A stretch of DNA of 64,000 nt. Source: Ardenticatenales bacterium. GTDB lineage: Bacteria > Chloroflexota > Anaerolineae > Epilineales > Epilineaceae. The translations under genes were made by a program, and so were the position numbers. The notes beneath the pieces are model-generated. The model was not told the origin of the DNA. It ran no database searches and was given only the letters and a program-made list of their open reading frames with translations. Positions 1 through 64,000 of this stretch are shown one piece after another; within the stretch, counting starts at the first letter, position 1; the number at the start of each line of letters is the position of its first letter. Location: contig JADYYS010000011.1 of assembly GCA_020853525.1 (NCBI GenBank), positions 32,856 through 96,855 of the forward strand, read 5' to 3'.

Positions 1-2833
1 TCGTCGGCGTCGCGGTAGGGGTCGATGTGGCGGTCTTCGTCGGCGTTGCCGTGTTCGTCGGCGTGGCCGAGCTCGTCGGGGTCGCCGTGGCGGTCTGGCA
101 CGGACCGTTGATGCAGTCGTTGAGGAAGACGTTCTCCGGCTCGCCGCACGCGCCCGCGTTGGCGACGACGATGTCCGGGCAGCGGTCGCCGTTCAGGTCG
201 GCGGCGGCGACCGCCAGGCCGTCGTGGTTGCCGGCGGGTGGGGCGAGGAGGCGGACGGGGGCCGGGTCGAACGCGACGGGGCCGAGCGGGCGGCGGAAGG
301 CGTCGCGCGGTGTCGTGTTCAGCCACACCAGATCGCCCCGCTCGCTCGGGCAGGCGTCGAGGCCGAGGGCGGGGTTGGGCAGCCAGCGCAGCGTGCTCAC
401 GACGGCGTCGAGGTCGCAGTCGCCGTCGAAGTCGGCCAGGGCGATGCCGGTCGAGTTGGCCTGGCCGAGGCGGAGCGCGTTCGGGTCGAACGTCCCGTTG
501 CCGTTGTTCATATAGACCACGTCGGCCGCGCCGCGCAGGTTGGCGTTGGCGACGTAGGCGTCAAGATCGCCGTCTTCGTCGAGGTCGCCGAGCGCCACGC
601 CGAAGCTGAAGTCGCCGCCGAAGCGCTGTCGCTCCGTGAAGCCGCCGCGGCCGTCGTTCAGCCAGACGGACTCCTTGTCTTCCTCGCGGGCGATTCCGGC
701 GTTCGCCAGGAACGCGTCGAGGTCGCCGTCGCCGTCGAGGTCGCCGAGCGCGACGTCCGTCGTGAAGGGCGCCCGGTCGCGGTCGCCCGGGTAGTCGGGC
801 GACGTGCCGACGCCGATCCGCTGCCCGCTGTCGCTGAACGTGCCGCGGCCGTCGTTCCGCCAGACGGTGTCGGGGCCGGTGTTCGCGAACCAGATGTCGA
901 GGTCGCCGTCGCCGTCCACGTCGCCGAGCGCCGCCGCGTTGCCGCGGTCGTTGCCGAGCCGCTGGCCGCCGTCGCGCAGCGTGCCCCGGCCGTCGTTGAG
1001 GAGCACGGCGTCGGCCGCGCCCGTCCGGCCGGTGTTCACGACGACGGCATCGAGGTCGCGGTCGCCGTCCACGTCGCCCAGCACGACGTCCTTGGCATTG
1101 TAGCGTCCGGCGATCTGCGCGACGGACAGGTTGCCGGCGCCGTCGTTCGTCAGCACCTGCAGGTCCGCCCCCGCGCTCGGCCCGCCCCGCTCGCTCTCGA
1201 TGTTCGCGACGACGGCATCGCTGTCGCCGTCGCCGTCGAGGTCGCCGAGCGCAACGCCCTCGCTGTTGCCGCCGCCCATCCGCCGGCCGCCGATCGATTG
1301 GCCGGTGTCCTCGAACAGGTCGGGCGAGGGATTGCTCGAGGTGCGGACGGTGGCGCTGACGTTCAGCCAGACCTCGTCGGCCTCGCCCTCGTCGAAGCGG
1401 CAGAAGCCGTCGGGCGGGGCGCCGTAGTTGGCGGCGAAGAGGTCGGGGACATCGTCGCCGTTCACGTCGTCGACCGCCAGCCCCCAGGTGTTGGCGTTGC
1501 CGAGCCGCATCCCGCTGTCGACCAGGACGACGCTGTCCTTCCCCCGGCTCTCGTTCAGGTAGACGACGTTGGGCGCGCCGCAGACGCCCGATTCGGCGAC
1601 GACGGCGTCCAAGTCCTGATCGCCGTCGATATCGGCGAAGCGAACCCCGAAGCTGTAGAGGGCAGGGAAGACGATGCCGCTGTCCCGGAACGCGATGGTG
1701 CCGGACTGTCGCGGCCAATACGTCAGGTCGGGCGTCGGCCGTGCCGGGTTGTCCGGCTCGCTGACGTTGATCCAGACCTTGTCGCGGTTCTCGCCCGGAC
1801 TGGCGCCGGCGTTCGCCTCGAACACGTCCAGGTCGCCGTCGCCGTCGAGGTCGCCGAGCGCGATGTCGACGGTGTGCGGCCCGTCGCCGTTGACGTGCCG
1901 CTCGCCGATCCGCAGCGTGCTGTCGCGCAGCTGGATCGGGCGGGCGGACAGCGGGCCGGCGGGGCCGGGGCCGGGAGGCGGCGTGTCGTTCAGCCAGAGC
2001 TTGTCCAAGCCCGTCTCGGCCGTGTAGGCGTCCAGGTCGCCGTCGCCGTCGAGGTCGCCCAGGGCCACGGCGTTGCCGCGCCGCTCGCCGATCCGGAGGC
2101 CGGAGTCGGCGAACCGCCCGCCGCCCACGTTCACCCAGACGTTGTCCGCCTGGCCGCGGTTCACGCGGAGCGGGTGGTCGATGTCGGGCACGTCGCGTAC
2201 GACGACGCCGAGGTCCTCGGGTCCGGTCTCGTGGTTGTTGGCGACATACGCATCGAGGTCGCCGTCGCCGTCGAGGTCGCCCAGGGCGACGCCGCGGCCG
2301 TCCGCGTGGCCGAGGCGCTGGCCGCTGTCGGCGAAGCGGGCGCGGCCGTCGTTCAGCCAGACCTGGTCGCCGGCGCCGAAGCGGTCGGGGTCGCCGTCGA
2401 CGGCGAAGGCCGGGATCAGCTCGTCGAAGCCGCCCATGCTGAAGAAGGCGTCGAGGTCGCCGTCCGCGTCGAGGTCGCCGAGGGCGACGTCCCAGGCATT
2501 GCCCGCCGCCAGGCGCTGGCCGGTATCCGTGAAGGCGCCCTTGCCGTCGTTCAGCCAGACCTGGCTGATGCCCTTGCAGCGCGGGCAGTCCGCGATCCGG
2601 GCGATGACGGCGTCCCGGTCGCCGTCGCCGTCGAGGTCGCCGAGCGCAACGGCCAGGCTCTTGCCGCCCATCGGCACACCGCCCATCGGCCCGCGCGGCA
2701 GGACGCCGCGGTCCGTAAACGTGGGACGGGCGCCCTGCGCGGACACCGCCGACGCGCCGACGAACGCCGCGGCCGTGAGGACGGCGGCGGTGAGGCAGGC
2801 GGCGCGGCACGGCGACGTGAGGCGGCGGCGCAT
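1..2833 (-). CDS. Secreted FG-GAP/VCBS repeat protein, cut by the window edge
   Basis: The gene runs off the left edge. Its reading frame stays open from ATG 2833 to base 1. It starts with an n-region MRRR, a hydrophobic stretch and an AxA-type site before QGARP, so it is a Sec-exported protein; ATG 2851 is a possible earlier start. The body holds about a dozen repeats of roughly 65 residues, each with a calcium-binding D-x-D-G-D-G-D core (for example ALGDLDGDGDRD at the first repeat) followed by a V-W-L-N-D-G strand. This is the FG-GAP/VCBS beta-propeller pattern of surface or adhesion proteins. Near the edge it turns into a Thr/Pro linker (TPTSSATPTNTATPTKT), typical of Chloroflexota surface proteins, probably leading to a further domain outside the window. 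Function beyond a calcium-dependent extracellular propeller cannot be told. The gene is divergent from the rhodanese gene. Confidence 0.85.
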   Translation of the reverse strand, partial: MRRRLTSPCRAACLTAAVLTAAAFVGASAVSAQGARPTFTDRGVLPRGPMGGVPMGGKSLAVALGDLDGDGDRDAVIARIADCPRCKGISQVWLNDGKGAFTDTGQRLAAGNAWDVALGDLDADGDLDAFFSMGGFDELIPAFAVDGDPDRFGAGDQVWLNDGRARFADSGQRLGHADGRGVALGDLDGDGDLDAYVANNHETGPEDLGVVVRDVPDIDHPLRVNRGQADNVWVNVGGGRFADSGLRIGERRGNAVALGDLDGDGDLDAYTAETGLDKLWLNDTPPPGPGPAGPLSARPIQLRDSTLRIGERHVNGDGPHTVDIALGDLDGDGDLDVFEANAGASPGENRDKVWINVSEPDNPARPTPDLTYWPRQSGTIAFRDSGIVFPALYSFGVRFADIDGDQDLDAVVAESGVCGAPNVVYLNESRGKDSVVLVDSGMRLGNANTWGLAVDDVNGDDVPDLFAANYGAPPDGFCRFDEGEADEVWLNVSATVRTSSNPSPDLFEDTGQSIGGRRMGGGNSEGVALGDLDGDGDSDAVVANIESERGGPSAGADLQVLTNDGAGNLSVAQIAGRYNAKDVVLGDVDGDRDLDAVVVNTGRTGAADAVLLNDGRGTLRDGGQRLGNDRGNAAALGDVDGDGDLDIWFANTGPDTVWRNDGRGTFSDSGQRIGVGTSPDYPGDRDRAPFTTDVALGDLDGDGDLDAFLANAGIAREEDKESVWLNDGRGGFTERQRFGGDFSFGVALGDLDEDGDLDAYVANANLRGAADVVYMNNGNGTFDPNALRLGQANSTGIALADFDGDCDLDAVVSTLRWLPNPALGLDACPSERGDLVWLNTTPRDAFRRPLGPVAFDPAPVRLLAPPAGNHDGLAVAAADLNGDRCPDIVVANAGACGEPENVFLNDCINGPCQTATATPTSSATPTNTATPTKTATSTPTATPT

Positions 2834-3012
2834 GGGCGGTGGAAGCTCCATTACGGATTCGTAACCAGCAGCACATCGATAAGAACGTCTCATGAGAGAC
2901 AACGGATACGGACCCTGCGGCGACGATACGCGGGAAGTTCCGGTCCGCCAAAGCGGCTGCCCGTGCTAAGATGCCGGTTCGCAAGCCCGTCCCTCCGCCA
3001 AGGAAACGCCGC

Positions 3013-3651
3013 ATGACCTTCAAGATCGACCGTCGCGTGTTCTATGCCGCCCTGGCCGTCCTCGCACTCGGCGGGGCGCTGGCCGTCGGCCTCCTGGTCG
3101 GTCGCGGGACCGGCGCGCCGGGCAGTACCGCCCAGGTGGACGCCCCGGCCGACCCCGCCGCCCTGCCCACATCCGCCGTGGCGCCGATCGACGGCGCCCC
3201 CACCGTCGACCCGGCGTTCGCCGAGCTGCCGCGGATCGAGATCGCGGACGCGTTCCAGCGATTCGAGCAGGGCGACGCGCTCTTCGTGGATGCGCGCGCG
3301 CCCGGTGAGTTCACCTACGAGCACATTCCGGGCGCGGTGAACATCCCGTACACCGAGGCCGAGGCCCGCATGGGCGAGCTGCCGACGGACAAGGACATCA
3401 TCGTCTACTGTGCCTGACCGTCCGCCCAAGAAAGCGTCCGTGCGGCGCAAACGTGGGTGGACAAGGGGATGAAGAACGTCGTCGTCATGTGGGACGGGTT
3501 GAATTCGTGGAAGTCCGCCGGCCATCCGGTCGATCCGCCCGCCGCGGGCGGTGCCGCCGACCCGGGCGCAGCGGGGGCTGCCGACGACGGCAGCGCGCCG
3601 CTGATGATCACGGTGCCGGCCGGCAGCGCCGCGACGCCGGTGCTGCCCTGA
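3013..3651 (+). CDS. Membrane-anchored rhodanese domain protein with in-frame UGA (probable selenocysteine)
   Basis: ATG 3013 follows AAGGAAA with good spacing; ATG 2971 is an in-frame alternative without such a site. Residues 8-30 form one membrane segment, so the single rhodanese domain (about 75-165) should lie outside the cytoplasm. D-A-R at the start of the domain and H-I-P-G-A-V-N-I-P are typical rhodanese motifs, followed by D-I-I-V-Y-C133-A. Codon 135 is TGA (3415-3417). The same frame then continues with the rest of the fold (S-V-R-A-A-Q, K-G-M-K-N-V, W-D-G-L-N-S-W, A-G-H-P-V), a Gly/Ala/Pro tail and a stop at 3649-3651. No frameshift is needed. Position 135, two residues after the usual catalytic Cys, is often Cys in related Y-C-x-C-P rhodaneses (from memory), so Sec is the natural reading and would give a C-A-U motif. 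A hairpin directly downstream supports this. The alternatives are a nonsense mutation or a base error. Known role of the family: sulfur transfer or thiol redox; the substrate is unknown. Confidence 0.7.
3415..3462 (+). promoter_or_regulatory. Putative bacterial SECIS hairpin after the in-frame UGA
   Basis: Two bases after TGA 3415-3417, the arm GTCCGCCCA (3420-3428) pairs with TGGGTGGAC (3454-3462): nine consecutive pairs with one G-U. Inside, a symmetric A-rich 5x5 internal loop (AGAAA/AAACG) leads to an upper stem GCGTC (3434-3438) with GGCGC (3444-3448) and a five-base loop CGTGC. The loop starts 21 nt after the UGA and has G as its second base. That agrees with the bacterial SECIS model as I recall it (loop 16-37 nt from UGA, a G among its first two bases). 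Folding was done by eye. Confidence 0.55.
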
Positions 3652-3685
3652 TCGGGACCGCGCCGTTCGCGTTGCCGACCTCCGA

Positions 3686-5386
3686 TCATCGGGGTCGTGC
3701 CCAGATCCAGGCATAGTCGATTCCGTTCAGCCGGACGACGTGTGTCGGCGGTCGCCCCTCGACCGCCGACAGGATCTCCTCCGGCTCGCCGATCTGCCGG
3801 TCGTCGATCATGACGACGAGCCAGCCGGCGTCGCGCCACTTCTTGGGCGCCACGATGCGGCCACGATAACCGTACGCGAGCAGAACGTCGCTGGCTGTGG
3901 CGACGGTGTGCTCCGCCGCGGTCGACCACCCGGTGCGATCCTGGGCATGCAACCATGCCACGACGAGGTCCGAGCCCTCGCCCCAGCCGACGGGCAGCAC
4001 GCGCGCCGCCGCCGGCCCGCCGCCGAGGAGCGGGTTGTACCACGCCAGGTAGGTCGGGTGGTGGGCCACGACGAACGCGGCCTGCAGCGCGACCGCCGCC
4101 GCCAACGCCGCGGCCTGCCGTCGCGCCTGCCGCCCGACATGGCCGACGCCCCAGAGGTCCGCCACGGCCCACGCCGACGGCGAAGGCGTCGCGGTGTCGG
4201 GCGCATCGATCGCGACCCCCTCCCGCGCCTGCCACCGCCGCGCGGCGTCGACGAGGACCACGAGCCCGACCGCCGCCACGACGTCGAGCGCCGGCAGGCT
4301 GGGGAGCATGTAGCGCTCGAACTTCTTGGCGCCCGCACCCATCGCCAGCACGAAGACCACCGCCCACGCCAGCAGCAAGGCCGCCGTCCACCGCCCACGC
4401 CGCGCCTCGCGCCCGGCCGCGAAGACGCCGACCGCCAGCCCCACGAGCGACAGCGGCGTCATCCGCCAAGGGATCGCGGCCAGGTAGAGGCCGATGCCGG
4501 GGTCGGGCGAGACCCGCCCGGCAAAGAAGACGGCCTCGCGCGCCTGCCCCGCGCCTTCGGCCGCGTACGCCAGCATGCGCTGGAATGTCTCGACGGGTGC
4601 GACCCACATCGCCGGCCAGACGGCGACGTACGTGATGGCGGCCGCAACGGCGACGACGACGCCGGCGTCCAGCCACCGCACGAGGCCGTCGCCCACACGC
4701 GTCCGACTCCGGCTGCGCACGGCGTCGACGACGATCCGCACCGTGATGACCGCCGCGACGAATGCTCCCAGGACGAGCATCGGCGACTTTTCCACGATCG
4801 CCAGGCCGGTCGCGACGCCCGTGGCGATGAGCCAGCGCTTCGAGGGCGCGGGTGGCGCGCTGTCGAGCCGGCGCGCGAGGACGTCGAGCCAGCGCGCCAG
4901 GCAGAGGACGGCGACGAGGGCGAGCGAGGCGGCGACGGCGTCGAGGTGGAGGACGCGGCTGTGGGCGAGGAGGTAGGGGTCGAAGGCGAGGAGGGCGGCG
5001 GCCGTCGTCGCTGCCGGCGTGCCGACGAGGGGGCGGGCGAGCCACCAGGCGAGGGCGATGGCGAGGGCGGTGAGGAGGGCGATTGCGGCGCGCATGCCGT
5101 CGAGCGGATCGACATCGTCATCGACGACGGACTCCGACGGGCGATCGGCAATCGCCAACGCCACCGCGCCGGCCCACATCGTGACGACGCCCGGGTGCTC
5201 GCGCTGGAAGGTCTGTCGGAGATCGCCGCCCTCGAGCGCTTGCAGGAATGCGGTCGACCGCTCGGCCCACGTCGGCTCGTCCCAGGTGACGAAGCGGGCG
5301 GGGGCGAGGAGGCGGGGGGCCAGGGCTAGGGTGAAGATGGCGAGGCAGGCGAATGAGGTCGCGATGCGACCACGTGAGGCCCTCAC
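3686..5386 (-). CDS. GT39-type membrane glycosyltransferase
   Basis: Multi-spanning membrane protein of about 566 residues, related to the dolichyl/undecaprenyl-phosphate mannosyltransferase (PMT/ArnT, GT39) superfamily. The first membrane helix is followed by the acidic external loop V-T-W-D-E-P-T-W-A-E-R, where the catalytic Asp/Glu pair sits, and then by E-H-P-G-V-V-T-M-W. About ten further hydrophobic segments follow. These enzymes transfer a sugar from a polyprenyl-phosphate donor to an acceptor outside the membrane; the acceptor here is unknown. GTG 5386 overlaps the stop of the upstream gene as GTGA, which suggests translational coupling; ATG 5416 is an alternative that would overlap by 34 bases. 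It is the last gene of a three-gene glycosyltransferase operon and converges on the rhodanese gene. Confidence 0.8.
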   Translation of the reverse strand: MRASRGRIATSFACLAIFTLALAPRLLAPARFVTWDEPTWAERSTAFLQALEGGDLRQTFQREHPGVVTMWAGAVALAIADRPSESVVDDDVDPLDGMRAAIALLTALAIALAWWLARPLVGTPAATTAAALLAFDPYLLAHSRVLHLDAVAASLALVAVLCLARWLDVLARRLDSAPPAPSKRWLIATGVATGLAIVEKSPMLVLGAFVAAVITVRIVVDAVRSRSRTRVGDGLVRWLDAGVVVAVAAAITYVAVWPAMWVAPVETFQRMLAYAAEGAGQAREAVFFAGRVSPDPGIGLYLAAIPWRMTPLSLVGLAVGVFAAGREARRGRWTAALLLAWAVVFVLAMGAGAKKFERYMLPSLPALDVVAAVGLVVLVDAARRWQAREGVAIDAPDTATPSPSAWAVADLWGVGHVGRQARRQAAALAAAVALQAAFVVAHHPTYLAWYNPLLGGGPAAARVLPVGWGEGSDLVVAWLHAQDRTGWSTAAEHTVATASDVLLAYGYRGRIVAPKKWRDAGWLVVMIDDRQIGEPEEILSAVEGRPPTHVVRLNGIDYAWIWARPR

Positions 5387-8300
5387 CGCACCGTCACCCG
5401 TCCGACCTTCACCCACCCGTCGCTGCCCGTCGCGCCGTCGCCCGTCGCGGCCACCGGCGCGTCGCTCCCGTCGGCGGCCGTCAGGCGGACGACGATGTCG
5501 TAGCGACCGGCAGCCTGCACGTCGGCGACGAGGATGTGGCGATCACGGATGACCTCGCCGCCGATCCACGACGTGATCCGCCGCCGGCCGTCGGCGGGGG
5601 CGAAGCCTTCGGCGGACACGACGTCGCCGTCGCCATTCATGAAGCCGATCCAGAAGAGCTGGTCGGTATCGGATTGCGTCAGCGCCTCCCACCACAACGT
5701 CACCGTCACCGGGGCGTTCGCGTCGACGCGGCTGGCGGCGACCTCGGCCGCACGGAGCTTGGCGAGGTCGCCGAACGTGACGTCGCGCGGGGCGTCGGAC
5801 GGCACGTCGGGCGGCGGGTCGTAGATGCGGAGGGGGCCGTCGATCGTGAATGGTGCGGTGAGTGACGCCCAGCCGTCCGGACCTTGACCGCGCAAGGGCC
5901 GCTGATCCGCGTCGAGCAGCGTGAAGCGGATGAAGCCCTCGCCGGCCATCGCGCGGCCGTAGATCGGGGCGTAGTAGTCCGCTCGGAGGCGGTCGCCGGC
6001 TTGCCACCGGTCGACGGGCAGCGCGACGATCGGCGCCGTCATGTCGCTGACGTTGGCGCCGATCGTGTCGGTGATGCGGATGTGGACGAAGGCGGGCAGA
6101 GACGTGGGGGTCCCGACCGTGGCGGTCGTCGAGGTCGAGGCGCCGGCCGGGACGGACCAGACAGCGGTCACCGCCGCGGCGTTGCCTGCCTCGACCGGCC
6201 GGTCCACGTCAAAGCCCCAGAGCGCGGCGGCGTCGGCGAGCGGAGCGTCGATGTGGCCGTGCGTCAGGCCCAGCGCCGAGTCGTCGAAGGCGACGGCGGC
6301 GCGGCCGACGTCGATCGGGAAGGCGAAGACACCGTCCGGCAGCCGCTGCTCGTCCGTCAACGGCGTCGGATCGCCGGCCGGACGTGCCGCGGCGTCGAGG
6401 CGGCGGCCGGTGCGGCCATCATAGACGCCGATCAGCAGCGTGTAGCGTCCGGGGACGGTGCCGGCCGGGACGGACACGACGCGGCGGTCGAGCGCGGTCT
6501 CGTTCAGCGGCCATTGCGAGGTGGGGCGACCGGCGGCATCGAGCAGCGGCCGATCGTCCTGGGCAAGCCGACGCGCGCCGATCACGCCGACGTCGGCGGC
6601 CGGAACGAGATGAAAGAAGCCCACGAGGTCGGCGTCGACCGCGGCCGGGCGCTCCCAGCGCAACGTGATCGGCAACCCACGCCCGGGCTCCGCCGCGCGT
6701 GTCGGCACGTCGATGCCGACGAGGACAACGCCGACGGCCGGATCCGCCGGATCACGGTCGAAGTAGCCGATCGGCTCCGACAACGCCGCCGTCGTGCGGA
6801 TCTGCATCGTCGTGCTGACACCGGACGAGGCGCCGCCGTCCGCCGTCGGGTCTACGCCCGCCGGCGCGCCGCCGCTCGTCAGCGGATCGACGACGGATGG
6901 ACCGGCGGTGTCGGTCTGGACTTCCGGCGCCCGGTCGAAGCGCGATACGCGCAGCTCGTCGTACGCGCTGTCGGCGGTGCGGTAGGCGTTCACGGCCAGC
7001 GCATCGTCGACGCGGCGGAGGGCGCGGTACGGGACGACGTCTTCGTAGCGGACCCACCAGAGGCGTTCGTGCGTGATGAACGCTGCCTCGAGCAGCGCGT
7101 CGACGGCCTCGTCCGTCGCGTCCGGATCGACCTCGATGACGACGAGGGGGCCGCTGTAGCCGCGGGCGAAGCCGGAGCCGGCGCGGACGAGGACGGCGTC
7201 GCGGGCGGGGTCGGCGCGGTCGTCGATGAAGTGGGCCGCCGGCTCCCAGTTGCGGTTGGCGAAGACCCAGCCGTACGTCAGATCGCCCACCTTCATCGTC
7301 AGCTCGGGCGCCACGACGGGCGTTGGGGCATGGTCGGGGCGGGCCTCGGGGCCGAAGTAGCGGTCGATCAGCTCGGGGTCGAGGATCCGCTGGAGCTGGT
7401 TGCGGTAGAAGACGAAGTAGTCCGTCATAGCCGGGTCGATGTCGTCCATGCCGTACGCCGTGCCCTTGAACTGCGGGCCGACGACGGATCGGTAGCGCGT
7501 GGCCAGCTGGAGCGTCTCGGGCGAGGGCTGTGCGTTCAGGTAGGCCGCCGCCTGGTCGAGCCCCTCGCCCCAGCCGAGGAGGAGCGCGAACTCACCGGCC
7601 CGCGATCCGCCGACGAGCGGGTTGTAGCCGTCCAGGAAGTAGGGGCGGTGGGCATAGAGCGTGAAGGCGAGGGACCACGCGACGGCGAGCGCGCCGAAGG
7701 CGATGGCGCCCTCGGCTTGGATGGCGGCCATCGTGGCGTCCACCGACGATGTCGCCGACGTCGCTGAGGTCGCTGAAGCCGCCGAAGCTGCCGAAGCCGT
7801 CGACGCGTCGGTGTCGTCCCGATCGTCCGCCTGCTTGCGGCGCATGCCGCGCTCGCCCCATGCGACCAGGGCGGTGGCGATGCCCCAGCCGGCGACGATG
7901 TTCAGTGCCGGGAAGACGGGCAGGAGGTAGCGGTCGAACTTCTTGGCGCCGCCGGTCATGATGAGGGCGAAGAGGAGGGCGAAGGCGACGAGGGCGAGGA
8001 GGATCGGGCGGACGGTGCGTGGTGGGACCGCGGGGAGGCGTTCGGCGGCGGGCGAGGGCACGGCATGCCGTGCCCCTACACGGCCCTTGGGCTGGACCCC
8101 CAGGCTCGCGGGATCGTCGTCTGGCAGGCGCGCATCATCTAAGAGCCCCTCGTTCTTGCCACCACCGTGGTGTAGGGGCACGGCATGCCGTGCCCCCGCG
8201 CGGTCCCCGGAACGACCGCCGGCCTCCACCAGTTCACCGCCTGGCTGCGCACCACGGCGCCGCCATCCGAACCACGCCGCCAACACCAACCCCAGCATCG

Positions 8301-9291
8301 CCACCGGCGTCGTCCGCAGCGCCCACGCCACCGGGTAGAAGGCGGGTCCGGGGTCGACGACGGGCCGGCCCCAGAAGTAGTTGCCGCCCTCGTGTCCCTG
8401 GTCGGCGTAGCTCTCGGCGCCGCCGAGGACGTCGGCGAGCGACCGGATCGGATGGACCCACATGGCGGGCCAGACGACGACGTACGCGGCCGTCGCCGCA
8501 GCGCCCCACATCGCCAGCGGCGCCACGACATCGCGCGCCAGCGGGACGACGAGGCCGAACGCTTCGCGCACGGTCCGCGGGCGTCGAACGGCGAGGGCGT
8601 CGGCGGCGATGAGGAGGCCGGCGACGGGGGCCATGAAGAGCGCGGGAGACTTATTGACGGCGGCGAGGCCGGCCATCACGCCGGAGAGGAGGAGGTCGCG
8701 ACGGCGTCGTCCACGGTGGAGCCACAGCAGCAGCCATAGCAGCGACAGCGTCATGAGCGTCGTCGTCACGCCGTCGAGGTGGAGGACGCGGCTGTGGGCC
8801 ACGTAGAACGGGTCGAGGGCGACGACCAGGCCGGCGACGAGGGCGACGCGGTGGTCGAACAGGCGGCCGAGGAGCCAGACGATGAGGCCGATCGCCAGGC
8901 TGATGAACAGGGCGATGCGGAGGCGGCCGCGGAAGAGGCGGGTCGTGATCTCGTCCAGCGCCGGGCGGGGCGCGTCGCTGACGAGGTCGCTCGGGTTGAT
9001 ATCGCGGCACGCGATCCGCCAGTCGGCATCGTCGTCGATCGGCTGACCGAGGCCGCCGAGCCACATCGTGACGACGCCCGGGTGCTCTTTCTGGTAGGTG
9101 GCGGCGAGGTCGCCGGTGGCCAGGGCGTGGTAGAAGTTCGTGCTGCGGCAGGCCCAGCGGGTTTCGTCGGGAGTGAGGAAGACGTCGAGCTTGGGGAGGC
9201 GGACGGCGGCGGCGGCTAGGGCGATGGCGACGGCGAAGAAGGCGGTGGCGCGGCGGAGGGCGGTGGGGAGGCGGGGGTTGGGGGGGGTCAT
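5383..9291 (-). CDS. Large GT39-type glycosyltransferase with C-terminal extracellular domains
   Basis: About 1302 residues. ATG 9291 overlaps the stop of the upstream gene (ATGA). The N-terminal half has the GT39 layout: a first helix, the loop F-L-T-P-D-E-T-R-W-A with the acidic pair, E-H-P-G-V-V-T-M-W, and many membrane segments up to about residue 600. It is clearly paralogous to the next gene downstream. The C-terminal half is soluble and built of beta-rich domains, including repeated P-A-G-T-V-P-G-R-Y-T-L-L-I-G-V-Y-D type strands that also occur in the other large glycosyltransferases here. These may bind glycans or the acceptor; that is inference. Around residues 350-410 it carries a hydrophilic stretch translated from two palindromic repeats (8056-8196), with G-A-R-H-A-V-P occurring twice. 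It probably glycosylates an envelope polymer or protein. Confidence 0.8.
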   Translation of the reverse strand: MTPPNPRLPTALRRATAFFAVAIALAAAAVRLPKLDVFLTPDETRWACRSTNFYHALATGDLAATYQKEHPGVVTMWLGGLGQPIDDDADWRIACRDINPSDLVSDAPRPALDEITTRLFRGRLRIALFISLAIGLIVWLLGRLFDHRVALVAGLVVALDPFYVAHSRVLHLDGVTTTLMTLSLLWLLLWLHRGRRRRDLLLSGVMAGLAAVNKSPALFMAPVAGLLIAADALAVRRPRTVREAFGLVVPLARDVVAPLAMWGAAATAAYVVVWPAMWVHPIRSLADVLGGAESYADQGHEGGNYFWGRPVVDPGPAFYPVAWALRTTPVAMLGLVLAAWFGWRRRGAQPGGELVEAGGRSGDRAGARHAVPLHHGGGKNEGLLDDARLPDDDPASLGVQPKGRVGARHAVPSPAAERLPAVPPRTVRPILLALVAFALLFALIMTGGAKKFDRYLLPVFPALNIVAGWGIATALVAWGERGMRRKQADDRDDTDASTASAASAASATSATSATSSVDATMAAIQAEGAIAFGALAVAWSLAFTLYAHRPYFLDGYNPLVGGSRAGEFALLLGWGEGLDQAAAYLNAQPSPETLQLATRYRSVVGPQFKGTAYGMDDIDPAMTDYFVFYRNQLQRILDPELIDRYFGPEARPDHAPTPVVAPELTMKVGDLTYGWVFANRNWEPAAHFIDDRADPARDAVLVRAGSGFARGYSGPLVVIEVDPDATDEAVDALLEAAFITHERLWWVRYEDVVPYRALRRVDDALAVNAYRTADSAYDELRVSRFDRAPEVQTDTAGPSVVDPLTSGGAPAGVDPTADGGASSGVSTTMQIRTTAALSEPIGYFDRDPADPAVGVVLVGIDVPTRAAEPGRGLPITLRWERPAAVDADLVGFFHLVPAADVGVIGARRLAQDDRPLLDAAGRPTSQWPLNETALDRRVVSVPAGTVPGRYTLLIGVYDGRTGRRLDAAARPAGDPTPLTDEQRLPDGVFAFPIDVGRAAVAFDDSALGLTHGHIDAPLADAAALWGFDVDRPVEAGNAAAVTAVWSVPAGASTSTTATVGTPTSLPAFVHIRITDTIGANVSDMTAPIVALPVDRWQAGDRLRADYYAPIYGRAMAGEGFIRFTLLDADQRPLRGQGPDGWASLTAPFTIDGPLRIYDPPPDVPSDAPRDVTFGDLAKLRAAEVAASRVDANAPVTVTLWWEALTQSDTDQLFWIGFMNGDGDVVSAEGFAPADGRRRITSWIGGEVIRDRHILVADVQAAGRYDIVVRLTAADGSDAPVAATGDGATGSDGWVKVGRVTVR
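8056..8079. repeat. Palindromic GTAGGGGC-family repeat inside a CDS
   Basis: GGGCACGGCATGCCGTGCCC is a perfect 20-base palindrome followed by CTAC. It is in frame within the 1302-residue glycosyltransferase gene, and reads G-A-R-H-A-V-P there. A second copy in inverted orientation lies at 8172-8196. Confidence 0.85.
8172..8196. repeat. Second palindromic GTAGGGGC-family repeat inside the same CDS
   Basis: GTAGG followed by the same 20-base palindrome as at 8056, in the opposite orientation. The two copies bracket about 90 bases that encode a low-complexity hydrophilic insert. The translated repeat again gives G-A-R-H-A-V-P. The insert keeps the frame. Confidence 0.85.
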
Positions 9292-11957
9292 GGGCCGCCC
9301 TGCGCGGCGATCACGTTCACGATGGCCAACCGCACGCGCGTCGTGCCGGCGTCCGGACCCGCGCTGACGGGCAGCCGCTCGCCCGTTTCGTAGTCGTAGA
9401 TGCCCACCAGCAGATGGTACTCGCCCGGCGGTTCGTCCGGGGCGATATCGATGACCCGACGGTCCAGCACGGTCTCGCCGGCAGCGAGCGATGCGAGGGG
9501 ACGCGGCTTGCCGCATACGGTCTCGGCCGGAGTCCGCGGCGGGCCGTCCGCTTGGCCGATCGTGCGGTCGCCTTCGCGCTCGAGGTGAACGAAGACCTGG
9601 GCGTTGGGAGAGATGGTCGACGCCAGGGCATGCCAGGCGAGGGTGAGCGCGATCTGGTCGCCGGGGAGCACGGCGCGGGCGCCGTTCGTGAAGAAGGCGG
9701 CGGAAACGGACGGCGTTTCGAGGCTCCAGCCGTCCAGGATCAGCGTGGGCGGCTCGCCGAACACGTCGCTTCGATCATGGTCGACGATGCGCCCTGGGTC
9801 ATCGAAGGGCAGACCGGCGTCATAGTGCGGGTCGGTCAGCTCTCGGTCGAACTCCCTCTCACGAGTCCCCAACCCCCACACAGCCGGGCTCTCGAGCCCA
9901 AGCTCGATCGGACCGCCGGGCAGAACGCCGCCGCGCTGCCAGAGCGATATGCCGTGCGGGCCGCCTCCGGAAACGTGGCCGATCTTCGCGAACCCGGCGG
10001 CGGCGACGTCTTCATCCGACGGCGGCGCATCCCGGGGCTCTTCTTCGCCAAGTACCGGCTGGACATCCTGGACCGCATCCGCCACGAACATCCAACGCGC
10101 ATCTTCCCCACATCGCGGAGCCCCTCGACTGTACCAAGCCGTGACCGCCGGCTCTTCGTTCGAGTCGTATTCTCCGCCCCACTGCATTCCGCCGATCGCC
10201 TTCCACCCCGCCCGGTACGGAAACCCGAACCACCCGCTCCCCGGCAGCTCCGCGAACGGGTACCACGCCCCCGCCACCTGCACGTCCGGGTAGCCGCGCT
10301 TGTAGGCCACATCGTGTTGGACGAAGACCATCCAGCTGTAGAACGCGCTGTAGGCGGCGACGATGGCGAGGGAGGCGGCGAGGGCGCCGGCGACGGGCGT
10401 TGCCCAGCGGCCTGCGCCCCCAACCCCCGGCGAGCTTCGCTCGTCGACCCCTCCCCCAATGCTGGGGGCGGGGTGTAGGCGGTTCCACACGGTGGCAATC
10501 GTCAGGGCCGCGATCAGGCTCAGCGCCGGGAACACGACGTGAAAGTGCGTCCGCGGCGCCTCCACGAGCGTGGCATAGAAGAGCACGGGTGCGGCCAGCC
10601 AGAGGGCGGTGGTGGTCCAGGCGGGGTCGCGCGGAGCGGCGAGGACCACCAGGGCCAAGGCGACGCCGATCACGAGGATGGCCCAGCTCCGGCCCTCGAT
10701 GTCGTCCGTGAGCGCGAACCACTCCGGGCGCAGGACGAGGGCGGGGATCGCCAGCACGCCGAACGCGGCGGCGGCCCAGCCGGCGCGGGGCCAGCGGCGG
10801 ATGAGGCGCGCCGTGACGGCGGCGGCCACGAGGAGGTCGATGGCGAACAGGTAATACGCGCTGCTGTAGAAGTTGGCGAGGCCCATCCACTTCGGCAGTG
10901 CATCGTACGGCGCGCCGCCGCCCTCGCCGCCGCCCCCGCCGAGACGGACTTCGACGAGGTACTTCAGCGTCGTGGACTGGAAGTACGGGTGGCGGACGAG
11001 CGGGACGTAGAACGCGGACAGGAGCGCGGTGCCGAGCGCGAAGCCGGCGGCGACGGCCCACCGTTCGCGGCGCAGGCTGCCGGGGACCGCGCGCCAGCGG
11101 GCGACGACCAGGTAGGCGATGGCGGGGGCGGTGAGGGCGGCGTCGTAGTGGGAGAGGAGGCCGCAGGCGAGGAAGAGGGCGCACAGCACGAGCCACCGTC
11201 CCGCCCCGTCGCGATCGTCGTCCGCCGCGTGCCGATACCGCCACGCGCACCACAGCGCCAACGTCCCGAATAGGAACACCAGCGCCTGATACTGCACGAC
11301 CCGCCCGAAGGCGATGAAGAAGCCGTTGAGCGATAGGATCACCGTCGCCGCGAGCCCGACGCGCGCCCCGAACAGCCCGCGGCCGACGACGAGCAGCGCG
11401 GCCAGCCCGGCCAGCATCGCCACCGCGAACGGCAGGCGCGCCGTGCCCTCGTCGATGCGGCGCTGCACGGCGTAGACCTCGGCGGTGATCAGGATCTCCG
11501 CCGGCCCCTTCTTGTGGACGTAGATCGCGTCGTGCCGCCCGTCGATCGTGGCCGCGGCCTTGTGGAGGACGAGGGCCTCGTCGCCCTGGAACTCCGACCA
11601 GCCGAGGTTCGGGAGGCGGAAGAGGGCGGCGAAGGCGATGACGGCGGCGACTGCGAGCCAGGTGCGGCGGTCGAGGGGGCGGGGGCGGCCGCACGCCTGG
11701 CCGCCGCGCCAACGCTGGGCGCCGGCGACGACGACGGCCAGGAGGAGCGTCGCGCCGACGAACGTCGCCCCGCGCACGCCCCACGGCGTCGCGTTCAGCG
11801 CCATGCCCGCGACGACGCTCCACGCGTAGCCGAGGCCGAGCGTGAGGACGATGCGCTCGAGGGCGTCCGTGCGGTCGCGCCACGGCAGCCAGGCGTCGGC
11901 GAGGACGGTGCCGGCGAGCGCGACGAGGGCGAGCCAGGCGAGGGAGGAGGCGATCAT
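9288..11957 (-). CDS. GT39/ArnT-like membrane glycosyltransferase with extracellular tail
   Basis: About 889 residues, first gene of the three-gene operon. ATG 11957 was chosen because a hydrophobic helix follows at once and the long upstream extension looks non-coding. The predicted membrane segments begin at residue 3. The loop W-S-E-F-Q-G-D-E-A-L-V-L carries the GT39-type acidic pair, and an H-K-K-G-P-A-E-I-L motif follows. After roughly twelve hydrophobic segments there is a soluble C-terminal part with a D-E-P-P-G-E-Y-H-L-L-V-G-I-Y-D strand shared with the downstream paralogue. The likely role is polyprenyl-phosphate-dependent sugar transfer at the outer face of the membrane. A GC-rich repeat at 10416-10473 is translated in frame as a Gly/Ser/Pro-rich insert in a loop region. 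The stop overlaps the next start as ATGA. Confidence 0.8.
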   Translation of the reverse strand: MIASSLAWLALVALAGTVLADAWLPWRDRTDALERIVLTLGLGYAWSVVAGMALNATPWGVRGATFVGATLLLAVVVAGAQRWRGGQACGRPRPLDRRTWLAVAAVIAFAALFRLPNLGWSEFQGDEALVLHKAAATIDGRHDAIYVHKKGPAEILITAEVYAVQRRIDEGTARLPFAVAMLAGLAALLVVGRGLFGARVGLAATVILSLNGFFIAFGRVVQYQALVFLFGTLALWCAWRYRHAADDDRDGAGRWLVLCALFLACGLLSHYDAALTAPAIAYLVVARWRAVPGSLRRERWAVAAGFALGTALLSAFYVPLVRHPYFQSTTLKYLVEVRLGGGGGEGGGAPYDALPKWMGLANFYSSAYYLFAIDLLVAAAVTARLIRRWPRAGWAAAAFGVLAIPALVLRPEWFALTDDIEGRSWAILVIGVALALVVLAAPRDPAWTTTALWLAAPVLFYATLVEAPRTHFHVVFPALSLIAALTIATVWNRLHPAPSIGGGVDERSSPGVGGAGRWATPVAGALAASLAIVAAYSAFYSWMVFVQHDVAYKRGYPDVQVAGAWYPFAELPGSGWFGFPYRAGWKAIGGMQWGGEYDSNEEPAVTAWYSRGAPRCGEDARWMFVADAVQDVQPVLGEEEPRDAPPSDEDVAAAGFAKIGHVSGGGPHGISLWQRGGVLPGGPIELGLESPAVWGLGTREREFDRELTDPHYDAGLPFDDPGRIVDHDRSDVFGEPPTLILDGWSLETPSVSAAFFTNGARAVLPGDQIALTLAWHALASTISPNAQVFVHLEREGDRTIGQADGPPRTPAETVCGKPRPLASLAAGETVLDRRVIDIAPDEPPGEYHLLVGIYDYETGERLPVSAGPDAGTTRVRLAIVNVIAAQGGP
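10416..10473. repeat. C-rich hairpin repeat inside a glycosyltransferase CDS
   Basis: CCCCCAACCCCCGG, then a short GAGC/GCTC hairpin, then CCCCTCCCCCAATGCTGGGGG. It resembles the intergenic repeat at 44943-44983 (CCCCCGACCCCCTCCCCCAA then CTGGGGGAGGGGG). Here it is read in frame as a loop insert. Confidence 0.6.
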
Positions 11958-12070
11958 CGGCGAATCATAACCCGATACCCGCCCGTCCCGCGGCCGTGTA
12001 TGATTCGGCGGGTGCGGGAGCGCTACCTCGCGCCTGGCCGCCGCAAGTCCGGGAGGAGGATGTTCCGTCC

Positions 12071-12679
12071 ATGGCCATTCCACAAACCGTAACCCTCTTG
12101 ACGCCCGAAGAGTATCTCGCCGAGGAAGCATTGGCTGAGTTCAAGCACGAGTACATGGACGGGGTTGTCGTCGCGATGAGTGGCGGCAGCCGTTACCATT
12201 CGTGTGTCATCATGGACCTTGGCTCGATGGTCAACGGCCAGCTTCGCGGAAGCGACTGCCAGCCGTTCGAGAGCAACCTGCGCGTGCGGACCGATGCGAA
12301 CCACTTCGTGTACCCCGACGTCACGGTCGTTTGCGGCGAGACCCAGTTCTCTGACGACGGCTACGACAACCTGCTAAACCCAACCGTGATCTTCGAAGTG
12401 CTTTCGCCGTCGACCGAGGCCCACGACCGCGGCGCCAAATGGTTCCGCTATCGCCAGATGCCCTCGCTCCAGCAGTACGTCCTCGTCAGCCAGGACAGGC
12501 CGCAGATCGAGGTCTTCACGCGCAACGGCGATGTCTGGACGTACATCGATGTACAGGGCCTCGACGCCTCACTGCAACTCGATGCCATCGGCGTGACGCT
12601 GGCGCTCGGCGACGTATATGCACGCGTCAAATTCGACGAGGATCGCGCGGTGGGCCTGATCGGCGAGCCGGGGGACTGA
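12071..12679 (+). CDS. Uma2 family endonuclease (DUF820)
   Basis: About 202 residues with the Uma2/DUF820 restriction-endonuclease-like fold. It begins with T-P-E-E-Y-L-A-E-E-A and E-Y-M-D-G-V-V-V-A-M-S-G-G-S, followed by H-S-C-V-I-M-D-L, then Y-P-D-V-T-V-V-C and V-I-F-E-V-L-S-P-S-T-E-A-H-D-R-G-A-K. The D...E-V-L pair with the later K matches the PD-(D/E)XK metal site. ATG 12071 follows a GGGAGGAGG stretch; an upstream GTG-type extension looks non-coding. A TATGAT hexamer at 11999-12004 may be its -10 box. Uma2 proteins are numerous in Chloroflexota and cyanobacteria, and their cellular target is not settled. It is monocistronic and divergent from the glycosyltransferase operon. Confidence 0.85.
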   Translation: MAIPQTVTLLTPEEYLAEEALAEFKHEYMDGVVVAMSGGSRYHSCVIMDLGSMVNGQLRGSDCQPFESNLRVRTDANHFVYPDVTVVCGETQFSDDGYDNLLNPTVIFEVLSPSTEAHDRGAKWFRYRQMPSLQQYVLVSQDRPQIEVFTRNGDVWTYIDVQGLDASLQLDAIGVTLALGDVYARVKFDEDRAVGLIGEPGD

Positions 12680-12927
12680 GCGGCACGAGCGGCCGCGCCA
12701 CGTCGGTGTGCGCGTGATCGTCGTTGCCGGGGATCCCCACGCATCGCCCGGGTGGATCGTCGGAATCCCATAGGCGATCCGTCTCGATCGCCTGGGCGAT
12801 TCGGCAGATTCACATGAGGGATGTGCGCGCGACCCTGCCTAGCCTCGATGCGCGGCCACCATGATCGCTCCCATGATCGCTCCATCGGCGGTCGGCTACC
12901 CAACAATCCAAGGAACGGAGCACGCCC

Positions 12928-13926
12928 ATGTCCTCCACCATCCACGGCCTGCACCACATCACGTGCATCGCCGGCGACCCGCAGCTGAACGTCGACTTCT
13001 ACGCCGGCCTGCTCGGGATGCGCCTCGTCAAGCGCTCCGTGAACCAGGACGTCCCGGACACCTACCACCTCTTCTACGCCGACGGCGCCGGCACGCCCGG
13101 CACGGACCTGACGTTCTTCCCGTGGCCGGCGATGGAGCGCTCGCGCCGCGGCATCGGCTTGGCGGTCGAGGTCGCGCTGGCGGTGCCGGCGGCCAGCCTG
13201 CCCTACTGGCACGATCGGCTCACGGCCGCGGGCGTCGACGTCGGGCCGACGGACGGCGAATCCGTGGGCGGCGACGCAGCGGCCGGCGCCGGCTTCGTCA
13301 CGCGCTTCGGCGAGACCGTCCTCCCCTTCCGCGACCCCGACGGCCTCCACCTCGCCCTCGTCGCAACGGACGACGACCGCCCGTTCGTGCCGTGGGACAA
13401 GAGCGCCGTGCCCGTCGCCCACCAGATCCGCGGCCTGCACGCCGTCCGCATGTGGGAGCGCGACATGGGCCCGACCGTCGCCGCCCTCACGACGCTCCTC
13501 GGCATGACGCCGGCGGGCGTGGAGGACGGCTGGCACCGCTACGCCGCCGGCAGCGGCGGTTCGGGGACGTACGTCGATGTGCGCGAGCTGCCCGAGGAGC
13601 GGCGCGGGACGTGGGGCACGGGCGGCGTGCATCACGTGGCGTGGCGGGTGGACGACGTGGCCGAGGGGACGGCGCTGCGCGAAATCGTCGAGGACGCGGG
13701 CCTGCGGCCGTCGCCCGTCATCGACCGCTTCTGGTTCGAGAGCATCTACTTCAAGGAGCCGGGCGGCACGCTCTTCGAGCTGGCGACCGAGGGGCCGGGG
13801 TTCGGGCGGGACGAGGACATGGCGCACCTGGGGGAGCAGCTGATCCTGCCGCCGTGGCTGGAGGTGCATCGGGGGGCGATCGAGGGGGCGTTGCCGGCGC
13901 TCGTCTTGCCGGAGGGGTCGCGTTGA
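12928..13926 (+). CDS. VOC family ring-cleaving dioxygenase (MhqO-like)
   Basis: 332 residues with two vicinal-oxygen-chelate (glyoxalase/extradiol dioxygenase) repeats. The first starts with G-L-H-H-I-T (His9/His10) and L-N-V-D-F-Y-A-G-L-L-G-M-R-L-V-K. The second starts near residue 145 with R-G-L-H-A-V-R-M-W and holds G-V-H-H-V-A-W-R and, near the end, F-K-E-P-G-G-T-L-F-E-L-A-T, which supply the metal His and Glu. Length and motifs fit the MhqO/LinE-type hydroquinone-cleaving Fe(II) dioxygenases, which open aromatic diols and often serve quinone detoxification; the substrate here is inferred from family only. AAGGAACGGAG lies upstream of ATG 12928. It stands alone between Uma2 and the HEAT protein. 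Confidence 0.85.
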   Translation: MSSTIHGLHHITCIAGDPQLNVDFYAGLLGMRLVKRSVNQDVPDTYHLFYADGAGTPGTDLTFFPWPAMERSRRGIGLAVEVALAVPAASLPYWHDRLTAAGVDVGPTDGESVGGDAAAGAGFVTRFGETVLPFRDPDGLHLALVATDDDRPFVPWDKSAVPVAHQIRGLHAVRMWERDMGPTVAALTTLLGMTPAGVEDGWHRYAAGSGGSGTYVDVRELPEERRGTWGTGGVHHVAWRVDDVAEGTALREIVEDAGLRPSPVIDRFWFESIYFKEPGGTLFELATEGPGFGRDEDMAHLGEQLILPPWLEVHRGAIEGALPALVLPEGSR

Positions 13927-14001
13927 ACGGGACGCGCCGTAGTCGCGCACGTACATAAGGTGAGGACGAATCTCCTCTCATCGACCGCGCGGAGGAAAGC
14001 A

Positions 14002-15234
14002 TTGGTTGGCACCGAGACGACTCCGACAGAGCTCATCGACCTACTCGGTGACGTCGACCCCGATGTTCGCCTCCGCGCCGCCCTCGACCTCGGCGAGGGG
14101 CGCCACCAGGCGGCCGCCCCCGCGATCGTGGAGCGATTCGGCCGCGAGCGCGACTTCTACATCCGCGAGATCCTCACCTGGACCGCGCTGCGCATGCCGG
14201 ATGCCGCCCTCCCGCACGTCCGCGCCGCCCTCCATAGCCCGCGCTGGCTCGCCCGCCTCCAGGCCCTCCATACCTTGAGTAAGGTGGGCTCCCGCGACGA
14301 TGCCGCCCACCTGGACCCGCTGATCGCCGACCCGGTGGACGCCGTGGCCGCGCGAGCGTACTGGGCTGCGGCGCAGACACTCGATCCACGCGTGGTGCCC
14401 GCACTCGTCGCGCAGCTCTCCCGAGGCGACTCCGAGCACCAGAACAGCCTCACGGTAGCGCTCGGCTCGTTCGGCGCGGCGGCCGTCCCGGCCCTGGTGG
14501 CGGCACTAGGCGGCGGCAATCCTGAGGCGCGACGGCACGCCGCCGACACCCTCGGCTCTATGGGCTCCCCGGATGCCGACGCCGCCGCCCAAGCCCTCGC
14601 CGCCGCCATCGCCGACCCGGACGAGGGAGTCCGCCTCGCCGCCCTCAACGCATTGGGCCAGCTGGTCGTGCCGTCCGCGTGGGCGGCGATCGATGATGCC
14701 GCCGGATCTCCGGAGCCCAAGATGCGCCAGCTCGCCGAACGTTTGGGCGAGCGGAGGCCGAGTACGCGTGAGCTGCGCTTGGCTGAGCTCCGGCGTCAGC
14801 GCGGTGGTGGTGACGGCGAAGCTGCTGACGAGGCCGAGGCCTCTGCGGAGGTGCAGCCGGTCGCGGCGGCGGCCCCATGGCCGGGTCCCGACCTGTCGCT
14901 GGTCGACATAGAGGGCGGCCCGCAGGCCGAGGCTCTTCATCCGAAACTTGCCCGGCAGGTGGAATTCTGCCGCCCGCGCTACCTCAGCCGCTCCGACGTT
15001 CCCCAGGAAGTCCTCGCCCGGGTCTACGCGGAAGCCGAGGCTGAGGCGCTGACGGCGGGAAGGCCGGCGGCCGCGGCGGCCCGTATCGCGGCGGGCAGAG
15101 CCGAGTTGTTTGTCCACGAGACGGTCCTCCTTGAGCAGGTGAGCGTGGTGAACCCCGGGATGACGGTGGACGGGCTGCTGCTGGGCACGGGCGTCCGGGT
15201 TAAGGGATTCACGGTAAGCGCCGACGGGTCATGA
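14002..15234 (+). CDS. HEAT-repeat protein fused to a C-terminal EF-Ts-like domain
   Basis: TTG 14002 lies six bases after GGAGG, and this is preferred over the upstream GTG 13960. Residues about 8-240 are alpha-helical HEAT/PBS-lyase-like repeats (A-A-L-D-L-G-E-G, L-Q-A-L-H-T-L-S-K-V-G, A-A-D-T-L-G-S-M-G, A-A-L-N-A-L-G-Q-L). An acidic Ala/Glu linker follows. Residues 311-410 match the end of translation elongation factor Ts: S-D-V-P-Q-E-V, A-E-A-L-T-A-G-R-P, R-I-A-A-G-R-A-E-L-F, and H-E-T-V-L-L-E-Q, in the right order and spacing. The EF-Ts N-terminal UBA-like part is missing, so it is not the housekeeping EF-Ts. The EF-Ts part could dock EF-Tu or another partner while the HEAT part scaffolds; this is inference. 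I know of no characterised protein with this layout. Confidence 0.75.
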   Translation: MVGTETTPTELIDLLGDVDPDVRLRAALDLGEGRHQAAAPAIVERFGRERDFYIREILTWTALRMPDAALPHVRAALHSPRWLARLQALHTLSKVGSRDDAAHLDPLIADPVDAVAARAYWAAAQTLDPRVVPALVAQLSRGDSEHQNSLTVALGSFGAAAVPALVAALGGGNPEARRHAADTLGSMGSPDADAAAQALAAAIADPDEGVRLAALNALGQLVVPSAWAAIDDAAGSPEPKMRQLAERLGERRPSTRELRLAELRRQRGGGDGEAADEAEASAEVQPVAAAAPWPGPDLSLVDIEGGPQAEALHPKLARQVEFCRPRYLSRSDVPQEVLARVYAEAEAEALTAGRPAAAAARIAAGRAELFVHETVLLEQVSVVNPGMTVDGLLLGTGVRVKGFTVSADGS

Positions 15235-15249
15235 GAGTCCGCGAGCAGC

Positions 15250-15357
15250 TGCCACGCCAAGCGACTGGCCGGCTGGACGCTGTGGCTGAGCGATGAGCTG
15301 CTCGCGCCGGTGCCGCACCGCCAGATGGTGTTCGTGCTCCCGAAGCGGCTGCGTCCG
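15250..15357 (+). pseudogene. Remnant of an IS91-type transposase
   Basis: One frame gives 36 residues beginning C-H-A-K-R-L-A-G-W and ending H-R-Q-M-V-F-V-L-P-K-R-L-R-P. That resembles the N-terminal part of IS91/IS1294-type (Y2 rolling-circle) transposases, which have C-H-G-K-R, V-P-H-R-Q-F-V-F-T-I-P-K-R-L-R. There is no start, no upstream zinc-finger half and no catalytic part, so this is a decayed scrap left between two genes. Confidence 0.5.
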
Positions 15358-15422
15358 TCCAGTATGATGGCGCCGCCGCCCGCGCCACACGTCGCCGCCC
15401 CTTCGACGAACGGAGCCGCACG

Positions 15423-17618
15423 ATGTCGCTGCGAAGGATCCTCGGCCGCCCGACCCACCCCGCCCCCGTGCGAGCCGTCGCCTCGGTGATGCTGCTCGTC
15501 GCGGCCGGTCTTGCGATGAACGTCGTTCGACTTCGGCCCGCATCGCCGCCGACTGCGGCGCCTCTATCGTCCGCCATCGCCCAGTCCGATCCGTCGCCCC
15601 CACCCCCCGCCGTTTACCTCCCGCGTCTCGACGCCGCCCCGCCCCCCGACCTCGCCGTCGAAGGCCAGGTCGGCGGCGCCACGTGGGCCGTCGCCGCGCG
15701 GGGCGACACTGCCTACGTCGGCATCGGCCCGCGGATCGTCGCCTGGGACCTCCGCCCGACGGACCGCGGTGACGCACCCACCGAGCTGGCGAAGAGCGCC
15801 GTCCTCGGCCGGGCGGTGCGCGACCTCGTGCTCGACGGCGACCGGCTGTACGCCGCGCTCGGGGGCGCCGGCGTAGCGGTCTTCGACGTCGCCAACCCGG
15901 CGCGCATCGCCCTCACGACCGAGCGCGACCTGCCGGGCGAGTCGGGATCGCTCGTCCTCGACGCCGGGCGGCTGTACGTCGCGCTCGGCCGGCGTGGCAT
16001 CGTGGTCCTCGACGCCGCGTCGCCCGCCCTCGACGAGCTGGGCGCCTGGCAGGCGCCGCCGGACGGGGACGATCCGGCGAAGGTCTTCGACATCGCCCCG
16101 CACGGGCAGCTGGCGTACGCAGCCGTCGATGAGCACGGGCTGCTCGTTCTCGATGTCGCCGACCCGGCGCGCATGACGATCGTCGGCGAGGACGCGGCGC
16201 ACGGGGAGGCGCGGCGGGTGACGCGGGTGGGGGAGACGGCGTGGGTGGCGGCGGACAACGGGGAGGTGCATGTCTACGATCTGCGGGAGCCGCGGCGGCC
16301 GCGGTCGTTTGCCCAGCCGAATGAGCGATTCGTTCGCGGCGACGAGGCGGTGGCCGGATTCGCGCTGGCAGGCGACCGGATCGCGATCTCGGGTGGACCG
16401 CTCGAGGTCTGGGACGTGGCGGACCCGTTCACTCCCAGGAGGTTGGGGACCGGCACCGACGGCTTGTTCGCGCGGCACGCGGATGACGGGGGCGATGGCG
16501 TGGCGTTCGCTGGGGCCAGGCTCGTGGTCGCCGGCGGTACGAACGGCAAGATCGTCGTCGTCACTGCGGCCGGCGGAGCGTCGCTCCGGGGAAACGTCAC
16601 GGTGGACGGTCTGTCCAATGCGTGGCGGTCCGTACTCTACGGCGGACCCGATGGCAAGACGCTGTACAGTGGAGATGACCGCTTCGATGTCGCCCGTCCG
16701 AGCGAACCGCGACCGCTGGGCGTCAACCCGATGCAGTCGTACACGGTCGACGGTTCGCCGGCCGCAGGGCTGGATGCGGTCGTTGTCGACGGTCCCGTGG
16801 CGTACAGTGTCGGTGACCGCAACGCCGGCCAGCTCATCGCATTTGACCTCACGGATTCCGCCGCGCCGCGCCGCGTCGGCGTGATCGACGACCGGGCGGC
16901 GGACCAGAATTGGGGCAGCGGCTTCGTCTTTCGCGGCTGGACCGCGGGCGTCCTCGCCAAGGCTGGGGACCGGATCGTCCTCGGCGGCTACTGCTGCCAC
17001 TTCGCCGTCGTCGACGCCGCCGATCCGGCGGCGATGCGCCTGCTCGCGGTCCGCGGCGTCCAGCTCCGCGACGCGATCCACGCGCCGTCGCCCGCCCCGG
17101 CGGCCAGCTACACGGCCCTCGCCCTGACCGACGACGGACGCACAGCGGTCGGTGTGGACGCCGGCCAGCATGGCGACTTCGGCTACGCGGATTGGGGCGG
17201 CATCCAGGCGATCGACCTCACCGACCCGTCCGACCCGCGCTTCGGGCCGCACCTCGATTCCCCTGGCATGCAACAGAACGATGTCGTCATCCACGGCCAC
17301 CACGCCTACGTCGCCGCCGGCAAGGGCGGCCTGCGCGTCTACAACATCGCCGACATCGACGCCGTCCGCGAGGTCGGCGCGTGGGACGACGGGGACGAGA
17401 AGGCCGTGGCGATCGTGATGGCGTGGCCGCACGTGTTGCTGGCGCGGAGCAAGCGGCTGGACCTCATCGACATCTGCGATCCGGGGCATCCGACTCGGCT
17501 GACCTCGGCGAGCGTGCCGGGCGTCGTGAAGGCGCTGCGGCTGTACCGGGGGCGGGCGTGGGTGTTGACGGAGGACGCGGGGTTGGTGGGGTACGGGTTC
17601 CGCGGCGTCGGGCAGTAG
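15423..17618 (+). CDS. Secreted LVIVD-repeat beta-propeller protein
   Basis: 731 residues. The N-terminal region has a basic stretch, a hydrophobic segment (about 20-38) and a Pro-rich linker with A-V-Y-L-P-R-L, a motif common in exported Chloroflexota proteins. The rest is a series of about ten LVIVD-type repeats, each with a V-L-D-V-A-D-P or V-F-D-V-A-N-P strand followed by a short R-x-G turn, forming a propeller. The family is widespread, surface-linked and of unknown function. Two Cys-Cys sites (Y-C-C-H near residue 525 and I-C-D near 683) may form disulfides. A TATGAT hexamer at 15363-15368 could be its -10 element. It is transcribed alone. Confidence 0.75.
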   Translation: MSLRRILGRPTHPAPVRAVASVMLLVAAGLAMNVVRLRPASPPTAAPLSSAIAQSDPSPPPPAVYLPRLDAAPPPDLAVEGQVGGATWAVAARGDTAYVGIGPRIVAWDLRPTDRGDAPTELAKSAVLGRAVRDLVLDGDRLYAALGGAGVAVFDVANPARIALTTERDLPGESGSLVLDAGRLYVALGRRGIVVLDAASPALDELGAWQAPPDGDDPAKVFDIAPHGQLAYAAVDEHGLLVLDVADPARMTIVGEDAAHGEARRVTRVGETAWVAADNGEVHVYDLREPRRPRSFAQPNERFVRGDEAVAGFALAGDRIAISGGPLEVWDVADPFTPRRLGTGTDGLFARHADDGGDGVAFAGARLVVAGGTNGKIVVVTAAGGASLRGNVTVDGLSNAWRSVLYGGPDGKTLYSGDDRFDVARPSEPRPLGVNPMQSYTVDGSPAAGLDAVVVDGPVAYSVGDRNAGQLIAFDLTDSAAPRRVGVIDDRAADQNWGSGFVFRGWTAGVLAKAGDRIVLGGYCCHFAVVDAADPAAMRLLAVRGVQLRDAIHAPSPAPAASYTALALTDDGRTAVGVDAGQHGDFGYADWGGIQAIDLTDPSDPRFGPHLDSPGMQQNDVVIHGHHAYVAAGKGGLRVYNIADIDAVREVGAWDDGDEKAVAIVMAWPHVLLARSKRLDLIDICDPGHPTRLTSASVPGVVKALRLYRGRAWVLTEDAGLVGYGFRGVGQ

Positions 17619-17681
17619 GGACTCGCGTGCGGAAACCGAGCGGTCGATGCCGCGCTGACCCCTGTGCTATCTTCACCGCCG

Positions 17682-17999
17682 ATGATCGCTCCTGCCACAC
17701 TGTCACCTACTCGACGCGCCGCGCTCGAACAAGTGCGAGCCATCGTGCTACACGCCCTTGAGGGCCATATGGCGCGCGTTTGGCTGTTCGGTTCGTCCGC
17801 CACGGGCGACGCAAGACCGAGGAGCGACATCGATGTGGCCATCGAGGCGGATAGCCCCATTCCTGATCGACTTATGCTCGAACTAGTCGACGCTTTGGAA
17901 GAGAGCACCGTGCCCTACTTCGTCGAGGTCGTCGACCTCGCATCTGCCAGCGACGCGCTGCGGCAGGCGGTCCACGACCGAGGGATTCGGTGGAGCTAG
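17682..17999 (+). CDS. MNT-type nucleotidyltransferase domain protein
   Basis: About 105 residues. It shows the minimal nucleotidyltransferase signature G-S-S-A-T-G-D-A-R-P-R-S-D-I-D-V-A (GS-x10-D-x-D), with a later D near E-V-V-D-L as the third carboxylate. Such proteins are usually the MntA-type antitoxin partner of a HepT toxin, AMPylating the toxin. No HepT (DUF86) gene follows; the next gene, 10 bases downstream, is a uracil-DNA glycosylase. It may therefore be an orphan antitoxin or act on another target. ATG 17682 is preferred over GTG 17664. Confidence 0.8.
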   Translation: MIAPATLSPTRRAALEQVRAIVLHALEGHMARVWLFGSSATGDARPRSDIDVAIEADSPIPDRLMLELVDALEESTVPYFVEVVDLASASDALRQAVHDRGIRWS

Positions 18000-18009
18000 G
18001 GGGCGGGGG

Positions 18010-18699
18010 GTGAGGTCCTCGCTAACCACTCTCGAATCCGACGTCACCGCCTGCCGCCTCTGCCCCCGCCTCGTCGCCTGGCGCGAGCACATCGCCTCCA
18101 CCAAGCGCGCCGCGTACGCGGACCAGACGTACTGGGGCCGCCCCGTTCCCGGCTTCGGCGACCCCGACGCCTGGCTCCTCATCGTCGGCCTGGCGCCGGG
18201 GGCGCACGGCTCGAACCGCACCGGCCGCATGTTCACGGGCGACGGCTCGGGCCAGTGGCTGTACCGCTCGCTCCACCGCGCCGGCTTCGCCTCCCAAGCC
18301 GTCGCCACGGCGCGCGACGACGGCCTGACGCTCACGGGCGCCTGGATCACGGCCGCCGTCCGGTGCGCCCCGCCGGCGAACAAGCCGACGCCCGACGAGT
18401 GGGCCGCCTGCCGGCCGTTCCTGCGCCGCGAGATCCCGCTCCTGCCGAACGTCCGCGTCATCGTCGCGCTCGGCGCGTTCGCGTGGCAGAAGGTGCTGGA
18501 CGTCGGTCGCGAGGACGGTGGCGATCTCGGCTGGACCGTCCCGCGCCCCGCGCCCGCTTTCGGCCACGGAGCGGCGCACGACCTCGGCGCGGTGCGGTTG
18601 ATCGGCTGCTACCACCCCAGCCAGCAGAACACGTTCACCGGGCGGTTGACGGAAGGGATGCTGGACGAGGTGTGGGGAATGGCGAAGCGCGCCCTGTAG
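18010..18699 (+). CDS. Uracil-DNA glycosylase, family 5 (UdgB-like)
   Basis: 229 residues. Fe-S cysteines appear as C-R-L-C-P-R-L (about 15-18) and in V-R-C-A-P-P plus A-A-C-R-P-F. Motif 1 is G-L-A-P-G-A-H-G-S-N-R-T-G-R-M-F-T-G-D, where family 4 would have G-E-x-P-G and an active-site Glu; the A in G-L-A-P-G is the family 5 form. Motif 2 is C-Y-H-P-S-Q-Q-N-T-F-T-G-R. The enzyme removes uracil and related deaminated bases from DNA in base excision repair. GTG 18010 follows a G-rich stretch 10 bases after the MNT gene, so the two may be co-transcribed. The stop codon TAG (18697-18699) lies inside the left end of the inverted-repeat element at 18694. Confidence 0.88.
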   Translation: MRSSLTTLESDVTACRLCPRLVAWREHIASTKRAAYADQTYWGRPVPGFGDPDAWLLIVGLAPGAHGSNRTGRMFTGDGSGQWLYRSLHRAGFASQAVATARDDGLTLTGAWITAAVRCAPPANKPTPDEWAACRPFLRREIPLLPNVRVIVALGAFAWQKVLDVGREDGGDLGWTVPRPAPAFGHGAAHDLGAVRLIGCYHPSQQNTFTGRLTEGMLDEVWGMAKRAL

Positions 18700-18866
18700 G
18701 GGCACCCCTTGTGGGTGCCCTTCATCGTCCACGCGATCCGATGGTTTGCCGATCCGCACGGTTTGCCGATCCGCATGGTTGCCGATCCGCATGGTTTGCC
18801 GATCCGATGGTTCCGCAAGCCGCATGGTTTGCGACGATGGGCACCCACGGGGGGGTGCCCCTACAG
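18694..18866. mobile_element. MITE-like element with terminal inverted repeats at a convergent gene junction
   Basis: The outer ends are perfect inverted copies: CTGTAGGGGCACCCC at 18694-18708 and GGGGTGCCCCTACAG at 18852-18866. The homology extends inward (GTGGGTGCCC at 18711-18720, GGGCACCCAC at 18839-18848). The interior holds imperfect 16-17 bp tandem repeats. There is no transposase. The TAG of the left end is the stop codon of the uracil-DNA glycosylase. The TAG of the right end, on the other strand, is the stop of the MFS gene. Each end can also fold on itself and may serve as a two-way terminator. Confidence 0.7.
18735..18812. repeat. Imperfect tandem repeat, 16-17 bp unit
   Basis: Five units based on GATCCGCATGGTTTGCC, starting at 18735, 18751, 18768, 18784 and 18801, with one- or two-base gaps in some units. 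They lie inside the inverted-repeat element and outside any gene. Unit length is too short and spacing absent for CRISPR. Confidence 0.8.
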
Positions 18867-20186
18867 ATGGGACGCGATCTCTTCCGGTTCTCGTTCGTAC
18901 CGCCGCAACTCCGGCGTCGATGCCGCCACCCAACCCGTGGCGACGAGGCATGCGATCCCGCCGCTGATGACGGACGCGGCCGCGCCCCAGACGCTGGCCA
19001 CGAGGCCGGCCTCGAGCTCGCCCAGCTGCGGGCCGCCCATGAAGAAGATCATGTTCACGCTCGTCATCCGACCGCGCAGCCGGTCCGGCGTGGCCAGCTG
19101 GCGGATGACGTTGCGGATGACGGTCGACACCATGTCGGACGCGCCGTAGACGACGAGGCACGCGAACGTCAGCCAGAAGCTGCGCGACAGGCCGAAGGCC
19201 ACCGTCGCGGCGCCGTAGACGAAGACCGAGCCGAGCATGACCCAGCCGCGGTAATGGATCCGGCGGATCATCGGCACCATGATCAGCGCCGTAACGAACG
19301 CCCCGGCCGCCGGCGCCGCTTGGAGCACGCCGTAGCCCGTGGCGCCGACGTCGAGCACGTTCTCGGCGAAGATCGGCAGGAGCGCCGTGGCCGAGGCGAA
19401 GAACGTCGCGAAGAAGTCCATCAGCATCGAGCCGCGGATGAGGGGCGCCCGAAAGACGAACTGGAGGCCCTCCCACGCCGCGTGCAGGCTGATCGCGCCG
19501 CCCTGCGCGCCGGCGCCGGCCGGGATGTCGCGCATTAGCAGGACGGCGGCGATGACGGCGCCGAACGACACGGCGTTGATCGCGTACACCCAGCCCAGGC
19601 CGAGCGTGGCGATGATCAGGCCGCCGAGCGCCGGCCCGGCGACGGCTGAGAGCTGGAACATCGTCGTATTCAGGCTGACGGCCGAGGCCATGTGTTCGGG
19701 GGGGACGAGGCTGGGCACCAGCGCGCTGCGCGCCGGGTTGTCGAACGCGGCGGCGGCGGCGCCGATGGCGGTCAGGACGTAGATCGGCCAGATGACGGAC
19801 AGGCCGTTGAACGTCAGAACGGCCAGAACGACGGCCGCCGTGCCCATCGACGCCTGGGTGATGATGAGCATCTTGCGCCGGTCGATCGCGTCCGCGACGA
19901 CGCCGCCGACGAGCGAGAAGACGATGATCGGACCGATCCGCACGAGGCCGACGAGGCCGAGGGCGACGGCGGCGGCGTCCAGTTGGTCGGCCCCCGGATA
20001 GAAGCGCTTGACGTGCCACAGCACCGCCGCGCTCTGCATCAGGTTGCCGGCGATCGAGACGAGCTGGCCGGCCCACAGCAGGCGGTAGTTGCGATAGCGC
20101 AGCGCGACGAGCGACGGGGGCAGCCCGCGCCCGGCCCGGCGAGGGCGCGGCCCGGACGGCGGGCGACGCGCGTGCGGATCGCTCAT
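18861..20186 (-). CDS. MFS transporter, EntS/MFS_3 type exporter
   Basis: 441 residues with about twelve hydrophobic segments. The N-terminal tail is Arg/Pro-rich, followed by L-R-Y-R-N-Y-R-L-L-W-A-G-Q, which is typical of the MFS_3/EntS subfamily. The loop 2-3 motif is G-G-V-V-A-D-A-I-D-R-R-K, the MFS signature G-x-x-x-D-R-x-x-R/K-R/K. A-F-D-N-P-A-R-S-A-L-V-P and the later R-G-R-M-T-S-V-N also fit this subfamily. It probably exports a small molecule by proton antiport; the substrate is unknown. Its last codons and TAG stop are provided by the right inverted repeat at 18852-18866. It is divergent from the DUF2892 gene and convergent with the uracil-DNA glycosylase. Confidence 0.85.
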   Translation of the reverse strand: MSDPHARRPPSGPRPRRAGRGLPPSLVALRYRNYRLLWAGQLVSIAGNLMQSAAVLWHVKRFYPGADQLDAAAVALGLVGLVRIGPIIVFSLVGGVVADAIDRRKMLIITQASMGTAAVVLAVLTFNGLSVIWPIYVLTAIGAAAAAFDNPARSALVPSLVPPEHMASAVSLNTTMFQLSAVAGPALGGLIIATLGLGWVYAINAVSFGAVIAAVLLMRDIPAGAGAQGGAISLHAAWEGLQFVFRAPLIRGSMLMDFFATFFASATALLPIFAENVLDVGATGYGVLQAAPAAGAFVTALIMVPMIRRIHYRGWVMLGSVFVYGAATVAFGLSRSFWLTFACLVVYGASDMVSTVIRNVIRQLATPDRLRGRMTSVNMIFFMGGPQLGELEAGLVASVWGAAASVISGGIACLVATGWVAASTPELRRYEREPEEIASHL

Positions 20187-20271
20187 GCGCGGCTACGGCG
20201 GTGCGATCCGGCGGCGCATCGAAGCGCCGGACTGGCCAGTCGGCCAATCCTGCGACCGGCCATCTGCACGA

Positions 20272-20299
20272 TTGACGGACCGCGCAACCGCGATAGGAT
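20272..20299 (+). promoter_or_regulatory. Sigma-70-type promoter for the DUF2892 gene
   Basis: TTGACG (20272-20277) and TAGGAT (20294-20299) are separated by 16 bases. The start codon of the DUF2892 gene lies 76 bases downstream. This is the best -35/-10 pair seen in the divergent gap 20187-20375. Confidence 0.5.
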
Positions 20300-20375
20300 G
20301 AGGTCGGCAATCCTCGCCGCATTCGCATGTCGTTCCGTCCGTAGAGCGAACGGCCGCCCGGAAAGGTCAGAGTCG

Positions 20376-20582
20376 ATGTCGAAATTCCTGGAACTCAACA
20401 TGGCCACGTGGGATCGCGCACTGCGCATCGTCATTGGCGTTGCGCTGATCGCTCTGGTGTTCGTCGGCCCGAAAACCCCGTGGGGCTGGGTGGGCGTGGT
20501 GCCGCTACTCACGGCGTTGACGGGCCGGTGCCCGGTGTACACGCTGTTCGGCATTCGGACCTGTCCTGCCGACGTCTCGTAG
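20376..20582 (+). CDS. DUF2892 small membrane protein
   Basis: 68 residues. It contains the DUF2892 (YgaP-type membrane domain) pattern in full: a leading N-M-A-T-W-D-R-A-L-R-I-V-I-G-V-A-L-I, a first helix, W-G-W-V-G-V-V-P-L-L-T-A-L-T-G, and the closing C-P-V-Y-T-L-F-G-I-R-T-C. Two membrane segments and two conserved cysteines are visible. In other bacteria this domain is fused to or sits next to rhodanese proteins and may bind sulfur or metal; here it stands alone. GAAAGG lies nine bases before ATG 20376. Confidence 0.9.
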   Translation: MSKFLELNMATWDRALRIVIGVALIALVFVGPKTPWGWVGVVPLLTALTGRCPVYTLFGIRTCPADVS

Positions 20583-20615
20583 GCGCAGCGCCGGTTCGGC
20601 AGGCACGCCGGGCGA

Positions 20616-21719
20616 TCAGAGCGTGAGCCACTGGTAGTCCCCTTCGCACGGCGGCCCGTCCGTGATCCACATCGCCCGCGCGTCGAGGTCCATGATCGCC
20701 GACGTCACGGTGCGGTAGTCGCCGGACGGGTCGTCGGGGTCGGGGTGGCGGCAGACGGAGTAGGGGTAGCCGGTGTGGTCGCGCAGCATCGTCTGTAGGT
20801 CGTCCACCGTGACGCCGGTGCGATCGGCCAGGCTGGAGCGCAGGCAGTTCAAGCGGTTGAGCGAGGCAAACCGCTGGACGTTCGGCGTTTCGGCGATGCC
20901 GGCGCTCTCGGGGTCGAAGAAGTGGTTCGTGTGGACGAGCCGCCCGCCCGCGTCCGGGGCGATCCGGCACGTCGTCATGGGTGACGCCTCGAGGGCGACG
21001 GCGCCGCCTCCCTCTGCCCCAGGACCGGCCCGGGCGATGACGAAGTTGCCGCTGCACGCTCGCGGTCCGTTCGTCACGCGCGCCACCGCGGCGTCGAGGT
21101 TGCGCTCGCCGAGGATCTGCCAGCACCGGACGTGGAACGGCGCCGCCGGCCGCGACCAGTCGTCGTCCTGGCTGGTCAGCCCGTTGATCGCCAGACCGAG
21201 CCCGTGGCTGTTCAGGCCGATCTTGCCGCCGAACACGCCGGCCTCGGTGAACGCCGCCCGCGCGAACCCGTCCGGCTGGCGCTCGATGACGACCGCACCC
21301 TTGACGTCCGGGATCCAGTCCCAGTTCTGTCCGAGGAGCGTGTGGCCGTCGGCCGTCGCCGGGGGCGTGAGAGCGAACGACGTGCAGCCGTCGACGGCCG
21401 ACTCGGCGTGGAGCGCCAAGAGCGTGAACTGGGCGTACATCAGCTCGTAGCGCGCGTTCAGCGCGGCGATCGCCAGCACGTCGTGACCGGCGCCCTCGGC
21501 GATGCCGATCACGCCGGCGGCGTACGCGGGCGACGCGGCGGTGAGGCGCTCCCAGAGCGTTGCCGCGCGCTCCAGGACCCGCTGGCGCGACATCCGGCCC
21601 TCGACTTCGAAGCGGCGGAAGTAGACGGCGACGTTGTGGTCGATCTCGGCGCGCAGGGCACGGCCCTGGATCAGCCCTTGCGCGTGCGCTTCGCCGGTGA
21701 CGGACACGATCGGCAGCAT
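20616..21719 (-). CDS. C45 family autoproteolytic acyltransferase/hydrolase
   Basis: 367 residues, similar in layout to acyl-CoA:6-aminopenicillanic acid acyltransferase (peptidase C45, Ntn-hydrolase fold). The motif D-G-C-T-S-F puts the self-processing nucleophile at Cys112; cleavage before it would yield alpha and beta chains. Supporting motifs are the N-terminal G-x-x-x-G-x-x-x-G-R-A-L, N-A-R-Y-E-L-M-Y before the nucleophile, and L-G-Q-N-W-D-W, N-S-H-G-L-G-L-A-I-N-G-L and H-T-N-H-F after it. Bacterial members hydrolyse or transfer amide-linked acyl groups; the substrate is not predictable. There is no signal peptide, so it is likely cytoplasmic. It is transcribed alone, convergent with the DUF2892 gene. 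Confidence 0.85.
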   Translation of the reverse strand: MLPIVSVTGEAHAQGLIQGRALRAEIDHNVAVYFRRFEVEGRMSRQRVLERAATLWERLTAASPAYAAGVIGIAEGAGHDVLAIAALNARYELMYAQFTLLALHAESAVDGCTSFALTPPATADGHTLLGQNWDWIPDVKGAVVIERQPDGFARAAFTEAGVFGGKIGLNSHGLGLAINGLTSQDDDWSRPAAPFHVRCWQILGERNLDAAVARVTNGPRACSGNFVIARAGPGAEGGGAVALEASPMTTCRIAPDAGGRLVHTNHFFDPESAGIAETPNVQRFASLNRLNCLRSSLADRTGVTVDDLQTMLRDHTGYPYSVCRHPDPDDPSGDYRTVTSAIMDLDARAMWITDGPPCEGDYQWLTL

Positions 21720-21860
21720 GAGAACCTCGTGGACCCGCCGTTGCGGCGCCTTGCGTCGGGCGTCGCGCGCTGCGGCGGGCTGGGGCGCGTCCGATCGGAC
21801 GGCGGGGTGGGGCGAATTCGGCGCACGGATGGGTGAACAAGGATGGATGCAGTCGGATCA

Positions 21861-21940
21861 GAGCAGAGCAGAGCAGAGCAGAGCAGAGCTGATCGGAACG
21901 GATCGGAGTCGGATCGGATCGGATCGGATCGGATCGGATA
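21861..21940. repeat. Two adjacent pentanucleotide microsatellites
   Basis: GAGCA is repeated five times at 21861-21885 (with a sixth GAGCT). After a short spacer GGATC is repeated five times at 21911-21935, followed by GGATA. They lie in the 321-base gap 21720-22040 between divergent genes, which otherwise shows no gene. Five-base units out of frame with coding suggest slippage-prone, possibly phase-variable spacer DNA. Confidence 0.85.
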
Positions 21941-22040
21941 AGGATGGGGGCAGGCGGTCGGTGGGGCAAGGATCGTCGACGTTGGCCGTGGGCCATCCCC
22001 CGACCGCCCGCCTCCCTGTCTGACCGACACCGCACATCGC

Positions 22041-23033
22041 ATGCTAGAATCCGCCCGCCCCAAGGAGAACGTCACGGCCTCGCTGCTCCTCACCGGCCCT
22101 GCCGGCTTCATCGCCTCCCACCTCGCCGAACGCCTGTTGGCGGACGGCCACACGGTGCTGGGCGTCGACTGCTTCACCGACTACTACCCGCGCCCCGTCA
22201 AGGAACGGAACCTGGCCGGTGCGCTCGCGCATCCCGCCTTCACGTTCGTCGAAGGGGACCTGCGGACGATGGACGTCCGGCCGCTCGTCGAGCAGGCGGA
22301 GTGCATCGTCCACTTGGCGGCGATGGGCGGGCTCCTCCAATCCTGGACGGCGTTCGAGGCCTATCAAGGCTGCAACATCCTGGCGACGCAGCGGCTCCTC
22401 GAGGCGATGCGGCAGGTGGGCGGGGGGCGGCGCATCGTCCACATCAGCACGTCGTCGGTGTACGGCCGCGAGTCGTCCGGCGGTGAGGCCCGCGTGCCGG
22501 CACCGGATTCGCCGTACGGCGTCACCAAGCTGGCCGCCGAGCACCTCGTGCAGGCCTACCACCGCAACTTCGACGTGCCGATGACGATCCTGCGCTACTT
22601 CAGCATCTACGGGCCGCGCCAGCGGCCGGACATGGGCTACCACATCTTCATCGACCGCGTGCTGCGCGGAGAGGGGATCACGGTCTTCGGTGACGGTCGG
22701 CAGACGCGCGGCAACACGTTCGTCGGCGACTGCGTCGACGCCACCGTCAAGGCCGTCGAGCACGGCCCGACGGGCGACGTGTTCAACATCGGCGGTGGAG
22801 AGACGATCTCGGCGATCGGTGCGATCGAGCTCATCGAAGCGCTGACCGGCCGCCGCGCCAGCATCGTCCACGCCCCGGCGCGCCCCGGCGAGCAGAGCCA
22901 CGCGCTGGCGGACACGTCCAAGGCGCGCGCCACCTTCGGCTGGGTGCCGCGCGTCGGGATCCGTGACGGGATGGCCGCCCAGGTGGCATGGCAGATCGCC
23001 GAGCTCGAGCGGACCGCGTCGGGCGGCGCTTGA
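22041..23033 (+). CDS. NAD-dependent nucleotide-sugar epimerase/dehydratase
   Basis: About 330 residues, extended short-chain dehydrogenase. The nucleotide-binding loop is L-T-G-P-A-G-F-I-A-S-H-L and the acidic strand end V-D-C-F-T-D-Y-Y. S-T-S-S-V-Y-G gives the catalytic Ser region and S-P-Y-G-V-T-K the Y-x-x-x-K pair. The downstream L-R-Y-F-S-I-Y-G-P-R-Q-R-P-D-M and F-G-D-G-R-Q-T-R motifs are those of UDP-glucose/glucuronate 4-epimerases and related sugar dehydratases. It should feed a UDP-sugar to the nearby glycosyltransferases. ATG 22041 is used, but TAGAAT right after it may be a -10 box and AAGGAG at 22062-22067 a ribosome site, so the true start could be some 12 codons later. Confidence 0.82.
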   Translation: MLESARPKENVTASLLLTGPAGFIASHLAERLLADGHTVLGVDCFTDYYPRPVKERNLAGALAHPAFTFVEGDLRTMDVRPLVEQAECIVHLAAMGGLLQSWTAFEAYQGCNILATQRLLEAMRQVGGGRRIVHISTSSVYGRESSGGEARVPAPDSPYGVTKLAAEHLVQAYHRNFDVPMTILRYFSIYGPRQRPDMGYHIFIDRVLRGEGITVFGDGRQTRGNTFVGDCVDATVKAVEHGPTGDVFNIGGGETISAIGAIELIEALTGRRASIVHAPARPGEQSHALADTSKARATFGWVPRVGIRDGMAAQVAWQIAELERTASGGA

Positions 23034-23051
23034 GCGGCCTCCGGCGACCGC

Positions 23052-23082
23052 TTGAGACCTCGATGTCGAACCCGTCTACAAT
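23052..23082 (+). promoter_or_regulatory. Putative sigma-70-type promoter before the GT2 gene
   Basis: TTGAGA (23052-23057) and TACAAT (23077-23082) with a 19-base spacer, followed by a C-rich run. It lies just after the epimerase gene and 122 bases before the GT2 start. The spacer is on the long side. Confidence 0.4.
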
Positions 23083-23204
23083 ACGCCCCGCCCCAACGCC
23101 CCGACCCACCGGCGCGCACGGTGCAGACGCGCTCGATCAAGGCGCGATCGATCCGGCGGCTCGACCGGCGTGGTGTGGACGTGGACAGAGAGGATGATCG
23201 CTCG

Positions 23205-24248
23205 ATGACCTTGACCGGCACCCGTGAGGCCTCCGTCCGGCTGACCGCCGACGGCGTGCGGCCGGCGCTCTCGATCGTCATCCCGCTCTTCAACGAGGTC
23301 GAGACGATCCCGTTGCTGGCCGAACGGTTGGCCGCGGCCCTCGACCGCCTCGGCCGAAGCTGGGAGGTCATCGTCGTCGACGACGGCTCGACGGACGGTT
23401 CGTACGAGGCGCTTGCGCGCGTGCACGCGGCCGACCCGCGGTTCACCGTCATCCAGTTCCGCCGCAACTTCGGCCAGACGCCGGCGTTCATGGCCGGCTT
23501 CGACGCCGCGCGCGGCGGGATCGTCGTCACGATGGACGCCGACCTCCAGAACGATCCGGACGACATCGGCGCCGTCGTGGCCGAGATGGAGCGCGGCGGT
23601 TACGACATCGTCAGCGGCTGGCGCCAGGATCGCAAGGAGCCGCTCTTGCGGCGGCGGATCCCGAGCCTGTTCGGCAACTGGGTCATGGGCGTCCTCACCG
23701 GTGTCCGCCTGAAGGACACCGGTTGCTCGCTCAAGGCCTACCGCTCCGAGGTCGTCAAGAACATCAAGCTGTACGGCAACCTGCACCGCTTCGTCCCGGC
23801 CGCCGCCAGCTGGTACGGCGTCACGATCGGCCAAGTGCCGGTGCGGGACAACCCGCGCGCGCACGGGACCTCAAAGTACGGCCTTGGGATCAAGCGTGCG
23901 CCGCGCGTGTTGCTGGATCTGCTGACGCTCTACTTCCTGCGCAACTTCGGCACGCGGCCGATCCACATCTTCGGCGGCATCGGCATCGTCTCCGGCTTGC
24001 TGGGCGTGCTCGTCGGCCTCTATCTGACGGTCGTCAAGCTGGTCTACCATCAAAACATCGGCGATCGGCCGCTGCTGTTGCTCGCCGTCCTGCTCGTCAT
24101 CCTCGGCGTGAACTTCCTGTCGATGGGATTCCTGGGCGAGCTCGTCGTCCGCTCGTACCACGAGGCTCAGGACAAGCCGATCTACACCGTCCGCCGCGTC
24201 CTCGACGCAGCGGGCGATCCGACGCCCGCCGCACCGTTGCGCGGCTGA
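23205..24248 (+). CDS. GT2 glycosyltransferase, polyprenyl-phosphate sugar synthase type
   Basis: About 347 residues. The cytoplasmic GT-A domain shows S-I-V-I-P-L-F-N-E-V, V-V-D-D-G-S-T-D-G, F-R-R-N-F-G-Q-T, and the metal site T-M-D-A-D-L-Q-N-D-P. K-D-T-G-C-S-L-K-A-Y-R and the R-x-H-G-x-S-K-Y-G motif (here R-A-H-G-T-S-K-Y-G) place it with dolichol/undecaprenyl-phosphate glycosyltransferases (DPMS, ArnC, GtrB). Two C-terminal membrane helices (about 240-320) follow. Such enzymes charge a polyprenyl phosphate with one sugar, which is the donor used by GT39 enzymes; one lies two genes downstream and three at 3686-11957. ATG 23205 follows AGAGAGGA; GTG 23181 is an in-frame alternative. Confidence 0.88.
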   Translation: MTLTGTREASVRLTADGVRPALSIVIPLFNEVETIPLLAERLAAALDRLGRSWEVIVVDDGSTDGSYEALARVHAADPRFTVIQFRRNFGQTPAFMAGFDAARGGIVVTMDADLQNDPDDIGAVVAEMERGGYDIVSGWRQDRKEPLLRRRIPSLFGNWVMGVLTGVRLKDTGCSLKAYRSEVVKNIKLYGNLHRFVPAAASWYGVTIGQVPVRDNPRAHGTSKYGLGIKRAPRVLLDLLTLYFLRNFGTRPIHIFGGIGIVSGLLGVLVGLYLTVVKLVYHQNIGDRPLLLLAVLLVILGVNFLSMGFLGELVVRSYHEAQDKPIYTVRRVLDAAGDPTPAAPLRG

Positions 24249-24273
24249 CCCTCGAACCCACGGGAGTGACCGA

Positions 24274-26640
24274 ATGCGCATCCTGTTCCGCGCCGCCGCC
24301 GCGCTTTCCCTCGCCGTCGCCCTTGCGGCCGTCGCCGCGCCCGCCCCCGCGGCCCACGCGCAGCCGCGCCGCACGGCCACCCCGACGCGCACCCCGACGC
24401 TGACGCGCACGCCGACGCTCACCCGCACCCCGACGCGGACGCGCACCCCGACCTCGACGCACACCCCGACCCGCACCCCCACCCCGTCGCGCACGCCGAC
24501 GGCGACGGTCTGGGCCGAAGCGGCGCTGGGCGGCGGTCCGGTGTACGACCTGGCCGCGAGCCCGATCGACGCGCCCGACACCGGCTGGCAGCAGCACCTC
24601 GTGGCCACCGGCAACGACGTCTTCCTCAGCCTGGACGCCACCGCCTGGCGCACCGGCCGGACCGGGGTCCCCGACGCCGGCAACATCGTGTCGGCGCCCG
24701 ACGGCCGGTTCTTCGTGGCCACGCGCGGCGGCAAGGGCTACCGCAGCATGAACGACGGCAACGACTGGTCCGAGCTGTCCATCGGCGGCGACGACGATCC
24801 GGTCCGCTTCCTGGCCGCCTCGCCCGATTTCCTGAACGAGCCCGAAGCGTACGCGATCACGATCGAGGACGGTCAGCTCTATCGCACCGAGGACTCGGGC
24901 AGCAGCTGGGCCGCCATCGTCGTCGACCTCGAGCAGCCGCACTTCAGCGCCGCGCTGGCCTACTCGCCGGTCGTCGCGTTCGACAAGACGGCGTTCCTCG
25001 GCACGGACCGCGGGATCTACCGCACGACGGATGACGGTCGGAGCTGGGAGTTGAGGGTCGGGCCGGCCGCCGGACCGTCCGCCGGCCCGCGCTTCGGACC
25101 CGAGGGCGGCGAGCTGCGCCATCAGGGCATCCTGTTGCCCGCCGAGTGGGGCGACGACATGCGGCGCAAGGGCGACCCGATCGTGCGCGCGATGCTCGCC
25201 TGGAACGAAAGCGGTGTCTGGCAGAGCGATGACGACGCCGCGATGTGGCGCAAGCTGCCGCTGCCGGCAGCCGTCGAGACCGTCCACCATGTGGCGGCCT
25301 CGCCCGGCTTCCCGGCCGACCCGCTCCTCCTCGTCACCGGCGCCGGGGTGGGCATCGTCGGCGCCGTCTCGACGGACGGCGGCGGCACGTGGCGCACGAT
25401 CGCGACGGACGATCCCGGCCTCGTCGGCACGCGCGGCGCGTTCGCGCGGGCGTTCGTGCCGCTGCCCGTCAAGGACATCATCCCCCCGCGCAAGGACCCG
25501 TCGATGGTCCACAATTCCTTCCTGCCGATCATGTGGATGTCGCCGCTGCGCGTGCCGACGCCGATCCCCGGCCAGCCGCTGCCGACCCCGACCTACTTGG
25601 CCGTGCCCACCGTGCCGGTGCAGCGCGAGGTCTACCTGGCCACCGACGGCAGCGGTGTCTGGCGCTCGACGGACGACGGGAGCTCGTGGCAGCGCCCGTA
25701 CGACGCGCTGCCGAACGGCGGCCCGACGTGCGTGACGTTCCTGTCGGGCGACGGCCGGCTGCTCCTGGCGGGCACGGAAGCGGCCGGCCTCTACCGCTCG
25801 TCCGACGGCGGCGCAACGTGGGCCCGCCTCGACGGCGCGCTGCCGCGCGGCGAGGGCGAGAGGATTCAGGCGATCGAGCCGTCGCCCGCGTTCGACGCCG
25901 ACCGGACGGTCTTCGCCACGACGGCCAGCGGCGTCTGGGTCAGCCGCGATGGTGGCACCGCCTGGCAGCGCACCGCCGGCCCGGCACCGGCCCGCACGCT
26001 GGCCGTGTCGCCCGACTTCGCCAACGACCGCACCGTGCTCGTGGACGGCTGGCTCTCGACGGACGCCGGCGCCACGTGGAACGCGACCTCGGCCCGCGAC
26101 ACGTTCCCGTGGCGCGCCGTCGCGTTCTCGCCGCGCTATGCCCAGGATCGGACGATCTGGGCCGGCACGGACGCCGTCGGGCGGCTGCTGCCGAACCACC
26201 TCGGCCTCTACCGCTCGACGGACGGCGGTGGGAGCTGGGCGCAGATCGACGACAACCTCCTGCTCGACCGTGGCGTCTACAGCCTCGCCCTCCTCTCGGC
26301 CAGCTCGGCCGAGCCGGTGCGCATCTTCGTCGGCACGAGCAACGGGCTGATCCGGTCGATCGACGACGGCGTGACGTGGCAAGGGGTGAACACGTTCTCC
26401 GGGCAGGTGATCAGCGGCCTGGACTCGATCGTCCTGACACGCAACGAGTTCGGCATCGTCGCCGTGGCATCCGCCCGTGGCGTCGGCTGGTCGACGGACC
26501 GCGGCCTGAATTGGACGCTCGCGGCCGACGGCCCGAAGACCGTCTCGCGGGTGACGCTCGCGCCCGACGGCCAGCACGTCGTCGTCACGACGCGCCTGAC
26601 GCTGGCCCGGCGCCAGATCCCCGACGTGCCGGCGGACTGA
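24274..26640 (+). CDS. Secreted Asp-box (BNR/YCF48-like) repeat protein
   Basis: 788 residues. A clear signal peptide (R-I-L-F-R, hydrophobic core, A-H-A-Q cleavage) is followed by about 50 residues of Thr-Pro-Arg repeats (T-P-T-R-T-P-T-L), a wall- or surface-spacer typical of Chloroflexota. The remaining 700 residues are many S-x-D-x-G-x-x-W Asp-boxes (S-T-D-D-G-S-S-W, S-T-D-A-G-A-T-W, S-T-D-R-G-L-N-W), the hallmark of BNR/sortilin/YCF48-like beta-propellers. The protein likely works outside the cell; no sialidase catalytic set is visible, so it is not called an enzyme. It sits between GT2 and a GT39-like gene, and may be a glycosylation target or a coupled surface protein. ATG 24274 is 25 bases after the GT2 stop. 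Confidence 0.8.
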   Translation: MRILFRAAAALSLAVALAAVAAPAPAAHAQPRRTATPTRTPTLTRTPTLTRTPTRTRTPTSTHTPTRTPTPSRTPTATVWAEAALGGGPVYDLAASPIDAPDTGWQQHLVATGNDVFLSLDATAWRTGRTGVPDAGNIVSAPDGRFFVATRGGKGYRSMNDGNDWSELSIGGDDDPVRFLAASPDFLNEPEAYAITIEDGQLYRTEDSGSSWAAIVVDLEQPHFSAALAYSPVVAFDKTAFLGTDRGIYRTTDDGRSWELRVGPAAGPSAGPRFGPEGGELRHQGILLPAEWGDDMRRKGDPIVRAMLAWNESGVWQSDDDAAMWRKLPLPAAVETVHHVAASPGFPADPLLLVTGAGVGIVGAVSTDGGGTWRTIATDDPGLVGTRGAFARAFVPLPVKDIIPPRKDPSMVHNSFLPIMWMSPLRVPTPIPGQPLPTPTYLAVPTVPVQREVYLATDGSGVWRSTDDGSSWQRPYDALPNGGPTCVTFLSGDGRLLLAGTEAAGLYRSSDGGATWARLDGALPRGEGERIQAIEPSPAFDADRTVFATTASGVWVSRDGGTAWQRTAGPAPARTLAVSPDFANDRTVLVDGWLSTDAGATWNATSARDTFPWRAVAFSPRYAQDRTIWAGTDAVGRLLPNHLGLYRSTDGGGSWAQIDDNLLLDRGVYSLALLSASSAEPVRIFVGTSNGLIRSIDDGVTWQGVNTFSGQVISGLDSIVLTRNEFGIVAVASARGVGWSTDRGLNWTLAADGPKTVSRVTLAPDGQHVVVTTRLTLARRQIPDVPAD

Positions 26641-26759
26641 CACCACTGCCGGCCGAGGGCCGCGTCGCCGCCCCGGCGACGCACCGCGCCGAGCGTGCTG
26701 CCGCGCTGAACGCGCGCGCGGCGCGCTGGGCGGCGTCGGCGCGCGGCGGCGTCGCGCTC

Positions 26760-29648
26760 GTGCGCGCGCACGCCTGGGACGTCGCGGCGATCGTGGCGTT
26801 CGTCGCGCTCGTCGCCTTCTATCGCCGAAACCTCGTGGGCTGGCTCATCAGCGACGACGAGGGGAGCTACCTGTATGCGGCGTGGCGAATGTCGCTGGGC
26901 GAGCGGCCGTACCGCGACTTCCTGACGCCGCAGCTTCCGGTCTTCCTGCTGCCGGGCGGCTGGCTGATGGGCATCACCGGCGCCAGCGTGCACGCCGCCC
27001 GCCTGCTGGCCGTCGGCCTGACGATGACCGCCGGCATCGCGACGTGGGCGACGGCGCGGCGGTTGTTCGGACCGGCGGTGGCGGCGGTCGCCCTCGTCGC
27101 GCTGCTCCTCCAACCGGACGTGTTCGCCGTCGGCCGGGTGTATCGGCCCGAACCGTTCATGCTGGCCGCACAGGCGCTGGCGGTGGCGGCCTTCGCGCGG
27201 GCCGTCGTGCCGCGGCCCGGACGCGAGGACCCGCCGGCACGGGCGTGGCTCGTGATCAGCGGGGCGTTGTTCGGCGTGGCGACGCTGGCCAAGCTGTTCG
27301 GCCCATGGCCGCTCGGTGGGCTGTTGCTGTGGTTGGCGGCGGACGGGCGACGGCGACGGCGGCCGCTCGGCTCGATCGTCGGCGACGGGTTGGCGGCCGT
27401 GCTGTCGGCCGTCGTCGTGACGCTGGCGGGGCTGGCGGCGATCGGTGTCTACAGCGGCGGGATCGGGACGATGATCGAGGCGACGATCGGCCATCACCTG
27501 CGGCAGGGGGCGTCGAAGCCGCTCGGTCAGGTGCTCGGCGAGGGCTTCGGGTTGTTCGCGCTCACGATCCGCGACGGCGGGCGGGCGCTGGCGCTGGCCG
27601 TCGCGCTGGCCGTGGCCTGGGACGCGGTCCGCAGGCCGGGGCGCGAGACTGCGATCTTCGCGTGGCAGCTGGCGTCGGCGCTGGCGTTCTTCGCGCTGGC
27701 ACGCGACCGCTACCCGCGGCACCTGGTCTACCTGGCGCCGGCGCTGGCTGTCCTGTTTGCGGTGGGCGTGCGGCGGGTGTTCCTTGCGGCGCGGCGACTC
27801 GAGGTCGACCGCTCCGCCGACGGCGGGCTGCTGAAGGCGGTTGCGGTCGCGTTGGCGGTGGGCTTGGCGCTGGGCTGGTACCTGTTCGATCGGGACTACA
27901 CGGCCGCCCGTGAAGAGGACGGCACGGTGCGGCTGGCGGACGTGCTGGCGGCGTTGAGCGGTCCGGACGACGTCGTGCTGTCGGACTACTCGGAGCTGAA
28001 CTTCTATGCCCGGCGTCCGACGACGTACGCCGCGGCATCCCTGTCCACGGGCGCCGTGTCGAGCGGTCAGATCACGTGGCGCCGGATCGCGGACGATCTG
28101 CAGCGATCGGGCAAGGAGCCGGCGCTTCTGGCGCTCGAGACCGGCAGCCCCTACAGCCACCTGAGCTATCTGTCGGGCGACGACCGCGCGGCGTTTCAGG
28201 CGTGGATCGAGGCAGGCTGGCACGATATCGGTGGGATCGAGCGCGGGCCGCAGAAGTATCGGCTCCATCTGCCGCGCGGGCGGGAGCCCGGCGCGGTTGC
28301 GGCGTTCGATGGCGGTCCGGTGCTCGTCGCCGGGGGGGCGGATCGGTCGGGGGTGACGGCGGGTGATCGCTTCGAGGTGAAGACGGTCTGGCGCGCGGCG
28401 GGGGCGATGTCGGAACCGCTGTCCGTGACGGTTCGGCTGATCGACGCGGCGGGCAACGAACCGATCGCACCGGTCGACGTGCTCCTGAAGGCGGCGGGCA
28501 CCGAGCGGTCGACGGATCGCTGGGCGCCGGACGAGTGGACGGCGATGCGGGTTGCGGTCGCGTTGCCGCAAGGTGTTCCTCCGGGGACGTATCGGCTGCT
28601 GCTCGGGCTCTATCGGCGGGACGAGGGGCGGCCGGTGCAGCTCGGGGCGACGGCGGACGACGGGCGGTCGCTCGGCGGGGCCGTGGCGCTCGGGCCGCCG
28701 ATCGTCGTGTCGGGCTGGCGGGCGCGCTCCGATGCCGCGGCGGCACGGGCGCTCGGCCTGTCGCCGCCGGCCGCGCGTGCCGAATCCCGTGACGCCGCAT
28801 CCACGGCGGCCGGATGGACGGCGGCCGGGCTGACGCTGGTGGGGGTCGGCGCGATGCCGACGGGCACGGTTCAGGCCGGGACGGTGTTCCCGTTGCCGCT
28901 GGCGTTCCGGTTGCGGGAGGCGGGAAGACCGCCATCGATCGTGCTGACGCTGACCGACCCTGCGACGGGCGCGATCGCCGGCGACAGCCGCGTCACCCTG
29001 GCCGCGGATGTCGCCGTCGGCGATCTGGCCCTATGGCCCGCCGGCCTCACCGTCCGACGGACGTTCCGCGTCCCGATCTTCGCCAACGCAGGGGCCGGCC
29101 GCTACAGCGCCTATGCCGCATGGCCCGCCGGCATGGAAGATGGTGGTGTGCGCGTCGAGGTGGGCGAGGTCGAGGTCGCGGCGCGGGACGTCTCGGGCGC
29201 CGTCTTCGACGTCGACGCGATCCGTCCCCGGTTGCCGGTCGTGCTCGACGCGCGGCTGGGCGATGTCGGCACGCTGATCGCGGCGTCCGTGCCGGCGACG
29301 GCGACGGCCGGCGCGGAGCTGACGGTGGTGCTGGGCTGGCGCGCGCGCAGCCCGTCGTCCGTGCCGTACAAGGTGACCGTCCAGCTGTTGAACGCCGACG
29401 GCGTGCCGGTCGCGCAGCACGACGCGGAGCCGGCGGAGGATCAGCGGCCGACGACCGGCTGGCTGCCGGACGAGATCGTCGTCGACCGCCACGCGATCCC
29501 GCTGCCACCCGACCTGGTGGCGGGCGACTACACGCTGGCCGCTGCGCTCTACCACCCGCTGACCGCCGATCGTCTGCCGCGCTCGGGGGGCGAGACGGCC
29601 GATGTCGCGCCCGGCCTGGTGCGGCTCGGCATCGTCCGCATCGAGTGA
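26760..29648 (+). CDS. GT39-like membrane glycosyltransferase with large extracellular C-terminus
   Basis: The first usable start after the preceding stop is GTG 26760, giving about 962 residues; the frame is open further upstream but without a good start. Membrane segments begin at residue 8. The external loop S-D-D-E-G-S-Y-L-Y-A-A-W-R carries the acidic pair of GT39/ArnT enzymes, and Q-L-P-V-F-L-L-P follows. About ten membrane helices run to residue 380. The second half is soluble, with two or three beta-domains that repeat the motif P-G-T-Y-R-L-L-L-G-L-Y and D-Y-T-L-A-A-A-L-Y, as in the two large enzymes at 5383-11957. It likely uses the polyprenyl-phosphate sugar made by the GT2 two genes upstream. 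The acceptor could be the adjacent secreted protein; that is inference. Confidence 0.78.
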   Translation: MRAHAWDVAAIVAFVALVAFYRRNLVGWLISDDEGSYLYAAWRMSLGERPYRDFLTPQLPVFLLPGGWLMGITGASVHAARLLAVGLTMTAGIATWATARRLFGPAVAAVALVALLLQPDVFAVGRVYRPEPFMLAAQALAVAAFARAVVPRPGREDPPARAWLVISGALFGVATLAKLFGPWPLGGLLLWLAADGRRRRRPLGSIVGDGLAAVLSAVVVTLAGLAAIGVYSGGIGTMIEATIGHHLRQGASKPLGQVLGEGFGLFALTIRDGGRALALAVALAVAWDAVRRPGRETAIFAWQLASALAFFALARDRYPRHLVYLAPALAVLFAVGVRRVFLAARRLEVDRSADGGLLKAVAVALAVGLALGWYLFDRDYTAAREEDGTVRLADVLAALSGPDDVVLSDYSELNFYARRPTTYAAASLSTGAVSSGQITWRRIADDLQRSGKEPALLALETGSPYSHLSYLSGDDRAAFQAWIEAGWHDIGGIERGPQKYRLHLPRGREPGAVAAFDGGPVLVAGGADRSGVTAGDRFEVKTVWRAAGAMSEPLSVTVRLIDAAGNEPIAPVDVLLKAAGTERSTDRWAPDEWTAMRVAVALPQGVPPGTYRLLLGLYRRDEGRPVQLGATADDGRSLGGAVALGPPIVVSGWRARSDAAAARALGLSPPAARAESRDAASTAAGWTAAGLTLVGVGAMPTGTVQAGTVFPLPLAFRLREAGRPPSIVLTLTDPATGAIAGDSRVTLAADVAVGDLALWPAGLTVRRTFRVPIFANAGAGRYSAYAAWPAGMEDGGVRVEVGEVEVAARDVSGAVFDVDAIRPRLPVVLDARLGDVGTLIAASVPATATAGAELTVVLGWRARSPSSVPYKVTVQLLNADGVPVAQHDAEPAEDQRPTTGWLPDEIVVDRHAIPLPPDLVAGDYTLAAALYHPLTADRLPRSGGETADVAPGLVRLGIVRIE

Positions 29649-29697
29649 CCGCCCAGGTGCATTGGGGGGATGGGCCGTCCCATCGAGGGGCGGCCAA

Positions 29698-29732
29698 GGC
29701 GCGGGGAGAGCCCCTTCAGCCCTCCCCGCGCC
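29698..29732 (+). terminator. Strong GC hairpin between GT39-like gene and comEC
   Basis: GGCGCGGGGAG (29698-29708) pairs perfectly with CTCCCCGCGCC (29722-29732) around a 13-base loop, 50 bases after the glycosyltransferase stop. No T-run follows, as is usual in very GC-rich genomes, so transcription termination is likely but not certain. Confidence 0.5.
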
Positions 29733-29875
29733 ACGCGGAACCGGCGCACCACGGTTCAGCGGAGGTATGAACACGCCGGCGGGCCGGAGCTGACCGGGGC
29801 GCGGCGCCCGACCTGTCGCCGACGTGTCCGTTTCGCCCTCCCGCTGCGGGCGTGGGGGCGGTATCCTGCCTGCCG

Positions 29876-32419
29876 ATGTGGCTCGCCCGTACGTGCACGC
29901 TCTGGCTCATCGGCATCGCAGCCGCCGATGGATTGTGGCCGCCGACCGAGCGGCCGCCGGACGTGCGCCTCGGCGGCGCGCTCGTCGTGCTGGCGGTCCT
30001 CGTCGCTCTCAGCGCGGGCCGGCGCGTGCGGGCGGTTCGTGTCGGGGCGATGGCGGTCGCGATCGTGCTGGCCGGCGCCGGTCGGGTCTGGCTGGCGCGG
30101 CCGCGTTTCGATCCCGGGGACATCGCCTTGTGGCGGGACCGGGGTGCGCGGAGCGTCGAGGGCATCGTGGCGGCGGAGCCCGAGCGGCGGGACGGCGGCG
30201 TGCATTACGTCGTGAAGGTCGAGCGGGCGGCGGCGGCGCGGGGCGACGACGGATCGGCGGTGCCCGTCCACGGCCTGCTGCTGGCACAGGCAGCGCGCTA
30301 CCCCGTCTTTGCGTACGGCGACCGCGTGCGCGTGCGCGGCGAGATCGTCGCACCGCCGGTCCTGCCGGGGTTCGACTACCGGACGTTTCTGGCGCGCAAG
30401 GGCGTGCACGCGATCGTCCGGCGCGCGCACGTGGAGGGGGTCGACGGACGGCGGGGCGGCTACGTCGTCCCGCGGGTGCTGATCGCCATCAAGGCGCGGG
30501 CGCAGCGCGCCGTGGCGATCTCCCTGCCCGAACCCGAGGCCTCGCTGGCCACCGGCATCCTCCTCGGCGACGACGACGGGATCCCGCGGCGGGTGGCCGA
30601 CGCGTTCCGGCGTACGAACACGACGCACGTGATCGCGATCTCGGGGGCGAACATCGCGCTGCTGGTGGCGGCGCTGCAGGTGTGGCTGGGGCGGTGGCGC
30701 CGGCGCGGCCGGGCGGCCGGGGTGACGGTGGCGATCGTGGCCGCATACGCGCTGCTCGTCGGCGCGGATCCGGCGGTCGTGCGGGCCGCGATCATGGGCG
30801 GGCTCGTCGTCGTGGCGCTGGCGAACGATCGACGGTCCGAGGCCGTCACGGCGCTGACGCTGGCCGGTGGGCTGATGACGGCGTGGCGGCCGGCGATCAT
30901 CGGCGACCTCGGGTTCCAGTTGTCGTTCGCGGCCACGGCGGGCCTCGTCGCGTTCGCCGGGCGGTTGGGCAGTTGGGTCGGGGCGCGCCTCGAGCCGCGG
31001 GCCGGAGGCGAGGACGGCAGTGGCGCACGCGTCGAGGGCACGCGGGTCGAACGGCGGTACGGCGCTGCTTCGGCCCGACCCCCGGGGCGGATCATGGCGC
31101 TCCTGAACGAGTCCGTCCTCGTCACGCTGGCGGCGCAGCTCACGACGTGGCCGCTCGTCGCCTGGCACACCGGTCAGCTCGGCGCCGTCGGGCTCGTGGC
31201 CAATGTCCTGGTCGTCCCGGCGCAGCCCGCCGTGATGGCCGCCGGCGGCGCGACGATCGCCGCCGGCCTCGTTGCGCCCGGGCTTGGCCGTCTCGTCGGT
31301 GCGGTGGCCTGGCTGCCGCTGGCGTGGACGGTCCGCGTCGTCGAGGCGTGTGCCATGTTGCCTGGCGCGGGGCTGGCCTGGCGGCCGCCGCTCGCGCTCG
31401 TCGCCGGCTACTATCTCGCGCTGGCCGTCGCAGCGATGCCGGGCGAGGTGCGGCGGCTTGCGGGCGGCGTCCGCGACGGGCTGGCACGCTTGCGCACCCG
31501 TTTGCCGTTCTTCGCGGTCGACGATGCGGCGGGTCGGAGCGGCACCCGTCCGTTCCGGCGGCGCATCGGCTGGCCCGCCTTCGTCCTCGCAGGCGCCGGC
31601 GCCGTCCTGGCGTGGCGCGCCGTGCTCGCCCAGCCCGACGGCCTGCTGCACGTCACCGCCCTCGACGTCGGCCAAGGCGACGCGATCCTCGTCGTCGCGC
31701 CGAACGGCCGGCGGATGCTCATCGATGGCGGGCCGAGCCCGAGCGCGGTGCTCGATGGGCTGGGCCGACGATTCGCGCCGTGGGATCGCCGACTCGACGT
31801 CGTCGTGCTGACCCACCCCGACGCCGACCACGTAGGCGGCCTGCCGGCGGTGTTGCGGCGGTACCGGGTGGACCACATCGTCCAGCCCGCGGCCGAGCAC
31901 GCGACGCCGGACGGACGGTCGTGGGACGCGGCGGTCGAGGGCGAGGGCGCGGTGGTGCACACCGCCGTCGCGGGCATGCGGCTCGTGCTGGACGGTGCGG
32001 CCGGCGTCGCGGCCGAGGTGCGGTGGCCGCCGGCAGGCGATATCGAGCGGGCGCTCGGCGTGGAGGAGGTGGCGATGAACGATCGCTCGGTCGTGCTCGT
32101 GCTGCGCCACGGACGGCGACGTTTCGTGCTGACGGGCGATGTCGAGGCGTCCGTCGAGCGGGCGCTCGTGCGGTCGGCGGGCGGCCTGCGGGGCGATGTC
32201 CTCAAGGTGGCGCACCACGGGAGCGCCACGTCGTCGACGCCCGCGTTCCTGGCCGCCGTCGCGCCGCGGCTGGCCGTGATCAGCGTCGGCGCCGACAACC
32301 GCTTCGGGCACCCGGACGGGGGTGTGCTCGGGCGGCTGGGGGGCATCGCGGTGCGCCGGACGGATGTGGACGGCGCGGTCGACGTCTTCACGGATGGGGA
32401 GGGCGTTTGGGTGCGGTGA
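29876..32419 (+). CDS. comEC: ComEC/Rec2 DNA uptake channel protein
   Basis: About 847 residues with the full ComEC layout. N-terminal membrane helices come first, then an extracellular OB-like region (about 80-160, ending in P-V-L-P-G-F-D-Y-R-T-F-L-A). The competence channel domain follows with G-I-L-L-G-D-D and H-V-I-A-I-S-G-A-N-I-A-L-L. The C-terminus is a metallo-beta-lactamase domain with D-V-G-Q-G-D-A-I-L, the metal motif H-P-D-A-D-H-V-G-G and A-H-H-G-S. It moves single-stranded DNA across the inner membrane in natural transformation; the lactamase-like domain may degrade the other strand. ATG 29876 was chosen over GTG 29852. Its last codons and TGA fall inside the first unit of the tandem repeat at 32409. 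Confidence 0.92.
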   Translation: MWLARTCTLWLIGIAAADGLWPPTERPPDVRLGGALVVLAVLVALSAGRRVRAVRVGAMAVAIVLAGAGRVWLARPRFDPGDIALWRDRGARSVEGIVAAEPERRDGGVHYVVKVERAAAARGDDGSAVPVHGLLLAQAARYPVFAYGDRVRVRGEIVAPPVLPGFDYRTFLARKGVHAIVRRAHVEGVDGRRGGYVVPRVLIAIKARAQRAVAISLPEPEASLATGILLGDDDGIPRRVADAFRRTNTTHVIAISGANIALLVAALQVWLGRWRRRGRAAGVTVAIVAAYALLVGADPAVVRAAIMGGLVVVALANDRRSEAVTALTLAGGLMTAWRPAIIGDLGFQLSFAATAGLVAFAGRLGSWVGARLEPRAGGEDGSGARVEGTRVERRYGAASARPPGRIMALLNESVLVTLAAQLTTWPLVAWHTGQLGAVGLVANVLVVPAQPAVMAAGGATIAAGLVAPGLGRLVGAVAWLPLAWTVRVVEACAMLPGAGLAWRPPLALVAGYYLALAVAAMPGEVRRLAGGVRDGLARLRTRLPFFAVDDAAGRSGTRPFRRRIGWPAFVLAGAGAVLAWRAVLAQPDGLLHVTALDVGQGDAILVVAPNGRRMLIDGGPSPSAVLDGLGRRFAPWDRRLDVVVLTHPDADHVGGLPAVLRRYRVDHIVQPAAEHATPDGRSWDAAVEGEGAVVHTAVAGMRLVLDGAAGVAAEVRWPPAGDIERALGVEEVAMNDRSVVLVLRHGRRRFVLTGDVEASVERALVRSAGGLRGDVLKVAHHGSATSSTPAFLAAVAPRLAVISVGADNRFGHPDGGVLGRLGGIAVRRTDVDGAVDVFTDGEGVWVR

Positions 32420-32476
32420 CCGTCTGGGTGCGGTGACAGACTGGGCGCGGTGACAGACTGGGCGCGGTGACAGTTT
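32409..32476. repeat. Four 17-bp tandem repeats spanning the comEC stop codon
   Basis: Units start at 32409, 32426, 32443 and 32460 and are based on GGGCGCGGTGACAGACT. Each contains GGTGAC. The first unit encodes the last residues and TGA of ComEC; the last ends 24 bases before the TATAAT box of the regulator gene. The repeat could affect terminator or promoter spacing. Confidence 0.85.
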
Positions 32477-32500
32477 GGGAGTTGGGAGCGGCGACGACGG

Positions 32501-32506
32501 TATAAT
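32501..32506 (+). promoter_or_regulatory. Putative -10 box of the Crp/Fnr gene
   Basis: A consensus TATAAT followed by CCC lies 32 bases before ATG 32538. No convincing -35 is seen at 16-18 bases; TTGGGA at 32475-32480 has a 20-base spacer. This may mean an activator is needed. Confidence 0.45.
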
Positions 32507-32537
32507 CCCACGCCCGAGCGCCACGGAGTACGATTCG

Positions 32538-33242
32538 ATGTCGCGTCCGATGCCCGAACGGCTGGCGGTCTTCGACCTCTTTGCCGGTCTCGACGCCGCT
32601 GCGATGGACGACATTGCCGCCGCAGCCGTCGAGCGCCGCCTCGACGCGGGCGAGATGTTCTTCCTGCAGTCCGAGCGGGCCGAGCGCTTCTTCGTTCTCG
32701 TCGACGGCCGGGTCCGGCTGACCCAGGTCACACCCGATGGCCAGCAGGTCGTGGTGCGCTTCATCATGCCCGGCGAAGGATTCGGTCTCGTCGCCGTGCT
32801 GGCCGGCAACGTCTATCCGCTGTCGGCCGAGGCGATGGACCCGGCCGTCGGCTACGGCTGGGACGGTCCGACGTTCAAGACCCTGATGGCCCGCCATCCC
32901 GAGCTGGCGACGCGCAGCCTCAGCCTCGTCGCCCAGCGCGTCCACGAGTTCCAGGCCCGCAACCGCGAGCTCTCGACGGAGCGCGTCGAGCGCCGGATCG
33001 CGCGGACGCTGCTCCGCCTGACGAACCAGAGCGGCACGCGGCAGAGCGACGGCGTCCGCATCGACCTCCCGCTGACGCGCCAGGACGTGGCCGAGATGAC
33101 GGGCACGACGGTGTACACCGTCAGCCGCGTGCTCGCCGGCTGGCACGAAGCAGGGATCATCGACGCCGGTCGCAAGCGGATCGTCATCCGTCAGCCCCAC
33201 AGCCTCGTGGCCATCGCCGAGGACCTGCCGCCCGCGCGCTGA
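32538..33242 (+). CDS. Crp/Fnr family regulator (probable nos regulator, cysteine-free)
   Basis: 234 residues. The N-terminal cyclic-nucleotide-binding-type barrel runs to about 125 (A-E-R-F-F-V-L-V-D-G-R-V-R-L and F-G-L-V-A-V-L-A-G). A long dimerisation helix follows, then a winged helix-turn-helix with L-T-R-Q-D-V-A-E-M-T-G-T-T-V-Y-T-V-S-R-V-L. The S-R in the recognition helix is the Crp/Fnr hallmark. There is no cysteine in the protein, so it cannot hold the FNR [4Fe-4S] cluster; the DNR/NnrR-type NO sensors are the nearest functional parallel. ATG 32538 follows CGGAG. The palindrome TTGCGATAGCGCAA lies 41 bases after its stop, before the DUF1858-SCO-nosZ genes, so control of N2O reduction is the likely job. 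The effector is unknown. Confidence 0.85.
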   Translation: MSRPMPERLAVFDLFAGLDAAAMDDIAAAAVERRLDAGEMFFLQSERAERFFVLVDGRVRLTQVTPDGQQVVVRFIMPGEGFGLVAVLAGNVYPLSAEAMDPAVGYGWDGPTFKTLMARHPELATRSLSLVAQRVHEFQARNRELSTERVERRIARTLLRLTNQSGTRQSDGVRIDLPLTRQDVAEMTGTTVYTVSRVLAGWHEAGIIDAGRKRIVIRQPHSLVAIAEDLPPAR

Positions 33243-33283
33243 TCGCCGTGCCGACGGGTCGCGCGGCACCCCCCCCTGCCAAC

Positions 33284-33297
33284 TTGCGATAGCGCAA
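33284..33297. promoter_or_regulatory. FNR-type palindromic operator upstream of the nos genes
   Basis: TTGCGATAGCGCAA is a perfect inverted repeat TTGCG-N4-CGCAA. Its length and spacing equal the FNR/DNR site TTGAT-N4-ATCAA with the two inner bases of each half changed. It lies between the Crp/Fnr gene and the first gene of the nos block. No second copy was noticed in the window. Confidence 0.6.
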
Positions 33298-33370
33298 CGT
33301 CGCCCGGCCGCGCCGGGCGTAGGCTGTGCCTGCGTCCGAGGTGGGCGCGCCGCTTGGGGTGGGGGTCGGC

Positions 33371-33625
33371 GTGAACGAGGAGCCGGTCGATGGCCTGGCA
33401 GGGTGGACGGTGGCGAAGGTTCTGGCGCGGATGCCTGATCGCGCCATGGCCTTCATCCACTTGCGCACCGCATGCGTCGGCTGCCCGCTCGACCGCTTCT
33501 GCTCGCTTGCGGATGTCGCCAACGCATATCATTTCCCGCTGTCAACCCTCATCGACGCCGTCGCCACGGCGGGTGAAGGGACGGACGACGATCCTGCGCA
33601 TGTCGGCAGCGAGGCGGACCCATGA
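33371..33625 (+). CDS. DUF1858-type small redox protein
   Basis: About 84 residues from GTG 33371, which follows a GGGGTGGGGG stretch; GTG 33326 is an in-frame alternative. The core reads T-V-A-K-V-L-A-R-M-P, then F-I-H-L-R-T-A-C-V-G-C-P, then F-C-S-L-A-D-V-A-N-A-Y, then L-I-D-A-V. This matches the DUF1858 (hybrid-cluster-protein-associated disulfide redox) domain: an N-terminal helix, a C-x-x-C at the start of the second helix and a third helix. The family is linked with hybrid cluster proteins, nitrogen-oxide stress and other Fe-S/redox systems. Here it opens the nos block, downstream of the palindromic site, and overlaps the possible upstream SCO start by ATGA. A role in NO-linked thiol redox or copper insertion is inference. 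Confidence 0.7.
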   Translation: MNEEPVDGLAGWTVAKVLARMPDRAMAFIHLRTACVGCPLDRFCSLADVANAYHFPLSTLIDAVATAGEGTDDDPAHVGSEADP

Positions 33626-33654
33626 TGTCGGCCGCACCGGGAAAGGGATTTCGC

Positions 33655-34449
33655 ATGCACGCTAACGCCGAAGATCTGCCCCGCGGCGATCGGCCGCCGG
33701 GCCACGCGCCGCTCAGCCTTGCGCCCCTGTGGATCGCGATGCTCGGCGTCGTCGTGCTGGGATTGGTGGCGTGGTGGGTCCCGGTGCGTTCGGCCGAACC
33801 GGCCGTCGTCGCCGCCGATCCGGCCGCGTCGATCGCGCCGGCGACGGACGGGTGGGCCGGCTTCGCGGTCGAGCCGGAGCGCCCGGCGCCCGGCTTCACG
33901 CTCACGGACGGCGCCGGCCGGCCGTGGTCGCTCGACGACGCGCGCGGCTCCGTCGTCGCCCTGTTCTTCGGTTACACGCGCTGCCCCGACGTCTGCCCGC
34001 AGACGATGAGCCGGCTGCAGGCGGCGGTCGCCGAGCTCGGTGCCGACGGCGACGCCGTGCGGGTGGTCCTCGTGACGACCGACCCGGAGCACGACACGGC
34101 CGACGTGATGGCGCGTTACGTCGGCGCGTACGATCCGCGCTTCGTCGGGCTGACCGGCAGCGTGAACGATGTCCGGACCGTCGGGGCGCTGTTCGGCGCG
34201 CTGCCCGGGGCGTCGGCGGACGGACACGATGAGGCGGCGGCCCAGGGCGACGGCGCGGCGCATGACGACGGCGCGGCCCGGGACGACGATGCGGCCCATG
34301 CCGACGCGCCGTCGATCGACCCGACGATGCACTCGAGCCGGGTCTGGCTGATCGATGCCGCCGGCCAGATGCGGGTCAGCTACAGCGGTCCGTACACGCC
34401 CGCCGACGTCGCCCACGACATGTCGATTCTCATCGGCGAGCGGCGCTAG
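33655..34449 (+). CDS. SCO1/SenC copper chaperone
   Basis: About 264 residues from ATG 33655, which has GGAAAGGG at good distance; ATG 33622, overlapping the DUF1858 stop, is also possible. One membrane anchor (about 24-44) is followed by a thioredoxin-fold domain outside the cytoplasm. The copper motif is Y-T-R-C110-P-D-V-C114-P, and the third ligand is His226 in T-M-H-S-S-R-V-W-L-I-D. SCO proteins deliver copper to CuA sites; the CuA centre of NosZ next door is the obvious client. Between strands there is an unusual insert (about 187-220) rich in Asp, His and Ala (H-D-D-G-A-A-R-D-D-D-A-A-H), which could bind extra metal. Confidence 0.88.
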   Translation: MHANAEDLPRGDRPPGHAPLSLAPLWIAMLGVVVLGLVAWWVPVRSAEPAVVAADPAASIAPATDGWAGFAVEPERPAPGFTLTDGAGRPWSLDDARGSVVALFFGYTRCPDVCPQTMSRLQAAVAELGADGDAVRVVLVTTDPEHDTADVMARYVGAYDPRFVGLTGSVNDVRTVGALFGALPGASADGHDEAAAQGDGAAHDDGAARDDDAAHADAPSIDPTMHSSRVWLIDAAGQMRVSYSGPYTPADVAHDMSILIGERR

Positions 34450-34521
34450 CGTTGTCTCATCGGTGTGGAGTTGCGAGGCTTCCGGGCGGTGTTCGCCCGG
34501 TCACAAGGAGGTAGAAAGCGG

Positions 34522-36594
<2,073 letters not shown>

Positions 36595-36644
36595 CGCGTT
36601 CAACCGCGCCGGTCCGCTTCCCGGGGCCGCGCGAAGTGTCGTCT

Positions 36645-36684
36645 GGGCATCCCGGGCCTCTGCTGCTCCCGGCCCGGGATGCCC
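36645..36684 (+). terminator. Perfect 14-bp hairpin after nosZ
   Basis: GGGCATCCCGGGCC (36645-36658) pairs exactly with GGCCCGGGATGCCC (36671-36684) around a 12-base loop, 50 bases after the nosZ stop and 107 bases before the next gene. No T-run follows. It could end or attenuate transcription, or protect the 3' end of nosZ mRNA so that NosZ is made in excess of its maturation factors. Confidence 0.5.
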
Positions 36685-36791
36685 GCGGCGACAGGTCGTT
36701 CGGTGCGCCCGTGCGCAGCGTCGCCCGTCGGCGTACCATACGGCATCCGGACGACACCGCATCCGGAATCCCAGGAAGTTGAGGTCAGTTC

Positions 36792-37457
36792 GTGGAACGA
36801 TCCCTGCGTGCGCTCCTCGGCGCCCGTGAGTCCGACGTCGTCACGGTGGCGGCCACGGCGCGTGAGTCAGGCTTCGTCGCCTCGATGGTGCTGTTCATCG
36901 TCGGCGCCGCCGCGCTCGTCGCGTCGATCTTCTTCCCGTACTGGGAGCTGCGACTCAACGCGCCGCAGTACCCGAAGGGACTCTTCCTGACGGTCTTCAT
37001 CGACCACATCAAGGGTGACATCCGCGAGATCGACGGCCTGAACCACTATATCGGCATGCGCCCCCTCGGTGCCGCGGCGGAGATCGAGCGCACGGTGGCG
37101 CCGGTGGCCCTCACGGCCATCGTGCTCATGGTCCTCGCGCTGGCGTTCGTTCACCGCAAGTGGTTCGCGCCGCTGGCCATACCGGCGATGCTCATGCCGC
37201 TCATCTTCCTGGCCGACATGTTCCTGTGGATGCGGCATTACGGCCAGAACCTCGACCCAAGCGCCGCCCTATCGGGCGCGATCAGGCCCTTCACGCCGAC
37301 GATCCTCGGCCACGGCACGATCGGCCAGTTTTCGACCGACGCCCGCCTCCTCAGCGGCTTCTGGCTGGCGACGGCGGCGTCCGTGCTGATCATGTTCGGC
37401 CTCCATTTCCGCCGCACGGCTCGGATCGCCGCGGCACGCAACACGGCGGCCGCCTAG
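36792..37457 (+). CDS. Membrane protein of the nos cluster (NosB-like)
   Basis: 221 residues from GTG 36792, preceded by GAGGTCAG. Four membrane helices are predicted (about 29-50, 101-121, 126-147, 187-206). After the first helix comes F-P-Y-W-E-L-R-L-N-A-P-Q-Y-P-K-G-L, an extracytoplasmic loop motif that recurs in membrane proteins next to clade II nosZ. Clade II clusters typically carry such a protein, called NosB, between nosZ and nosD; its exact role is unknown. H-G-T-I-G-Q-F and M-R-H-Y-G-Q-N offer possible metal or quinol contacts. The stop abuts the nosD start directly. Calling it NosB rests on position and topology. Confidence 0.7.
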   Translation: MERSLRALLGARESDVVTVAATARESGFVASMVLFIVGAAALVASIFFPYWELRLNAPQYPKGLFLTVFIDHIKGDIREIDGLNHYIGMRPLGAAAEIERTVAPVALTAIVLMVLALAFVHRKWFAPLAIPAMLMPLIFLADMFLWMRHYGQNLDPSAALSGAIRPFTPTILGHGTIGQFSTDARLLSGFWLATAASVLIMFGLHFRRTARIAAARNTAAA

Positions 37458-38891
37458 ATGGTTGCCCGCGCCTCGGTTGCCCTCGGCCTCGCGCTGACGG
37501 CGCTGACGCTGTGGACGGTGTCGCCGGCCCCGTCCTCCGCGCAGCCGCCCACCGATGCCGCGCCGCACGTCGCCGCCCCGCCGCCCGTCGCCCGCACGCT
37601 CGACGTCGGTACCGATCGCACCTACCGCGACCTGGCCGCCGCGCTCGCCGCCGCCCGCGACGGCGACTCCGTTCGCGTGCACGGCGGGGTGCACCCCGGC
37701 CCCGTCGAGATCACGGCGTCGATCGCCCTCGTCGGCGAGGGTCGGCCGGTGATCGACGGCGGTGGCAAGGGGACCGTCGTCACGCTGCGGGCGGCCGGGG
37801 TGCGGATCTCCGGCTTCACGGTCCGAAACAGCGGCAACCGCAACGACAAGGAGGACGCCGGCATCGGCGTGTACGCGCCGGCGACGGTTGTCGACAACGT
37901 CCTCGAGGACGTGCTCTTCGGCATCGATGTCCAGCGCGCGCCGGGAAGCGTCGTGTCGGACAACACCGTGACCGGCCGCGACCTGCCCATGCCGCGGCGC
38001 GGCGACGCGATCCGCGTCTGGGAGTCGGCGGGCTCGCGCGTCGAGCGCAACCGCATCGACCGCTCGCGCGATGTCGTGATGTGGTACTCCAACGATGTGC
38101 AGGTCACGGACAACACCGTGACGCAGAGCCGTTACGGTCTGCACTTCATGTACGCCACCGGCAGCCATGTCGTCGGCAACCGGCTCCATCAGAATGCGGT
38201 CGGCGCATACGCCATGTACAGCTCGGACTTGGTGTACGTGCGCAACCAGCTGACCGGCAACCACGGCCCGAGCGGCTACGGCCTTGCGCTCAAGGAGAGC
38301 AGCCGGATCACGATTCTGGACAACGTCATCGCGGGCAACCGGACCGGGTTGTACTTCGACAACAGCCCGCTGGACGCCGGTACGGTGAACAACGTGACGC
38401 GCAACACCATCGCCTACAACGACATCGGCATCGCCTTCGTCCCGTCCGTCAAGCGCAACGTGTTCACCGCGAACCGGTTCGAGGACAACCTGCAGCAGGT
38501 GGCGGTCGTCGCCAGCGGCACGTTCGAGGGCAACGTCTGGACGCAGGACGGCGTCGGCAACTACTGGAGCAACTACGCCGGCTTCGATGCCGACGGCGAC
38601 GGCGTCGGCGACATTCCGCACGCCGAGACCAGCCTGTTCCACAGCCTGCTCGAAGTCCACCCGACGCTGCGGCTGTACACGCTCAGCCCGGCCCAGTCGG
38701 CGCTCGATCTGGCCGCGCGCGCCTTCCCGGCCTTCCGCCCGCCCGCGACGCTGACCGACACCGCCCCGTTCACCCGTGCCCCGACGGCCGCGCTGTCCGC
38801 CGTGCCGCCGGCCACCGGACCGCTCGTCGGGCTGTCGGCCGCGTACATCGCCCTCGCCGCCGCCGCGATGTGGTGGGGGCGCCTCTCATGA
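37458..38891 (+). CDS. nosD: Nitrous oxide reductase maturation protein NosD
   Basis: 477 residues. It has a signal peptide (about 1-28), a Pro/Ala linker, then a right-handed parallel beta-helix of carbohydrate-binding/PbH1-type repeats: N-x-V-T/I-x-x-S-R-Y-G-L, V-V-G-N-R-L, I-T-I-L-D-N-V-I-A-G-N-R-T-G-L-Y-F-D-N-S-P. The strings L-H-F-M-Y-A-T, A-Y-A-M-Y-S-S and the ending N-Y-W-S-N-Y-A-G-F-D-A-D-G-D-G-V-G-D are specific to NosD. A C-terminal hydrophobic helix (about 455-472) would anchor it to the membrane. Family knowledge: NosD works with NosFY in assembling the CuZ [4Cu-2S] centre, probably handling the sulfur. Start abuts the upstream stop; its stop overlaps nosF (ATGA). Confidence 0.93.
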   Translation: MVARASVALGLALTALTLWTVSPAPSSAQPPTDAAPHVAAPPPVARTLDVGTDRTYRDLAAALAAARDGDSVRVHGGVHPGPVEITASIALVGEGRPVIDGGGKGTVVTLRAAGVRISGFTVRNSGNRNDKEDAGIGVYAPATVVDNVLEDVLFGIDVQRAPGSVVSDNTVTGRDLPMPRRGDAIRVWESAGSRVERNRIDRSRDVVMWYSNDVQVTDNTVTQSRYGLHFMYATGSHVVGNRLHQNAVGAYAMYSSDLVYVRNQLTGNHGPSGYGLALKESSRITILDNVIAGNRTGLYFDNSPLDAGTVNNVTRNTIAYNDIGIAFVPSVKRNVFTANRFEDNLQQVAVVASGTFEGNVWTQDGVGNYWSNYAGFDADGDGVGDIPHAETSLFHSLLEVHPTLRLYTLSPAQSALDLAARAFPAFRPPATLTDTAPFTRAPTAALSAVPPATGPLVGLSAAYIALAAAAMWWGRLS

Positions 38892-39805
38892 TCGCCGTTC
38901 AAGACCTCACCGTCCGCTTCGGCTCCGCGACGGTGCTCGACGGCTTGGCGCTGGACGTGCCCTCCGGCGGCGGCGTGGCGCTGTGGGGCACGAACGGCGC
39001 CGGCAAGACGACCGCGTTGCGGGCGATGCTCGGCCTGTTGCCGTTCGACGGGACGGTCCGGCTCGGCGGCCACGACGTGCGCCGCGACGGCCGGCGCGCG
39101 CGCGCGCAGGTCGGCTACGTGCCGCAGCAGCTCGCGTTCTGGGATGACCTCGGGACGCTCGAGTGCCTGCAGTGGCTCGCCCGCCTGCGCCGCGCGCCGA
39201 TCGAGCGGGCCGCCGTGTTGCTGGAGCGCGTGGATCTCGCCCAGCATGGCCGGAAGCGCGTCGGCGAGCTGTCCGGCGGGATGAAGCAGCGCATGGCCCT
39301 GGCCGCCGCCCTGCTCGGCGACCCGCCGATCCTGCTCCTCGACGAGCCGACGGCCAACCTGGATGCCGCCGGCCGCGCCGACCTGCTGGCGCTGCTCGCC
39401 GACCTGCGCGGCGCCGGCAAGACGCTGCTCGTGACGACGCACCGCCTGTCCGAAGTGCAGGCGCTGGCGGACCGCGTCATCGTCCTCGAGGGCGGCGAGG
39501 TCCGGCTCTCGTGCAGCGCCGACGCACTCGAGGCCGCGCTGTACCCGTTCGCCACCCTCCGCCTCGTCGTCGCGCCCGCGGACGAGGCGGCCGCACTGGC
39601 GGCGCTGGCCAAGAGCGGCTTCAAGACGCACGCGAACCGCCACGGCATCCTGGTGCGGGTGGCGGCCGGACGGCGGGCCGCGCCGGTCGAGGCACTGCTC
39701 GCCGCGGACGTGGCGGTCGAGGACCTGTGGATGGAGGATCACTGGATCGAGGATCCCCGGGCCGAGGGTAGCCACGTGGAGGGCGACGCATGGACACCCG
39801 GGTGA
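38888..39805 (+). CDS. nosF: Nos ABC transporter ATP-binding protein NosF
   Basis: 305 residues, ATGA overlap with nosD. Walker A is G-T-N-G-A-G-K-T-T, the Q-loop Y-V-P-Q-Q-L, the signature L-S-G-G-M-K-Q-R, Walker B I-L-L-L-D-E-P-T, and the H-loop T-T-H-R-L. The last third is an Ala-rich extension with a duplicated W-M-E-D-H-W-I-E-D segment. It should energise the NosFY transporter that supports NosD in CuZ assembly. The final 16 bases overlap nosY, so the two are translationally coupled. Confidence 0.93.
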   Translation: MIAVQDLTVRFGSATVLDGLALDVPSGGGVALWGTNGAGKTTALRAMLGLLPFDGTVRLGGHDVRRDGRRARAQVGYVPQQLAFWDDLGTLECLQWLARLRRAPIERAAVLLERVDLAQHGRKRVGELSGGMKQRMALAAALLGDPPILLLDEPTANLDAAGRADLLALLADLRGAGKTLLVTTHRLSEVQALADRVIVLEGGEVRLSCSADALEAALYPFATLRLVVAPADEAAALAALAKSGFKTHANRHGILVRVAAGRRAAPVEALLAADVAVEDLWMEDHWIEDPRAEGSHVEGDAWTPG

Positions 39806-40620
39806 TCGGCCTCGTGGCGCGCAAGGAAGTCCGCGACGCGCTGCGCAACCGCTGGTTCCTCTTGTACGCGGCCGGCTTCGCGCTGCTGGCGATCGCCCTG
39901 TCGCAGCTGAGCACGGGCGACAGCGGAACCGCCGGCTACGCCGGTTTCGGACGCACCGCCGCCGGCCTCGTAAACCTCGTGCTGTTCGTCGTGCCGCTCA
40001 TGGGCCTGACGCTCGGCGCGCAGAGCCTGGCCGGCGAGCGCGAGCGCGGCACGCTGGCGACGCTGCTGGCCCAGCCCGTGACGCGCACCGAGGTCCTCCT
40101 CGGCAAGTTCGCCGGACTCGCACTCGCCCTCGGCGCGGCGCTGCTGCTCGGCTTCGGCCTGGCCGGCGCGTGGGTGGCGGCGCGCGGCGGCGGCGTCGAG
40201 GCCGGTGCCTACGCCCAGGTCGTGGGGGCGGCGGCGCTGCTCGCGCTCGCCACGCTCTCGATCGGCTTCCTCATCTCGTCCGCCGCTCGACGCACGAGCG
40301 CCGCCACCGCGGTGGCGCTCTTCGTCTGGCTCGCCCTCGTCTTCGCCGGCGACCTCGGGCTGATGGGCAGCGCCATGACGATGCGATTGCCCGTCCGCAC
40401 GCTGCTCGGCCTGACGCTGCTCAACCCGCTCGAGGCCTACCGGATCGGCGGGATCGCCGCGATCACCGGCGGCCTCGACGTCCTCGGGCCGGCCGGCGTA
40501 TACGCCGACCGCGTCCTCGGCCCGTCCCTCGTCGCCGTGCTCGCCGCCGTGCTCGTCGCGTGGTGCGTCGTGCCGCTCATCGCCGCCGGCGTCGTGTTCG
40601 CGCGCCGCGGCATCCGCTGA
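39790..40620 (+). CDS. nosY: Nos ABC transporter permease NosY
   Basis: 276 residues with six predicted membrane helices. The start R-V-I-G-L-V-A-R-K-E-V-R-D-A-L-R-N-R-W and the first extracytoplasmic loop G-Y-A-G-F-G-R-T-A-A are typical of NosY, as is the E-R-E-R-G-T-L-A-T-L-L-A-Q-P-V coupling segment after helix 2. It partners NosF and contacts NosD to bring sulfur or a maturation signal to apo-NosZ. It overlaps nosF by 16 bases and is 15 bases from nosL. Confidence 0.93.
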   Translation: MDTRVIGLVARKEVRDALRNRWFLLYAAGFALLAIALSQLSTGDSGTAGYAGFGRTAAGLVNLVLFVVPLMGLTLGAQSLAGERERGTLATLLAQPVTRTEVLLGKFAGLALALGAALLLGFGLAGAWVAARGGGVEAGAYAQVVGAAALLALATLSIGFLISSAARRTSAATAVALFVWLALVFAGDLGLMGSAMTMRLPVRTLLGLTLLNPLEAYRIGGIAAITGGLDVLGPAGVYADRVLGPSLVAVLAAVLVAWCVVPLIAAGVVFARRGIR

Positions 40621-40635
40621 GACGGGAGATCTGGC

Positions 40636-41151
40636 ATGGGATCGAGAGGATCGGGATCGACGACGGCCCGTGCGACGCTCGTCCGCGCGCCGCTCCTCGC
40701 AGCCGCTGCCATCGTCCTCGCCCTTGCGACCACCGCCTGCGGGCCGCCCGCAGACCCGCTCGCGCCGCCGGAGGTCGTCTACGGCGAGGACGTCTGCGAC
40801 CACTGCGGGATGATCCTGTCCGAGGAGCGCTTCGCCGCCGCCACGATCGTCGAGATCGACGGCCGGAGCGAGCCACGCCTGTTCGACGACATCGGCGACA
40901 TGTTTGCCTACCACGCGGCGAACGGTGACCTCGTCGTCCAGCGTTGGTACGTCCACGACCACGACAGCGTGGCCTGGATCGATGGCGCGACGGCGCACTA
41001 CGTACGCGCCGAGGGTATCCGCACGCCGATGGGCAGCGGGTTGGCGGCGTTCGGAGATGCCGAGCGGGCGGCGGCATTCGCCACGGAAGTGGGGGGCGAG
41101 GCGTTGACGTTCGAGGCCCTTGTAGGGGCGATGCAAACGCATCGCCCTTAA
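40636..41151 (+). CDS. nosL: NosL copper-binding lipoprotein
   Basis: 171 residues. The lipobox L-A-T-T-A-C35 follows a hydrophobic signal core. The Cu(I)-binding motif is C54-D-H-C57-G-M59-I-L, as in NosL and the MerB-like fold family. D-D-I-G-D-M-F and W-Y-V-H-D-H-D are further conserved pieces. NosL hands copper to NosZ (CuZ site). GGGAGAT lies upstream of ATG 40636. The last ten codons before TAA are made of a GTAGGGGC-type palindromic repeat (41122-41147), giving a non-native tail V-G-A-M-Q-T-H-R-P. It is the last gene of the nos operon. Confidence 0.92.
   Translation: MGSRGSGSTTARATLVRAPLLAAAAIVLALATTACGPPADPLAPPEVVYGEDVCDHCGMILSEERFAAATIVEIDGRSEPRLFDDIGDMFAYHAANGDLVVQRWYVHDHDSVAWIDGATAHYVRAEGIRTPMGSGLAAFGDAERAAAFATEVGGEALTFEALVGAMQTHRP
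41122..41147. repeat. GTAGGGGC-family palindromic repeat forming the end of nosL
   Basis: GTAGGGGCGATGC, then AAAC, then GCATCGCCC: nine-base arms with a four-base loop. It lies inside the last codons of nosL, with TAA directly after. As an RNA hairpin it could also terminate the nos transcript. Confidence 0.8.
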
Positions 41152-41183
41152 CGTCCAATCACCGAATCCGCTGCCCTACTGCC

Positions 41184-42422
41184 CTACACCCCCAACACCA
41201 CCTCCATCGCCGCGACCAATGCGTCGATATCCCCGTGCGTGTTGTAGCCCTGTACGCTCACGCGTAGCAGCCCCCGTGCATTCCACGCCACCAACGGGAC
41301 CTCGATGCCGAAGTCGTCGTACAGTCTGCTCTTGACGGCCACGGCATCGAGGGGCGGCAGCGTCACGGCGATCATCTGCGCGTACCATGTGTCGTCGTCC
41401 GGGTGGAGGGCCGCCACGCCCGGCAGCGCGGTCAGACGCGCGCGCGTCTCGCGGGCCAGGCGGTGACAGCGGGCGCGGACGGCGTCCCAGTGGCGATCGC
41501 GCTGGAAGTCGAGCGCCGCCGGCACGGACAGGTAGGCGGCGGGGTCGGCCGTGCCGGTCCACTCGTGCCGGGCCACGAACGGGCTGTCGTACGGCCAGAA
41601 CGCCGGCTCGGGCTCGAAGCCCCAGCTGACGACGAGCGGTTCGATCCGCGGCTGTAGCTCGCGGCGGACGTAGAGGAACGCCGCGCCTTTGGGGGCGCAG
41701 GGCCATTTGTGGAGGTTGCCGGTGTAGGCGTCGGCGCCGATCGCCTCCATGTCCAGCGGCAGCTGGCCGGGCGCGTGCGCGCCGTCGATGACGGTCAGGA
41801 TGCCGGCGGCGCGGGCGCGCCGGCAGATCTCGGCCACCGGGAAGATCACGCCGGTCGGCGACGTGATGTGCGAAAGGAAGATCACACGCGTCCGCGGTCC
41901 GACGGCCGCCCAGAAGGCATCGACGAACGCGGCGTGCGTCGTGAGCGGCGCATCGATCGGCACCGCGCGGTACGTGGCGCCCGTCTTGCGCGTGGCGAGT
42001 CGCCAGGCGCGGTCGCAGGCGCCGTACTCGTGATCGCTCGTCAACACCTCGTCGCCCGGCCCGAGGGCCAGACTGTGCGCGACGACGTTCACGCCGTGCG
42101 TGGCGTTGGGCACGAAGACGACGTCGTCGGGTGCGCAGCCGATGGCGCGACCCAGGTGCGTGCGCGCGGCGCGCATCAGGTCCGGGAAACGGCGGCCGAG
42201 AAAGGCCACCGGCTGGCGCTCGAGCTCGCGCTGCCAAGCCTGGTAGACCTCGAACACGGGGCGCGGGCATGCGCCGAACGACCCGTGGTTCAGGAATACG
42301 ATATCGGGGTCGAGCAGGAACTCGGCCCTGAGATCCTCGGCCGACGGCACTTCGACTGCCGCGGGTGCGGGGACCCCGGCGGCGCGGCTCGCGATCGCTG
42401 GGTTCAAGGCGCTGGCGTTCAC
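41184..42422 (-). CDS. PLP-dependent class V aminotransferase-like protein (isopenicillin N epimerase type)
   Basis: 412 residues from GTG 42422, which overlaps the fabV stop as GTGA. Motifs of the isopenicillin N epimerase/cysteine desulfurase-like group: F-L-N-H-G-S-F-G-A-C-P, F-V-P-N-A-T-H-G-V-N-V, S-H-I-T-S-P-T-G, V-I-D-G-A-H-A-P-G-Q (Asp213 for the PLP nitrogen) and Y-T-G-N-L-H-K239-W (Schiff-base lysine). The bulk amino-acid substrate is unknown; related enzymes epimerise, desulfurate or cleave amino acids. A cysteine in the mobile loop expected for a true desulfurase is not evident. It is co-transcribed with FabV, which is an odd pairing. Confidence 0.82.
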   Translation of the reverse strand: MNASALNPAIASRAAGVPAPAAVEVPSAEDLRAEFLLDPDIVFLNHGSFGACPRPVFEVYQAWQRELERQPVAFLGRRFPDLMRAARTHLGRAIGCAPDDVVFVPNATHGVNVVAHSLALGPGDEVLTSDHEYGACDRAWRLATRKTGATYRAVPIDAPLTTHAAFVDAFWAAVGPRTRVIFLSHITSPTGVIFPVAEICRRARAAGILTVIDGAHAPGQLPLDMEAIGADAYTGNLHKWPCAPKGAAFLYVRRELQPRIEPLVVSWGFEPEPAFWPYDSPFVARHEWTGTADPAAYLSVPAALDFQRDRHWDAVRARCHRLARETRARLTALPGVAALHPDDDTWYAQMIAVTLPPLDAVAVKSRLYDDFGIEVPLVAWNARGLLRVSVQGYNTHGDIDALVAAMEVVLGV

Positions 42423-43612
42423 GGCAGCGGCAGGTCGATCTCGACGGGCGCGTCGTAGTCCACGCCCGGCACGTCGAAGCCGAAGAGCTGACGGAACGCC
42501 AGCTGGCAGCCGGCCCAGTCCGTCAGCGTGTCGAGGTGGTCGGTGTCGATGCGCGGCCAGCGGGCCGTGACCACCTGCTGGATGTCCTCGTGCATCTCGC
42601 GGTCGTCGAGCCGGATGCGACCCTGCGCGTCGAACGTCGGCTCGGCACCCGGGCCGATGTGGTCCTCGAAGAGGCGGATCATCTGGTCGATCGCCTCCTC
42701 GTGCACGCCCTGCTCCTTCATCACCCCGTACGCGACGCTCACGTACAGCGGGACGATCGGGATCGCCGATGCCGCCTGGGTGACGATCGACTTGTTCACC
42801 GAGACGTAGCAGTGTCCCTCGATCTCCCGCGCCAGTCGTGCGTCGAGTCGCTTGCACGTCGCCTCGAGGTCCGCCTTGGCCCGGCCGATCGTCCCGTGGT
42901 GGTAGTATGGCCATGTGACGTGCGGGCCGATGTAGGAATAGGCCATCACCTTCGCGTTCCGCGCCAGCAGACCGGCTTCGAGCAGGGCGTCCACCCAGCG
43001 CTCCAGGTCGGCGCCGCCCATCACGGCCACCGTGCCCTCGATCTCCTCGTCCGTCGCCACCGGCACGTCGGCGATGACGACCTCGCCGGTGTAGAGGTCG
43101 ACCGTCTTCTCCTGCACGGACTGGCCGATCGCCTTGAGGACGGAGCGATGCGTGACGCCCGTTACCGGATCCGTTCGCTGCGGCGCCGCCAAGCTGTGGA
43201 CGACGAGGTCGATCGGCCCGAACTCGGCCTTCAGCGTGGCCAGCGCCTGCTGCAGCACCTCGGTCGAGAAGGCGTCGCCGTTGATGTTCACCGCCTTCAG
43301 ACCGTCCGCCCGCGCCGCCTCGGTGAACGCGCGCGTGTTGTACCACCCCGCCGACGCCGTCCGCTCGCCCTTCGCCGGCCGCTCGTAGAACACGCCGAGG
43401 GTGTCCATGCCGTACCGGAACGCCGCGACGATCCGCGTCGCCAGCCCGTAGCCGGCGGACGATCCGAGGATCAGCGCCTTGCCTCCCGTCCAGCCCTCGG
43501 CGTCCCGGCGCGCGCGCGCGATCTGCCCGGCGACCATCTGCGCGCATCCGGCCGGATGGGCGCTGGTGGCGATGAAGCCGCGCATGCGCGGCACGACGAC
43601 CTGCTCGGCCAT
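42419..43612 (-). CDS. fabV: NADH-dependent trans-2-enoyl-CoA/ACP reductase FabV
   Basis: 397 residues, the usual FabV/TER length. It opens with P-R-M-R-G-F-I-A-T-S-A-H-P-A-G-C, the dinucleotide loop is L-I-L-G-S-S-A-G-Y-G-L-A, and the catalytic pair is Tyr237-x8-Lys246 in W-P-Y-Y-H-H-G-T-I-G-R-A-K, the extended Y-x8-K motif that sets FabV apart from FabI. I-R-L-D-D-R-E-M near the end is also conserved. It reduces the enoyl double bond in the last step of fatty-acid elongation (or crotonyl-CoA reduction in TER), and FabV types resist triclosan. It lies upstream of, and overlaps, the aminotransferase-like gene. Confidence 0.93.
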   Translation of the reverse strand: MAEQVVVPRMRGFIATSAHPAGCAQMVAGQIARARRDAEGWTGGKALILGSSAGYGLATRIVAAFRYGMDTLGVFYERPAKGERTASAGWYNTRAFTEAARADGLKAVNINGDAFSTEVLQQALATLKAEFGPIDLVVHSLAAPQRTDPVTGVTHRSVLKAIGQSVQEKTVDLYTGEVVIADVPVATDEEIEGTVAVMGGADLERWVDALLEAGLLARNAKVMAYSYIGPHVTWPYYHHGTIGRAKADLEATCKRLDARLAREIEGHCYVSVNKSIVTQAASAIPIVPLYVSVAYGVMKEQGVHEEAIDQMIRLFEDHIGPGAEPTFDAQGRIRLDDREMHEDIQQVVTARWPRIDTDHLDTLTDWAGCQLAFRQLFGFDVPGVDYDAPVEIDLPLP

Positions 43613-43717
43613 TGCGGCCTCCGTTGGTTCGGGTGCAATCTGGTGCGGGTGCTCTCAGCTGCGGATGCGATCGAAACGGCGGTCAGGTTCGGCGTGTTCG
43701 GTGCGCGACGCCGGGGC

Positions 43718-44863
43718 TCAGAGCGTGCCCTTCATCGCCCGATCGAACACGTCCTCATAGGCGATGAACGCCTTCTCGGGATCGAAAATGTCCAGCGCGA
43801 CGCCATGCCGCGCGCGATAGTCCGGCAGGTGGGACGCCACGTCGATGATGCCCTCGGCCAGCGCCACCGGATCCCGCGCCGCCACGATCCGGCCCATCCC
43901 GGTGACCTTCACGATCTCGCGCGCCCCCGGGATGTCGGCCGTGACGAGCGGCGTGCCGGCGCGGACGGCCTCGATCTGCGTCGACGGGAAGCAGTCCGAG
44001 CGGCTGGGCAGGGCGAAGATGTCGATCAAGCCGTAGAAGTCGGCCATCTTCTGGTCGTCCGTGATGAGCCCGAGCATCGTGAAGTGGTCGCGATGGGCCT
44101 CGAGTTCGGCGCGGTGGGCGTCGAAGAACGTCTCGTACGGGATCTCGCTCTCGCCGGCGAACACGAAGTGGGCGTTCGGGATCTTGGCCACGATGTCGGA
44201 CACGGCCCCGAGCAGGAAATCGAACCCCTTCTCCTCGACGAACCGGCCGGCGAACCCGACGAGCACCTTGCCGTCCAGCCCGAGCGCCGTCCGCCAGGCC
44301 GCGACGCGCGCGGCGTCGGGCGGCGGCTGGTCGACGGGGGCGTAGATGAAGTGCAGCTTGTCCCACAACGGCCGCAGCAGCGCCGACGACGCGGCATAGT
44401 CGCGCGTCTGCGGGATCACGCCCGTCGCCAGTCGCCCGGCCAGTCCGGTCGTGAGGTAGTAGCCCGCTTCGAGCGGCCGCTTGGCCGGCCCGGCCGGCAG
44501 GACGAGATCGCCGTTGTGCGTCAGGAACACCTTGACGCCCCGCGCCCGGGCGAGCGCCGTGGCCGGCAGGACCTCCGGGAACGGGATGTGGATGGACAGG
44601 ACGTCGACGTCCTTCAGCAGCTGGTCCAACCTGGGCAGCAGGCCGGGGGCGATGCTGGCCCGGCTGAGCTGATGCTTCACCGGCACGCGGTGGATGAGCA
44701 CCCCGCGGTGGACCTCCTCCAGCGGCAGCGCCGGGTCGTGCTGCGTCGCCAGCGCATGCACCGTGTGCCCGCGCCGCGCCAGCCCTTCGGCGATGCGCCG
44801 GGCGTAGGCGGTGAGGCCGGTCCAGTGGGGGTAGTAGTACGTGAGGAGGAACAGGATGCGCAT
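43718..44863 (-). CDS. GT4 family glycosyltransferase
   Basis: 381 residues with the GT-B two-domain fold. The start L-L-T-Y-Y-Y-P-H-W-T-G-L-T-A-Y and H-N-G-D-L-V belong to the acceptor side. V-G-F-A-G-R-F-V-E-E-K-G, the E-x7-E-like P-S-T-Q-I-E-A-V-R-A-G-T-P-L-V and D-I-P-G-A-R-E-I-V form the nucleotide-sugar side. It should add a sugar from an NDP-donor to a cytoplasmic lipid or polysaccharide intermediate. ATG 44863 follows GAGGAGG-like bases poorly; the 25 codons upstream look non-coding. It is alone between FabV and the Mur ligase. Confidence 0.85.
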   Translation of the reverse strand: MRILFLLTYYYPHWTGLTAYARRIAEGLARRGHTVHALATQHDPALPLEEVHRGVLIHRVPVKHQLSRASIAPGLLPRLDQLLKDVDVLSIHIPFPEVLPATALARARGVKVFLTHNGDLVLPAGPAKRPLEAGYYLTTGLAGRLATGVIPQTRDYAASSALLRPLWDKLHFIYAPVDQPPPDAARVAAWRTALGLDGKVLVGFAGRFVEEKGFDFLLGAVSDIVAKIPNAHFVFAGESEIPYETFFDAHRAELEAHRDHFTMLGLITDDQKMADFYGLIDIFALPSRSDCFPSTQIEAVRAGTPLVTADIPGAREIVKVTGMGRIVAARDPVALAEGIIDVASHLPDYRARHGVALDIFDPEKAFIAYEDVFDRAMKGTL

Positions 44864-44942
44864 AGGGGGGCGATGATAGGTGGGGGGGCGGGTGGGGGCA
44901 AGGGATGGCACGGGCGGAATCGCGCCTTGGGCGGCCAAAGGC

Positions 44943-44983
44943 CCTCATCCCCCGACCCCCTCCCCCAAGTCTGGGGGAGGGGG
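44943..44983. repeat. C-rich/G-rich hairpin repeat
   Basis: CCTCATCCCCCGACCCCCTC then CCCCAAG and CTGGGGGAGGGGG: the CTCCCCCA arm pairs with TGGGGGAG. It lies in the gap between the Mur ligase and GT4 genes. A related copy is inside a glycosyltransferase gene at 10416-10473. Confidence 0.65.
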
Positions 44984-45012
44984 AGGATGCCTGGCGGTGA
45001 GGGGTGGGGGCC

Positions 45013-46818
45013 TCACGCCACCGTCTTTCCCACCTCCCACCCCTCATCCACCAGCCGTTGCAGCAACCCGACGACCTCCCCCCGCTGCTTGTGGATCGGC
45101 AGCACGACGACGTCGCCCGCCCGCGCCAACGCAAGCGCGATCCGCGTCGCCCCCACCTCGTCCGACGCCATCATGATCGCGCCGTCCGCCACCCCCAGCC
45201 CCCGCAGTGCGGCCGCGAGCACCCGCGGCACCTCCCCCATCTCCCGCCCGCGCAGCATCTCGGCCAGCTCCTTCACGATGACGACATCGGGCCGCATCGC
45301 CAGGGCCGCCGCAGCCAGCTCGCGCAGATCGTCGTCGCTCCGATCGCCCGCCTGCCCGAGGACGACGATCCGCCGCCCGCCCGCCAGCGTGGCGACGACG
45401 TCGGCGAGCGCCCGCAGCCCGTGCGGGTTGTGGGCGTAGTCCACGACGACGGTGCAGCCGCCGACATCGAACAGGTTGAGCCGCCCCGGGTTGTCCTCCG
45501 GCGAGCTCTGGAAATCCACCAGCCCGGCGCGGATCGCCGCGATTGGCAGCCCGAGCGCCGCCGCGACGCCGACGGCGCACAGCGCGTTCGCCACGTTGTG
45601 CCGCGCCGCGCCGCCGAAGGCGATCGGGATGTCGTCGACGGTCGCCAGGACGGTGCGCGCCAACCCGCCGTCGTGCCCGCCGTCATGCCCGCTCGCTTGC
45701 CCGCTCGCTTGCCCGCCCGCTTGCCTGCCGACGTTCGCACCGACCCCCTCGACGAGCACGATCTCGTCGCCGTCGAGCACGACGGCTCGCCCACCGCGGC
45801 CGACAGCCTGCACGACGACATCGTTCTGCGGGTCGAGGCTGAACCATGTGACGGCCGACGCCACGGATGTCGCGCACGTCGCCAACGAGGCGTCGTCCGC
45901 GTTCAGCACGAGCGCCCCGGCCACCTTGGCGACGACGAGCTTCACCGCCGCCAGATCCTCGACCGTCGCCACGCCGAACTCGCCCAGGTGGTCCGCCGCA
46001 ACGTTTGTGACCGCCGCCACGTCCGCCCGTGTCACCGCCAGCCCGCGCCGCAGCAGCCCGCCTCGCGCGGTCTCGAGGACCGCGATCTCCGTCCGCGCGT
46101 CGCGCAGCACCATCCGCGCCCCGCCCGGCCCCGACCAGTCGCCCTCGTCGATCACATCGCCCCCGACCCGCACCCAGTCCGTCGTGCAGACCCCCGCCAC
46201 CCGCCCCGCCGCCCGGACCATCGCCGCGATGAGCCGCACCGTCGTCGACTTGCCGTTCGTCCCGGTGACGAGCGCGACGGGCACGTCGTGGATGTCCGGC
46301 CACGGGACGGCCGACGGATCGGGGATTGCGTCGCTCGGCCACGTCCGGCTGCCCGTCCCGAGGCCGACCGACGCCTCGTCCGCGTCGACCAAGCACTGAA
46401 CTCGACGGACGTCGGAGGCAGCGGCGAGCGCGATGAGCCGTGGGTTCGCCTCGGCGGCGATGGCGGCGCGGAGGCGGGCGATGAGGGCGGCGGGATGCTC
46501 GCCGGCCGGTTCGTCGACGCCCGTCAGCGCCGCCCATGCCATCCCCCACGCCGCCTCGTTCACATCGCACGCCGCGTACAGCCCGTCGACCGGCGCCGCG
46601 AAGGCCAGCGAGACGCCGCCGGCGAACGTCCGCGTCGCCGTCGCCGCGCCGCCCCACCCGACGGCCGTCAGCAGGCGCGCCGCCACGCGCGACCACGCGT
46701 CGGCACACGCCGCGGGCGACGGGTCGCCGGGGGCGTCGAGCGCGACGTCCAGGCAGGCGCCGGGGCCGTCGAGGAGGAGGTTGGGGCCGGTGAGGCGGCG
46801 GGAGTCGCGGACATCCAT
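45013..46818 (-). CDS. CphA-like Mur ligase (cyanophycin-synthetase C-terminal type, no ATP-grasp domain)
   Basis: 601 residues from ATG 46818. The start D-S-R-R-L-T-G-P-N resembles the L-R-G-P-N opening of cyanophycin synthetase CphA. About 170 residues of N-domain-like sequence follow. The ATP-grasp domain of CphA is missing, and a full Mur ligase begins with V-A-L-V-T-G-T-N-G-K190-S-T-T-V-R-L. Other Mur motifs are L-E-T-A-R-G-G-L-L-R-R-G, N-V-A-A-D-H-L-G-E-F-G, H-N-V-A-N-A-L and V-D-Y-A-H-N-P-H-G-L. It should ligate an amino acid to a carboxyl group with ATP; substrate unknown. A Gly/Gln/Ser/His repeat (G-Q-A-S-G-Q-A-S-G-H-D-G-G) comes from 12-bp tandem DNA repeats around 45680-45725. Confidence 0.8.
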   Translation of the reverse strand: MDVRDSRRLTGPNLLLDGPGACLDVALDAPGDPSPAACADAWSRVAARLLTAVGWGGAATATRTFAGGVSLAFAAPVDGLYAACDVNEAAWGMAWAALTGVDEPAGEHPAALIARLRAAIAAEANPRLIALAAASDVRRVQCLVDADEASVGLGTGSRTWPSDAIPDPSAVPWPDIHDVPVALVTGTNGKSTTVRLIAAMVRAAGRVAGVCTTDWVRVGGDVIDEGDWSGPGGARMVLRDARTEIAVLETARGGLLRRGLAVTRADVAAVTNVAADHLGEFGVATVEDLAAVKLVVAKVAGALVLNADDASLATCATSVASAVTWFSLDPQNDVVVQAVGRGGRAVVLDGDEIVLVEGVGANVGRQAGGQASGQASGHDGGHDGGLARTVLATVDDIPIAFGGAARHNVANALCAVGVAAALGLPIAAIRAGLVDFQSSPEDNPGRLNLFDVGGCTVVVDYAHNPHGLRALADVVATLAGGRRIVVLGQAGDRSDDDLRELAAAALAMRPDVVIVKELAEMLRGREMGEVPRVLAAALRGLGVADGAIMMASDEVGATRIALALARAGDVVVLPIHKQRGEVVGLLQRLVDEGWEVGKTVA

Positions 46819-46863
46819 GGGCGGGGGCGCGTCCTCGTGCGGGATGGCGGATGGCGTGCGACG

Positions 46864-47145
46864 GTGGATCGAGCGCGATGGTACAACGGAAGGCGGCGCG
46901 CGTCCGACCCGATCGACCGGAGCATCGCCAGCGGCCCGTTCGAAGGGTACGTGCCGAGCGAAACGCTGCGCGAGGCCGCCCAGCGCGGCATCGAGCCCAG
47001 CCGCTGCCGGCTGCGCACCGACCGGACCAAGCACATCTGCACCGAGCCTCGCCCGGAAGCGCCCGCCGCGATCTGCATGGGCGATCATGGCGGACCTCTC
47101 GAGGCTCAAACGCCGGAGGGCGAACCTGAGAACTCCCCCGCATAG
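46864..47145 (+). CDS. Hypothetical small protein (weakly supported)
   Basis: GTG 46864 opens 93 codons whose third positions are almost all G or C, unlike the other frames of this gap. The middle reads R-S-I-A-S-G-P-F-E-G-Y-V-P-S-E-T-L-R-E-A-A, which looks protein-like; four cysteines follow. No family is recognised. The start has no clear ribosome site, and the end overlaps the DinB gene by 40 bases on the other strand. The alternative is a non-coding spacer between the divergent Mur ligase and this end. It may also be a fragment. Confidence 0.3.
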   Translation: MDRARWYNGRRRASDPIDRSIASGPFEGYVPSETLREAAQRGIEPSRCRLRTDRTKHICTEPRPEAPAAICMGDHGGPLEAQTPEGEPENSPA

Positions 47146-47720
47146 CGCACATCCCACCGCGGCATCCCGTCCTCTCCACTCCGGCCGTCGGTGTCCCCGC
47201 CTGCTACCGACTCGGATCCGACCGCCCCTGCCATCGCCCCGTACCGCAGCTCCACGATCTGCCGCACGTGCAGCAGATCATGCGCCAGCCACGACGCCAT
47301 CAGATCGCCCGCCCGGATCGTGAAGCCGGCCGGATGGCGCGCCGCGTTGTCCCATGCGGGCGCGACATCGGTTTCGACACCGGCCTCGACGACTCCCCCC
47401 AGCCACGCCAGCGACCGCTCCCGCTCCGCCAGGAAGTCCGCGAGCGCCGCGCCGAGGTCGCGCGACGCATAGTCCCGCGCCGTCACCCAGCCCGCCGGGT
47501 CGATCGGCGGCCACGGCAGGGTCGGGTCCTGCAGTGTCAGCCCGACCCGCATCCGGAAGTCGTCCCGCTCCTCGTCCGCCAGATGGCAGACCACCTCCAG
47601 GATCGACCACGCCTCGGGCGACGGCTTCCAGCGCGCCCCGTCGCCGTCGACCGGCCGGACGAGCGCGGCGATGGCTTCGGCGTTGGCGGCGAGCTGTGCG
47701 CGGGCGGCATCCAGGTTCAT
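47106..47720 (-). CDS. DinB superfamily protein
   Basis: 204 residues forming the four-helix DinB bundle. The metal histidines sit in W-S-I-L-E-V-V-C-H-L-A-D-E-E and in S-W-L-A-H-D-L-L-H-V-R-Q-I. The family contains nickel- or zinc-binding thiol-dependent enzymes and many proteins of unknown role; the DNA-damage link of the name does not extend to all. A 35-residue Gly/Ser/Asp-rich tail follows the fold. ATG 47720 is preceded by GGAGAAGC-type bases. It is transcribed alone, divergent from the caspase-like gene. Confidence 0.85.
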   Translation of the reverse strand: MNLDAARAQLAANAEAIAALVRPVDGDGARWKPSPEAWSILEVVCHLADEERDDFRMRVGLTLQDPTLPWPPIDPAGWVTARDYASRDLGAALADFLAERERSLAWLGGVVEAGVETDVAPAWDNAARHPAGFTIRAGDLMASWLAHDLLHVRQIVELRYGAMAGAVGSESVAGGDTDGRSGEDGMPRWDVRYAGEFSGSPSGV

Positions 47721-47825
47721 GCGCTTCTCCTTCGAGCGACGCGGGCGCTGATCGAGGCGCCGTAACGATCACATCGCCGTAGAATATTCCGCACCCCCAC
47801 CCCCCACGCAAGGAGCCTCGATCCC

Positions 47826-48875
47826 ATGATCCTCGGCTGGGATCCCGCGCGCGTCCGCGTCTTCGTCGTCGGCATCCTGGAGTGGCGGCACGCGGACGAC
47901 TACCCGCCGTTCCCCAAAGAGCGTCGCCGCGACCACCGGCTCGTCGAGCACTTCCGGGCGCAGGGCATCCCCGCCGATCAGATCGTCTACCTGCAGGATC
48001 GCGCAGCGACAACGGCCGCGGTGCGCGACGCATTCGACGCCCATCTGGCCGCCGCCCAGCCCGGCGAGCTCCTCGTCGTCTACTTCGCCGGCCACGGCAC
48101 GCGCAGCGACCGTGGCGTGACGTACTTCGCCAGCCACGACGCCGGCGACCCGCGCAACTTCGGCTGGCCCGTCGCCGAGATCCCGAAGGCGATCGAGCGC
48201 CGTTTCGGCGGCTCCCACGCCCTCCTCCTGGCCGACTGCTGCTACTCCGGCGGCCTGGCCGACGCCGTCGACGATCACGGGGACCGGGTGGCCTATGCGA
48301 CCCTCGTCTCGTCGCTCGCCAGCGAGCTCTCGACGGGCAACTGGACGTTCACCGAGGGCGTCTACGCCGCGCTGCGCGGCCAAGCCTACGCCGACACGGA
48401 CGGCAGCCGGACGATCACGCTGCGGGAGATGGCCGATCAGGTCGCCGCCAACCTCGCCTTCGCCGAGGAGCAGCTGGCCACCTTCCGCATCGTCGGCGAC
48501 TTCGACCCGCAGGCGATCGTCGCCGCCGCCCGCCCCCGCCCCAGCGCCGACGTCGGCCGGCGGGTCGAGGTGCTCCAGAACGATGTCTGGTACCCGGCGC
48601 AGATCATCGACAGCGGCGGCGGCCGGTTCGATGTCCACTACTTCGGCTACGAGGACGCGGATGACGAGTGGGTGACCGCGGACCGCATCCGGGAGGCGAA
48701 GCGGCCGCGCTACCCGGCCGGCACGCTCGTGGAGGTCCTGTGGAACAAGGAGTGGTACCCCGCCCGCGTCCACGACTGCATCGCCGGCGTCCACCATATC
48801 CACTACGACGGCTACGACCACAGCAACGACGAGTGGGTGTCGACGGCGCGGATCCGACCGCGGGCGAGGTCGTAG
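47826..48875 (+). CDS. Caspase-fold peptidase (C14) with two Tudor/agenet-like barrels
   Basis: 349 residues. The first 230 are a p20-like caspase domain: R-V-F-V-V-G-I-L-E-W, L-L-V-V-Y-F-A-G-H90-G-T (catalytic His) and L-L-L-A-D-C-C139-Y-S-G-G (catalytic Cys). Two barrels of about 45 residues follow, near 240-287 and 296-342: R-V-E-V-L-Q-N-D-V-W-Y-P-A-Q-I-I and L-V-E-V-L-W-N-K-E-W-Y-P-A-R-V. Each ends in H-Y-x-G-Y-x-x-x-x-D-E-W-V. That is the Tudor-knot/agenet/SH3 pattern with an aromatic cage. Bacterial caspase homologues (orthocaspases) cleave after basic or acidic residues; the barrels may recruit a methylated protein or nucleic acid. No signal peptide. TAGAAT at 47780-47785 may be its -10 box. 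Confidence 0.82.
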   Translation: MILGWDPARVRVFVVGILEWRHADDYPPFPKERRRDHRLVEHFRAQGIPADQIVYLQDRAATTAAVRDAFDAHLAAAQPGELLVVYFAGHGTRSDRGVTYFASHDAGDPRNFGWPVAEIPKAIERRFGGSHALLLADCCYSGGLADAVDDHGDRVAYATLVSSLASELSTGNWTFTEGVYAALRGQAYADTDGSRTITLREMADQVAANLAFAEEQLATFRIVGDFDPQAIVAAARPRPSADVGRRVEVLQNDVWYPAQIIDSGGGRFDVHYFGYEDADDEWVTADRIREAKRPRYPAGTLVEVLWNKEWYPARVHDCIAGVHHIHYDGYDHSNDEWVSTARIRPRARS

Positions 48876-48876
48876 T

Positions 48877-49146
48877 CGCGCCGTCCGCAGCCTCGGCGAC
48901 TTCGAGATCGCCCCCAAGAAGGGCTACCTGAGCCTGCGCCGCAAGAAGCAGTTCGCCATGCTCGGCCCCGCCACGAACACACGCTTCGAGGTCGGCCTGA
49001 ACATGAAGGGCGTCGACGGCACGGACCGCCTGATCGCCCAGCCGGCCGGCGGGATGTGCCAGTACAAGGTCAAGCTGGCGGACGCGGGCGAGGTGGACGA
49101 GGCGCTGGCGGGTTGGCTGCGGGAGGCGTACGAGCAGGCGGGGTGA
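48877..49146 (+). pseudogene. C-terminal remnant of a DUF5655-type protein
   Basis: Directly after the caspase-like gene, one frame reads D-F-E-I-A-P-K-K-G-Y-L-S-L-R-R-K-K-Q-F-A, then T-R-F-E-V-G-L-N-M-K-G-V, then V-D-E-A-L-A-G-W-L-R-E-A-Y. This is the transport/nuclease-like C-terminal DUF5655 pattern. There is no start or N-terminal part, so it is a truncated gene; ATG 48958 would give only 62 residues. The caspase gene or its ancestor may have been inserted at this place. Confidence 0.55.
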
Positions 49147-49213
49147 CGGTGTGGGGGTGACGGCGTGGGGTGACGGTGTGAGGCGACGATGCGGACGGTG
49201 CGGGCGGCCGCGC

Positions 49214-51985
49214 TCAACCCTCGCAGGCCCGCGCCACCGCCTCATCCCAGGCCATCACCCATCCCGCAGCCGTCGCCGCCGCGCACGCTGCCGGGTCGAG
49301 CGCGGCGGCGACGCGGGCATGCGCATCGTCCTGGCAGCGCTGCTGGAGGAGCTCGAACGGGCGCCCGAGGGCGGTCAGCTTCGCCTCGGCCGCGGACAAC
49401 AGCGTCGCGGCGCGTTCGGCCTCGCCGCGCGCGGCGGCCACCCAGCCGGCGGCGGCGACGCACAGCAGGATGCCCCACGGATCGTCCAGGACGCGCCGTC
49501 GCGCGAGGCTCTCCCCGAAGTCGGCGGCGGCAGTGGATACGTCGCCGGCGACGAGCGCCCCGCTGCCCTTGTTGAACCGCAGCGTTGCGACGATGTTGTC
49601 GGCGCCGTCCGGGAGAAGGTCCAGGGCGTGCTGGAACACGTGCTGCGCCGCGGCCGGCTCGCCCTCGAGGATGTCGACGATGCCGACGTTGTTCAGCTCG
49701 TTGGCGATTGCGAAGGTCCGCTCCGGACCGATCTCCTCCTCGGCCAGGGCGAGGCTGGCGACGTAGTGCGTCCGGGCCTCCGCGAGGTCACCGGACAGGA
49801 TCGCGACGAGGCCGTGGAGGTTATGGATGTGGCGCATGCCGGCCCGGGACAGGCCGTCGCCGACGTCGGCCACGCAGGCGTCGAGCTCACGGCGCGCCGC
49901 GACGGGGTCGCCGAGGCGCATGAGGAGAACGGCCAGGCCGTAGCGGACGCGCCCGCGCAGCATCCGATCGGCGTCGCCGCCGGCGGCGATGGCGTGCTCC
50001 AGCCGGGACCGCCCTTCGCTGAGGATCGAGCGCAGCTCCCAGAACCGCCAAAGCAGCGCGACGATCCGGAGCGCTTCCGCCGCGGCATCCCCCTGCGCCA
50101 TGTCGAGCGCGGCGCGGAAGTTGTCGTGCTCGAGGTCGAAGCGGACGAGGGCCTCCGCACCGCGGGTGGAGTTCAGGTGCGGCTCGAGCTCCGCCACGAG
50201 CGCGGCGTAGTATGCCCGGTGCCGCGCCCGGGCGCCGTCAAGCGTGCCCGCCGCCTCCGCGGCCTCGTGGGCGAAGGCGCGTACGGACTCGGACAGGCCG
50301 AAGCGCACCTCGGCGCCCGATCCGGTCGTCGCGGACGGCGCGGACGGCGCGGACGAAGCAGATCGCGCGTCGGGCGCAGCGGGGCGGTCCGGACCGCCCA
50401 TCGTCAGGGCGGCCTCGTGGGCGAAATCGCGGACGGACTCGAGCATCCCGAAGCGGATCCCGGCGTCCGTCTCGGTGGCCACGACGAGCGACTTGTCGAC
50501 GAGGCGGGTCAGCAGGTCGAGCGTCGCCCACTCGTCCTCGGCGACGTCGGCGCCGACCGCGGCCGCGGCCGCGAGCGCCCAGCCGCCGCGGAAGACGGAC
50601 AGCCGTTGGAGCAGCGCCTGCTCTTCGGTGGGTAGGAGGTCGTAGCTCCAGGCGATCGCGGCGCGCAGCGTCTGCTGCCGCGGCTCGGCGGTTCGGCTCC
50701 CGCCCGTCAGGAGCTGGAATCGCTGGTCGAGCCGCTCGAGGATCTGCGTGGGCGACATCATCCGCGTCCGCGCCGCCGCGAGCTCGATTGCGAGCGGGAT
50801 CCCATCCAGCCGGCGGCACAGCTCGGCGATTGTGCCGGCGTTGTCCGTCGTGAGGTCGAACCGCGGCACGACGGCCTGCGCGCGCTCGGCGAACAGCCGG
50901 ACGCCCTCCGCCGCCGCGATGGACGCAGGTGCGTCGTCCTCCGATGCCGGCAGGCCGAGCGGCGGCACCGGGAACACGTGCTCGCCTGGAATCGCCAACG
51001 CTTCCCGGCTCGTGGCGACGATCCGGACGTTCGGGCAACGCCGCACGATGGCCTCCGCCAGTCGGGCCGCGGCCTCGACGACGTGCTCGCAGTTGTCGAG
51101 CACGAGCAGCAGGCGCTTGTCCGCCAGGTGGTCCAGCAGCGCCGCCTCGATCGTCTGCCCCGGCAGCTCCCGCACGCCCAGTACGGCTGCAACGGTCGAT
51201 GCGACGAGCGCCGGCGCGGCGAGCGGCGCCAGCTCGACGAACCACGTGCCGTTCGGGTAGTCGTCCAGCGCCGCCGCCGCGAGCTGCAGCGCCAGGCGCG
51301 TTTTTCCGGTGCCGCCGATGCCGGACAGCGTGAGCACCCGCGCCTCTGGCAGGCGCTCCAGCAGCGCTTCGAGCTCGCGCTCGCGGCCGACGAAGCTGGC
51401 CGTCTCGACGGGCAGGTTGTTCGGCCGCTGGCCCAAACTGAGGAGCACGGGGAAGTCGTCCGGCAGCCCCGGCACGACGAGCTGGAAAACGTGTTCGCTG
51501 CGGCTCAGGTCGCGCAGGCGGTGTTCGCCGAGGTCGCGCAGCGAAGCACCCGCCGGAAGGTCGTCGCCGACGAGGTCGCGGACGGCGCGCGACAGGACGG
51601 TTTGCCCGCCGTGCGCCACGCCCATCAGCCGCGCGGTGCGGTTCAGCGGTGGCCCGAAGTAGTCCCCGTCCCGCTCGTCGGCGGCGCCGGCGTGGATGGC
51701 CGCCCGAATCCGCACGCCGCCGACGGCCGTCCAGTCCGTCTCGTCGATCGCCCTCTGCGCCACCGTCGCCGCGACGACCGCGGCCGACGCGTCGGCGAAC
51801 GCCGCGCAGAACGCGTCGCCCAGCGTCTTGAACACGTAGCCGCCGGCACCCTCGATCGCCGCGCGGACGAGCGCGTCGTGGCGCGCGACGGCCGCCGACA
51901 TGGCCGCAGGGTCCGCGTCCCAGCGGCGCGTGCTGCCCTCGATGTCGGTAAACAGGAACGTGACGGCGCCGGTGGGCGGGGTCAT
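49214..51985 (-). CDS. Class III cyclase - NB-ARC ATPase - TPR regulator
   Basis: 923 residues. Residues 5-170 form a class III nucleotidyl cyclase domain: F-T-D14-I-E-G-S-T and F-K53-T-L-G-D57-A-F give the two metal Asp and a purine-reading Lys, and N-R-T-A-R-L the transition-state pair. From about 190 comes an NB-ARC/STAND ATPase: F-V-G-R-E-R-E-L, P-loop G-I-G-G-T-G-K-T-R, Walker B L-L-L-V-L-D-N-C-E-H. The last 350 residues are TPR-like helices. The set resembles mycobacterial cyclase-ATPase regulators (usually with a LuxR domain, absent here). It likely makes cAMP in response to a signal sensed by the TPR part. A short internal duplication is present: R-F-G-M-L-E-S-V-R-D-F-A-H-E-A-A and R-F-G-L-S-E-S-V-R-A-F-A-H-E-A-A. 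Confidence 0.86.
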   Translation of the reverse strand: MTPPTGAVTFLFTDIEGSTRRWDADPAAMSAAVARHDALVRAAIEGAGGYVFKTLGDAFCAAFADASAAVVAATVAQRAIDETDWTAVGGVRIRAAIHAGAADERDGDYFGPPLNRTARLMGVAHGGQTVLSRAVRDLVGDDLPAGASLRDLGEHRLRDLSRSEHVFQLVVPGLPDDFPVLLSLGQRPNNLPVETASFVGRERELEALLERLPEARVLTLSGIGGTGKTRLALQLAAAALDDYPNGTWFVELAPLAAPALVASTVAAVLGVRELPGQTIEAALLDHLADKRLLLVLDNCEHVVEAAARLAEAIVRRCPNVRIVATSREALAIPGEHVFPVPPLGLPASEDDAPASIAAAEGVRLFAERAQAVVPRFDLTTDNAGTIAELCRRLDGIPLAIELAAARTRMMSPTQILERLDQRFQLLTGGSRTAEPRQQTLRAAIAWSYDLLPTEEQALLQRLSVFRGGWALAAAAAVGADVAEDEWATLDLLTRLVDKSLVVATETDAGIRFGMLESVRDFAHEAALTMGGPDRPAAPDARSASSAPSAPSATTGSGAEVRFGLSESVRAFAHEAAEAAGTLDGARARHRAYYAALVAELEPHLNSTRGAEALVRFDLEHDNFRAALDMAQGDAAAEALRIVALLWRFWELRSILSEGRSRLEHAIAAGGDADRMLRGRVRYGLAVLLMRLGDPVAARRELDACVADVGDGLSRAGMRHIHNLHGLVAILSGDLAEARTHYVASLALAEEEIGPERTFAIANELNNVGIVDILEGEPAAAQHVFQHALDLLPDGADNIVATLRFNKGSGALVAGDVSTAAADFGESLARRRVLDDPWGILLCVAAAGWVAAARGEAERAATLLSAAEAKLTALGRPFELLQQRCQDDAHARVAAALDPAACAAATAAGWVMAWDEAVARACEG

Positions 51986-52123
51986 GGGGATGCGGACTCG
52001 CTGAGGCGATCGCGCGCGCGTAGATACTATTCGGTCGGGCGAATGTTCGCCGAGCGCCGCTCATGATATAGATATCGGCGACATCGACCGCGCCCGACGT
52101 CCTCGAACCTCCGGAGCTTCCGA

Positions 52124-52711
52124 ATGACCAAGAGCCGCCTGGAAGCCTTCAGCGACGCCGTCATCGCCATCATCCTCACGATCATGGTTCTCGAGCTGCA
52201 TCCGCCGGAGCACGGCGCGGGCCTCTCGTCCCTCGTCGTGCTGACGCCGGTATTCCTCAGCTACGTGTTGAGCTTCATCTACCTCGGCATCTACTGGAAC
52301 AACCACCACCACCTGTTCCAGATCGTCCTCCACGTCGACGGCCGCATCCTGTGGGCGAACATGCACCTGCTGTTCTGGCTGTCGCTCGTGCCCTTCACCA
52401 CGGCCTGGATGGGCGAGAGCGGGTTTGCGGGCGACCCGGTCGTCCTGTACGGCGTCGTCCTGCTGATGTCCGCGGTCGCGTACACGATCCTGACCTTCGC
52501 CCTGCTGGCCAGCCACGCACTGGACTCGGCGCTGGCGACGGCGCTCGGGCGCGACTACAAGGGCAAGGTTTCGTTGGCGATCTACGCCGCCGCCATCGCG
52601 CTGGCCTTCGTCTCGCCATGGGCCTCGTGCGCCCTGTACGCGCTGGTGGCCGTCATCTGGCTCGTGCCCGACCGCCGCATCGAACGAACACTCGGGAGGA
52701 CCGATGGCTGA
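52124..52711 (+). CDS. TMEM175 family (DUF1211) potassium channel-like protein
   Basis: 195 residues and six membrane helices in one repeat. The family motif R-L-E-A-F-S-D-A-V-I-A-I-I (R-x-x-x-F-S-D) opens helix 1, followed by M-V-L-E-L. Helix 2 ends in Y-W-N-N-H-H-H-L-F, also conserved. Bacterial TMEM175 proteins assemble as tetramers into K+-selective or K+-leak channels whose pore lies in helix 1. CGGAG precedes ATG 52124. The gene overlaps the DUF1801 gene by eight bases, so the two are co-translated. Confidence 0.9.
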   Translation: MTKSRLEAFSDAVIAIILTIMVLELHPPEHGAGLSSLVVLTPVFLSYVLSFIYLGIYWNNHHHLFQIVLHVDGRILWANMHLLFWLSLVPFTTAWMGESGFAGDPVVLYGVVLLMSAVAYTILTFALLASHALDSALATALGRDYKGKVSLAIYAAAIALAFVSPWASCALYALVAVIWLVPDRRIERTLGRTDG

Positions 52712-53120
52712 GCTCAAGACCCGGCGCACCGACGCCAGCGTGGCGGACTTCCTGGCCGCGATCCCGGACGAGGGTCGGCGCGCCGACTGCCGGGCCGTTG
52801 CCGACCTCATGGCCGGCGTCACCGGCGCCGAGGCCGAGATGTGGGGGCCGGCCATCGTCGGCTTCGGCCGCTACCACTATCGCTACGCCAGCGGCCGCGA
52901 GGGCGATTGGTTCCTGGCCGGCTTCTCGCCCCGCAAGCAGAACCTGACGCTCTACCTCATGTCCGGCTACGACGATCACGAAGCGCTGATGGCCCGCCTC
53001 GGCAAGCACACGATCGGCAAGTCCTGCCTGTACGTCAAGCGGTTGTCCGACATCGACCTCGACGTGCTTCGCGAGCTCGTAACGGCGTCCGTGGCGCACA
53101 TGCGGGCGACGAACCCGTAA
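52704..53120 (+). CDS. DUF1801 domain protein
   Basis: 138 residues. V-A-D-F-L-A-A-I-P-D, M-W-G-P-A-I-V-G-F-G-R-Y-H-Y-R-Y-A-S-G-R-E-G-D, F-L-A-G-F-S-P-R-K-Q-N-L-T-L-Y, and G-K-S-C-L-Y-V-K-R-L match DUF1801 (YdhG/YjbR-like fold). The family is small, cytoplasmic and of unknown function. It overlaps the TMEM175 gene by eight bases; the pairing gives no clear hint. Confidence 0.87.
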   Translation: MAELKTRRTDASVADFLAAIPDEGRRADCRAVADLMAGVTGAEAEMWGPAIVGFGRYHYRYASGREGDWFLAGFSPRKQNLTLYLMSGYDDHEALMARLGKHTIGKSCLYVKRLSDIDLDVLRELVTASVAHMRATNP

Positions 53121-53186
53121 CGATCACCGGCCCGTCCGCCCCGCCAAGATGCCCGCACCCGGCCGGACGACATGACATCCCATCGC

Positions 53187-53212
53187 GTAGGGGCGATGCG
53201 AACGCGTCGCCC
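53187..53212. repeat. GTAGGGGC-family palindromic repeat
   Basis: GTAGGGGCGATGCG, AA, CGCGTCGCCC: ten-base arms with one wobble. It lies in the gap between the DUF1801 gene and the convergent repeat-protein gene, where it could end both transcripts. The rest of the gap (53121-53242) shows no gene. Confidence 0.8.
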
Positions 53213-53242
53213 GCAGGCCCCGCGCCCCACCCCACCGTCCCA

Positions 53243-54283
53243 TCACCGCAAACCCACCGGCATCCACACATCCCACGCCAGCCGTTCACGCGGCGCTCCG
53301 AGTCCCCCGCCCCCGTCCCCACCGCCGGCCACGTAGTGCCCGATCAAACTGCCGCACGCCCCAGACACCCAGACATCCTCGCTCGCCACCAGCGAAACAC
53401 CCGTGAACGACACCTCATCGTCGCTGCAGCGCGTCGCCGGCGCAGCGGACGGCACCCACACGCCATTGCGGAATCGCAGGATGCCGGCTCCGACGGCCCA
53501 CCCGTCCGTGGACGACACCATGCGCACGTCCGCCACCAGCCCGTGCGCCGGGCCGGGGACGACCCGCCACTCCGTCCCGTCGTAGCGCAGCAGCGACCTC
53601 CCCGACGCGATCCAGCCGTCCGTCGCCGATGCCATGCTTACGGCCGTAAGGACCTTGCTCTCTGTCCCCTCCCCTGCCCGCGTCGCGACGGCGGACCACG
53701 ACGTCCCGTCGAAGTGCAGGATGTCGCCCTCTTGGCCCACCGCCCAGCCGTCTGACGCGGTCACCATGTCGACGCCGATGAGCATCCCCTCCGCCGGGCC
53801 GGGCATGGCACGCCAGGCCGCACCATCGAAGCGCATCATCGCGCCCGACGACCCGACGATCCAGCCATCCGTCGCGGACACCATGTCGATCGCGAAGAGT
53901 GTGCGCCGTGTGCCAGAGAACGGGTTTCGCACCGACAACCACTCCGTTCCGTCGAAGCGCAGAACGACGCCATCGCTCCCCACCGCCCAGCCATCGCTCG
54001 ACGATACCATGTCTACGGCCCGCAGGCTGGACGCCGGATGGGGAACGATCACGCGTGACCACGTTCCATTCGCGTAACGGAGTACGCCGCCGTGGCCCAC
54101 CGCCCAGCCGTCCGTCGACGACAACATGTCGATGTCGGCCAGCCAGTGACCTACCCAGGCGGTCGGCAACTCAGCGAGCGTCCACCGGCCGTCATCGGCC
54201 ACCCGCGCCGACTCGACACTCCGCGGCTGGACGCTGCCCGCGACGACGAGCGCGCTGGCGATTATGATCAGACGCGCCTTCAT
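53243..54283 (-). CDS. Secreted D-G-W-A-V-G repeat propeller protein
   Basis: About 346 residues from ATG 54283, which starts a signal peptide (M-K-A-R-L-I-I-I-A-S-A-L-V-V-A-G). The frame is open to ATG 54361, which overlaps the hepT stop as ATGA and would add an Arg-rich n-region; coupling with the toxin gene cannot be excluded. The body has seven repeats of about 40 residues, each with M-V-S-S-x-D-G-W-A-V-G, then a L-R-F-D-G-T-x-W strand. This is the Asp-box/YCF48-like propeller layout. The end W-D-V-W-M-P-V-G-L-R recalls the V-Y-L-P motif of exported Chloroflexota proteins. Two cysteines near 285 and 310 may form a disulfide. Role unknown; surface location likely. Confidence 0.72.
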   Translation of the reverse strand: MKARLIIIASALVVAGSVQPRSVESARVADDGRWTLAELPTAWVGHWLADIDMLSSTDGWAVGHGGVLRYANGTWSRVIVPHPASSLRAVDMVSSSDGWAVGSDGVVLRFDGTEWLSVRNPFSGTRRTLFAIDMVSATDGWIVGSSGAMMRFDGAAWRAMPGPAEGMLIGVDMVTASDGWAVGQEGDILHFDGTSWSAVATRAGEGTESKVLTAVSMASATDGWIASGRSLLRYDGTEWRVVPGPAHGLVADVRMVSSTDGWAVGAGILRFRNGVWVPSAAPATRCSDDEVSFTGVSLVASEDVWVSGACGSLIGHYVAGGGDGGGGLGAPRERLAWDVWMPVGLR

Positions 54284-54357
54284 GCGCCGCCAATACGTCG
54301 CGTCGACCCATCGAGTTGGCCGGCGGCGCCGTTCTCGATCCAGCTTCGACCGGCCGT

Positions 54358-54786
54358 TCATAGGCTTTCCGCCACGTACAGCCCGATCGCATCGACAAAC
54401 GCCTCGAGGTCATCGACGTGCTCTCGGGCATAGCCCAACACGCGCCACATGTCGATGTCCCAGTACTGATGCACCAGGACGTTGCGGAACCGCATCATCG
54501 CCCGCAGCTTGGCCGCCAGATCGACCTCGAGAATGTCTGCCGCGACCAACTCATCGATGCATGCAACATAGCTGTCCGGCGCACGCTGCAGCGCGCGGGC
54601 GGATACGTGGGTACACATCGCCGCCGCCGACTCGATCGCCACCAACAGCACATGAGCCAGCGCATATTGCGTGCGTTCATCCGCCATGAACGCATCGTCG
54701 TTCATCGCGGCCATTCCGCGCGCCAACTCCACGTGTCGCCGAACATCGAGCGCCCGCGCACGGAGGAAATCGGGGTCAAGCCTCAT
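54358..54786 (-). CDS. hepT: HepT-type toxin (DUF86 RNase)
   Basis: 142 residues, all-helical HEPN fold. The HEPN catalytic motif R-x4-H-x-Y is present as R-N-V-L-V-H-Q-Y. HepT proteins are the toxin half of HepT/MntA (type VII) systems; they cleave RNA and are silenced when the partner adds AMP groups to the Tyr of this motif. Start ATG 54786 overlaps the stop of the MntA gene (ATGA), so antitoxin comes first and the pair is co-translated. The stop overlaps ATG 54361 of the following frame. Confidence 0.88.
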   Translation of the reverse strand: MRLDPDFLRARALDVRRHVELARGMAAMNDDAFMADERTQYALAHVLLVAIESAAAMCTHVSARALQRAPDSYVACIDELVAADILEVDLAAKLRAMMRFRNVLVHQYWDIDMWRVLGYAREHVDDLEAFVDAIGLYVAESL

Positions 54787-55232
54787 TCAACCCCCAGCGC
54801 CTCGCGGGTCATTCGACGTCGATGCACCTCGAACTCACAGCGCGCCACCGCGGTTCGCTCGAGGTCGCCGTCAAGCCGATCGCGATCAGGGGCGCATAGG
54901 AGCACGCCGCGGAACGCGCCGGCGCGAAACGCAATCGGCGCCCCGTCGAGCGGCTGGACATCGACGGGCAGACCCACCGCACGGCTGAGCTTGTCGGCGA
55001 GGTGAAACGTCCAGTCCAGTGACGCCGATGGACGGTCATCGCCCGCCTCGCCGCGGCGCGCGACGGCGACGTCGATGTCGCGGAACGCCAAGCCCGCGAC
55101 GGACGAGCCATGGGCCCATGCGTAGGCCACGTCTTGGCGATTGGACAGCATCGCCGCAAGGCGCGCCAGAATCGTCGTGCGCATGTCAGGCGTCAACGGG
55201 GGGAAGACGGGGGATTCCTTCAAGCCAATCAT
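54783..55232 (-). CDS. mntA: MntA-type antitoxin (nucleotidyltransferase)
   Basis: 149 residues; ATG 55184 is an alternative start. It has the nucleotidyltransferase motif H-G-S-S-V-A-G-L-A-F-R-D-I-D-V-A-V, the shorter GS-x8-D-x-D spacing seen in part of this family (the lone MNT protein at 17682 has GS-x10). V-D-V-Q-P-L-D supplies the third Asp. It should AMPylate and neutralise the HepT partner. It is the first gene of the pair. Confidence 0.85.
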   Translation of the reverse strand: MIGLKESPVFPPLTPDMRTTILARLAAMLSNRQDVAYAWAHGSSVAGLAFRDIDVAVARRGEAGDDRPSASLDWTFHLADKLSRAVGLPVDVQPLDGAPIAFRAGAFRGVLLCAPDRDRLDGDLERTAVARCEFEVHRRRMTREALGVE

Positions 55233-55338
55233 TGCTGCGAATAGTAGTCCGTTTCAGCCACGCCCGCCTCCTTGCGGTCGGGTGTTCGTGACCCGTCCGC
55301 CGGTTCGGACCGGGCGGTTCCTCGCGTGGCGGGCGTGA

Positions 55339-55358
55339 GGGCGCACAGCCGTGCGCCC
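55339..55358. repeat. Short palindrome before the cytochrome block
   Basis: GGGCGCAC, AGCC, GTGCGCCC: perfect eight-base arms, ending 11 bases before the stop of the last cytochrome gene of the block. It belongs by look to the GTAGGGGC family (here GTGAGGGCGCAC) and may terminate the cytochrome transcript. Confidence 0.6.
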
Positions 55359-55368
55359 CCGCCGGCGG

Positions 55369-56904
55369 CTACAACGTCTTCAAATACTCGATCAGCGCAT
55401 CCACCTCGGCCGCCCCAAGATCCGTCCCGTACGCATGCCCCCCCTTCCCGTTCCCCCGCCGCCGCGTGTCGAACAGCGTCCCGACGCGCTTCAGCTCGGC
55501 GCAGCCGTCCTTCAGCCGGGCGTTGGCGTCGGCGCAGCTCGACATGAAGCCGACGTTCACCGGATCGTAGACGTCGAAGCCGCGGTAGAAGTCCGCCGGG
55601 CGGTTCGCCTCCGGGCGGAGCAGGGCACGCAGGTTCGGCACGGCGCCGTTGTGGAGGTAGGGCGCGCGCAGCCAGACGCCGTCCAGCGGCTGGGCGACGT
55701 AGCCGTCGCGGAAGACCATGTCCTTGCGGGTGATGCCGAAGCTTGCCACCTTGGCGTTCGCGGCGTCGGCCGCCGCCTGGCTCCACGTGTCCAGCCGCTC
55801 GCGGTCCGTGCCGATCTCGTCGATCACGACGACCTTCCCGTAGTACGTGCCGCCCGCCTCGTGGCACGACGCGCACTCCGCTTCGTAGATCGGCCGGCCC
55901 CGCGCAGCCAGCGCGGCGTCGATGTCGTAGGCGTCGCGCGTGTCCGGATCGTCGGGGTACGGCGGCGGCGGCACCTGCTGGAGCCACGCGTCGATGTCCT
56001 CCGCCAAGGAGACGTTCGCGGCCGTCGGCGGCATGCCGAGCTCGAGCGCCGAGTCGATGATCACCGCCCGCGAGGATTCCGTCTCGCCGGCCCAGTTCAT
56101 CGAGTGATCCTGGCGGATGCCGAGGTTCCAGACGGACGGGAAGTCGGCGTTGCCGATCGTGTCGTCCACCGGCATCTCGGTCATGAAGTACTTCGTCAGG
56201 TTCATCGGATCGTCGCGGCCGGGGCCCCACTCCGTCCAGCCGGGCAGGTTCATCCAGTCGAAGTCCGCGTCGCGCGCAGTCAGGCGGTCGCGTGTGATCG
56301 GGATGATCAGGTAGCGGTAGAGGAGCTTGTCGATCACGTCGAGCTCGACGACGGGCTCGATCTCGGCGAGGATCTCGTCGGCGTTGAAGCGCGGGTCCTT
56401 GGAGGCCTTCGAGATGAAGCGGATGTACGCCTGCAGCCGCGCCGTGTGGTTCGGCCCGGTGGCGATGAACATCCGCTCGGCGTCCTCCTCGGTGCGGACC
56501 ATCGAGGTGTGGCATAGCGCGCAGTTGTTCGTGATCCGCGGGAAGCCCATCGTCTTCTTGCTGAAGCCCACCGGCGTCTCCTCGCCGGGCTCCCACGGGA
56601 AGCCGAACGAGGCGTAGCCGCCCGGCCCGGGCAGCAGGTCCGGGAAGACGCGCGGCAACACGAGCCAGACGTAGTACGGGATCCCGTAGTCCTCCTCGGA
56701 ACCCAGCGAGCCGTACTTGAAGCGCATCGCCGGATCGTCCGTGATCCGCGCCGGCTGCGGCACGACGCGGAAGCCCTTGTACCAGGCGATGTAGCCGAGC
56801 AGCACGGCGACGATCGCCACGATCGCCAGGCAGCGCTTGCCGGCGGGGGTCTTGAACCAGCGCTTCCAGGTACGGATGTCGCGGAGATCGTGCTCAGGAT
56901 CCAT
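55369..56904 (-). CDS. Di-haem c-type cytochrome, RoxA/cytochrome-peroxidase-like
   Basis: 511 residues from ATG 56904; the frame upstream is only translated repeat DNA. One N-terminal membrane anchor (about 25-43) keeps the protein on the outer face. Haem motifs are N-N-C-A-L-C-H and A-E-C-A-S-C-H. Near the end comes G-V-W-L-R-A-P-Y-L-H-N-G-A-V-P-N-L-R-A-L-L, the long signature shared by RoxA-type rubber oxygenases and related di-haem peroxidases, and a C-terminal E-V-D-A-L-I-E-Y-L-K-T-L helix. It could be a peroxidase, an oxygenase, or an electron carrier; none can be chosen from sequence. It is paralogous to the next gene upstream, at roughly equal length. A 145-bp repeat separates the two. 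Confidence 0.82.
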   Translation of the reverse strand: MDPEHDLRDIRTWKRWFKTPAGKRCLAIVAIVAVLLGYIAWYKGFRVVPQPARITDDPAMRFKYGSLGSEEDYGIPYYVWLVLPRVFPDLLPGPGGYASFGFPWEPGEETPVGFSKKTMGFPRITNNCALCHTSMVRTEEDAERMFIATGPNHTARLQAYIRFISKASKDPRFNADEILAEIEPVVELDVIDKLLYRYLIIPITRDRLTARDADFDWMNLPGWTEWGPGRDDPMNLTKYFMTEMPVDDTIGNADFPSVWNLGIRQDHSMNWAGETESSRAVIIDSALELGMPPTAANVSLAEDIDAWLQQVPPPPYPDDPDTRDAYDIDAALAARGRPIYEAECASCHEAGGTYYGKVVVIDEIGTDRERLDTWSQAAADAANAKVASFGITRKDMVFRDGYVAQPLDGVWLRAPYLHNGAVPNLRALLRPEANRPADFYRGFDVYDPVNVGFMSSCADANARLKDGCAELKRVGTLFDTRRRGNGKGGHAYGTDLGAAEVDALIEYLKTL

Positions 56905-56945
56905 GGGATCCGCCTTTCGTGGCGCCGAATCGGACTGTAAACCGA

Positions 56946-57090
56946 ACCGGCAGCTGAAGCTGGCCGGCTGGAGGCGTCCCTGACGGGTCGCCATGGTGCC
57001 CGCCTTCGCGGGCACCCCGAAGTTTGGAAGCGCCTGCGAAGGCGGGCGCAATGGCCGAAGGCCACCAGCCGGCCGGCTTCAGCCGCCGGT
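56946..57090. repeat. Composite dispersed repeat with inverted arms
   Basis: The left arm ACCGGCAGCTGAAGCTGGCC (56946) and the right arm ending GGCCGGCTTCAGCCGCCGGT (57090) are near-inverted copies. Two further hairpins lie between (GGTGCCCGCC/GGCGGGCGC type and TGGCCGAAGGCCA). The stretch 56995-57090 matches the reverse complement of 63906-64000 with about ten differences. It fills most of the gap 56905-57121, which has no gene. Confidence 0.85.
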
Positions 57091-57121
57091 TCTTTCCGTG
57101 GCCACCCTCTGCAAACACACC

Positions 57122-58669
57122 CTAGAACCGCTTCAGGTGCTCGACGAGCGCGTCCTTCTCCGCATCCGTCAGCGCCGTCCCGTATGCCGCCCCCTCGTGC
57201 CCGCCGTTGCCGTTGCCGGGCAGCGCGACGTCGTAGCGGAAGAAGCGGCGGGACGGGCCGTAGTCGGCCACGGTGAACACGAAGCCGACCTGCGCCGGGT
57301 CGTAGACGTCGTTGCCGCGGTAGAACGCCGCCGGGCGGTTCTCTTGCGGCTCGAGCAGGAGGCGCAGCGTCGGCACGGAGCCGTTGTGCAGGTAGGGCGC
57401 GCGGAGCCAGACGCCGTCGAGCGGCATGTTCGCGTAGCCGTTCGTCTTGCGGAAGTGCTTGAAGCGGTGCTCCTCGTAGCCCGTGTAGAGCGTGTTCTGG
57501 TTCGCGCTCAGCTCGAGCGTGTACGAGTCCAGACGGTGGCGGTCCGTGCCGATCCGGTCGATTCCGACGACCTGCCCGACGTACCGTCCGGTGAAGTCGG
57601 AACCGCTCGCGCCATGACAGTCGGCGCACAGGCGGGCGTAGATCGGCGCGCCCCTGGCGGCCAGCGCCGCGTCGACGGCATAGGGGTACGGCGGCTGTTT
57701 CAGCGTGCCGATCCAGCGTTCGATCCGGTCCATCGACGTGCCCTCGAGCGTCGGCGGCGTCGCGCCGGCGCCGAGCGCGGCGCTGCGGTTGCGTTCGGCC
57801 ACGGACGTGTTGTTGCCGTCCCAGTGCAGCTGCATCCCTTCGCGCGCCGCCTGGTTCCAGATGGACGGGAAGTCGGCCGTGCCGGTCTTCTCGCGCGCGG
57901 GCAGCGCGTCCGTCGGGAATCCAAAGAGGACCTTGGCGGCATTGAACGTGTCCACCCGCCCCGGCCCCCACTCCGGCTGCTCGTCGAAGATCCGCAGCCG
58001 GTCCTTCACCATGAGCGTGCGCTCGCGGAACCAGTAGATGCCGATGAACCGCAACAGGAACGTGTCGAGCGCGTCGTAGCCGCGGCCGCGTCCCGCTTCC
58101 TCGCGCACTGCGATCTGCCGCAGGATCCGGTCGGGGGTGAAGCGGCGGTCCGGTGCGGCCTCGAGGAAGAACCGCATGAACGCCCGGAAGTCGAACGTGT
58201 TCGCCGGCATGCCGACATGGACGGTCGGCTTGGCGTCCGGCGCGTCCCGCACCGTGCCGGTGTGGCAGACGGCACAGTTCAGCCAGACCCGATCGAAGCC
58301 CATCACCCGGCGCACCGTCGTCCCGACCGGCAGGTCGTGGCCGTCCTCGTAGACCATCCCGATCGACGCGTAGCCGCCGGCCGGCGGCAGCTTGTCGGCG
58401 AACAGCTCGGGCAGCGCGTGCCACATGTTCACCGGCACCCCGAAGACGTGCTCGCTGCCGATCGAGCCGTACTTGAAGTGTTCGACATCGTCCGCGAACC
58501 GTGCGGGCGCCGGCGCGCCGAGGTAGCGCACCCCCAGGTAGAGCGCGGCGAGCACGACGGCGGCCACGGTGAACTGCTTGGCGGTGCGCGTGCGAAACCA
58601 GGCGATCAGGCGTCGCCGGGCGACAACAAAGGGGGACGGGGGGTCGGGATCGGCGTCGGGCTCAGCCAT
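57122..58669 (-). CDS. Di-haem c-type cytochrome, RoxA/cytochrome-peroxidase-like
   Basis: 515 residues. Membrane anchor about 30-50. Haem motifs are L-N-C-A-V-C-H and A-D-C-H within L-C-A-D-C-H-G-A. Y-G-S-I-G-S-E-H, G-Y-A-S-I-G-M, and V-W-L-R-A-P-Y-L-H-N-G-S-V-P-T-L are shared with the downstream paralogue, as is E-N-R-P-A-A-F-Y-R-G-N-D-V-Y-D-P. The two differ enough that they are likely separate functional units and not a recent duplicate. ATG 58669 lies 21 bases after the preceding stop, so it is in the same operon as the unknown protein upstream. Confidence 0.82.
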   Translation of the reverse strand: MAEPDADPDPPSPFVVARRRLIAWFRTRTAKQFTVAAVVLAALYLGVRYLGAPAPARFADDVEHFKYGSIGSEHVFGVPVNMWHALPELFADKLPPAGGYASIGMVYEDGHDLPVGTTVRRVMGFDRVWLNCAVCHTGTVRDAPDAKPTVHVGMPANTFDFRAFMRFFLEAAPDRRFTPDRILRQIAVREEAGRGRGYDALDTFLLRFIGIYWFRERTLMVKDRLRIFDEQPEWGPGRVDTFNAAKVLFGFPTDALPAREKTGTADFPSIWNQAAREGMQLHWDGNNTSVAERNRSAALGAGATPPTLEGTSMDRIERWIGTLKQPPYPYAVDAALAARGAPIYARLCADCHGASGSDFTGRYVGQVVGIDRIGTDRHRLDSYTLELSANQNTLYTGYEEHRFKHFRKTNGYANMPLDGVWLRAPYLHNGSVPTLRLLLEPQENRPAAFYRGNDVYDPAQVGFVFTVADYGPSRRFFRYDVALPGNGNGGHEGAAYGTALTDAEKDALVEHLKRF

Positions 58670-58690
58670 GGCACGGTCCTCCGGTGGGGT

Positions 58691-59608
58691 TCACTCGCGC
58701 GCCTGCATGCCGGTATCGCAATCCTCCGCCGGCGGCGCGGACGATGATTCGGCCGCCCGCGCGGCGTCCGCGCTCACGAGCGTGAAGTTCAGCGCGAAGA
58801 TCCGGCGAAGGTAGGCACGGCCGAGGTAGAAGCCGGGCCGGACCATCCGGATCTCGTCCCGCACCGCCAGCCCGTCCCGCCCGGCCAGCGCGTCCGGATT
58901 GGCGACATACCCCGGCAGCGCGTCCGTGAAGGCGTAGTCGATGACGATCGACTCCCGCCGTCCGTCCAGGAGGCTCTGGCCGCAGTGGAGCCTGGCCGGG
59001 AAGAGCAGCCACGCGTCCCGCACGCCGTCCTGCATCGTCATCAGTGCGGACGTGTCGATCCCGAGGAGCCGGGCGAGGCCGTCGACGTCCTCGATCCGGT
59101 TGCGGAGGAGCCGCTCGTCGCGGTAGAAGACCTTGCCCTTCCATAGGAAGCGGCCGAGGTGCTCGATCCGGTTGATCTTGGCGTCCGCGGCCGTGCCCAG
59201 GAGCGGCGCGCCGAGGATCTCGGCCAGGCGCGTGCCGCCGTCGTCGCCGCGCGCGAAGAACAGGTCGCCGTCGAACGCGCCGTCCGGGATCGGGCCGGCG
59301 GACAGGCGGGCGTAGATCTGATCGACCTGTTCCTGGCTGGCGTGCTTGATGTTGGCAGGCGTGATCCTGGCGATCTCCGCATCCGTGAGCGGCAACTCGT
59401 GCTCCAGGCGCGCGAAGTCGACCGGCTTGCAGTCCGGGTCGGACGACGCGCAGATCGGACCGTAGCCGACGCGCGGCGGCGGGCCGAAACGCAGGTTCCA
59501 GGCAAACGCCAGCACGGCGACGATCGCCCCGGCGAGGGCGAAGCGCACCCACGGCCGGCGCCACACGCCGGCGAGCCACGAACGCGCGCGCGTCATGAAG
59601 TCGGCCAT
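58691..59608 (-). CDS. Conserved membrane-anchored protein of the cytochrome block, function unknown
   Basis: 305 residues. A basic N-terminus and one membrane helix (about 21-40) are followed by a soluble domain outside the cytoplasm. No haem motif is present. Recognisable strings are Y-A-R-L-S-A-G-P-I-P-D-G-A-F-D-G, F-L-W-K-G-K-V-F, and near the end F-T-D-A-L-P-G-Y and V-R-P-G-F-Y-L-G-R-A-Y. They suggest a beta-rich fold with a ligand pocket, but I do not recognise the family for certain. Its four cysteines could make disulfides. It lies between two di-haem genes, 55 bases after the large one and 21 before the next, so it likely works with them. Confidence 0.7.
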   Translation of the reverse strand: MADFMTRARSWLAGVWRRPWVRFALAGAIVAVLAFAWNLRFGPPPRVGYGPICASSDPDCKPVDFARLEHELPLTDAEIARITPANIKHASQEQVDQIYARLSAGPIPDGAFDGDLFFARGDDGGTRLAEILGAPLLGTAADAKINRIEHLGRFLWKGKVFYRDERLLRNRIEDVDGLARLLGIDTSALMTMQDGVRDAWLLFPARLHCGQSLLDGRRESIVIDYAFTDALPGYVANPDALAGRDGLAVRDEIRMVRPGFYLGRAYLRRIFALNFTLVSADAARAAESSSAPPAEDCDTGMQARE

Positions 59609-59663
59609 GGGATGCCTCCTGGGGGTCGGATCGGTGTGTGCCGAGGGCGTCCGGCGGCCCGCT

Positions 59664-62315
59664 CTACAGCGTCGCCAGGAACGCGATGAGCGCTGCCTTG
59701 TCCGCCGGCGCGAGCTCCTCGCCGAACGTGTGACCCGCGTTCTCGAGGACCATCGTGTTGCTGGCGTACAGCCGCAGGATCGCGTCCATGTGGTCGCCGA
59801 AGGCGTCGATCACGCCCGTCGGGTCGGCGACGACGGCCGCGGCGATCCCGTCCAGCTCGGCGAGCAGGCCGGGGGCCTCGTCGCCGTAGCGTGCTTGCAG
59901 GTCGGCGGTCAGCTCGGCACGCGCCGTCCGCGTGCGCACGAGGTCGGCCAGCAAGCGCTTGTAGTCGAGGCTGCCGATCATCGCCACCGGCACGCCCTGT
60001 GGAATGCGGATGGCCAGTCGGAGCTTGGCGTCGTCCGCGCTGTCGGCGAGGGCCGGGCTGAACGCGCGGACGATGTCCTCGCTGAGGAGCATCGTCTTCA
60101 TCCTCCGCGCGTCGGGGTTCAGCAGGTCGGCCGCGGACGCCTTGAAGAGCGCAAACCGACCCGCCACGGACGGGTCATACGGCCAGCACGGCGGCGGGTC
60201 GGCCAGCGGCTTGCCGGCGGCGTCGATGTACGGCGAGCGGTAGAGCTCGCGCGCGGGCGGGGCACCGCCGCAGAGCTCCGGCCCCATCGCGTTGTTGTGC
60301 AGGAGCGGCGCGTGCGCCCAGACGCTCAGCAGCGACGGGACGCGGTAGTACCCGCGCCCGCCGTCGCCCGGCTCGCGGATCGCGGGGTCGGCCGGCCGGG
60401 CGCGGAGCGTGTCCGAGCCGTACTCCTCCCAGACGTGGCCGGCCATGTGGTTCGAATGGAGGGACCGGCCGCGGAACGTCCCGACCTCCTGCACCGGTAT
60501 CGGCTCGTCGCTGCCCAGCCAGTCCAGGCGGAGGTCGGGCCGGCCATCGACCGTGGCGCGGAAGTCCGCCGTCGGATGGGCCTCACCGTCCGCGTCGACG
60601 TTCTGGGAGGAGTGGCAGCCGGCGCACGTCTCGGTGAACACGGCGCGCCCACGCGCCACGGCGCCCGTCGGCGCGCCGAAGTCGGCCGCGAACTCGGCGT
60701 CCAGCTCGGCCTCGAGCGCCGCCTCGTCCGGCAGGCCGCGGGCGGCGTAGAGGTCGGACGGGCGGGCAGTGAACAGGAAGGCGACGATGTCGTCCAGCCG
60801 GTCCTCGACCGCGCGGAAGTTCGGGCAGTCGCGCCGGCACTGGCCGATGTCGAACGGCGTCTGGCCGTAGCCGCGGTGCTTGGGGTCCGGCTGGCGGAGG
60901 TCCGTCAGGTGGTTCACCCAGCACGCCTCGGCACAGCTGCCGATATTGAAGAAGACACGCTGCACGGCCTCGCGCGCGCCGATGCTGTCCTCACCGCCTT
61001 TCAGGATGTTGTGGACATCCTCCGTCTGCCGGCTGCGCTCCCAGCACTTGCCCGTCCGCCCCGGCTCGCACCAGCAGCTGCGCTCGTCCGCCCCCGCCGG
61101 GCAGGCTGCCGCCTTGCGCCACTTCACGATGTCGTGCGGATGGACGGGCCGCTGGGCGAGGTTGATGAGCGCGTTCTGCGTGCCGGGGTTCGAGACGCCG
61201 TCGTTCGGGACGGCCGACGTGTCCGTGGCGCCGGGGCGGGCCGGGACGAAGATCTGCCACTCGATGCTGTTCGTCGGCATCCCAGAGGCCATGATCTCGG
61301 AGAACCGGGCGTACTGGTTGCCGACGAGCCCGTCCAGGTTCGCCCACTCGGGCTTGGCCGGGTCGGCGGGCGGATGCAACGGATCGAACGCGATGTGGCA
61401 CGCGCCGCACGCCATGCCGATGAGGAACGGCGGCTCGATCGAGCCGTCCGCCAGGCGGTTGTCGCCGATCGCGCCATCGAGCGAGCTGCCGAACCCCTCC
61501 CACGTGGCCGGCGACCCGGTCGTCGCCAGCCACGCTTCGCGATCGAACCGCGGGTTCGGGAACTTCCGCAGCCCCATCGCCCCCGCCGACGTCCCGAACG
61601 CCAGGCCGCACGCGCTCTCGCGCTGATCCGTCGTGCCGTGGACGTCGTCCGCCGCCGGCGGCGCGTCCGCGAAGTCGCACGCCGGATCGCGGTACCCGTC
61701 CCGGCCGACGAACGGCAGGAGCGCGTCGTCCCCCTCGCACCAGTCCAGGCCGAACGTTTCCTCGAGCGACTTCGCCGGGCAGCCGGGCGAACCGGGCTCG
61801 CAGCAGAACGGGTTGTTGATCAGCCCCCAGATCTTGAAGCGATCCGCCCGCTCGCGCGCGTTCAGCACCCGGAACCAGTCGATCGTGGCGCCCATCCGCT
61901 GCTGGAACGTGTACGTGTGGAAGCGCGCGTTGCCGGCCGTGGCGTTGAACCAGATCTCGCGACCGGCGTTTTCGGACGCCGTGAGGCGCGGGTCGCCGCG
62001 GTAGCCGGGGGCGGTGGCAAGGGTCGGGGTGGCGGTGTCGGCGAGGGTTGCGCTCAGGGCGGAGGTCGACGTGATGGCGGTCGTCGCCGTCGTGGCCGTC
62101 GTCGTGGTCGTCACGGTCGTCGTCGTGACCGCGACCGTGTCCGTCACGACGCCTTGGGCGATCGGGGCGGCCAGCGACCGGGGCGTCGCGCGGCCGAACG
62201 GCGACCAGATCGGCGCGACGAACACGGCGGCGGCAGCGGCAGCGATGACGGCCACCGCCGCAGCGGCGAGCGCCGCGGTCGAGAGGCGACGGGGGGCGAC
62301 GGTCGACGGCATCAT
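59664..62315 (-). CDS. Large di-haem c-type cytochrome, peroxidase/RoxA-like
   Basis: 883 residues; ATG 62315 has GAGGTG at good distance. One N-terminal membrane segment (about 12-34) is followed by a Thr-rich linker (T-V-T-T-T-T-T-A-T-T-A-T) of the Chloroflexota type. Haem motifs are M-A-C-G-A-C-H-I and E-T-C-A-G-C-H-S. The ending carries V-P-S-L-L-S-V-W-A-H-A-P-L-L-H-N-N, the family signature seen also in the two smaller paralogues, and a large Cys-rich insert (C-C-E-P, C-W-C-E-P) of unknown role. It opens the four-gene block and probably passes electrons or oxidises a substrate on the cell surface. It is divergent from the M15-like gene, with a 195-base gap without a gene. Confidence 0.82.
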   Translation of the reverse strand: MMPSTVAPRRLSTAALAAAAVAVIAAAAAAVFVAPIWSPFGRATPRSLAAPIAQGVVTDTVAVTTTTVTTTTTATTATTAITSTSALSATLADTATPTLATAPGYRGDPRLTASENAGREIWFNATAGNARFHTYTFQQRMGATIDWFRVLNARERADRFKIWGLINNPFCCEPGSPGCPAKSLEETFGLDWCEGDDALLPFVGRDGYRDPACDFADAPPAADDVHGTTDQRESACGLAFGTSAGAMGLRKFPNPRFDREAWLATTGSPATWEGFGSSLDGAIGDNRLADGSIEPPFLIGMACGACHIAFDPLHPPADPAKPEWANLDGLVGNQYARFSEIMASGMPTNSIEWQIFVPARPGATDTSAVPNDGVSNPGTQNALINLAQRPVHPHDIVKWRKAAACPAGADERSCWCEPGRTGKCWERSRQTEDVHNILKGGEDSIGAREAVQRVFFNIGSCAEACWVNHLTDLRQPDPKHRGYGQTPFDIGQCRRDCPNFRAVEDRLDDIVAFLFTARPSDLYAARGLPDEAALEAELDAEFAADFGAPTGAVARGRAVFTETCAGCHSSQNVDADGEAHPTADFRATVDGRPDLRLDWLGSDEPIPVQEVGTFRGRSLHSNHMAGHVWEEYGSDTLRARPADPAIREPGDGGRGYYRVPSLLSVWAHAPLLHNNAMGPELCGGAPPARELYRSPYIDAAGKPLADPPPCWPYDPSVAGRFALFKASAADLLNPDARRMKTMLLSEDIVRAFSPALADSADDAKLRLAIRIPQGVPVAMIGSLDYKRLLADLVRTRTARAELTADLQARYGDEAPGLLAELDGIAAAVVADPTGVIDAFGDHMDAILRLYASNTMVLENAGHTFGEELAPADKAALIAFLATL

Positions 62316-62510
62316 CGGGCACCTCGCGGGGGCGGGCACGGGAGACCGGTTGGGCTGGGAACACAGCGTATCACTTGGCATGGTCCAAAACAAGGGCCCA
62401 AAACAAGGGGTTGTCAAAGACGCTTCGGGTCAGGGACGGGGCGGGCGTCCGTTCGTGGCATGCCGCACGGCACGGTTGCCAAGCCCGCCGTGCACCGCCA
62501 TCCTTCGCCC

Positions 62511-63266
62511 ATGCATCCCCCCTGCGCCGGCGCGATCCTGGCTGTCCTTGCCCTGGCCGTGCCCGCCGCGCCTGTCCTACCTGCCGCGCCAGCCGTACCT
62601 GTGACATCGACGCCGACATCGACGCCGAGTACGACGCCGCGTTCGACATCGACCGTCGATCCCCTCGCCGCGATGCACCGCCACCCCCTCGCCTGCCGCA
62701 AACCGGTCGACGACATGACCCGCGTGCCGTTCAAGGGCGAAACGCTGAACGCCCGCACGCTCGCCATGCTCGAAACCGCCCAGACGATCTACGGCGGCCC
62801 CGGCGATCTCCTGCGCGTCGTCCAGGGCTCCTACACGGACGCCGTCGCGGGCAGCTTCGGCACCCATGCGGGCGGCGGGGCCGTCGACATTTCGATTCGC
62901 GACCCGCGACAGCCAGCGTCGCGTCTCTTCGACGAGGTCGAGGCGATGGTCCGTGCCCTCCGGCTGGCCGGCTTCGCCGCGTGGTACCGCGGTCCCGACT
63001 CGGTGTTCGCCGGCTCGGTGCCGCACATCCACGCGATCGCCATCGGCGACCCGGGGCTGTCGGCGGCGGCGCGAAGGCAGGTGGACGGGCGCGAGGGGTA
63101 CATGCGGGGGTTCGACGGGTTGCCGACGACGGAAGGCGATGGTGCGCCGTCGCCGGGGGGAGCGGCGCCGCCAGGGATAGATGCGCACGGCGGACCGGTA
63201 GTTTGCGGGTGGATGGGGGTGGGCGGACGAGCGAGCGGACTGGCGCGCCGGGTCCGGCCTGAATAG
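62511..63266 (+). CDS. Secreted M15-like (VanY/DacA-type) zinc peptidase
   Basis: 251 residues from ATG 62511; ATG 62460 is an alternative. Signal peptide with an Ala/Val/Pro core, then a Thr/Ser/Pro linker (T-P-T-S-T-P-S-T-T-P). The catalytic region shows S-F-G-T-H-A-G-G-G-A-V-D-I-S and V-P-H-I-H-A-I-A-I-G-D: His, Asp, His in the spacing of the M15 zinc ligands. A classical catalytic Glu is not evident, so activity is not assured. M15 peptidases trim peptidoglycan peptides or act as endolysins. A Gly/Pro/Ala-rich tail follows. It lies upstream of a lipoprotein gene. Confidence 0.7.
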   Translation: MHPPCAGAILAVLALAVPAAPVLPAAPAVPVTSTPTSTPSTTPRSTSTVDPLAAMHRHPLACRKPVDDMTRVPFKGETLNARTLAMLETAQTIYGGPGDLLRVVQGSYTDAVAGSFGTHAGGGAVDISIRDPRQPASRLFDEVEAMVRALRLAGFAAWYRGPDSVFAGSVPHIHAIAIGDPGLSAAARRQVDGREGYMRGFDGLPTTEGDGAPSPGGAAPPGIDAHGGPVVCGWMGVGGRASGLARRVRPE

Positions 63267-63357
63267 TCTGTGCCCCTCGAACGGTTCGATCCATGTCCCG
63301 TGCTCATACACCGGCCGCCCGTGACCCGGCAACCCCAGCAACACGAAGGAGCATCCG

Positions 63358-63870
63358 ATGGACCTCGGCGCCTCTTCGGTCAGCTTGACGGTGAAGGACC
63401 TGATGGCGTCGTACCATCGGTTCGCACAGGGGCGGCCAAGGCGTTCGACGAGGCGCGCACTGGCCATCGTAGCCGTCGGCCTGATGGTCGCTGGATGCGC
63501 GGACCGCGCGGCCCGACATCGACCGCTCGAGCAGTCGATGCCGGGCCCACAGAGCTTGCGCATCGCAAACGACGGCGTAGAGGACATCACGGGCTTGGTC
63601 GTCCACTTTCCGTGGGAAGAGATCACGTTCGGCGACGTTCCGGCCGGAACGACAACGGCGTACAAGTCCGTTGCCAAGGGTGTCTACGGTTATGCGGCCT
63701 ACACGTGGCAGAAGAATGGCGTGGAGCAAAATCGCTACGTCATCGACTGGGTGGGTGAGGCGCCGATGAAGGGCAGCTGGTTCACGTACACCGTCCATGT
63801 CGACACACCGAGGCGCCTGTTTGAGGACGTTCAACACATCGTGGACGTCCAGGTGACGACGGACGGCTAG
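63358..63870 (+). CDS. Putative lipoprotein
   Basis: 170 residues. GAAGGAG lies six bases before ATG 63358, so this start is preferred over 63403. After an unusually long basic lead (R-P-R-R-S-T-R-R) come the core A-L-A-I-V-A-V-G-L-M-V and a lipobox V-A-G-C. The mature part is a single small beta-domain with W-E-E-I-T-F-G-D-V, Y-G-Y-A-A-Y-T-W and D-W-V-G-E. No family is recognised. It is the last gene before the terminal repeat. Confidence 0.7.
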   Translation: MDLGASSVSLTVKDLMASYHRFAQGRPRRSTRRALAIVAVGLMVAGCADRAARHRPLEQSMPGPQSLRIANDGVEDITGLVVHFPWEEITFGDVPAGTTTAYKSVAKGVYGYAAYTWQKNGVEQNRYVIDWVGEAPMKGSWFTYTVHVDTPRRLFEDVQHIVDVQVTTDG

Positions 63871-63905
63871 TAGCCCGTCACATCTCGATTTGCGGACGAC
63901 GAACC

Positions 63906-64000
63906 ACCGGCAGCTAAAGCTGGCCGGCTGGTGGCCTTCGGCCATTGCGCCCGCCTTCGCGGGCGCTTCGGACTTCTGGGTGCCCGCGAAGGCGGGCACC
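63906..64000. repeat. Second copy of the 95-bp dispersed repeat, cut by the window edge
   Basis: Begins ACCGGCAGCTAAAGCTGGCC, then TGGCCTTCGGCCA and GCCCGCCTTCGCGGGC hairpins, and ends in the GGGTGCCCGCGAAGGCGGGC arm at the edge. It is the reverse complement of 56995-57090 with about ten changes. Both copies lie beside genes and outside them. Confidence 0.88.

What the first reader, a model, noticed from the sequence alone, without database searches (positions are those of the whole stretch)
3013..3651. A rhodanese with in-frame UGA and a SECIS-like hairpin: probable new selenoprotein
Seen: the rhodanese frame reads through TGA at 3415-3417 with no shift, and the downstream half of the fold is intact. 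A 9-pair stem begins two bases after the UGA, with a 5x5 internal loop, a 5-pair upper stem and a CGTGC loop 21 nt from the UGA. Known: bacterial Sec insertion uses such a hairpin, and Sec-containing rhodanese-related proteins have been reported from metagenomes (from memory). Inference: Sec135 replaces a Cys two residues after the usual active-site Cys, giving C-A-U, in a membrane-anchored rhodanese of a probable Chloroflexota. The third codon positions are A-rich exactly in the internal loop, as if RNA structure were selected.
Basis: partly seen in the sequence, partly recalled or inferred. Interest (0 to 1): 0.88.

Follow-up and report, generated by a model that had tools for sequence, protein, structure and literature searches.

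The report
Selenocysteine rhodanese with a coding hairpin
This bacterial gene holds an in-frame UGA codon followed by an RNA hairpin that is conserved across dozens of relatives; the codon is most likely read as selenocysteine, giving a predicted membrane-anchored rhodanese with a selenium atom in its active-site loop, a kind of selenoprotein that is already known, although relatives with two such codons seem not to have been described.

Summary
The rhodanese frame 3013-3651 runs through TGA 3415-3417, and the described hairpin is the minimum-energy fold. The genome has tRNA-Sec, SelA, SelB and SelD, and SelD has its own in-frame TGA. From 396 genomes of the class I recovered 80 distinct genes with TGA in exactly this column, in 74 genomes. 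RNAalifold on them returns the same 5-bp stem and loop, with compensatory, mostly synonymous changes that protein-preserving shuffles do not reproduce. Database relatives mostly stop exactly here or have Cys; one has Thr. A base error, a dead gene or a TGA sense code are unlikely. The kind is known: rhodanese "CxU" is in print, and NF041203 is the best NCBIfam hit, though below cut-off (59.5 against 115 bits). So this is an unannotated member of a known kind. The surprise lies beside it: 10 of the 80 genes, and 6 of 119 stretches found by pattern, carry UxU; I found no description of that. The chemistry is inferred: persulfide or thiol redox work outside the membrane; which of residues 133 and 135 attacks first is unsettled.

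The parts
3013..3651 (+). rhodanese selenoprotein gene, 212 residues, read through TGA 3415-3417, stop TGA 3649-3651
   Evidence: homologues
3031..3099 (+). predicted N-terminal membrane anchor (model helix 7-29), with K4, R7 and R8 at its start
   Evidence: helix 7-29 in the AlphaFold2 model; orientation (rhodanese outside) inferred from the positive-inside rule, recalled
3256..3516 (+). rhodanese domain, residues 82-168
3409..3411 (+). Cys133 codon TGT, likely the rhodanese nucleophile; TGA in the UxU relatives
   Evidence: hhalign and BLASTP place the canonical catalytic Cys on 133 with a 2-residue gap after it; strand 128-132 ends just before it; the ungapped phmmer alignment to 6mxv instead puts 135 there
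3415..3417 (+). in-frame TGA, predicted selenocysteine 135
   Evidence: TGA in this column in the 80 distinct genes recovered; Cys in 22 database proteins, Thr in one
3434..3448 (+). core of the predicted bacterial SECIS: 5-bp stem 3434-3438/3444-3448 with loop CGTGC 3439-3443
   Evidence: RNAalifold and pair counts on 80 relatives; synonymous shuffles; own fold
3420..3462 (+). lower 9-pair stem (3420-3428 with 3454-3462) closing a 5x5 internal loop
   Evidence: minimum-energy fold of the window; not conserved as fixed pairs in the family

Best explanation
The gene at 3013-3651 carries an in-frame UGA that is most likely decoded as selenocysteine by the genome's own SelA, SelB, SelD and tRNA-Sec, directed by the hairpin 3418-3466, so that it would make a membrane-anchored rhodanese with the active-site motif Cys133-Ala-Sec135. 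Shown by sequence: the frame, the predicted fold of the RNA and its covariation in relatives, the machinery genes, and the conservation of UGA or Cys in this column. Inferred: an N-terminal anchor holds the rhodanese domain outside the cytoplasmic membrane. Cys133, the likely nucleophile, would accept sulfane sulfur (or attack a disulfide or persulfide), and Sec135, two residues on in a loop that is two residues longer than usual and lacks the canonical CxxGxRS anion pocket, would resolve it through a Cys-Sec selenylsulfide, which a thiol partner then reduces. On this reading it works as a persulfide or thiol reductase rather than as a classical thiosulfate:cyanide sulfurtransferase.
For: tRNA-Sec over the gathering score, and ARAGORN tRNA-Sec with anticodon tca; SelB 325 bits, SelA 537 bits, SelD 362 bits, each over its cut-off. 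SelD itself has an in-frame TGA in ..AACAG-TGA-ASKMG.., followed by a hairpin with loop CGGA. 80 distinct relatives with TGA in the same column: 67 CxU, 10 UxU, 3 with altered loops. RNAalifold returns only the stem 20-24/30-34: 99.3% of 400 cells paired, three of five pairs with double changes; 392 of 395 cells paired against 379.3 (sd 1.0, maximum 384 of 2000) when codons are permuted within column and amino acid. On a quick tree, of 11 independent pairs that differ at stem position 21 (C or T), on average 6.8 differ in the matching way at 33, 0.0 in the opposite way and 4.2 not at all; median p 0.016, range 0.016-0.125. Of 62 database relatives, 24 end one residue after a YC-type site, 1 ends just before it, 22 have CxC. 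The four bSECIS limits quoted in PMC13188914 are met. TGA is otherwise a normal stop: 17 of 25 window ORFs selected by length and codon-position GC. Nucleophile at 133.
Against: No protein or selenium data. One database relative (P0061) has Thr in the Sec column, and 14 of the 62 are other rhodaneses. SelB was not found as a full gene in 10 of the 74 TGA genomes (read by eye); three, perhaps four, of these show a partial SelB match; 9 of the 10 have SelA over cut-off, and 9 of 10 a tRNA-Sec match over cut-off, one of them weak (G030, 49.5 bits). One single-contig genome (G250) has no recognisable SelB. SelB is common in the class anyway (314 of 396), so co-occurrence discriminates little. The lower stem is not conserved. 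The family's usual P-x-E after Sec is P-S-A in the window. The nucleophile is not certain: the ungapped alignment to 6mxv and several pairwise alignments put the canonical Cys on residue 135. No conserved gene neighbour emerged. The N1-N2 pair of the SECIS loop model (C-C here) does not form.
Confidence: 0.82

Rival explanations
1. It is a selenoprotein, but Sec135 is itself the rhodanese nucleophile and Cys133 the resolving residue.
For: From 135 to Ser141 the spacing equals that of the canonical C-x-x-G-x-R-S loop; the ungapped alignment to 6mxv and several pairwise alignments put the canonical Cys on 135; selenium is the better nucleophile (recalled chemistry).
Against: Profile-profile and BLASTP alignments put the canonical Cys on 133, as does the MAFFT alignment for P0011 and P0013; in the model the strand ends at 132, directly before Cys133.
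Confidence: 0.25
2. It is a selenoprotein, but works as an ordinary sulfurtransferase: a persulfide is handed to an acceptor, with Sec135 only tuning reactivity or binding the acceptor.
For: Rhodanese fold, with sulfurtransferases such as GlpE among the solved matches.
Against: The loop differs from the canonical CRSGNRS paralogues and lacks their G-x-R; residue 135 is UGA in 80 genes and Cys in 22 database proteins, which suggests a redox pair; P0061 with Thr is an exception.
Confidence: 0.25
3. TGA 3415-3417 is a true stop: the product is a 134-residue truncated protein and the rest is a decaying remnant.
For: Database proteins of the close relatives end exactly here.
Against: The TGA relatives keep rhodanese sequence in frame beyond it, by eye; nearly invariant residues lie downstream (A145, G152, G162, W166, P172); the hairpin covaries.
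Confidence: 0.02
4. A sequencing or assembly error turned TGY into TGA.
For: None beyond the window being one assembly.
Against: Database relatives of 97, 83 and 65-67% identity end at the same residue, and TGA in this column is seen in 74 genomes.
Confidence: 0.01
5. TGA is a sense codon (Trp or Gly) in this organism.
For: The frame is open if TGA is read as a residue.
Against: TGA ends 17 of 25 selected window ORFs and ends selB and selD; the column is Cys, not Trp, in 22 homologues; Sec machinery is present.
Confidence: 0.01

Closest known systems
NCBIfam NF041203 rhodanese_LYCAU (rhodanese-like form 3, CxU, in PMC13188914; COG0607 form 2, CxU, in PMC9312934)
   Same: PF00581 fold, Sec two residues after a Cys in the active-site loop, predicted bacterial SECIS behind the UGA; best NCBIfam hit of the window protein.
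   Different: The window protein scores 59.5 bits against a cut-off of 115 and has a predicted N-terminal membrane anchor and a low-complexity C-terminal tail. L185, L196 and L210, from records named Desulfarculales, Nitrospiraceae and Deltaproteobacteria, pass the cut-off.
Rhodanese-like selenoproteins form 1 (UxxS), forms 2 and 4 (UxxG) of PMC13188914
   Same: Rhodanese domain with a predicted Sec.
   Different: By the motifs listed there, one Sec and no Cys two residues before it; seen as table passages only.
TsoB rhodanese/DsbD fusion-like selenoprotein (NF045694, UxxxxU)
   Same: Rhodanese-related, two Sec (compare the UxU relatives).
   Different: Different motif and a far longer protein (572-position model); the window protein scores 33.3 against 805.
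DedA-rhodanese fusions with CxC (P0024, P0026, P0032 and others)
   Same: Nearly identical loop, such as YCTCPNEATSARVAL, with Cys in the Sec column.
   Different: Cys instead of Sec; the rhodanese is fused to a DedA/SNARE-associated membrane domain (PF09335), not to a single anchor.
GlpE/PspE single-domain thiosulfate sulfurtransferases
   Same: Fold.
   Different: Far below the GlpE and PspE cut-offs (38.5 against 102; 33.2 against 102) and a different active-site loop.

Membership tests
CxU rhodanese selenoprotein (PMC9312934 COG0607 form 2; PMC13188914 form 3) | Rhodanese domain PF00581 | tested here: met
   57.3 bits, cut-off 22.2, residues 82-168
CxU rhodanese selenoprotein (PMC9312934 COG0607 form 2; PMC13188914 form 3) | Motif CxU: in-frame UGA two codons after a Cys codon of the active-site loop | tested here: met
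   TGT GCC TGA at 3409-3417; same motif in 67 of 80 relatives
CxU rhodanese selenoprotein (PMC9312934 COG0607 form 2; PMC13188914 form 3) | Bacterial SECIS: loop 3-9 nt, upper stem 4-16 bp, G in the first two loop positions, 16-37 nt from UGA, MFE -7.5 or lower (PMC13188914) | tested here: met
   5-nt loop CGTGC, 5 bp, G second, 21 nt, -25.4 kcal/mol; the N1-N2 pair that most loops have is absent
CxU rhodanese selenoprotein (PMC9312934 COG0607 form 2; PMC13188914 form 3) | Sec machinery in the genome | tested here: met
   tRNA-Sec, SelA, SelB, SelD over cut-off
CxU rhodanese selenoprotein (PMC9312934 COG0607 form 2; PMC13188914 form 3) | Selenium in the protein | not testable with these tools
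   needs 75Se label or mass spectrometry
NCBIfam NF041203 equivalog | Score at or above the curated cut-off of 115 bits | tested here: not met
   59.5 bits; six of ten relatives scanned also fall below it, four pass
Classical thiosulfate sulfurtransferase (GlpE/PspE) | Curated family score | tested here: not met
   NF001195 38.5 against 102; NF007627 33.2 against 102
Classical thiosulfate sulfurtransferase (GlpE/PspE) | Canonical CxxGxRS active-site loop (motif recalled) | tested here: not met
   CAUPSAQES instead; compare CRSGNRS in other rhodaneses
Classical thiosulfate sulfurtransferase (GlpE/PspE) | Thiosulfate:cyanide activity | not testable with these tools
   needs enzyme assay

The most novel reading that the evidence does not exclude
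The CxU rhodaneses are one side of a switchable all-selenium active site. In 16 recovered relatives both residues of the pair (columns 133 and 135) are encoded by UGA (UxU), decoded by one and the same hairpin (loop 27 and 21 nt from the two UGAs, both inside the 16-37 nt range). This second Sec has been gained or lost repeatedly (at least 12 changes on a quick tree), giving a rhodanese that would work through a Sec-Sec pair. The window's protein is the one-selenium state of this system.
Probability: 0.5. Interest if true: 0.72.

Novelty: new member of a known kind. Interest (0 to 1): 0.52.

Why it matters
The gene is hidden from annotation: database versions of close relatives stop at this residue, so 24 of the 62 relatives returned appear only as pieces of 82-167 residues. 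The synonymous covariation gives a strict signature, independent of the protein, for finding such genes, and the CxC, CxU and UxU series offers a natural test of what selenium adds to persulfide chemistry.

Tried and rejected
Rejected: true stop, base error, and TGA as a sense codon (see rivals). SelB co-occurrence as a proof: SelB is over cut-off in 314 of 396 class genomes, so it hardly discriminates. Lower stem and internal loop as conserved SECIS parts: not supported family-wide. Gene neighbourhood as a clue to function: 463 neighbour ORFs of 149 loci, chosen by length without a gene finder, gave no recurring neighbour worth naming; the largest cluster spans 12 loci on mixed sides and strands, and some clusters look like spurious high-GC frames. 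Viral contigs: 11 stretches matched a pattern, none a relative. Papers: Chloroflexota with selenoprotein gave 8 papers, none on this by title and start of abstract. 'UxU' searches gave a SELENOP metal-binding review (one passage read) and a Salmonella paper (listing only). 'Double selenoprotein' with rhodanese gave only PMC13188914, where 'UxU' does not occur. deep-Sep (PMC12013277) does not name rhodaneses or Chloroflexota in its main text. A first parse of loci read only one strand and misplaced minus-strand genes; redone in six frames. A first pattern count gave 19 CxC proteins; reading the unclassified 18 added 3 CxC and 1 C-A-T.

Rows dropped: loci L037-L046, L048 and L049 (other loops) were left out; L096 (one codon shorter) was left out; identical DNA was counted once (G222's copy adds a genome, not a gene). 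The listing was cut, so weaker matches were not seen; titles were shown for 80 of the 119 stretches. The pattern fixes part of the hairpin, so its hits do not count as evidence for the hairpin; the counts use only genes found by protein searches. The tree test mixes both sets; the pattern left the two tested letters free (C/T and A/G).

Full report

Is the UGA recoded? The window's genome (G000, 4.27 Mb, 96.85% complete) has a tRNA-Sec at 68.3 bits, gathering score 47, called tRNA-Sec with anticodon tca by ARAGORN, plus SelB, SelA and SelD over their cut-offs. SelD itself is a second predicted selenoprotein, with TGA in ..AACAG-TGA-ASKMG.. and a hairpin with loop CGGA 16 nt behind it. TGA is otherwise a stop here: it ends 17 of 25 window ORFs selected by length and codon-position GC, and ends selB and selD.

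Relatives. In the 396 class genomes searched, 227 match the family model at E 1e-20 or better. From the listed rows and I recovered 80 distinct genes with TGA in this column, in 74 genomes counting one identical copy: 67 CxU, 10 UxU and 3 with altered loops. The listed matches down to 5.5e-32 all contain a TGA; open frames appear only below that, and the 10 of these that I read, with one own-genome paralogue, have other loops. In the protein database, of 62 relatives returned by two searches, 24 end one residue after a YC-type site, 1 ends just before it (P0036), 22 have CxC, 1 has C-A-T (P0061) and 14 are other rhodaneses. The stop codon behind those 24 is not shown by that database.

The hairpin. 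Of 400 cells 99.3% pair, and three of five pairs show double changes: C-G to U-A (9 genes) and to A-U (1) at position 21/33, C-G to U-A (2) at 24/30, G-C to C-G (1) at 20/34. Most are synonymous: Ser AGC with Ala GCG against AGT with GCA. Permuting codons within column and amino acid gives 379.3 paired cells (sd 1.0, best of 2000: 384) against 392 of 395 observed; drawing codons from outside the hairpin gives 251.7. With relatedness controlled on a quick tree, of 11 independent pairs that differ at 21, on average 6.8 differ in the matching way at 33, 0.0 oppositely and 4.2 not at all; median p 0.016, range 0.016-0.125. The lower stem of the window is stable but is not conserved as fixed pairs.

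How it most likely works. Sec insertion follows from the parts above; no step is shown at the bench. The rest is inference. Against canonical rhodaneses the loop has two extra residues. Profile-profile and BLASTP alignments put the canonical catalytic Cys on 133, with the gap after it, and the model's strand ends at 132; but the ungapped alignment to 6mxv and several pairwise alignments put it on 135. I take Cys133 as the likely nucleophile and Sec135 as the resolving residue, and keep the reverse as a rival. Either way a C/U pair in the loop, without the canonical G-x-R, points to redox work on persulfides or disulfides. The N-terminal anchor, and three relatives whose N-termini look like lipoprotein signals (L034-L036; motif recalled), suggest the outer face of the membrane.

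What is known. PMC9312934 (passages) lists COG0607 form 2 with CxU, and PMC13188914 (passages) lists rhodanese form 3, NF041203, CxU, and gives the bSECIS limits that the hairpin meets. PMC1088965 (passages) reported rhodanese-related selenoproteins from the Sargasso Sea. By the published definition (domain plus Sec motif) the window protein belongs to the CxU kind; by NCBI's NF041203 cut-off it does not (59.5 against 115). Of ten relatives scanned all have NF041203 as best hit and four pass (L185, L196, L210, L250).

Range. They translate in frame through the UGA into rhodanese-like sequence by eye, L190 being doubtful. The 80 titles shown name Chloroflexi, Acidobacteria, Deltaproteobacteria, Nitrospirae, Rokubacteria, Gemmatimonadetes and others, and Dictyobacter aurantiacus.

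The unexpected part. Ten of the 80 class genes and 6 of the 119 stretches, none shared, read UxU, with TGA at codon 133 as well. On a quick tree of 201 sequences the state changes at least 12 times among 187 rows. Nine of the ten UxU class genomes have SelB; the tenth, G250, has SelA and tRNA-Sec but no recognisable SelB. Both UGAs lie within 16-37 nt of the same loop. I found no description of a UxU rhodanese.

Weak points. Mostly metagenome assemblies, no protein data, short alignments, a quick tree, and class-wide abundance of SelB (314 of 396). SelB is present at E 1e-70 or better in 64 of the 74 TGA genomes by my reading. Of the other 10, 9 have SelA over cut-off and 9 a tRNA-Sec match over cut-off, G030's being weak at 49.5 bits; G291, 70% complete, has neither over cut-off. 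The tRNA-Sec model also passes its cut-off in 5 of 14 control genomes.

The nucleophile is now stated as likely, a rival was added for residue 135, the CxC count rose from 19 to 22 with one Thr exception, and confidence fell from 0.85 to 0.82.

Noticed in passing
L026, L034, L047, L099, L106, L113, L121, L124, L125, L126; L148, L172, L205, L226, L249, L250: UxU rhodaneses: TGA at codon 133 and at codon 135, with one hairpin behind both.
   Followed up: partly
L096, L101, L024: Altered loops with Cys directly before Sec: YC-SD-CU, YC-GR-CU and YG-DR-CU; in L024 the usual Cys after Tyr is Gly.
   Followed up: no
L018 (G000:C30:144400-145326, minus): SelD of the same genome is itself a predicted selenoprotein, with a hairpin whose loop is CGGA.
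   Followed up: partly
P0024, P0026, P0027, P0029, P0031-P0033 and others: CxC versions of this rhodanese are fused to a DedA/SNARE-associated membrane domain (PF09335).
   Followed up: partly
P0061: A DedA-rhodanese fusion with Thr in the Sec column (YCATPHEFTSARVAL), the one exception seen.
   Followed up: no
L138 (G000:C41): The same genome has a CxC paralogue with loop YCECPHHES; similar CxC paralogues lie in G003, G004 and G005 (L131, L135, L128).
   Followed up: no
L023, L028: N-termini with two CxxC pairs (zinc-ribbon-like, by eye) before the membrane helix.
   Followed up: no
L034, L035, L036: Lipobox-like N-termini (LAGC, LGAC, VSAC), suggesting lipoprotein versions; motif recalled.
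   Followed up: no
L184 (NZ_BIFQ01000002.1): Dictyobacter aurantiacus S27, a named strain record not marked as a MAG, has a CxU rhodanese frame of 612 residues.
   Followed up: no
5090-5178, minus: ARAGORN calls a tRNA-Gly inside a long minus-strand ORF (3686-5416); probably a false call.
   Followed up: no
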